Assembly (NCBI GenBank): GCA_947168725.1
Contig: CAMVNA010000009.1
Location: forward strand, 1 to 33,205
From: an uncultured bacterium
Lineage (GTDB): Bacteria > Patescibacteriota > Gracilibacteria > Absconditabacterales > Absconditicoccaceae
Length of the DNA stretch: 33,205 bases
Direction: 5' to 3'
The notes under the pieces were generated by a model. It was not told where the DNA came from and made no database searches. It saw only the letters and a list, made by a program, of their open reading frames with translations. Within the stretch, counting starts at the first letter, position 1; each line of letters begins with the position of its first letter. The position numbers and the translations under genes are program-made. Positions 1-33,205 of this stretch are shown here, in pieces.

Positions 1-862
<862 letters not shown>

Positions 863-896
863 CGATTTTTTAATCAAATAGTAAAAACTAATCTAA

Positions 897-924
897 ATGA
901 TAGTTTTCTCCCTTTTAATTGCAA
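897..924 (-). promoter_or_regulatory. Candidate sigma70 promoter of lysS
   Basis: On the minus strand TTGCAA (919-924) and TATCAT (897-902) are separated by 16 bases, about 35 bases before the lysS ATG. The -10 is not perfect, so this is a moderate call. Confidence 0.45.
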
Positions 925-979
925 GAAAAATCAGATTTTTATTTCTATAAGTTATATAAGAGTTCAACAGGAATTATAT

Positions 980-3331
980 TTAGGCTACATGTTCATTAGC
1001 AAAATTATCTGCTTTATATGCATAAGATCCTTTTTCTCATGTCGCAGTTCAGTATTTTATTTCAGACGGACTATTCCAAGCATAATAAACCATATCAAAA
1101 AAAGCCTTATCTCCTAATCATTTTCTGGTAATTGTTTCTCTACTTGCAACTCATCAATGTTTTTCACTCCATTCATTTATTTTACTCTCAATCTCTTCTG
1201 GGGTTCTAGCTCTTTTTACTCCATCTATCATGATAGTTTTTCAAATGGCAATGTCTTCATGTTTCCCATCTTTAAAGGTTACCCTTATAATTTTTGCATC
1301 ATTAGTTCGGAAATTATCTAATTTCATAGGAAGAATGGTATTGTAATAATTATTTATAAGTCAAACCATTGTTGCGATAGCAGATTTAGCAGGATCATCA
1401 AGATCGTTTTCACTATTAATTCAAAAATTCCTTAAAAATTTTTTATCACTATCATTAAAAATTTGATCAAATTTTATTTGCGTATATCAACGAGACCAAT
1501 CACGAGATGATAATTTTGTTACACCAATATTATGAGCTAGTTCTTTTCATTTATATTCTATACTATCTCAAGCTTTAGTTTCTTGATATAGGATTCACAT
1601 TGCTCTTTTTGCTATTTCGTCATATTCATTATTAGTAAGTCAATGGTAATGTTGCATCAGTTTAGTTTTGTTAATCCTTATAGATGCTAAAAATATTTGT
1701 GATACATCATTACTTCACTCCCTATTACTAATATTCATTTCCTCAACTTCTTTTAATACAATTTTAACAGAAAGATTTTTGTATCTAATATTGAACTTTG
1801 AAGGAGGTATATTATGTTGTCTTGAAATTAACATTCTAATATAATTTTTATCAGCTCCTGTCTCTCAATGTACTTTTTCAACAAGCTCCTCTGGAGTTCA
1901 AACTTTTCCAAGTGATATTGTTTGTTCTTTTCAAACAGGCAAAGTTCATAATTTAGGAGTCATTAAACGAGCATCTTGAGTAAAAGAAAAAGAAGATCAT
2001 CTATAGGTAAATCCTCTTCAGGAGAAAGAAACTTCAGATTTAAAATCAATTCTTCTTATATTAGCCCCAAAAAGATCAGTGTATACACCATTTCCCAAGG
2101 AAACCATAACATGGGTTACTCATTGTTCTCTAGCATGTGATTTGTTATATCTAACAGTAAGGAAAGATCCAGCAGGAGCACTTATTATTTGTTGTTTTGG
2201 ATTATTACTATTAATTTGATTTATAGAAAAATTTTTTTTAATAGGTCCACTACTGGAAATATCCCAGGCATTAACTTCTGTTGCAGCAAAACAGAGATTT
2301 TGTTTTGCTAAAATATCAGAGACGCATCAATAAGCATAAGCAGAACAAATATTTATATCACCAAGAGTATTTCTATACTGTGGATAAAATGTATAATTAT
2401 TTGCATCGTAAGTAAAAGTTTTGAGTGTTGAACGTACGTTTTCTAGAGATTCACCTTCATTTCCAGTTATTTTATTATCTTTGCTTTGAGATTCTATTAT
2501 AGAATCTCTTTTCATTGTAACTCATTCCCATACAAGAGCTCTATTACTGAGAATTCTTCACATTTGATCAGTAAGTACATATGTTTTTTGTTTATCGTCG
2601 TATTTTACCCAACACGATAATCATCAAATGAGACTTTTCATTTTTGATTTTATTTTTGGATTTTTACAGTTAGAATAATTTATTCTATATATTGCATTTT
2701 TATTTCTAAATAAATTACCCAATGCTTGGTTAATCTTTATAGGGTTGACTCTGTCTGTAAATATAATAGTTCAATCTGGTGATTGATTGAAAAGGGGTTT
2801 TTGTCTCACGATTTCTCAATTTTCAACTTTTACTTTTCATTGACGATCTCTTACTACTTCGCTATGTTCTTGAGTATTATCTTGTTCTTGCCTAGGATTG
2901 CAATATCTTTCGATTTCTTGTAATGCCCTATCTTCAGCTTTGTTTAGATCTCTTGCAACATTTGAAATCAAAATTGTTCTTTCTCTCTCACTTGTAAACT
3001 TAATTCGACCTTTTACATTTTTATATTTACTAATAAAACTGTTTATAGCATTATCTAAAAATCTTTTAGCAGCTCTCCAATAATCATTACCGTACTGGAA
3101 AAGGACAGCTTTTCAGTCTTTTACTATATATTTTTCCTTTTTTGTTAATAAATATTTAGCACTTAACATTTGTTTTTGGTATAATTTTGCCATATTAATT
3201 CACGCCTGATAAACCTCTTGATCATCTCTATAAATTAACTTATCAATCTTATTAAATTCTGTTTTTATATCTTTGGCAATTCGTCCCTCAGATCTATTTA
3301 TATATTTATCTCATGGCGCATTTCATCACAT
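980..3331 (-). CDS. Large unknown protein; possible Cys/His amidase-like plus C-terminal lysozyme-like domains
   Basis: A 783-aa protein read with many TGA-glycine codons; residues 2 and 3 are both TGA after the ATG. No family is recognised with certainty. Residues about 320-430 look like a CHAP or NlpC/P60-type cysteine amidase: a Cys at 329 (INICSAYAYG) opens a helix, an NAWDI segment follows, and a His at 407 lies in GVTHVMVSLGNGVYTDLFG. Residues about 570-680 resemble a lysozyme-like transglycosylase: Glu584 in ILYQETKAG, then SRGYTQIKF, then FGINSENDLDDPAKSAIATM. The N-terminal 270 residues are charged and helical. No signal peptide is visible. It follows the 115-aa gene by 22 bases, probably in one transcript with it. 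Domain assignments are inference from motif spacing; the gene itself is certain. Confidence 0.85.
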
Positions 3332-3353
3332 TTGAATTTTATAAAATATAAAA

Positions 3354-3701
3354 CTAAATATCTTTGATATCCGTATCAAAATCACAGTCACGGATAACAT
3401 CATTTACTAATTCATCAGCATCCTCACGAGTTCATATATAATTATCCAATTCTGACTTTTTTCTCTCTATTTCATTTAAATCATTTTTAAAATTATCCAT
3501 CATGTTTTTTACTACAGCATCTAAGTCTTTTCGAATCAAATCTCTTTTTTTGTCATCTTTCTCTAAAAGAAGTTTGCAAAGATACCATACTTGTTCTTTA
3601 TCGAAATTTTCAACAGAAACTTTTTTATCATATGGTAAATGATTATCCAATATTGTTTGGAGAGTTTGTTTCATTTGATTGAATTCATTTACGCTATTCA
3701 T
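3354..3701 (-). CDS. Hypothetical 115-aa charged protein
   Basis: I do not recognise this protein. It is acidic and helical, rich in Lys, Asp, Glu and Asn (for example KKSELDNYI near the end), with no membrane segment or signal peptide. One internal TGA follows DNYI; reading it as Gly adds a 25-residue tail ending CDFDTDIKDI before TAG. Two cysteines are present, one in WYLCKLLLEK and one in the tail. It lies between the 176-aa gene (51-base gap) and the 783-aa gene (22-base gap) with no terminator between them, so the three are probably co-transcribed. It may be a partner or immunity-like companion of the 783-aa protein, but the sequence does not show this. Confidence 0.75.
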
Positions 3702-3752
3702 ACCTATTATAATTATATTATGAACAAAATATGTTTTTATGTGCTTTTAATT

Positions 3753-4283
3753 TTATTGATAGATTTTCATAGCTTCTATAGCCTCTTTTGAAGAGCTGAA
3801 GAACTTCTCTCCATTTGAAATATAAACAGTTTTGCCTAAACCATTAAATGCAATAATAATCTCATCAAAGACAACCTGTAAAATTTGATTTAGATTATTT
3901 TTCCATGTTTCATAATTTTTAGGATTTTCAGATTTACGTTTATTTAATCCTGATACAAAATCACCCCGACTCATCTTTAAATCAAAACCTTTCATTAATC
4001 ATTTCCCAAAGAAAGAAAGAGAGTTGTAAAATCAATCGACAAAAGTATTAAAAACAATTCCAATCTTATCATCAATTATATTGATAGTTACCTGATTATC
4101 TTGAATAACTAATGTTTGTTCTTCAATAGTTGGTGTAACCATTGGAGCAATCTTTTTAGCAGTTTGATCATTAACTCCCAAAGGAGCAAAAATCACTTTT
4201 CAATACCCTTCTTTAAAGTGGTTTAATAATTTTGCAGCTCATGTTTCAACAGCTTTTGAAATAGTAGGTGTTAAATCAGACAT
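3753..4283 (-). CDS. Hypothetical 176-aa protein downstream of RuBisCO
   Basis: I do not recognise this protein. It begins MSDLTPTISKAVETGAAKLL and has a mixed alpha/beta pattern with alternating hydrophobic strands (GKVIFAPLGV, TINIIDDKIGIVFNTFV, EIIIAFNGLGKTVYIS), no signal peptide and no clear membrane helix. It contains four TGA codons, in ETG, GYG, VDG and GKG; read with the standard code it would be cut to its last 80 residues. It starts 35 bases after the RuBisCO stop with no hairpin between, so it may be read from the RuBisCO promoter. A link to RuBisCO function is only suggested by position. Confidence 0.75.
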
Positions 4284-4318
4284 GGCTAATAAATTAAATT
4301 ATAAAAATAATAATTGAA

Positions 4319-5740
4319 TTATTTTTTCTCAAAGAATTCGATAGCTCTAGCCAGTTCTTTATGATCTTTTGCATATTCATGAATATCAATTCATTTTTGA
4401 TAGGCTTCACAGGCTTGAACCATAGCAGTAGCTCCAGCTTTAGTTCCATCTGGATGTGCATGAGTTCCAGCCCCCATTGTAGTTATGAAATCAGGATTTC
4501 ACATCAGATCCATAAATGGTTTCAATAGTACTGGATTTAAACCTCCAGATACGATAGGGCAGCATTTTTTGATTCATCTCCAACTATCATCAATCAGAAT
4601 TTCCATATTTTTCTTATCAACTTCATTGATTTTTATCAAGTCTTCATCTTGTGGAGGAATTTTAGTCCAAGATTGCTCAAAAGTATGTCCCATATCTGTG
4701 AAGTATCTAATTTCGTGAGCAGCTGTTACATCTTCTCCTGGAGTTCCAGCCATTTTACCTACTCCAGCAGTTCCTGTATGAATTCCACTAGCTCCAGCCA
4801 ATCTAGCAAATTTAGAAAGAACTAAAACGGAATATCCAATAGGATTCTCTGGTCTAGTATATGCTCCATGTCCAGCTCTGTGGAAATGAATGAATACATC
4901 AGGATAGTGTCTTCTAAGAGTTTGAACAGCCATCCATCCAGCAGTTGTTCCATCGATTAAGAATGCATAACTTCCTGGTTCCATTCCACTATTTCTAATT
5001 ATTTCACATCTTTGCAGCATAGTATCAAAGTCTGCGGCAGAAACATTGAAAGAATGCACCTTCTTATGTCATGTTTCTTTTACAGCTTTATCCATAGCTT
5101 CTTTCACATGAGCTACCATCTTTTCATAAGGACAGAAATCCTGATCAGCCTGCGGTTCATCATTTTTTACAAAGTCTCCACCTCCTACCCAAAAATCATA
5201 ACAAACTTCTGCATATTCGGCACTGCTAAGTCCCATTTTAGGTTTTACAATAGTTCCAAGGATTGGTCTATCATAAGCATTTAAGTATCTTCTCATATCA
5301 TCGAGTGTATAACTTGGTCCATCGTATTGCTCAAGCATTACAGGAGGAAACCATACATCGATTAGTTTCAAAGCTTTTACATCCCCCATTCCAAAGATAT
5401 TTCCAGCAATATAAGTCATAATATTCTGAATATTACCATTTCTATCAAATAATCTCCAAGGGAAAGCAAGCTTTACAATTTCAGATTCTTGGTCTACTTC
5501 ATAAACTAGAGCATTTAAAAGTCTAGCATAAGGAGTTTCAGTCTTCACTGGGAAATTTGTTCCTGTGCTAGATTCACTAGCTACTTCACAAGCAGCTTGT
5601 AGAATATTTCTCTTTCCATTTGGTACAAGATGGTAAGAAGCTAACATATAATCACCATTTGTGGCTTTGTCTCCTAAATCTAAATTAACATAAGCTCTTT
5701 GATGATCATTTAATGATTTTAATAATTCTTCTTTTGTCAT
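4319..5740 (-). CDS. Ribulose-1,5-bisphosphate carboxylase/oxygenase, form II/III-like
   Basis: The 473-aa product carboxylates ribulose-1,5-bisphosphate to two 3-phosphoglycerates. In this lineage it is thought to act in AMP salvage rather than the Calvin cycle. Catalytic motifs are intact: GTIVKPKMGL (active-site Lys), GGDFVKNDEP (carbamylated Lys with metal-binding Asp and Glu), HFHRAGHGA, GIHTGTAGVGKM (loop 6 Lys) and SGGLNP with TTMGAGTHAHPDG (phosphate binding). KNDEP and the overall length fit the form II and II/III group rather than form I. Only about 4 of 39 glycines are TGA (after KET, WR, LM and YQK), far fewer than in neighbouring hypothetical genes, as expected for a well-expressed gene. 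The AMP phosphorylase that would feed the pathway lies 12 kb away in this window. Confidence 0.96.
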
Positions 5741-5770
5741 TTGTTTTTGTATAAAATAAAATCTGAATTA

Positions 5771-5798
5771 ATTATAAACGAAATTAATTATAATGCAA
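5771..5798 (-). promoter_or_regulatory. Candidate sigma70 promoter of RuBisCO
   Basis: On the minus strand TTGCAT (5793-5798) and a perfect TATAAT (5771-5776) are 16 bases apart, about 30 bases before the RuBisCO ATG. A second TATAAT lies within the spacer. Confidence 0.5.
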
Positions 5799-5855
5799 AT
5801 TTTACCACAGATTTTAAATATTTATTAAAATTTTTATCTTGATTTTTATAATTAT

Positions 5856-5864
5856 TGTTATAAT
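5856..5864 (+). promoter_or_regulatory. Extended -10 promoter of the lysine-rich gene
   Basis: TGTTATAAT is a perfect extended -10 element with no good -35. It predicts a transcript start near 5871, so translation of the next gene should start at the ATG at 5905 and not at the ATGs at 5839 or 5863. Confidence 0.55.
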
Positions 5865-5904
5865 GTATCAAATATATACATTTTACTATCATAATAATAC
5901 TGGC

Positions 5905-6240
5905 ATGGCAGCATCTCTATTATCCGATTTTGTAAAAAAATGTAAAACTCTGATCAGCGGTAACGAAAGTCTAATCTCTGATGGAAAAGATTTTTATGAA
6001 AAATCAAAAAAAACTTTGGCAACCGCTAAAAAGAAGAAAAAAACATCAGCAGACAAAAAGAAGCTTATCAAAGAATGAAAAGAATTATTAGAAGACTGAA
6101 AAAAACTTTATGAAAAATGAAAGAAAGCAATCGATAAAGCAAAAAACACAACATCAACTAAGCAAAAAACACAACATCAACTAAGAAAAAAACTATCAAA
6201 TCTACAAAAACCACAAAGAAAAACTCCAAAAAATAGTTAA
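5905..6240 (+). CDS. Small lysine-rich protein with a frame-shifted C-terminus
   Basis: A 111-aa basic protein, MAASLLSDFVKKCKTLISG followed by a run of Lys-rich repeats (KKKKKTSADKKK, KEGKELLEDG, KKLYEKGKK). It resembles histone H1-like or other DNA-binding basic tails, but no family is certain. Three TGA codons are read as Gly. A 23-bp direct duplication (6140-6162 and 6163-6185) shifts the frame near the end: the present tail (QKTQHQLRKKLSNLQKPQRK) ends at TAA 6240. With one copy removed, the frame reads KKKTIKSTKTTKKNSKK and stops at TAG 6234-6236, a tail that matches the rest of the protein much better. The original protein was therefore probably 101 aa. The start at 5905 fits the extended -10 at 5856. 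Confidence 0.75.
6140..6185 (+). repeat. 23-bp perfect tandem duplication inside a gene
   Basis: Two adjacent identical copies of a 23-base unit (6140-6162, 6163-6185). Since 23 is not a multiple of three, the duplication changes the reading frame of the lysine-rich gene. Confidence 0.95.
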
Positions 6241-6284
6241 ATTGAGAATTATATAAACTTTTTTGTTCGCAATACATTAAAATT

Positions 6285-6312
6285 AAAAAAGCTGATTCAG
6301 TCACGAATCAGC
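6285..6312 (-). terminator. Terminator of fusA (also usable from the plus strand)
   Basis: The perfect 8-bp stem GCTGATTC/GAATCAGC (6291-6298 with 6305-6312) is followed on the minus strand by six T. It sits between the converging lysine-rich gene and fusA. Confidence 0.8.
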
Positions 6313-6335
6313 ATTTTATCTTATGTAAAATTTAA

Positions 6336-8438
6336 TTAATCTTCATCATCCATTCCTTTTACACTTCCAGATCTCTCAGCAATAATTTTCTTTGCAAGAG
6401 CATCAGGTACTTTTTCGTAATTAGACATTTGCATTGTATATTGAGCTCTACCTTGAGTATTAGATCTAAGATCTGTAGAGTATCCAAACATCTCAGCTAA
6501 TGGAACTTTTGCTTCGATAGCAGTAGCATTTCCTCTTGGAGTTTGTCCAAGGATAAGTCATCTACGAGAACTAATATCTCCCATAACTGTACCTACATAT
6601 TCCTCAGGTGTAACTACTTCTACTGACATTATAGGTTCTAAAAGAACAGGACCAGCCTTGAAGAATGCATCTTTCATAGCCTTGTGAGTTGCAACTTTAA
6701 ATGATACTTCTGAAGAGTCCACATCATGATAAGATCCGAAGAAAGGAATAACTTTAACATTGATGATAGGATATCCAGCCAAAAGTCCTTGAGCAACCAC
6801 TTCTCTAGCTCCCTTATCAATAGCAGGTATGAATTCGTTAGGAATAACTCAACCTTTAATCTGAGATTCGAAATCGTAAACTTTTTCGTCATTTTTCTCG
6901 AGTTTCAATACAACATGTCCGTACTGTCCACGTCCTCATGACTGTTTCTTGAATAATCATTCTCATTCCACATTTTGAGTAATAGTTTCTCTGTAAGCTA
7001 CCTGAGGAGCTCCAGTATTAACTTCTACTTTATGTTCTCTTCTCATTCTTTCGATAAGTACCTCTAGATGTAATTCTCCCATTCCAGAGATAATAGTTTG
7101 ACCACTTTCTTCATCTGAATGGTATGTGAAAGTAGGATCTTCGTATGATAGTTTTGCAAGAGCAAGTCACATCTTTTCTTGATCACCTTTTGACTTTGGT
7201 TCAACGGCGATAGAGATAACTGGCTCAGGGAATGTCATACTTTCCAAAACTATAGGATTTTTCATATCACATAATGTATTTCCAGTTCTAGTATCTTTTA
7301 GTCATAGGAAAGCACAAATGTGTCCAGCAGATATTTCAGTAATTTCTTCCCTCTTGTTTGCGTGCATCATCAAAAGTCTTCCAACTCTTTCCTTTTGTCC
7401 TGTGATAGGATTCAAAAGCATATCTCCAGATTTGATAACTCCTGAATAAACTCTAACATAAGTTAAAGTACCTACGAAAGGATCAGTCATAATCTTGAAA
7501 GCGATAGCAGAAGCTGGTTGATTTACATCAGATTTTCTAGTTATTTGTTTTTCTGGATCATCTGGATCAGTTCCAACGATTTCACCTCTATCTAATGGAG
7601 AAGGTAAGAAATCAACAACGGCATCAATCATTAATTGAACTCCTTTATTTCCAAGAGCAGATCCACACATAACTGGGAATAAATCTCCACTACATGTTCC
7701 AACTCTAATAGCTTTTTTCAAAAGTTCTACAGGAATCTCTTCTCATTCCAAGTATTTTTCAGCTAATTCATCATCGTAAAGTGAAACTCTATCTATCAAA
7801 GTTTCTCTATATTCTTCAGCTTTAGCTTTTAATTCTTCAGGAATTTCGTGTTCCACTACATTTACTCATTTTTCTCCTTCGAAAGTGTAGTATTTCATGT
7901 TAACCAAGCTAACAACTCCAGCAAAAGTATCAGAAGCACCATTTGGTAATTCGATAGGAATTGCTTTATCAGTTAATCTCTCTTTGATTGATTCAACTGA
8001 TGCATAAAAGTCAGCTCCCATTTTATCCATTTTGTTAACAAAGATCATTCTAGGAACATTGTATTTGTCAGCTTGTCTCCATACAGTTTCAGTTTGAGGT
8101 TCTACTCAAGCCTGTCCATCAAGTAATGCAACAGCACCGTCAAGTACACGTAAAGATCTTTCTACTTCAATTGTAAAGTCAACGTGCCCTGGAGTATCGA
8201 TAATATTAATATGATGACCTTTCCAGAAACATACAGTAGTAGCTGATGTAATAGTAATTCATCTTTCTTTTTCCTGGTCCATCCAGTCCATTTGAGATTC
8301 TCAGTCATGAGTTTCTCAGATTTTATGTGTTCTTCCTGTATAGAAAAGAATTCTTTCAGTTACAGTAGTTTTTCAGGCATCGATGTGCGCCATGATACCT
8401 AGGTTTCTCACTTTTTCGAGAGGAGTAATGTCTGCCAT
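6336..8438 (-). CDS. fusA: Translation elongation factor G
   Basis: EF-G is the GTPase that drives ribosomal translocation. The 700-aa product has normal length. The G1 P-loop is AHIDAGKTT (residues 17-25). DTPGHVDF (G3) and NKMD (G4) follow, then domain II ([14 protein letters not shown]) and domains III-V (IPPQ-type core; [13 protein letters not shown]). The start [20 protein letters not shown] is at the expected distance before the P-loop. Several conserved glycines are TGA. It has its own promoter-like sequence upstream and a strong hairpin terminator downstream, so it appears monocistronic, not part of an rps12-rps7-fusA-tuf operon as in many bacteria. Confidence 0.97.
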
Positions 8439-8476
8439 AGTTTTAAAATTTAAAGATAATAAAAATCTCGCATTCA

Positions 8477-8504
8477 TTTATACAAATGTGTAGTTTGTTT
8501 TCAA
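8477..8504 (-). promoter_or_regulatory. Candidate sigma70 promoter of fusA
   Basis: On the minus strand TTGAAA (8499-8504) and TATAAA (8477-8482) with a 16-base spacer, about 40 bases before the fusA ATG. Confidence 0.5.
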
Positions 8505-8543
8505 GATAAAAAATAAAGTATCACTTTCCAAAAATTTAATTTA

Positions 8544-10046
8544 TTATTTACTTATTACCCTAGACACGACTTTAGAAGATTTTCACTTCCTTTTCATGTT
8601 TTGTATGTAAGCATCAATATATTTATAATCATCTTTTTTGAAATGAAATAATGGGATATTTCAATTAGATATATTCATACTTTGCATTTCTGATGGTGTT
8701 AGGTGTCTACGATTACTACCACTTCATTTATAAAAGTCTTCACTCCATCAGATAGAAAGGTATCACAAACTTTTTAGCACTGCAATATTCTGTGAACGAG
8801 AAGCTCAGCATCATCATGGGAAACGGAAAAAGGGATAGTTTTGTTTTAAATTCTTGAGGTAAGATTCTCACAAAGTTTTTTTAATTTGAGCTTCCCACAT
8901 TAATATTTCAGTCCTCAATAATATAGTTGATTTGATTTTGTTTGGAAATCACGTTCACGAACCAGATTTTATTTTGTTATAATAATTGGTTCATAATAGT
9001 GATTTTACATTATTTTCTCGCGACTTTATATTAATTCCTCTATTTAGCCCAGATGTTAAATTTGTTATATCGCTACTATCACTCAAATAAATATGACTAA
9101 AAGTATGGCAACAAATCTGGTGTCATTCTTTTGCTGCTTTCTTCCAAAGTTCGGGAGTGTTCCTTAAACAATCTCACAGAATAAAAAAAGTGGCTTTTAT
9201 ACCTGATCATTTAAGTGTATCAAGAATATGTTTAATACAGTCAATTCAGTATCCATCATCAAATGTTATCGAAATTTCTGGTCTATTTCTATTTCAGATG
9301 GTAATCGGGCTTTTTTGATTTTCAATCATTCCTTTATAATTAGTTTTTCACTTTATTGTATCACTCATTTCTTTATCAGACTTGTTTACTGCATTTTTTT
9401 TAACTGCATTTTTTTGTAAATTTTCACGTTTTTTAGTAGAATTTTGTTTTGTTATATCAGGTGTATTCTTATTATTACCGTTTGAATCCGATTTTTTAAT
9501 TTCAATTTTAATAACATCTCAAGGTTCAAATCTTTTTGAATCACTATAAATATTTCCATTTCCATCAGAAATAATGAATTTATCTTTTTCTATTACCATG
9601 TTATTTTCATCTTGATATATTTGTCTTATGTTAACAGGAGTTCGTCACATAGTTTTGATATGACAATCATATTGTGTACTATTAGATAATTTCTTAGCTT
9701 CAATAAATCTGATAGGTTTTGGATTATCGCTTATTTTAATTTTTAAGTAAATTTTTTTTTGTTGTGAGAATTCACGCTCAGGAAGCTCTTCTCATATATC
9801 ATTTGTTATTAGAATTCAATTAGTTTTTCATCAATACTGTTGTACATATTTTCTTCTGATATCATCTACATTTTCTCAAGTAACTGCATTATATGAAAAC
9901 ACATAATATTCTCAATTTCTACTCTTATTTTTATACTCAAAATATTGAATTTTATTTTGTAGTTCCTTGTTTTCTTTAGAAAATTCAAAAGCTTCTACAG
10001 GAAGAGAATCATTTTTAATATTTTTTTCAATACTATTTCAAGACAT
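8544..10046 (-). CDS. Polysaccharide deacetylase (NodB fold) with LysM-like N-terminal modules
   Basis: A 500-aa protein. The C-terminal half is a CE4/NodB metal-dependent deacetylase, which removes N-acetyl groups from glycans such as peptidoglycan or chitin-like polymers. Motif 1 is TFDDG (261-265), the metal-binding pair is His314 and His318 in CHTFSH, and motif 3 is FFRFPGG with Arg408. The first 220 residues hold two repeats that resemble LysM (YYVFSYNAVTGENVDDIRR and a second ending FEPGDVIKIEIKK), with a Lys/Asn-rich linker before the catalytic domain. The usual motif 3 Tyr (RxPY) is replaced by Gly. No signal peptide is visible, so export is unclear. Many glycines are TGA, including consecutive ones. 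A consensus promoter lies upstream. Confidence 0.85.
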
Positions 10047-10126
10047 TGTATTAGATACCGATATAAATAATTTATTGTTTTTTTAACAACCACTACAAAA
10101 ATTTATAAAACACAAAAACATATGTA

Positions 10127-10155
10127 ATTATACTCAAAACAAACAGTCATGTCAA
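10127..10155 (-). promoter_or_regulatory. Consensus sigma70 promoter of the NodB-type deacetylase
   Basis: On the minus strand a perfect TTGACA (10150-10155) and perfect TATAAT (10127-10132) are separated by 17 bases. The expected transcript start is near 10120, leaving a leader of about 75 bases before the ATG at 10046. Confidence 0.8.
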
Positions 10156-10188
10156 ATATTTAGAAACTTTTTACAAACTTAACAATAA

Positions 10189-12201
10189 TTAAAAATTCAA
10201 AATCTCAATTCCATCATAATAATATTTCAAAATTTGATCGTAAGTAAGTCACTGCTGAGCAAACCGTTCTGCTCATTTTCACGCTAATCAAACTCCATGT
10301 CATACGAAATCACTACAAGCTCCAAAATCATAAACAGATTTAAGATAAGGTGTGTCATTCCATCATCGCTTCTCTTCTGCGGACAAAGTGAATCCAGCAG
10401 AGCAGTTAAAATAAGGCAAAATAGGCACATATCCATTATACATCACAATTTTGTTTTTTGTAGATTCCAATGCTTGATATCGTTTATTTACAGTTTTTTC
10501 TAATCATGCTCAAACATACTTTTGAAAGAAATTAGGATCATCTATCGCGGTATAGTTTGCATCAGGTGAAATACTAGGATGTATGTTCTCTCCATTCATA
10601 TAAAATAGAGCATAATTCTTTGAAATCATAGCCATTACTTTATTTTTTTCTAATGTTTCAGTATCATTGGTTTCTACAATTCATTTCATATATTCATAGA
10701 ATGGCAACCTATTGATGACAACAAAATCAGATCTTTGTTCTCAGTTTAATGTTGGATAGACTCATCTCTCAAAATATAAACTACCTTTAAAACTATTCCA
10801 TGGTATTCAAGCATAAGATTTACGATTATAATTTGAGATTTTAACTACACCATTAGACATAGAAGATTTTACCGAAACATCATTTGCAGATAAAATCATG
10901 TCAGAATTAACCTGAATCTTATTAGACAAAAAGGTTAAGTTTGCTCAGGTTCGAGTATAATTCACACCATCGATATTAAACACACAGCTAACATCACATA
11001 TAATCTCAAAACTATCATACTTTGTAGAAAGTTCATACAACAAAACAGAAATATTCTGGTTTACCAAACTTCTAACATCATTAACTGTGTATTTTGTTAC
11101 AATTTTTGACATTTGATTGGTGGTTTTTTTCAGATTTCATTTATAATTTTTCTTAGCAACATTGGCAGCATTTTTAAATATTTGGGGATTGGATTTTTGT
11201 AGTTGAGCTAAACGTTTAGGAAAATCCGAAGTTTTTGAAACTGTATTACTCGCTGTAGCAGTATTAGCCATATTTACTGGCTGCGATTTTGCACTGCTTT
11301 TTAAATCTTTAACCCAGCTTGTTGGTAATGCAACATTTCATACTGTTCATTTTTTCATCCTACTTAAAACTTCATCTCTTATTTTAGGTAAAAATATATA
11401 TAAGTTCTTACCGGGGCAAGCTGTTGCTTTTACATTTTTATGTCACATTATATTTGGGTTTTTGACTGCGGTAACATATGGTTCTTTTGTTGAATTTGTT
11501 GAAAATGTATGAGTATATCCATGAGGGTCTATGTGATAATATTTTGCTATAGCCGTAGTCAAATTAACCAATGCAGACATTTGTTCAACAGTTGGTTTAT
11601 CATTTTCAAAGTTTCACATCAAAGCAATTCAAACGGAAGATACATTATTATTAGATGCGTGCATTCATACAGCTCATTCTCATCAAGCACGTCATTCATA
11701 GATATTTCACATTTGATCAATTAAAAAATTATATCAAATATCTCCAAAATTACGATTTATAGTATGATATTTATAAATATCTTGAATTTCTTTTTTTACA
11801 TTACTAATTGTTCGATTGGGATTGTAGTTTCATGCAGTATGATGAATTATTATCTTGTTTTTATGATGATTAAAATAATCTGGATAAATTAAATAATGAT
11901 TTCAAAACATAGTGTTAGATCATTCATATTTTCGTTCTAGTGGAAAATTTTTAGCCATCCAAACATTACGAATCTTTGAAATGTTCTCAGCCTTTATTTG
12001 AGCTTCAGTTTTTCCTCCTTTAGAAGAATTGTTGGTAGGTCTAGGTGTACTACGAAATCTGATAGATTCATCGGCTCCCCATTCTGCACGAGAAATTATT
12101 TTTACTCAGGGGAGATTCCAATTAGCAGCATGGTTAATATTTCAAATAATCATTCAAAATGCAATTAAAGAAAAAAATCAGATTTTATTCAAGATTTTCA
12201 T
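10189..12201 (-). CDS. N-acetylmuramoyl-L-alanine amidase fused to a SpoIID domain
   Basis: A 670-aa exported protein. Residues 1-26 form a signal peptide (GFFSLIAFGMIIGNINHAAN). Residues 30-290 are an amidase_2/PGRP zinc amidase that cuts the MurNAc-L-Ala bond: IISRAEWGAD, IIIHHTAG with His120, NFGDIGYNFLID, GRAGGEGAVGMHA, and GHKNVKATACPG with His254 and Cys262 as remaining zinc ligands. After a Ser/Lys-rich linker, residues about 400-670 are SpoIID-like: VVINRLPFYEYMKGIVE (Glu510 at the position of the SpoIID catalytic Glu), FNCSAGFTLSAEE and GHGVGLAGKGAERFAQQGL near the end. SpoIID is a lytic transglycosylase for glycan strands stripped of stem peptides, so the two halves could act in sequence. 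Dense TGA-glycine use, for example three in EGRAGGEG. Confidence 0.9.
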
Positions 12202-12303
12202 AGTAATTTTGGTTTAAATTAAATACGAAAACATAATAAATATTTTCGCATAAAATGCAAATAAATGAATTAATTTAGAATAAGTAATTAAAAATTAAAA
12301 CAT

Positions 12304-12331
12304 TTGACATTATGATAAATTTTTTTATTAT
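12304..12331 (+). promoter_or_regulatory. Candidate sigma70 promoter of the PH-like membrane protein
   Basis: TTGACA (12304-12309) and TATTAT (12326-12331), 16-base spacer, about 40 bases before the ATG at 12372. Confidence 0.6.
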
Positions 12332-12371
12332 TAGTGAGGTAGCCATATATTTACCTAATAATTCATAATAG

Positions 12372-13229
12372 ATGAAAATACTATGAAGTTTTAATACAAA
12401 ACTTGATGAACATGAATTATACGACGCGATACAGGAGAATTGACAATGAAATGCAATAATGACAAAAAAACATCGAATATTTTTGATTCGCCCAATGATA
12501 TGGATGTTGTTTGCTTTTATAACATTCTGACTTTTGATTTGGTTTGCTTATGAGCAATTTTATAATCCAGAATATGTGCTACTTTTCCGGGCTATGACAA
12601 TTCTTTATTCAGCAGTAACGCTTACACGATGTGTGCATAGCTTAATGATGATTATGTATGATATGCAATCTCAAATTAATAACAAGAACGGATACATAGA
12701 TAAGATTGGTGAAGCTGACCTAAAAGATTGAAAATATGAAATATTTTTGAAACATACATTTATATCAGGAGGCTTGCAAGTAATACTGATGATAATAAAT
12801 TCCTTAGTATCTTTCTTCGCAGAAACTGATGCCACATCAAATATTGTACTAAATATCGTTTGAATCGTCGTAAATATAAGTTTCTTGTTTCTTTTGTATA
12901 AAGTATTAGATAGAATTATTGATTATGAAATGGATTTTAATATCTTCACAGTAGACCAATTTATGATATTTCGTCAGCATTGATTTTTTAAGATAGAAAG
13001 TATGAATATAGCAACATCTACAATTAAAATAGTAAAAGATTCAAAAAGCTGATTTTGGTGATCTTTGTTTAATTACTGAAAGGTTTCTATACATCCAGAG
13101 TGAAATTTATCAGCCGACTCAAAAGCGATTGAATTATTCTTTGTGCCTAAACCAAATGCTTTAACTAAAAAATTAAATGATTTTATCGAAAAATCAAAAG
13201 AGTGATTAAATGTATCTCTTATGTCATAA
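12372..13229 (+). CDS. Membrane protein with C-terminal bacterial-PH-like domain
   Basis: A 285-aa protein of unknown role. After a short polar N-terminus it has two membrane hairpins: helices about 43-62 (MLFAFITFGLLIWFAYEQF) and 65-95, then a charged loop, then helices about 140-160 (GGLQVILMIINSLVSFF) and 168-190 (NIVLNIVGIVVNISFLFLLY). The C-terminal 90 residues (FNIFTVDQFMIFRQHGFFK, then GSLFNYGKVSIHP and IELFFVPKPNAL) follow the strand pattern of bacterial PH (YdbT/DUF304-type) domains that sit on the membrane face. That assignment is inference. The gene converges on rnhB with only four bases between the stops. Confidence 0.8.
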
Positions 13230-13233
13230 GATA

Positions 13234-13992
13234 CTAAAAATTTTCAGGTAAATTCTTGGAGAACGTATGGCTAGGGAAAATCCATTTCAAAAATAATTTA
13301 CGATGAATATGAGAAGGTCCATACTTTTCAAGTAATTCTTTATGTTCTTTTGTCCCATATCATTTATGCTTATCAAAATTATATTTAGCATATTTTTTTG
13401 GTAATTTTTCCATAATGCGGTCACGCGAAACCTTGGCTACAATCGAAGATATTCAAATTTCTTTTACTTTTGCATCTCCAGAAACAATCGTTTTTATCTC
13501 CCAAAAAGGAAACATTTTTTTTAATCAAAAATCACGATTTCCATCCATAATAAGTTTTATTTTGATTCATTTAGAATTTAACTCAGAAAAATAATTCAAA
13601 ACATCAGTATATTTCAGATTTGTTTTAATTTTCGTAGCTAATGGATTTGGTAATTTATTTCCAATCTCAAATTTGGGCAATAATTGGTTAAAAATCTTAA
13701 TCATTCATCTGAGAATTGCAAGATGCAAAGAGTTACTCATTCCATATTTATCAATCTCGGCAGCCGTCATTCGAGCAGGATAGGCAATAATTTTTCATTC
13801 AAACTTCAATTTTTCTATGTGCGTAAAAAGATTTTCTCTTTTTTGTTCAGAAATTTGTTTACTATCGCAAAAACTAAATAATTCTTCTTTTGATAACTTT
13901 TTAATAGGGCAGACGAGTCATACAAAAACTGGACCTGCAAGAGGTCATCTTCCAGCCTCATCAAAATACACTGTAAAAGTTTGTTTTTTCAT
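13234..13992 (-). CDS. rnhB: Ribonuclease HII
   Basis: RNase HII nicks the RNA strand of RNA-DNA hybrids at ribonucleotides left in DNA. The 252-aa product has the full set of motifs: YFDEAGRGPLAGPVFVG at the N-terminus (acidic pair DE and the GRGP ribonucleotide pocket), LIMDGN (third acidic residue), SGDAKVKEIGISSIVAKVSRD and DKHKGYGTKEH. The R-G-P glycine and the G of KGYG are TGA codons. The central region around residues 95-140 is longer than in typical enzymes of about 200 aa. It lies upstream of, and convergent with, the PH-like membrane gene. Confidence 0.95.
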
Positions 13993-14067
13993 AATTACAC
14001 AAACTAATTAATTACAACAAAAAAACAAGATAAATTCACCTTATTTTCTCCATAGAATACACCAAAA

Positions 14068-15654
14068 TTATATTACTCTATGGATTTCATCTAAAGTTGT
14101 TTCTCATCTCAAAACTTTAACAATTCAATCTTCTAACAAAGTTACAAATCAGTTTTCACGAGCCTTTGTTAAAATTGATGATTCATTTTCTTTATCTATA
14201 ATGAGATTTCTCATATCTTCTGTAATTTCTAAAGCTTCAAGAATAGCTAATCTTCATTGATATCACGTTTCATTACATTTAGCACAACCATGAGATTCTA
14301 CTACAGTCCCATCAAAAGCAGGAATATTACTCATATCCAAATCACTTAAACTTTTTATAGTTTTCTCAATTTCCGCTTGTTCAGCATAAGTTGCGGGTCT
14401 TCTATCGCTACAATTTGGGCAAATTTTACGAACCAAACGTTGACCTAATACCAATTGAATCGCTGGCGCTAATAAATATGGCTCAACTCACATTGAAAGT
14501 AAACGGGGAACAGATGCGATTGCTGAATTTGTATGTAATGTAGTAAAAACTAAATGTCATGTTAGGGCTGCATTTACAGCGATATCTGCAGTTTCTTTGG
14601 ATCTAGTTTCTCAAACCAATATAACATCGGGATCATGACGAAGAATGGCTTTTAATCCAGTTTCATAGTCATAGTTCTTTGCATAATTTATCTGAGATTG
14701 CTGTATTCATGGCATTTCATATTCAATTGGATCTTCTAATGTGATAATTTTATTTGTTCATGTGTTTAAATAATTCAAAATTGAATATAGAGTCGTAGTT
14801 TTTCATGATCACGTAGGTCAAGTAACTACTATTATTCAGGTATTTTTTGAAATATGCTTTTTAAGTATATCATAGTTTCTATCAGTAAATCCGATTTCTT
14901 CAAAAGTAGCAATTCATTTTTGGGAATCTAAGAATCTGATTACAGTAGATTCTGATAGCATTCATGGCATGAAATTAACTCTGGCATCTACCTTTTTCTT
15001 TTCTCATTCATGATTCATTGCTTCAAATGAAAATCTACCATCCTGAGGAATATAATCCACATTCATTTTCACTCAAGATATGAATTTTAGTTTTTGTAAA
15101 TATTTCCAAAAATCATTGGCATCAAAATCAACAACATCTTGCAAAATTCCATCCAAACGTAAACGAAGAGTGATGTTTTTTCATTCTGGCTGAAAGTGCA
15201 TATCTGATGCTCCAGACTGAAATCAAAGTCTAACCATTTCTAGAATAAATTCTCCTGGGTCAAGAGATGCCCTTTTTTCAAAAAACTGTTTCATTAGTGA
15301 AATTGCAGAGTCTCATTCAGCCTTTTCTCTTTTTTCTTTTTCTTCTTTCGCAAGTTGTTCCTCTGCTTCCAATTTATCATACCACTTCATTCATTCATTA
15401 AATCATTCAAGAGAAGTATAGTAAACTTTCATCTTTAATCATTTATTTTCCAGTTGTTTTTCTATCTTCTTAAGGTCTTCTGGGTGATTGTTTGTTGTTA
15501 AAACGTACACTCAATTTTCTTCATCTTTGTAATAAATAATAACCTGCATAGAAGCAGCATTTTCACGAGGAATTTTTTTTAATTGAGAAAAATCTACTTG
15601 TAGTGCCTTTATATCATCTACCTCTAATATCGTATTTATCAATTGATTTGGCAT
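14068..15654 (-). CDS. pilB: Type IV pilus / type II secretion assembly ATPase (PilB/GspE family)
   Basis: A 528-aa hexameric traffic ATPase that powers pilus extension or secretion from the cytoplasmic membrane face. It has a short N-terminal domain (PNQLINTILEVDDIKALQ), a coiled charged stretch (EEQLAKEEKEKREKAEG, about 110-130), the N2 domain (GASDMHFQPEGKNITLRLRLDG) and the ATPase core. Walker A is TGPTGSGKTT with Lys285, the Asp box is IITLEDPIEYEMPG, Walker B is LRHDPDVILVGETR, and the His box is ALTGHLVFTTLHTNSA. A zinc tetracysteine follows (CPNC ... CAKC). Both glycines of GSGK that can be checked are TGA or GGN as expected. It is shorter at the N-terminus than classic PilB (about 560-570 aa). 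No other pilus genes are in the window, so PilB versus GspE is not settled. Confidence 0.93.
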
Positions 15655-15680
15655 AAAATAGATAATTATCAAAAAATAAA

Positions 15681-15702
15681 ATTAGACCTAGCACAGTCTA
15701 AT
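15681..15702. promoter_or_regulatory. Inverted repeat just downstream of the pilB -10
   Basis: The perfect 7-bp inverted repeat ATTAGAC/GTCTAAT with an 8-base centre overlaps the end of the -10 hexamer and the predicted transcript start of pilB. It could be an operator or a 5' hairpin in the leader. Confidence 0.4.
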
Positions 15703-15729
15703 TATACTCAGAAATACCTTAAAATGCAA
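15701..15729 (-). promoter_or_regulatory. Candidate sigma70 promoter of pilB
   Basis: On the minus strand TTGCAT (15724-15729) and a perfect TATAAT (15701-15706) with a 17-base spacer, about 47 bases before the ATG. Confidence 0.6.
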
Positions 15730-15786
15730 ATTTTGGTGGAGAAAAATATTTTTTTAAATTAATTCTAAAAAGTAGACTTAATTTGA

Positions 15787-16023
15787 CTATTCTCCAATTT
15801 TTTCTCTTTTCTCGCTATTTTTTAGTTCTTCAAAATCCTTTTTTAATTTCTCTTTTTTTTCTCAATCTGAAATTTTTTTGATGGCTGATGCAATCATGAA
15901 TAACATATTTTGATATGTCTCTTTATCCATAAATCAGGCATCAATCAATGCAATCATTCATTCCGCTAATTCTCGATGAGGTTTTAAGTCATTTAGAATT
16001 TTGAGAACTTTTTGTTTATCCAT
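15787..16023 (-). CDS. Hypothetical 78-aa helical protein
   Basis: I do not recognise it. It starts MDKQKVLKILNDLKPHRELAEG and continues as amphipathic helices, with a strongly charged Lys/Glu C-terminus (KKEKLKKDFEELKNSEKREK). Three TGA codons are read as Gly. It has no signal peptide or membrane helix and could be a small dimeric regulator or chaperone-like protein, but nothing in the sequence decides. It is preceded by a perfect consensus promoter and lies upstream of pilB, which has its own promoter. Confidence 0.7.
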
Positions 16024-16049
16024 GGTTATTTATGTTAAATAAACACCTA

Positions 16050-16078
16050 ATTATACTTTTTTCTTCTTATTTTGTCAA
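16050..16078 (-). promoter_or_regulatory. Consensus sigma70 promoter of the 78-aa gene
   Basis: On the minus strand a perfect TTGACA (16073-16078), 17-base spacer and perfect TATAAT (16050-16055). The expected start is near 16043, 20 bases before the ATG. Confidence 0.8.
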
Positions 16079-16105
16079 ATTTTAGCTAAGAAAAAATTTT
16101 TATTC

Positions 16106-16133
16106 TTGCTTTTAACGTAAGTTTTTGTATATC
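16106..16133 (+). promoter_or_regulatory. Candidate promoter of recX-rseP
   Basis: TTGCTT (16106-16111) and TATATC (16128-16133) with a 16-base spacer, upstream of the recX ATG at 16169. Confidence 0.4.
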
Positions 16134-16168
16134 TTTTCTTAGTTTATTTTTGAAAATTACTCCAATAA

Positions 16169-16618
16169 ATGGCTCAATCAGCTATCGATTATGCAATATG
16201 ATATCTATCTCGTTACCCAAAGACAGAGCAGGAAATACGTATAATTCTTTATAAAAAATGATATAATTCTGAAGACATTCAGCATTGTATGGATATTCTT
16301 AAAAAGAATGATTTTATCAATGATGAAAAGTTTGCTGATAGTTTCTTATATTCAGAAGTAGAAAAGAAAGGACGTCCATTATTTATTATCAAGCAAAAGC
16401 TTATCCAACGCTGAATCGATAAATGACTACTAGCAAAAAAGATATCAGAGCAGCAGGAAGAATTATCACAGTGAATGCGTAAAGCAATAAAAAAAGAAAT
16501 AGAAGCATATAAGAAAAAATGAGTAGACTGATTTGATATTATTCAGAAATTAATGAGAAGATGATATCAGTTAGCTGATATTAAAGCAGTTATTAAAGAG
16601 TGAGCTGAAAATAATTAA
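16169..16618 (+). CDS. recX: RecX-like regulator of RecA
   Basis: RecX-family proteins bind RecA filaments and limit their activity. The 149-aa product shows the three-helix RecX repeats: AIDYAIGYLSRYPKTEQEIR (repeat 1), then INDEKFADSFL with KKGRPLFIIKQKLIQRGID (repeat 2, the most conserved part), and KAIKKEIEAYKKKG to RRGYQLADIKAVIKEG (repeat 3). About ten glycines are TGA. The length is typical for a RecX. It is followed 25 bases later by rseP, probably in one operon. recA itself is not in the window. Confidence 0.85.
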
Positions 16619-16643
16619 TTTATATTCTAAAATCCAAATAATT

Positions 16644-17855
16644 ATGTTGTTGTTCGTTGTAATTTGAATTATCGTATTTATGGTACTGGTAATCTTGCAT
16701 GAATTTGGTCATTTTATAGCATGAAGAAAATGCTGAATGAAAGTGACAGAATTTTGAATATGATTACCTCCAAAAATTTGTAATTTACGAAAGGATAAAC
16801 AATGAACACAATACACATTAAATTGGATTCCACTATGATGATTTTGTTCATTTGAATGAGATGATCCAACAGATGATAAAACATATAAAAATCCAAATAC
16901 ACTTTTTACAGCACCACTTTGGAAAAGGTTGATCGTGATATTTGCATGAGTGACTATGAATTTTTTAACAGCATTTGTATTGTTCACATTCCTTTTCCGA
17001 CACGGAATACAACCAATTTCAGTATCACAAGTTATGGAAGATAAATGATCAACGAGTTATCTGATGGCAGCCCCAAGTTTTTTAAGAGAACAATGATTTT
17101 TAACGTGAGAAGTGAATGATTGAATATTAATTAAAGAAGTATTTAAATGATGACTATGAGAAAAGATAGATTTAAAGCAGAATGATGTCCTATTAAAATT
17201 TGATTGAGAAGATTTAGAATATAGCACATTCTTTGCGTTGATGGCTTCATGAGCAGACGCAACTCATGTTTTTACTTTGAAAAGATGAGAAATAGAAATT
17301 GTTACAGAGGAGTTTAAATGTGAGTGAACTTGTAAATTTGATATCCAAATATCTACAAATTGAAATATACAAATAAATGATATAAAATTTTCATTCTGAT
17401 GAGCAATATTGGCGACATTCCATGAAATTTGAGCAGAATGGGATTTAACAATGGATGCATTATGAACAATAGGTAAAGCATTGGTATCGTTCAATAAAGC
17501 AGGAATGAAAGATGCTCTGAATTCATTAGCTTGACCAGTTTGAGCAGTAGAAATAGGTAGAGTTATATATGAAATGTGATGATGGCTATCATACTTATGA
17601 TTTGCTGCGATATTATCTCTAGCATTAGCAATATTTAATGTATTACCAATCCCTGTTCTAGATTGATGAAGAGCAATTTGAATGATACTACAAAAAATAA
17701 CTAGGATAAATCCTAAAAAATTCTTCGTATGAGAAGCTTATGTAGATATGGTGTTTATGTATCTATTGTTGTGACTATGAATTATAATAGCTATCAAAGA
17801 TTTTTACGTCTATTACCGAGATTCAATTGTTGCCTACTTTACGTCTATTTTCTAG
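16644..17855 (+). CDS. rseP: Site-2 membrane metalloprotease (RseP/RasP, M50)
   Basis: A 403-aa intramembrane zinc protease that cleaves membrane-bound anti-sigma factors or remnant signal peptides. The zinc motif HEFGH is at residues 19-23 in the first helix, followed by KCGMKVTEFGYGLPPKI. A PDZ domain spans about residues 130-280 (KEVFKGGLGEKIDLKQNDVLLKF), and the second catalytic motif is NVLPIPVLDGGR with its Asp near residue 350. A final helix (MYLLLGLGIIIAIKDFY) ends the protein. The PDZ contains an inserted segment with a Cys pair (CEGTC). Very high TGA-glycine use. The stop is followed within eight bases by a terminator hairpin shared with the convergent AMP phosphorylase gene. Confidence 0.94.
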
Positions 17856-17861
17856 AAAAAG

Positions 17862-17889
17862 AAAGCTGACCAACTAAGTCAGCTTTTTT
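17862..17889. terminator. Bidirectional terminator shared by rseP and AMP phosphorylase
   Basis: The perfect 8-bp stem AAGCTGAC/GTCAGCTT (17863-17870 with 17878-17885) has a T run after it on the plus strand and a T-rich run on the minus strand. The TAG stop of the minus-strand gene (17874-17876) lies in the loop. Confidence 0.85.
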
Positions 17890-19454
17890 ATTACATTTTT
17901 AATCTTATCCTTAATCTTTGTGGAATATGTGTAGAAATCTTTTTGTAATTGTACTTCCTTTACTAGATTTAGTTTGTTAGCAGAAGGTGAGTACATAGTA
18001 TATATTACTTCTCACTTTTTGATTTTATCTCATAGCTTTTTGTGTAAATAAATACCAGCTTGATATTCTTTAGGGGCTCATAGTCATCTAACCATAGTAT
18101 TGAGATGTCTCATATCAACTTTAGTAATTATACAATCTTTTTCTGCAATCACATCGTGAGAGAATTTTCCGAGCTGAATATCTTCAGATTTGATATTTGG
18201 GTCTCAGTTTTGAGCTTTGATGATTTCTTGCATTTTTTTTCGTGCTTCTCAGCTGGACAATTGGTTATTAACTAATTTTTTAGCATTTCCCATGTTTGGA
18301 GCTTTTCAGCATAAAACAAGAATTCTGGAAGCAAGGAATATAGCCTTCTTCTCTAAATCTTCTGATCTTACTTTATATTGCTGTAAAATTCTGAGAGCTT
18401 CTCTCGCTTGCAAACATGCTCAGATTCACCTACCGATGGGTTGACTACCATCTGTAATTTGAACATCCATTTTAATTCATAGATATTCTCAAATCTCTTT
18501 AAAGCGATTTGCCACCCTTTTTGCATCTTTCATTGAGGCTACTTTCGCAGTAGGTCACATAGGAATATCAATTAAACAGTGATTAATTCCCATCGCATAA
18601 TTCTTTGCCATAATTGATGAAATCATTCTGGCATAAGGTTCCATTCCTAGAGGAGATGAAACTTTGATGATTCTATCGTTTACTGGAGCTAAATTTAATT
18701 TTTCATTCCATACTAAACAAGCTCAAACTTTATCAGTAAGTCTGATTACTTCCTGTTTATCAAATTCAATATCCATCAAAACATTTACACATTCTCCAGT
18801 TGCAGCAGGAGAGGTGATAGCTTTCGAAAATGTTTTTGGAACAGTAATTCCCAGTGATGCTAAAATTGGAATCACAATCATTGTCGTTTCATTTCCTGGT
18901 ACTCATCAAATACAATATTTACCAGCAACCAATCCAGGAAAACGATACATATCTCCCGTATATGCTGTTGCTTTTGTGGTATATGCTAATTCATGCATGT
19001 CAGATTTATAGAAGAAACTTGTGGCTACATAATAGGCAAGGACAAGTTCATGGATTTTATTATCTTTTATGTCTTCGATAATAGCATCAATTTCTTCATC
19101 GGTTATTTTTTTTCAAAGAAGTTTCTTTCTAATAGCTTGCATAGAAAGAGGATTGTTTTTTACAAAACTTACCAACACTGTATCTCCATGCATGATAGGA
19201 TATTCTTCCAAAAAATCATTAGTTACTCAAATTTCATTAGCTTGAACATACTTATCTGTGAGCGCAACATCAACAACGAATTCTTCTCTTTTTCTTATTA
19301 GAGAAATTTTATCACCATTTTTAATTCAATATTTATCAGCTTGTTCAGCATTGAGCATTACAATATGTCCGTTTCCATTTTCAATATCAAAAGAAACCAC
19401 TTTTGCACTAAATATCTCTTTAGAATTTTCCATTTTTATTTGCATGTTTGACAT
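17874..19454 (-). CDS. deoA: AMP phosphorylase (archaeal-type thymidine phosphorylase family)
   Basis: The 526-aa enzyme phosphorolyses AMP to adenine and ribose-1,5-bisphosphate, the first step of the AMP-RuBisCO salvage route. The archaeal-type signature GKYCIGGVPGNETTMIV, then KAITSPAATGE, distinguishes it from bacterial thymidine phosphorylase (KHSTGGVGDKTT). An N-terminal double-psi-like domain of about 85 residues is present, as in archaeal AMP phosphorylases, and NDRIIKVSSPLGMEPYARM matches the family active-site region. Start: MSNMQIKMENSKEIF, 25 bases after the stop of the 936-aa gene, so it may be read with the two large unknown genes upstream. The final residues (NVIKKLT) are encoded within the terminator stem. 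Thymidine phosphorylase activity is less likely given the signature and the RuBisCO in the window. Confidence 0.92.
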
Positions 19455-19479
19455 AATATTAATATAAAAAGATATAAAA

Positions 19480-22290
19480 TTATATATCGTTTAAACGTTC
19501 TGCTAGTTCTATATCCTGATTTCGTTCTTTTATATGTTTAATGAAGAATTTCATTTTTTCTTTATCCAATTGAGAAGATTCATCGACTAAGAATTGTTTA
19601 ATAAGATTTATAAATCAAAGTTGATGAGATTCTTTGAATTCAGCTATTCACGCAGAGAATTGATTTGGATCAAAATTTTTAATATTATCTTTCAATCACA
19701 TAATCATCTTATCTGTACCATTATAGTCAAGGATTTCAGCTACTTTTTCTTCATTTTTGGTTTTTTGTCTTGTTAGATTTTTTTTTCACCACTCCAATCA
19801 AAGGTATTTTTCCCCTAATTCTGGCATAAATATATTATTGAAATATTCTAAATCCGAAGAATCTGAATTATCGAATATTTGTATTACATCAAAAAGGTTT
19901 GATCCTTTATAAAAGTTTAAACTATTGAAAATTTTTTGATCAGGTATTATGTTAAAAGTTGTCATTAAGTTTATTATTGTAGAATTTTTTTGAGCTTGAG
20001 CTTCAGTTTTTTCTCTTACGATCTTACCGATTAACTTTATTTGAGAATGTAATATATTTTCAGTATTTTGTTTCCTTTCATCAACATTTCTTGGGACTTT
20101 GGGCCTTATAGGTATTCATACGGTCATTTGAGCTTTTTCACCTTCTTTATCTTCTTTATCTTCTTTATCTTCTTTATCTTTTCTTCATCCTCAATTGAAT
20201 TCTCAAAAATTTTTTTCAAAAAACATTTTATTGTTTGTATCGTCCTTTGATTTGTGTGGCGGAAGTCTATAGTAATCATTAAGAACATCATTGAATGGTT
20301 TTATTTCTCATATAGGGAAATTAATTGAATCAGGATTAGAAATAGAAGATGTATCTCAAATGCTTATTTTGTTTGGATCTACCTCATCTTTATGTATAAG
20401 TGAATTCATAAACAATTTACCAGTCTTTAAATCATAGCGAACTTTTACATTAGAATTATTAAAAGAGCCAGCAATAACAATTTTATCTCAAATTTTTTGT
20501 ACAGAATCAATCTGAAGTCATTGAAAATTTCAATTTTTTTCTTCTAAACTTTTTTTATCACTAATCACAGAAAAAGCATCCCTTATGTTATCTATTACGG
20601 CACCAATAGCATAGGTTTTAACATATTCGCCAACTTTTTTCTTCATCGAAATGGCATTACCTCATAATTTTTTCTCAGCATCAGCAAAAATTAGTGAGAA
20701 TTCCGATAAAGTTTTATATATTTGTTCGATTTCACTAGGAGCTTTTCATTTAAGAAGAAAATTATTTTTACTAAAATCTTCCCGCTTTGCTTTATCAATG
20801 CGTCCGTTATTGATATCAAAAAGTATACGCATATCCCATTTTGTGATAATATCTTTAATACTATCATGAGACTGTATAAAAGTTTTCCATGCTTCGCGAA
20901 ATACAACTTCTTTTATTCGTTGTTTTTTGTGTTCTGATTCATCAATATTTAAATCATAATCTTCTAAATCTCCTCATAAATTGGCACTAGCTGCAATTTC
21001 TGCTCATGTAGCATTACTTGAATTTGAAGATTTTAACTTTCGATTATCAATTTTTCACTTTTTCATAGAACGTCAATTCCTACTATTTCTTTCCCTATTT
21101 CTTTTGGATATCATTTCTCTTCTTTTTCTATCCCTTTCATCTCTTTCTTCTTTCGCTTTTTTTTCTTTCAGCATATACTTGTTGTTTTTCACTGTTTCAA
21201 GTTGTCCATCATGATACAAAATAGCCTCAAGCAATTCCAAAAGATTTTCTTCATAATTTACAAGTTCTCATTTTCCAGTAAAATCATTTGGATATGAAAG
21301 TTTACCGTAAATAAACAAATATAATTTAAACTGTAGATCTAATTGAGTTTCTCATGTAGATAAGCTAATCCTATCTCCGGCTTTTGCTTTTAAAACTATA
21401 TTTGCATACTTGTTAATACTTTCTTTTAAAGATACTATAAAATTATCCATATCTATGGAATTCTCTTTCATATCCAAAACAAAATGGTCATTTTTATCAT
21501 TGAATAGTAATTCTAACTGTTTTAATATTCAATCTCCATCTTTATCTCCTCATCACTTTAGAAATTCTCAAACAAGGTTATCAATACCCTGAGCAACAAG
21601 TTCTCAATATTTCTTAATATTATTTTTATTATCATCATCAGCAATTTCTTCATATTTGCTATTATATTCTTCGCGAATGGAGTTAAACCAAGCTTTTTTC
21701 AATTTTAAAAGTAAAACTTTCTGTGAAATTGGATAGTTTTGATAAATATTTCAATTTGAATCCGTGTGGTCATCAATTTCTTTTTTTAGTATATTTATTC
21801 ATTCTTCACTTGATAGGAATTGTTCAAATTTTTCTGGAGAAGATTCACGCAATGAGTAATCTTCCCAGCTCTCAAGCTCTTCATCATCAAGATCTTCATC
21901 GTCTTCATCAATATCATCATCAAGATTTTCATCCTCTTCATTTTCTTCAATCTTATCCACATTTTCTTCAATTTTTTTTTGTTGATGTATTTTGTTAATT
22001 TCAATCCAGTCTTTTTGTCGATCATTTAGAGCTGAATTTAAAAGACTCTGAATCTGAGTGTTGCTAAATAATATTCACTCTAACGAATTACTATCAAAAG
22101 ATTCACCTATTTTTTTTGTAACAAGAGGTGTCTTATATCATAAATTTAAATCCTGATAAACTTTTTTTTTCATTTCGTCTTTTTTTTTCATTTCGTCAAA
22201 ATCATTATCACTTTCTTGTGAGTTTGATACTTGTGTTCCTTCTATGGGTGCTTTGATATCATCATAATGTCACCCAAATTCATCAAACAT
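19480..22290 (-). CDS. Large acidic protein of unknown function, paralog A
   Basis: A 936-aa protein with no recognised family, no signal peptide and no membrane helix. Near residues 110-145 is a long Asp/Glu run (ENEEDENLDDDIDEDDEDLD), and near residues 380-400 a basic Arg/Lys region (RDERDRKRREMISKRNRERN). Near residue 705 a four-fold KED repeat comes from a 9-bp microsatellite. Two segments are shared with paralog B: VKVRYDLKTGKLFMNS (about residue 615) and IKLIGKIVREK followed by NSTIINLMTTFNIIPD (about residue 765). TGA-glycine codons are frequent throughout. It starts at an ATG 95 bases after the stop of paralog B, behind a weak promoter-like sequence, and leads directly into AMP phosphorylase. 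Its role could be structural or secreted by an unknown route; the sequence does not say. Confidence 0.85.
20143..20178 (-). repeat. Four copies of a 9-bp microsatellite in paralog A
   Basis: Four exact copies of ttctttatc on the plus strand encode a KED tripeptide repeat in frame on the minus strand, a typical slippage site that keeps the frame. Confidence 0.9.
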
Positions 22291-22324
22291 ATTTTTCAAA
22301 GAACATATAAAACACTACATACCA

Positions 22325-22352
22325 ATAATACTTAAAAACATAAAAAAAGCAA
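22325..22352 (-). promoter_or_regulatory. Possible promoter between the two paralogs
   Basis: On the minus strand TTGCTT (22347-22352) and TATTAT (22325-22330), 16-base spacer, about 35 bases before the paralog A ATG. The region is generally A/T-rich, so chance is possible. Confidence 0.35.
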
Positions 22353-22385
22353 AAAACAGAGGACTTTTTTAATACTTTTATTTAA

Positions 22386-25001
22386 TTATCCCCACAATCA
22401 ATTATTGTTATCATCAATTATGGCATCAAGTTTTGCAAGATCTTCTTCATCTCTTTGTTTAACAATTCCGTTAAGAATAGAATTTATAAAATCTTCAGTT
22501 TTATTTCCAGAAATTTTTCGACCACTAGGAGTATTTATACAGCATTTTTCCACGATAATATTTACGAAAGATAGGGGAGTGGAAGAATCAAAATGTTTTT
22601 TTCCCATTATTTCTTTATTTTCTCATCTATCATTGAAATAATTTTGATAAGATTCTTGAAGAGAAATTACATCAGAGGTTTTTTCATTAATGTCAAATAT
22701 TGAAGCAGATTTTGGTTCAATATTATTCTTTCATCGATCAAATCCACAAATAGGCAATAGCTTTCACATTAGTTTTGAAAATTTGTTCAAATCATCCTCA
22801 TTATCAGTATTTTTTATAGATTCTAGTAGTATAAATAATTTAGATCATCATATAAATTCAATGGAATCAGAATCTCAGTTATCTGGTAAAATATTGAACG
22901 TTTTTAATAAGTCGGAGATTGTACTATTTTCCATTTGTTTTTCTCCAGCTTTTTCACTTACAATTTTTCATATTAATTTCAAATCATCTAATAATTTATT
23001 TTTTGTTAATCATTCAAGTTTTTTTTGGGTCGTTTCACGAGAATTTCAAGCTTCTTCCTCATTATTAGATTGAGTATATTCATCTTGTGGCTCACCTTCA
23101 GATTCTGCAGGTTGAAAAACGGAGATGGAATTATATCCATCTAATAAATTCTCAAAAGAATTAAGATTTCAAATCTCAGTGTCAGGTGTTTTATTTCAAA
23201 TAGTAATTTTATCAGGATTAAAAGTTTGTTGCAAAAAAGAATTCATAAAAAGTTTCCCTGTACGTAAATCAAACTTAATATTTGTCTCTGTTCACTTGAT
23301 TTTTCATTTTAAGAATAAACAATCGCCTATAATATCTGCAGGTTTATCTTTATCCAATTCTAGTCACATATGTTCTTCAAGTTTTTCGGTATTTACCCTA
23401 GAAAAAAGCTTCTTTATGTTTTCGATAATTTCACCCAAAGCATAAATTTTTGAAATTTTCTCAAAATCTTTTTGATCACAATAAAAATTATTACATAAGA
23501 TTTCATAATTTTTATTAACTTCACGAGTAAATCATCTAATAATTTCTCATAAACCATTAATTTCATCCTTTGTTAATCAACTATTTTGCAATTTTTCTGA
23601 AATAAATCTATTTCGTGCATCTTGATTAATAAAGTTATTTCCAGGATTATATATTCAGTAATTAGATAACTCGGAGCGCAAGTCTATTTTCAAGTTTATC
23701 AATCTTTGTACTATGTGTTCGCTTGTATTAAATATTTTATTAAATGTTATATCAAATGCTGTATATCTTAGTGTGGCATCTTCCTGTTCATTTATTTCAG
23801 ATTTAGAAAGCTTGTATCATTTTAATTCTGTTTGATTTCATTGTACTAAATTAGCTGCTATTTCAGTTGATGAATTATCAGACTTGGTTGATAATAATTT
23901 GATATATTCATCTCCATACATTTTTCTTGTTTCTGCTAATTCTTGAGCTACTTTATATCTTTCTGTTAAATATGGCATAACAAATTCTTCGTGTATTTCT
24001 ATCATCATATTATTATGTGCTTCAAATAGTTCATCTACTTGTTTCCTATACTTTGTAGGTTCATCAGTATTTAGTGTTCTCTTAAAAATTTCTAGTTCAT
24101 CTTTTGAGCCAAGGTTTATTCCCATTGTGAAAGCCAAAATGTAGTATTTTTTATCAGCTATATCTCCCTTAAGATTATACTCATTTATGATCATATCACG
24201 TATATTTTTCAATTCAACTTCCCCTAAATCAGAAAATTTTTGTTTGAGTTCGTTTATTATTGAGGGATTCTTGAAGTCTATATCTTCATCGTCAATATTG
24301 CTATATAAGTTATCTAAAATTCCAAAATGTGATAATATAGAATTCTGGGTGTCTCCAATTTGTAAATTAGTATCCAATTTTTTGTTAAAAAAATTAGATG
24401 CAATAACAAAATAGTCCTCTGATTTATTAATAAAATTTTTAACTTTATTTTCATCCAAGTGATTATATTTTTCCTTATTCAATAAGTATTTTATAGCACT
24501 TTTAATTGCATCATTACGAATTGTGCTTTTACTTGGCCTACTTGGCAAATTAGTGTATTCAAACTTAAACCCAATGAAATCTTTTGCTATAAAATCTCCT
24601 AAATTTTGACAATAATTTAAGTCAACAGGACCATTATAACTGAAGCTATAAATTTTTTCTCTAATATTTAGATATTCAAAATAGAAATTATCGTATATTT
24701 GTTTTTCGCTGTCAGAAATGTTAAGTTCTTCAATAATATTCTCTTTTGCGTTTTCATAATTATTAGTAACTATATGTTTTAGCTTATTTCGTTCAGAACT
24801 ATTCCTCATTTCGGAATTACTTACACTACGTTCGCCACTTTTCATTCACATTGCTACACTAGCAAATGAAGTTAAAGGAGCTACTCAAAGTTGAGCAGAT
24901 ACTGCGGTAATAGAACCGACAACACTTGCATTATCTTTATTAAAAAATCATCCATTTTTTGATGATCACGAAACATTATCTCATCGTTCAAGAAAACCCA
25001 T
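22386..25001 (-). CDS. Large acidic protein of unknown function, paralog B
   Basis: An 871-aa protein, paralogous to A. It starts MGFLERGDNVSGSSKNGGFF, then a small Ala/Val/Thr-rich segment (SVVGSITAVSAQLGVAPLTS) that may be a weak membrane-interacting stretch, then long helical regions rich in Asn, Glu and Lys. Shared blocks are TNIKFDLRTGKLFMNS (about residue 585) and LKLIGKIVSEKAGEK with ENSTISDLLKTFNILPD (about residue 680), in the same order and spacing as in paralog A. The last four residues before TAA are GLWG, reached only by reading through a TGA after DDNN. It has a clear promoter upstream, probably driving B, A and AMP phosphorylase. No known domain was recognised. Confidence 0.85.
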
Positions 25002-25045
25002 ACTATATTACATTAACAAATTAACTAAATTGTACAGTGTTCATT

Positions 25046-25074
25046 ATTATACACACAATCATTAAATTTTGCAA
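25046..25074 (-). promoter_or_regulatory. Candidate sigma70 promoter of the paralog B operon
   Basis: On the minus strand TTGCAA (25069-25074), 17-base spacer and perfect TATAAT (25046-25051), about 45 bases before the ATG at 25001. Confidence 0.6.
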
Positions 25075-25098
25075 AAAAACCCCGACTTTTTTTGTCGG
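25075..25098 (-). terminator. Terminator of the phosphatidylserine decarboxylase gene
   Basis: On the minus strand the stem CCGAC/GTCGG (25082-25086 with 25094-25098) with an A7 loop is followed by GG and seven T. It separates psd from the paralog operon. Confidence 0.75.
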
Positions 25099-25151
25099 AT
25101 TTTACATCACGTGAAATATAATAAACAACATCATATTTCTTCCTGAAGATT

Positions 25152-25811
25152 TTACGTTTTATCTTGCTGTATCACGTTTTTCATTCTAGCTAATACAGTC
25201 TCACCATCTACCACTTTATCTCATACTTTAGCTATAACTTCTACATTGTTATCAAATATAATTGTCACTTGAGATCAAAACCTAATAAGTCATATTACTT
25301 CTCACTGGTCAACTTCATCATCTATATCCACGAAAGAAACAATCCTTCTAGCCATAGCTCACGCTATTTGGATTATTCTATAACGTACTCAGTTATCAGC
25401 CTCAAATAGCATTGCATTATACTCATTTTGTAGAGTAGATTTCATGGTAGGATCTTTTTTCATAGCATTACGTTTTCTTCCACGAACGTATTTTTCTTCG
25501 ATTAATGTCGCATTGTTTGGAGAACGTTGGTAATGAACATTCATAGGAGTCATCATAATTGATACCATAGTCGCTCAGCTACCAATTCCATCAATGAAGT
25601 GGTCTAAAACAGCATTATTATCCTTGTAAATAACAGTATGGTCCGTAGGATTTTTGATTATTGCGATGATTTTTCAGTTGGCTGGGCTAACAAAAAGATT
25701 TTCATTATTTGGGACATTACGATAAGGTTGACGCAAAAAATAACACCTGTAAAAAGCTATACAACAAACCAATATAATCATCAATATCCAGAAAATCCGT
25801 CTTAATATCAT
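25152..25811 (-). CDS. psd: Phosphatidylserine decarboxylase, short archaeal-like form
   Basis: The 219-aa membrane-associated enzyme turns phosphatidylserine into phosphatidylethanolamine using a self-made pyruvoyl group. One N-terminal membrane helix (FWILMIILVCCIAFYRCYF) precedes the family motifs FVSPANGKI, MTPMNVHYQRSP (with its His) and GLIRFGSQVTI. Cleavage would occur at Gly179-Ser180, where the serine becomes the pyruvoyl group; the Gly is a TGA codon. The RFGS form and the length are those of the short PSD/archaetidylserine decarboxylase group rather than the LGST form of E. coli. The partner synthase (pssA) is not nearby. An archaetidylserine-like substrate cannot be excluded. Confidence 0.88.
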
Positions 25812-25994
25812 TTTACATTTTTTCATAAAGATTCAAAAATTTATCATAAAATCTGACAAAACCAAATACTATTAATTTTTCTACAAAAAGCAAATAATAA
25901 AAATACAAGTTTGTTTAACAATAAATGCAAACAAAATTGAATTTATGCAGTTAAATAGCATAAAGACACATAAAACAAAAAAGTCCTTAAAAAT
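25812..25994. other. Gene-free A/T-rich spacer
   Basis: The 183 bases between psd and the RNA promoter have no coding frame that fits either strand. They must hold the psd promoter, but no convincing -35/-10 pair was seen. Confidence 0.5.
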
Positions 25995-26023
25995 TTGACA
26001 AAAAATATAGTTTGGATTATACT
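25995..26023 (+). promoter_or_regulatory. Consensus sigma70 promoter of the structured RNA
   Basis: A perfect TTGACA (25995-26000), 17-base spacer and TATACT (26018-26023). The expected transcript start is near 26030, and no reading frame follows for 700 bases. Confidence 0.75.
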
Positions 26024-26029
26024 TACATC

Positions 26030-26635
26030 GCCGAGACAACATTAATTCGATTTTTAAATCAAATGTTTAATCGGTAGAAGATCTTTAAATTATACAGAAT
26101 AATAGGTGGTTTTTATGACATTTCTTGTTATAGAAAATCAAAGAAATTATTCTATTGGAGGTGTTATTTTTATTCCGTGTCAGATTCGAAAAAATCTGAA
26201 TCTTTACTAGAGATAGTAAATGATAAAAAAAGTACACGAAATAAAAACAAAACGCTATCATCCCTTTCACAAGAGTTGTGCTTTTTATGGGGATCTGAAT
26301 AATTCGTTCCAATCTGAATAATGCTTTTGCCTATTGTTCGGTTATTTGCCCACCAAATTACCATTTTTTCGACATCGATAGCTATGGAAAAATATAAAGG
26401 GATTGGTTATACTTTTCAAAAGTAAATTGTGAAATTGAAAAGCTGGGAAAAATAATTTACTCCAGAGATTATTCCAGGGTAGCCTGGTAAGATTTCTCAG
26501 GTCACGATAAAGAACATTCGTTCAATAAAAAAATCGTGGGTGTATAATTTACTCTTCTTATTTCATTCATTTCTCCATTTTTAGGAGAAAAATGAAAAAA
26601 GAAGCTGATTGGTAATCATCATTCAGCTTTTTTCT
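26030..26635 (+). ncRNA. Putative ~600-nt structured non-coding RNA of unknown class
   Basis: The stretch has no plausible gene but has a consensus promoter and a terminator about 600 bases apart. It is dense with perfect local helices: 26096-26101/26148-26153 continuing into 26120-26126/26141-26147; a multi-branch unit closed by 26167-26173/26241-26247 and 26176-26180/26234-26238 that holds hairpins CAGATT/AATCTG (26181-26198) and TTTACT/AGTAAA (26203-26220); ATCCC and CACAA with TTGTG and GGGAT (26260-26294); GGTTATTTG/CAAATTACC (26340-26362); CCAGG/CCTGG with a GTAG loop (26474-26487); and CACGAT/ATCGTG around GAAC/GTTC (26503-26538). The 11-mer ATCTGAATAAT occurs twice (26293, 26312). It lacks the marks of RNase P RNA, tmRNA, SRP RNA and T-box leaders. 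It could also be a long leader of the next gene, but the terminator argues against that. Confidence 0.55.
26602..26635 (+). terminator. Terminator of the structured RNA
   Basis: The stem AAGCTGA/TCAGCTT (26602-26608 with 26623-26629) is followed by a T run and lies 120 bases before the next gene. Confidence 0.8.
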
Positions 26636-26756
26636 TATCTTGAATAAAAAGTTACTTAAAATCATAATATTAACTAATTTTCTATTGAAATTACGGTTCA
26701 TTATGTTACATAATCAAATCATGTATAACTATTTTTACATCTTAATACATTTTTTC

Positions 26757-27533
26757 ATGAAAAAACTATCACTATTTAGTCTATTTTGATTGGCTGGATT
26801 GCTAGCATTTTTTGTTACACCTATCTATGCTCAGGATGTAGAAGATGATGTTGATACAGTTGATGCTATTGTATTACAAGCAGAAGAAGACTTTAATTAT
26901 GGAGTAGACGAAATGTGAAACACTTTGGAAGCTGCTGAAGATGAAGTTGTGAATGAAGTTGAAGATGCTGTGGATGAAGTTACAAATCTAGAATGAATTG
27001 AGGATTTTAATTCTTTATTCGAAAATGAAGAAGTTAAAAATGCACTTGGAGAATTAGATTTAAGTAACGAAGAAGCTGCATGACTTATTTGATTATTTGC
27101 AGGACTTGGAATATTGTTGATTCCACTTGCAATAGTTGGGATAATACTTCGAATTCTTCGTATAATTGCATTATGGAAAGCATTTGAAAGAGCTGGTGAA
27201 CCAGGATGGAAAGCTCTTGTACCTATTTATTGTAGTTATATTCAATATAAATTATCAGGAATGAAAAATTGGTTCTGGTATGGTTTACTCATAGCAGTTA
27301 TAGCGTGAATTGTTGCTGCATGTATCCCAGATCAACAAGAACTAATTACTAACATAGGAAGTGCAATTACATGAATTATATATATCGTTATGTTATTCAA
27401 ATTTGCTAGAAAATATGGATGGGGAGTGTTTACTTCAGTATTATTCGTTCTTTTCTATCCAATTTGCATATTAATTCTTGGATTTGGAAACTACAAATAC
27501 GAAGGAAAAGAAGAAACTGTAGTTGAAGCTTAG
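26757..27533 (+). CDS. Exported membrane protein with DUF5684-like C-terminal domain
   Basis: A 258-aa protein. Residues 1-23 form a signal peptide or anchor (KKLSLFSLFGLAGLLAFFV, then TPIYAQD). Residues 24-105 are an acidic, coiled extracellular segment rich in Glu/Asp (AAEDEVVNEVEDAVDEVTN). The C-terminal part has four membrane helices, with the DUF5684-type motif LWKAFERAGEPGWKALVPIY after the first, GMKNWFWYGLLIAVIA, a helix with FKFARKYGWGVFT, and LFVLFYPICILILGFGNYKY. DUF5684 proteins are often fused to signal peptidases or found near secretion genes, but no enzymatic role is visible here. It is followed by its own terminator. Confidence 0.82.
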
Positions 27534-27554
27534 TTTGAATGTAAATTCTCATAT

Positions 27555-27586
27555 AAAGGATGGTAGAAATACCATCCTTTTTCTTT
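27555..27586 (+). terminator. Terminator of the DUF5684-like gene
   Basis: The perfect 10-bp stem AAAGGATGGT/ACCATCCTTT (27555-27564 with 27571-27580) with a 6-base loop is followed by TTCTTT. Confidence 0.9.
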
Positions 27587-27655
27587 AAGTTATACTTGAA
27601 AGATGAACTAAAAATATTATTCTTAGAATCAGAATTTAATATTTCTCAAAACGAA

Positions 27656-27943
27656 ATGACTCCAGAACAGTTACAAAAATTACTTAAACTTACAGCAATC
27701 GAATTACCAAAAGACCAAAAACCAGCTTTTCTAGATTATTTTAATTCTATGAAAGCTATGTTTGATGATTTTGCATCTTTTCCACTTCCTGAGTGAGATA
27801 TAGATGTAGAAGATGATGAGCCAATTACATGTTTTACAGACCAGAAAGATTTTGACTGATTAGATTTAGTGGAAACTAATGTAATTCCAGAGCGTCAAGT
27901 AAATCATGCAATTCAAGTAAATTCAGCAATCGGAGAAGAATAA
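27656..27943 (+). CDS. gatC: GatC-like subunit of tRNA-dependent amidotransferase
   Basis: A 95-aa acidic protein that fits GatC, the small bridging subunit of the GatCAB complex that turns Glu-tRNA-Gln or Asp-tRNA-Asn into the amide. The helical N-terminus (PEQLQKLLKLTAIELPKDQ, then FNSMKAMFDDFASFPLP) matches the LaRLelseeE pattern, followed by an Asp/Glu-rich DVEDDEP segment like the family DtegveP, and a variable tail with VIPERQVNHA. Two TGA codons read as Gly. I placed the start at 27656 because the earlier in-frame ATG lies inside the terminator of the preceding gene. gatA and gatB are not in the window. The match is by pattern, so a similar-looking small protein remains possible. Confidence 0.65.
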
Positions 27944-27996
27944 TTATCATTCTTAGTATATCGGAAATTAGATTTAAATTACAAATGTAGAAATAT

Positions 27997-28017
27997 GGGA
28001 TTTTTTATCCCCTTTTT
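27997..28017 (+). terminator. Terminator of the GatC-like gene
   Basis: The stem GGGAT/ATCCC (27997-28001 with 28007-28011) is followed by CTTTTT. It is short but well placed. Confidence 0.55.
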
Positions 28018-28026
28018 AAAAAAAAC

Positions 28027-28054
28027 TTGACTTTTCTGAGAATATTGTTATATT
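28027..28054 (+). promoter_or_regulatory. Promoter of the GH25 lysozyme cassette
   Basis: TTGACT (28027-28032), 16-base spacer and TATATT (28049-28054) with an upstream TG extension. The leader that follows (28062-28117) is noticeably richer in G and C than the surroundings and has a GTTCCAAT/ATTGGGAC hairpin. Confidence 0.65.
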
Positions 28055-28117
28055 ATCATCGTTCCAATGATTGGGACAACCGGCGACAGGGGTCTGAAGA
28101 GAAAAATCTAAGAAGGA

Positions 28118-28786
28118 ATGAAAAATTATCTCTTCTTTATGATTGTTCTTGTCTTCTTCTCATGCGATAGGCAAGAAGGTCCCGCCTTCGGCATTGACGT
28201 CTCCGAATACAATGGGGACATCGATTGGCCAACGGTCAAAGTCCAAACCAAGACGAAAGATCCGATTAAGTTCGTGATTATCAGGTCTTCGGCAGGTGTC
28301 TACAAGGACGTACAGTACGATAAGAACTACAAGGAAGCCAAGGAGAATGGCTTCATTGTGGGCTCTTACCACTATTACCGTCCCAACGAGAACTCAAGTA
28401 TGCAGTTCGAGAATTTTAAGGCCACACTTCACCTTGCGAAGGGTGATATTCTACCAGTGGTTGACATCGAGGAGGCTTCGTCAGTTCAGTCAATGGAAGC
28501 ATTGAAGAATGGACTGAGAAACTTCATATCCCTTTGTGAAAAGGAATATGGTGTTAAGCCAATAGTATATACGAAACTCTCGATGTGGGAGGATTTCCTC
28601 CAAAATGATTTTGCTGATTGTATGCTCTGGGTTGCTGCATACAGCACCCAAAGACGCGAGGAACCTACTGTCCAAAATGCGGAGATTCATCAGTTTACAA
28701 GAGAAATTAGGAATATTCCGGGGATTCCTGAAAAGTATGTGGACGGTGATGATGCTCGCGCCATAGAGAGAATTCTTTACTACTGA
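28118..28786 (+). CDS. GH25 lysozyme lipoprotein, foreign composition, TGA stop
   Basis: GH25 muramidases cut the MurNAc-GlcNAc bond of peptidoglycan. The 222-aa product has a lipoprotein signal (YLFFMIVLVFFSCDR, Cys16) and the GH25 barrel: FGIDVSEYNGDIDW with Asp27, FVIIRSSAG, GSYHYYRP, LPVVDIEE with Asp116 and Glu118 as the catalytic DxE, KPIVYTKLSMWEDF, LWVAAYS and IHQFT. It contains no internal TGA; its 11 glycines use GGT, GGC, GGG and GGA, with GGC and GGG common, unlike its neighbours. G+C is clearly higher. It ends at TGA, which this host reads as Gly; translation would then continue 17 residues to TAA at 28835, inside the terminator. AGAAGGA lies directly before the ATG. Composition and lipobox suggest a Bacteroidota-like donor (inference). 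Confidence 0.93.
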   Translation: MKNYLFFMIVLVFFSCDRQEGPAFGIDVSEYNGDIDWPTVKVQTKTKDPIKFVIIRSSAGVYKDVQYDKNYKEAKENGFIVGSYHYYRPNENSSMQFENFKATLHLAKGDILPVVDIEEASSVQSMEALKNGLRNFISLCEKEYGVKPIVYTKLSMWEDFLQNDFADCMLWVAAYSTQRREEPTVQNAEIHQFTREIRNIPGIPEKYVDGDDARAIERILYY

Positions 28787-28806
28787 GCTACACTGCATAT
28801 TTCGTT

Positions 28807-28835
28807 GCGAATCTGAACACAGATTCGCATTTTTT
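28807..28835 (+). terminator. Terminator of the GH25 gene
   Basis: The perfect 9-bp stem GCGAATCTG/CAGATTCGC (28807-28815 with 28820-28828) with an AACA loop is followed by ATTTTTT. It appears to have come with the cassette. Confidence 0.9.
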
Positions 28836-28913
28836 AAACTTTAATTTCTAATTTCTAACTAAATCATAAAGTAAATTCATCCATTTAAAAAGAATAGAAA
28901 TCAATTAAAAAAT

Positions 28914-28942
28914 AGAAAAGGAGAGTTTATTCTCCTTTTTCT
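28914..28942 (-). terminator. Terminator of the tandem-repeat gene
   Basis: AGAAAAGGAGA (28914-28924) pairs with TCTCCTTTTTCT (28931-28942) with one bulged base. On the minus strand it ends in a T-rich run 14 bases after the gene's stop. Confidence 0.75.
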
Positions 28943-28955
28943 ATACATTTAAATA

Positions 28956-29900
28956 TTATTTACCAAACCATCATTTAATAGTATCACCTAATGATTTTTT
29001 GTCTTTTTTTGATTCTTTTTCGGTTCCCTTCTCTTCTTTTTCTTCAATCTCGATTTCTTCACTAATATTTTCTTTAATTTGTTCTTTAATCTCCTCTTTT
29101 TTTTCTGTATTTTCAGTATTTCAGATTATTTCATTAAATTCTTCATCATTTACATTTGAATTATGAAAGAATAATCAATCCATTAATAAACTTCATTCTC
29201 CAGGATATTCTAATTGTTCTGCATGAATATTTAGTAAGTATGGATCACTCTCATCTTTTTTAACAATAATAGCTGTTGATATTTCTCATGGCCTTAACTG
29301 TCAAACCTCAGAATTGTAATAAAAATTATGCAAAAAATCATTAAAATCTCAAAAGAAAGCAGGATGTCATACGGCTTTTTGAAAGCCTCCACTACCTTTA
29401 ATTTTTTCTCTTTTGATTTCAAAAGCCAAAGAATCTCACGGTTTTAAATCCACAATACAATTGCTTATAAATTCATTTTCTTCTCTATTTAAAAAATTAT
29501 TTACATAATTACAAATTGTATCACTTCAATTCATAAAAAGCATATTCATTCTACTATCGATTTCTTGTTGTAGTGGTTTCAATACATTTTCTTTATAACC
29601 AGCAGCTCTAGTTTTTGGAGCTTGGTCGGAATCGTTGGACATTATATTTGGCACATTTACTCAATTCATCGCTTCAGTCATTTCTTTTCTCATGGAATCC
29701 ACTACTTTTCCATAACCAGCAGCTCTAGTTTTTGGAGCTTGGTCGGAATCGTTGGACATTATATTTGGCACATTTACTCAATTCATCGCTTCAGTCATTT
29801 CTTTTCTCATGGAATCCACTACTTTTCCATAACCAGCAGCTCTAGTTTTTGGAGCTTGATCTAGTTCGTTAGATACGACATTGATTTTTCTTTTTGCCAT
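28956..29900 (-). CDS. Hypothetical protein with exact 39-aa tandem repeats
   Basis: A 314-aa cytoplasmic-looking protein of unknown function. The N-terminus carries a 39-residue unit (SDQAPKTRAAGYGKVVDSMR, then KEMTEAMNGVNVPNIMSND) repeated about 2.3 times; the DNA copies are identical. The central part (about 120-235) is a mixed alpha/beta domain (NCIVDLKPGDSLAFEIKRE, GGFQKAVGHPAFFGDFNDF, LLNIHAEQLEYPGEGSLL). It is followed by a long Glu/Lys-rich helix (NTEKKEEIKEQIKENISEE) and a short amphipathic end GDTIKGWFGK. TGA glycines are frequent. No family is recognised. It has a promoter-like sequence upstream and a terminator downstream, so it is transcribed alone. Confidence 0.82.
29595..29866 (-). 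repeat. 117-bp tandem repeat, 2.3 copies, in frame
   Basis: The units start at 29595, 29712 and 29829. Copies 1 and 2 are identical over 117 bases; the third breaks off after about 35 bases into a diverged version. The period is a multiple of three, so the gene stays open. Confidence 0.95.
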
Positions 29901-29931
29901 TTTGTTTACATTACTAATTAAATATATCTAT

Positions 29932-29959
29932 ATATTACATAAAATTTCAAAAAAGTCAA
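29932..29959 (-). promoter_or_regulatory. Candidate promoter of the tandem-repeat gene
   Basis: On the minus strand TTGACT (29954-29959), 16-base spacer and TAATAT (29932-29937), about 30 bases before the ATG at 29900. Confidence 0.5.
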
Positions 29960-30051
29960 ATTTTGAAGAATGAAATTTTCATAGAAAGAAAAAGGGAATT
30001 TTATACTTGAAACTTTGAATAAAAATATTAATCTAAATTAGCTATTTTTGT

Positions 30052-30214
30052 GCCTCTTTAAGAAAGGGGCTGTCACGGAGTGACTGGGGATTTAAACTCC
30101 TTTGTTGAAAAATTGCCCTCGCTTAGAGGTGGTAAGTTTCACTCTAAAAGGAGCAAATATTATCAGATAAAAATCCTCCGGCTTTCAGCCACCTCCTTTC
30201 AATAAAGGAGGACA
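30052..30214. mobile_element. MITE-like inverted-repeat element (non-coding)
   Basis: A 163-base non-coding element, richer in G and C than its surroundings, with imperfect terminal inverted repeats of about 40 bases. The left end reads CCTCTTTAAGAAAGGGGCTG; the right end, reversed, reads CCTCCTTTATTGAAAGGAGG. Both continue to a shared GGATTT-type inner edge. Each end also folds on itself (GTCACGGAGTGAC on the left; GGCTTTCAGCC and CCTCCTTT/AAAGGAGG on the right), and an inner CTCCTTT/AAAGGAG pair surrounds a CCTC/GAGG centre. No target-site duplication is evident. It could be a non-autonomous transposon relic or a structured intergenic repeat. It lies before aspS and may fold in its leader. 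Confidence 0.55.
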
Positions 30215-30254
30215 GAAAAGTAAAAAGAGACTTTAGTATTTAACTAATATAATC

Positions 30255-32072
30255 ATGTATCGTACACACACTTGTGGAGAATTGAATAAATCCTCAGTAG
30301 GACAGGAAGTTACTATAGCTTGATGGACTAATAGAGTAAGAAATTTATGATGACTAACTTTCATAGATCTTCGTGATCGTTACTGAATTACACAAATTAC
30401 AATTGACCCTCAATCAGATTTTAGCTGTGAATGATGAAATTTGGAAGATATAAAATCTGAATATGTTTTGCAGATAACATGAAAAGTGGTAGCTAGACCA
30501 GATAATATGGTAAATAAAGATATGGCTACATGAGAAGTAGAAATTAATCCAAGCAAAGTAAAAATCCTTTCTACATGTGCAGAATTACCATTTACTATTG
30601 ATAATGAAAATGCAGTAGGAGAGGATTTGAGATTGGAATATCGTTACCTAGACCTTAGGAGAAAATCACTTCGCGATACTATGATGGTTAGAGACGCTTT
30701 ATTCTGCAATACTGTGTCGTTTTTTCATGATAGAAATTTTGCGTACTTTGAAACTCCATGCTTTACCAAGAATACTCCAGAATGATCTCGTGAATTTGTA
30801 GTTCCAGCTAGATTTGATCAATGAAAATTTTTCGTTCTTCCGCAGTCTCCACAGCAATATAAACAAATGCTTATGGTAGCATGATATGATAGATATATCC
30901 AAATCGCTAGATGTTTCCGTGATGAAGATCCTAGATGAGATCGTCAGCCAGAATTTACTCAGGTTGATTTTGAAATGTCATTTGTAGAAGAGCCAGATGT
31001 TCTTCAAATTATGGAAGAATATTTCATAGAAATGACTAAACAATTCCCAAATAAGAAAATTAAAAATCAGAAATTCCCAATCATAAAATGGAAAGAAGCT
31101 ATGGATAAATATGGAAGCGATAAACCTGATCTTCGTTATGAATGATTAGCTTTCGTAGATGTAACCCAGTGGGCTAAAAAAGTAGATTTCTCATTACTAA
31201 ATTGAGCAAAATGTGTAAAAGCTTTAGTTGCTCCAAAACAGTTTACTCGTTGAGAAATAGAGAAACAATTAGAGCCAGTTATTAAAGAAAACTGAGGAAA
31301 ATGATTACTATACTTAATTCTAGATGAAGCAGAATGACCAAAAGGTTCATTATCTAAATATCTTACTCCAGAATTACATTCAGAATTATTATCTCTTACA
31401 TGAGCTAAAAATTGAGAAACAATTTTCTTTCAAGTAGGAGAGTGGATTGATGTAGTTGAATTATTATGAGCATTAAGAATCAAATTACTCAAAGAATTAA
31501 AGCTGACTGAATGATTAGAAGATTTATTAGATTTTGCATTTGTGGTAGATGCACCAATGTTTGAAGTTTGAAGTGATGGACAACTTGGATCTACTCACCA
31601 TCCATTCACTAAACCAAAGGATGAACATATTCCATACTTAATAGAACTAGCAGATAAAATGAGAGATTGATATAAATTAACTGATGAAGATATAGAAAAA
31701 CTTACTACTATGGAGTCTGATTCTTATGATATTGTGGCATGTTGATATGAAATTGGATGAGGAAGTATCAGAATCCATGATCAAAGACTTCAACATGCAA
31801 TATTTACCATCCTTTGATTAGAAGAAAAAGATATTCAATTTAGGTTTGGTCATATTTTGAAATGTTTCACATTCTGAGTACCACCTCACGGATGATGTGC
31901 ATTCTGACTAGATAGGATGGTTATGGTATTCACAGGAAAAGAAAATATTCGTGAAGTAATCGCGTTCCCTAAGAATCAGAAATATCGTGATCCAATGTTT
32001 TGATCTCCATCAGAAATTGATGACCAATTATTAAAAGATTTAGGATTAAGTATCAACAAAAAATCTGAATAA
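30255..32072 (+). CDS. aspS: Aspartyl-tRNA synthetase, bacterial type
   Basis: AspRS charges tRNA-Asp; with a GatCAB complex a non-discriminating form can also supply Asn-tRNA. The 605-aa product has the bacterial layout: OB-fold ([40 protein letters not shown]), motif 1 region ([19 protein letters not shown]), the aspartate-binding [18 protein letters not shown], motif 2 ([32 protein letters not shown]), the GAD insertion (about 290-420) and motif 3 ([24 protein letters not shown]). Glycines in motif 2 and motif 3 are TGA codons, some in invariant positions. The start is the ATG at 30255; the TATAAT just before it is too close to serve as its promoter. A GatC-like gene lies 2.3 kb upstream, compatible with indirect amidation. 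Confidence 0.96.
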
Positions 32073-32098
32073 AATTTTATCTTTTTTACAAAAGATGA

Positions 32099-32437
32099 AT
32101 GTCTAGCGTTGAACAAAAGATGAAAGAATTTCAGTCAAAATCATACGATGAAAGATTGAAAATATCTATGAATATTATAACGAATCTTAAGGACCGTTGA
32201 AATATTCAGGCACAAGAGATTTTTGATATTATATCAAAAATGGATAAAATACCAGAAAATTTAGTAGACTCAATTTACAAAGACTTTTGTGATTCTGTGG
32301 AACGTATTCAACAAGAAAAGTTACAGTGAGAATTGGCACAATTTGATAAATCAAAAGACTATACGCAAAAACTTAGAGAAAGAGAGGCTCAAGAAAGAGC
32401 ATGAGAAGACGCAGATTTATTGTTGGAAGGTTTATAA
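32099..32437 (+). CDS. Hypothetical 112-aa helical protein
   Basis: I do not recognise this protein. It starts MSSVEQKMKEFQSKSYDERL and is all helical and charged, with a Gln/Arg/Glu-rich coiled-coil-like end (KLREREAQERAGEDADLLLE). Three TGA codons (in DRG, LQG, RAG) read as Gly. It has no signal peptide and no membrane helix, and one Cys (KDFCDSVE). It follows aspS by 26 bases with only a weak hairpin between them, so it may be co-transcribed with aspS, and it has a strong terminator after it. Confidence 0.7.
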
Positions 32438-32458
32438 TATTATACAAATCAATTATAA

Positions 32459-32486
32459 AAAAAAGTAGCAGATTCAGCTACTTTTT
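32459..32486. terminator. Bidirectional terminator after the 112-aa gene
   Basis: The stem AAAAGTAGC/GCTACTTTT (32461-32469 with 32477-32485) with a 7-base loop has a T run on the plus strand and an A run before it that serves the convergent membrane gene. Confidence 0.85.
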
Positions 32487-32510
32487 CTTTAAAATATTAT
32501 GGATCTTTCC

Positions 32511-32882
32511 TTACAACCAACCATGCGTATAATTCAGTTCCCTCTTGTATGCTATAAATGATGCTACCAATATTGTGATGGATGCAACAATCTGTACTTC
32601 ATAGTACTGATATCTAAATATTAGCAAAACCAAGAAAAAAAAGCTCAACAACATAGTAATCCTAAAAACGGGCAAATGGAATTCTGACCAGTTGTTAGGT
32701 AATTTTTTTGAAGGAGTTTTCCAGTTCTTTGTAATCCTTCTGTGCAACAAGAGGAATACAACACAAATCACAGAAACTAGGGACATGAAAATAAAATTTT
32801 TTGGTGACTCTAGCATTGAATACAGCAGACCATTCACCACACCACAGCAAACGATCATTAACCAAATAAAAAAAATCTTCAT
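32511..32882 (-). CDS. Small four-helix membrane protein
   Basis: A 123-aa protein of unknown function with four predicted membrane helices: about 3-22 (FFIWLMIVCCGVVNGLLYS), 29-47 (NFIFMSLVSVICVVFLLL), 72-91 (FRITMLLSFFFLVLLIFRY) and 95-112 (VQIVASITILVASFIAY). A basic loop (HRRITKNWKTPSKKLPNNW) separates the two hairpins. It uses no TGA; its three glycines are all GGT, so it reads the same in both codes. That may be chance at this glycine count or a sign of later arrival. It converges on the 112-aa gene. Confidence 0.7.
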   Translation of the reverse strand: MKIFFIWLMIVCCGVVNGLLYSMLESPKNFIFMSLVSVICVVFLLLHRRITKNWKTPSKKLPNNWSEFHLPVFRITMLLSFFFLVLLIFRYQYYEVQIVASITILVASFIAYKRELNYTHGWL

Positions 32883-33071
32883 AATTATTGTATTTTTGTT
32901 TCACATATGTGTATATATATACAGAAAATGTTACTAAAATTCAAGAAGTAATATAATAAAATAAAGAATGTTAGATATAATGAAGAATAAATTTATTTCC
33001 TTGAATTTTCGATATGAAAAACTATCATTCAGTCAAGTTTTTCTAATTAAAAATTATATCTAAACCAAATA
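32883..33071. promoter_or_regulatory. Divergent intergenic region before uvrB
   Basis: It holds a perfect palindrome CACATATGTG (32902-32911) near the membrane gene, a TATAAT at 32976-32981, a TTGAAT-16-TATCAT pair (33001-33028) as the likely uvrB promoter, and a perfect 8-bp inverted repeat GAAAAACT/AGTTTTTC (33016-33023 with 33036-33043) that overlaps that -10. The inverted repeat may be an operator or a weak terminator. Confidence 0.4.
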
Positions 33072-33205
33072 ATGCCATTTGAATTAAAATCAGATTATAA
33101 ACCAGCATGAGACCAGCCAAAAGCAATTAATCAGATTGTGGAGGCTTTTAAAAATTGAAAGAAAAATATCACATTACTCTGAGCTACATGAACGTGAAAG
33201 ACTTT
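33072..33205 (+). CDS. uvrB: Excinuclease ABC subunit B (start only; runs off the right edge)
   Basis: UvrB is the damage-verifying helicase-like subunit of nucleotide excision repair. The visible 44 residues match the family N-terminus closely: MPFELKSDYKPAGDQPKAIN with the conserved PAGDQP motif, then the Walker A region TLLGATGTGKT. Four glycines here, including three in the Walker A segment, are TGA codons. The start is the ATG at 33072, as expected for the family. Confidence 0.94.

Follow-up and report, generated by a model that had tools for sequence, protein, structure and literature searches.

A GH25 muramidase gene, probably acquired, with a donor-type TGA stop in a genome that reads TGA as glycine

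Introduction

Phages of the Absconditabacteria and Gracilibacteria avoid TGA, and where TGA is their stop it is followed by further stops (Liu et al. 2023, PMC10746230). For the cells themselves the most relevant case is Vampirococcus lugosii, a predator among the Absconditabacteria, for which 126 acquisitions have been inferred and secreted peptidoglycan hydrolases described (PMC8080830). In the sections of that report drawn on here, its authors consider that foreign UGA stops would be read as glycine, giving aberrant proteins, and that this may protect the cell; the notion of a code change as a shield against foreign genes is argued there both ways. An association of Absconditabacteria with Bacteroidetes has moderate co-occurrence support (PMC8406219). 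In the literature searched, a selection rather than a full review, no report was found of a TGA stop kept in a chromosomal gene of a code-25 genome.

The stretch analysed, here called the window, is one whole contig of 33,205 bases. It comes from an assembly of 17 contigs representing a genome of 1.07 Mb (91% complete, 1.27% contamination). Between gatC and aspS lies a gene for a GH25 muramidase which was probably acquired horizontally from a lineage with the standard code, so that the TGA at its end would be the donor's stop, read as glycine in its present host. The core of the preliminary description of this DNA, a foreign GH25 gene with a donor-type TGA stop in a TGA-glycine genome, holds.

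The host code

In 645 ORFs from 803 kb of the genome, 63% of glycine codons are TGA; in the ORFs neighbouring the GH25 gene the share is 10–90%, in agreement with what had been said of the flanking genes. The single class-I release factor match in the genome is RF1 by NCBIfam, in an assembly that is 91% complete; no RF2 was detected, an absence that rests on the same incomplete draft. There is a tRNA with a UCA anticodon (L020, 74 nt, labelled SeC by ARAGORN), and a tmRNA gene is present. With TGA as glycine in most genes, RF1 without a detected RF2 and the UCA tRNA, the genome is one of genetic code 25. Since RF1 is present, RF2 undetected and the UCA-anticodon tRNA available, TGA should be read as glycine, and its read-through in the GH25 gene is to be expected, as the preliminary description had supposed. 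Within the genus, TGA use seems to vary: aspS of one genome (G002, L112) has no in-frame TGA over 603 aa, other same-genus copies having 4–32.

The locus and its empty counterpart

In two genomes of the same genus (G003 and G005) gatC and aspS are immediate neighbours, about 30 nt apart. In the window the distance is 2.3 kb, made up of the GH25 unit, a host-code gene of 314 aa and the region upstream of aspS (Table 1). The site is thus empty in these relatives, as a foreign insertion would have it. Homology to them stops at about 27944, and the left edge of the extra DNA lies close to the weak hairpin that follows gatC. In a third genome of the genus (G004) uvrB comes after gatC and aspS is elsewhere, so rearrangement at this spot has occurred more than once. 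The 314-aa gene, which has repeated DQAPKTRAAGYGKVVDSM-type units, has no match in 7 other same-genus genomes. Those flanking genes of GH25 that match Pfam families are cellular, e.g. aspS and phosphatidylserine decarboxylase, and no phage genes were found beside it. (A small membrane-protein gene at 32511-32906 of the window also has raised GC3; it has a look-alike in G004, L115 5710-6087, which is upstream of aspS, on the opposite side of aspS from that in the window.)

Table 1. Features of the GH25 locus, with window positions, and examples of TGA-poor units on other contigs
Feature	Position	Strand	Remarks
Weak hairpin and T-run 3′ of gatC, likely gatC terminator	27993..28019	+	-7.6 kcal/mol, z -1.5 (weak); gatC ends at 27943
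Promoter	28027..28056	+	ACTTGACTTTT -35 box (TTGACT, 28027-28032); TATATT/TATTAT -10 box (28049-28056), boxes read from sequence; motif also upstream of other TGA-poor units
GC-rich leader ahead of start codon	28057..28117	+	No stable fold, z = 0.18
GH25 muramidase body, 222 aa, TGA-free, lipobox-like leader	28118..28783	+	Pfam PF01183; predicted fold
TGA, codon 223: presumed donor stop, glycine in code 25	28784..28786	+	Position matches homolog ends
Read-through tail (16 more codons, second TGA at codon 233) and TAA	28787..28837	+	Model residues 226-239 pLDDT <50
Intrinsic terminator: 10-bp stem, AACA loop, six T	28806..28835	+	Hairpin 28806-28829, -14.7 kcal/mol, z = -5.4
Host-coded gene, 314 aa, 12 TGA, in same extra DNA as GH25	28956..29900	-	No Pfam family
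aspS upstream region	29985..30254	+	Common to G004; absent from G003 and G005
Example units in G000	L134:18530-19671, L122:3066-4097, L140:8906-9409, L116:812-1258, L136:12419-13336, L146:10966-11658		TGA-poor, higher GC, TTGACWTTT promoter, terminator

An intact enzyme with foreign composition

Translated with table 11, the ORF at 28118-28837(+) gives 222 aa ending IERILYY-TGA; with table 25 it gives 239 aa and stops at the TAA at 28835-28837, the 17 codons added by read-through including TGA codon 223 itself. This agrees with the product and stop first described. The gene is a self-contained unit of promoter, ORF and terminator. Its GC is 0.43 and its GC3 0.50, against a GC3 of 0.16-0.27 in the 19 neighbouring ORFs checked and 0.21 (sd 0.05) for ORFs of the genome; a GC3 of at least 0.45 is reached by 2 of the 645 ORFs in 803 kb. 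Ahead of codon 223, glycine is encoded by 5 GGT, 3 GGC, 2 GGG and 1 GGA, and never by TGA, for which the probability is 1.8e-5 at the genome rate of 0.63. The initial observations of an own promoter and terminator, raised G+C and a TGA-free body are therefore all confirmed.

The protein matches PF01183 with 123.4 bits (curated cut-off 27) and is predicted to fold as a GH25 barrel (pLDDT 85.4, pTM 0.81), the best PDB matches of the model being the GH25 lysozymes 2wag and 1jfx. D27, D116 and E118, the last two forming the DxE motif, are invariant acidic residues in the GH25 alignment, and are presumably catalytic. The ORF is an intact GH25 muramidase, as judged by family match and by the predicted catalytic fold. 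It begins with a lipobox-like leader, MKNYLFFMIVLVFFSC, which looks like a lipoprotein signal; a regular expression finds such leaders in 30 ORFs of the surveyed genome, GH25 among them, and a crude search of the same kind found no match to Lgt or LspA in the genome. Probably the enzyme is exported, or anchored to lipid, and would then cut the peptidoglycan of prey or of the cell itself. For a predatory epibiont a secreted peptidoglycan hydrolase would make sense, as has been proposed for Vampirococcus (PMC8080830).

Relatives and possible source

Of 353 genomes of the class, 4 have a GH25 match, which in two cases is weak. The closest relative is the GH25 of UBA5124 (G025, L003/L038), which belongs to the same family but another genus and is 47% identical; its contig carries code-25 genes. 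It resembles the window gene in having a TGA-free body, a TGA at nearly the same column, a TTGACTTTT promoter and a terminator. It differs in being as AT-rich as its host (GC3 0.18), in ending TGA TAG and in having no lipobox-like Cys at the position of that in the window protein. Close homologs in Absconditabacteria with TAA or TAG stops and the same tail would have spoken against the proposed transfer; the single close homolog lacks the tail and has TGA TAG at its end. At the 3′ end of this homolog (L003) a near-repeat, KNLEKIKLC, comes after the final codons, KNLEKIRL, as though the end had been duplicated.

Outside the class the nearest sequences are from Bacteroidota (Schleiferiaceae, Flavobacterium, Paludibacter and others), at up to 47% identity. 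Those of Schleiferiaceae (L039), Flavobacterium akiainvivens (L040) and Paludibacter (L041) have the same domain, the Asp/Glu residues and a similar C-terminal end, but are at most 47% identical, use the standard code and have longer N-terminal regions. (The Schleiferiaceae gene, L039 63-623, has one in-frame TAA past which clear homology continues.) Most Bacteroidota homologs end near the position of the window TGA and a few have a TGA stop, so that the placing of this TGA at the normal GH25 C-terminus is confirmed by the column at which homologs end. In trees the window gene falls near the G025 and Schleiferiaceae sequences, with modest support and long branches. Scans with the GH25 protein as a single sequence gave no match in genome and viral contigs, a two-sequence alignment being needed, and the phage and plasmid records yielded distant GH25 only, the best phage matches listed being at about 33-36%.

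Horizontal transfer of the gene is well supported. A transfer from a standard-code donor, as originally proposed, stands on composition, the empty site and the donor-type TGA. That it was recent does not stand equally: no homolog above 47% identity was found, and for that reason ‘recent’ depends on unameliorated composition. As the closest sequences from outside the class belong to Bacteroidota and end near the window TGA, the source is probably Bacteroidota-like, going by sequence comparison, though no close donor was found. A promoter of the TTGAC/TATAAT type is not expected of Bacteroidota, and the unit therefore did not come unchanged from a Bacteroidota donor. The immediate source would most likely be a member of the Bacteroidota, or else an organism carrying a gene that derives from them.

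Other TGA-poor single-gene units in the genome

The GH25 gene belongs to a class of about 16 TGA-poor, higher-GC single-gene units with a common promoter type, which the preliminary description missed. With no TGA in the first 80% of the ORF and a GC3 of at least 0.28 as criteria, 17 of the 709 ORFs in 974 kb of the genome are members; one of the 17 so counted, L116:10773, is doubtful and looks antisense to rRNA. The sequence TTGACWTTT is upstream of 12 of the 17, compared with 21 of 641 TGA-rich ORFs (p = 1.5e-13), and the longer ACTTGACWTTT of 7 of the 17 compared with none of the 641; the p-values for the promoter are descriptive, as the data that yielded the motif also served to test it. 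When only lone units are considered, the promoter is present in 11 of 13 TGA-poor cases vs 2 of 78. An own terminator follows 14 of the 17, compared with 100 of the 641. Independent support for the class comes from units of the same anatomy in other genomes (G027, G025 and G003), related genera among them.

Pooling the glycine codons of 16 hand-listed units gives 4 TGA in 165, vs 66% in TGA-rich genes. All four are C-terminal: GH25 has two, L116:812-1258 has one, immediately ahead of its terminator hairpin, and L134:18530-19039 has one, near where the L134 paralog ends. Three of the approximately 16 units, GH25 included, thus have TGA at the C-terminus only. Members include thyA, ndk, a Clp-like protease, a GNAT-like protein, a lipoprotein-like ORF and proteins of unknown function. 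High expression was considered as the cause of TGA avoidance and rejected; ribosomal-protein-like ORFs avoid TGA, with a GC3 near 0.2 and without the promoter. Four of the units share a leader motif like AATAAAATGTCAAACAAATAAA. In G025 a lemA / TPM-like / lipoprotein cluster (L036 9772-12474) has almost no TGA glycine and has TTGACWTTT promoters; it is a candidate for another import.

It is possible, though doubtful, that GH25 belongs to a pool of code-neutral single-gene units passing between Absconditabacteria, perhaps with standard-code neighbours included, by phages, plasmids or DNA uptake, in which case TGA avoidance would be a lasting property of the pool instead of the mark of one recent event. 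The common promoter and terminators, the like units in three other genomes and the G025 gene, AT-rich yet TGA-free in its body and ending TGA TAG, are consistent with such a pool, as are the code-neutral phages already described from these bacteria (PMC10746230). Units consisting of a canonical promoter, a TGA-free ORF and a terminator might then be expressible both where TGA is glycine and where it is a stop, and the GH25 stop would be leaky only in this kind of host; this we hold as a tentative idea. Against it, no vehicle has been seen: viral scans turned up no relatives of thyA or of the L134 and L132/L154 families, the L134 protein has no match in phage records, and no flanking motif common to the units was found beyond the promoter, itself defined on the data that tested it. 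G025 also uses TGA less, which makes a TGA-free gene there weaker evidence. A donor search with thyA was uninformative, giving about 40% identity to many groups.

Decoding at and beyond the TGA

The GH25 TGA is 19 nt from the terminator stem, the median distance from stop to stem being 20 nt in the 144 ORFs with a detected terminator. The read-through TAA is at the end of the terminator T-run, and its final base is 8 nt beyond the stem. A stop beyond the hairpin is present in 3 of the 144: GH25, L116:812-1258 and L165:3938-4300, the last a doubtful ORF that is included in the count.

Host ribosomes would insert glycine at the TGA and continue into the terminator hairpin; from TGA read as glycine there follows a 239-aa product with a disordered tail. 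Ribosomes that reach the TAA would yield a normal barrel with a floppy tail. Should transcription stop in the T-run, a ribosome reading TGA as glycine may find no stop codon, and where the transcript ends first a stalled non-stop complex would form, for which the tmRNA would be at hand. Since the TAA is at the very end of the T-run, read-through may yield non-stop mRNA and could be harmful. The earlier view that the tail need not harm the enzyme is only partly borne out: the predicted fold does not need it, but the mRNA may end before or in the TAA.

Were TGA still to terminate in this gene, through its context near the mRNA 3′ end or an undetected factor, there would be no tail. This is improbable: only RF1 was found, TGA serves as the major glycine codon near gene ends also, and we know of no bacterial precedent for context-dependent termination at TGA. 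What speaks for it is the unusual position in which decoding as glycine puts the stop, the fact that the gene has kept its anatomy and, from the part of the ciliate work drawn on here, the knowledge that termination there can be context-dependent (PMC4967479).

Still less credence is due to a chimeric assembly in which a fragment of another organism was joined into the contig. The foreign composition, the 17-contig state of the draft and its contamination give it some room, but it would need two junctions in one contig with host-coded genes on both sides, comparable units are present on other contigs and in other genomes, and the homolog in another genome of the family is on a contig with code-25 genes. 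That the gene is native and ancient, its TGA avoidance and strong signals reflecting high expression, is hardly tenable, for native ORFs of highly expressed type do avoid TGA but have low GC3 and no such promoter, GH25 is in few genomes of the class and the site is empty in relatives.

Comparison with known systems

A changed code does not keep foreign genes out, as the roughly 16 borrowed-looking genes that avoid TGA are present, with GH25 retaining an unreplaced TGA stop. One genome thereby provides a natural experiment: about 16 foreign-looking TGA-poor genes, three with a C-terminal TGA and one of these with an intact predicted catalytic fold. Their products are measurable, and could show whether the code change blocks, taxes or merely filters transfer.

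The sections of the Vampirococcus lugosii report drawn on here (PMC8080830) mention no particular gene that has kept a TGA stop. In comparison with the code 11-compatible phages (PMC10746230), the units described here are single chromosomal genes and not phage genomes, there are no phage genes beside GH25, and its backup stop is 16 codons away, not counting the TGA codon itself, and past the terminator stem. Like those phages, GH25 has a body without in-frame TGA and another stop, TAA, 17 codons on.
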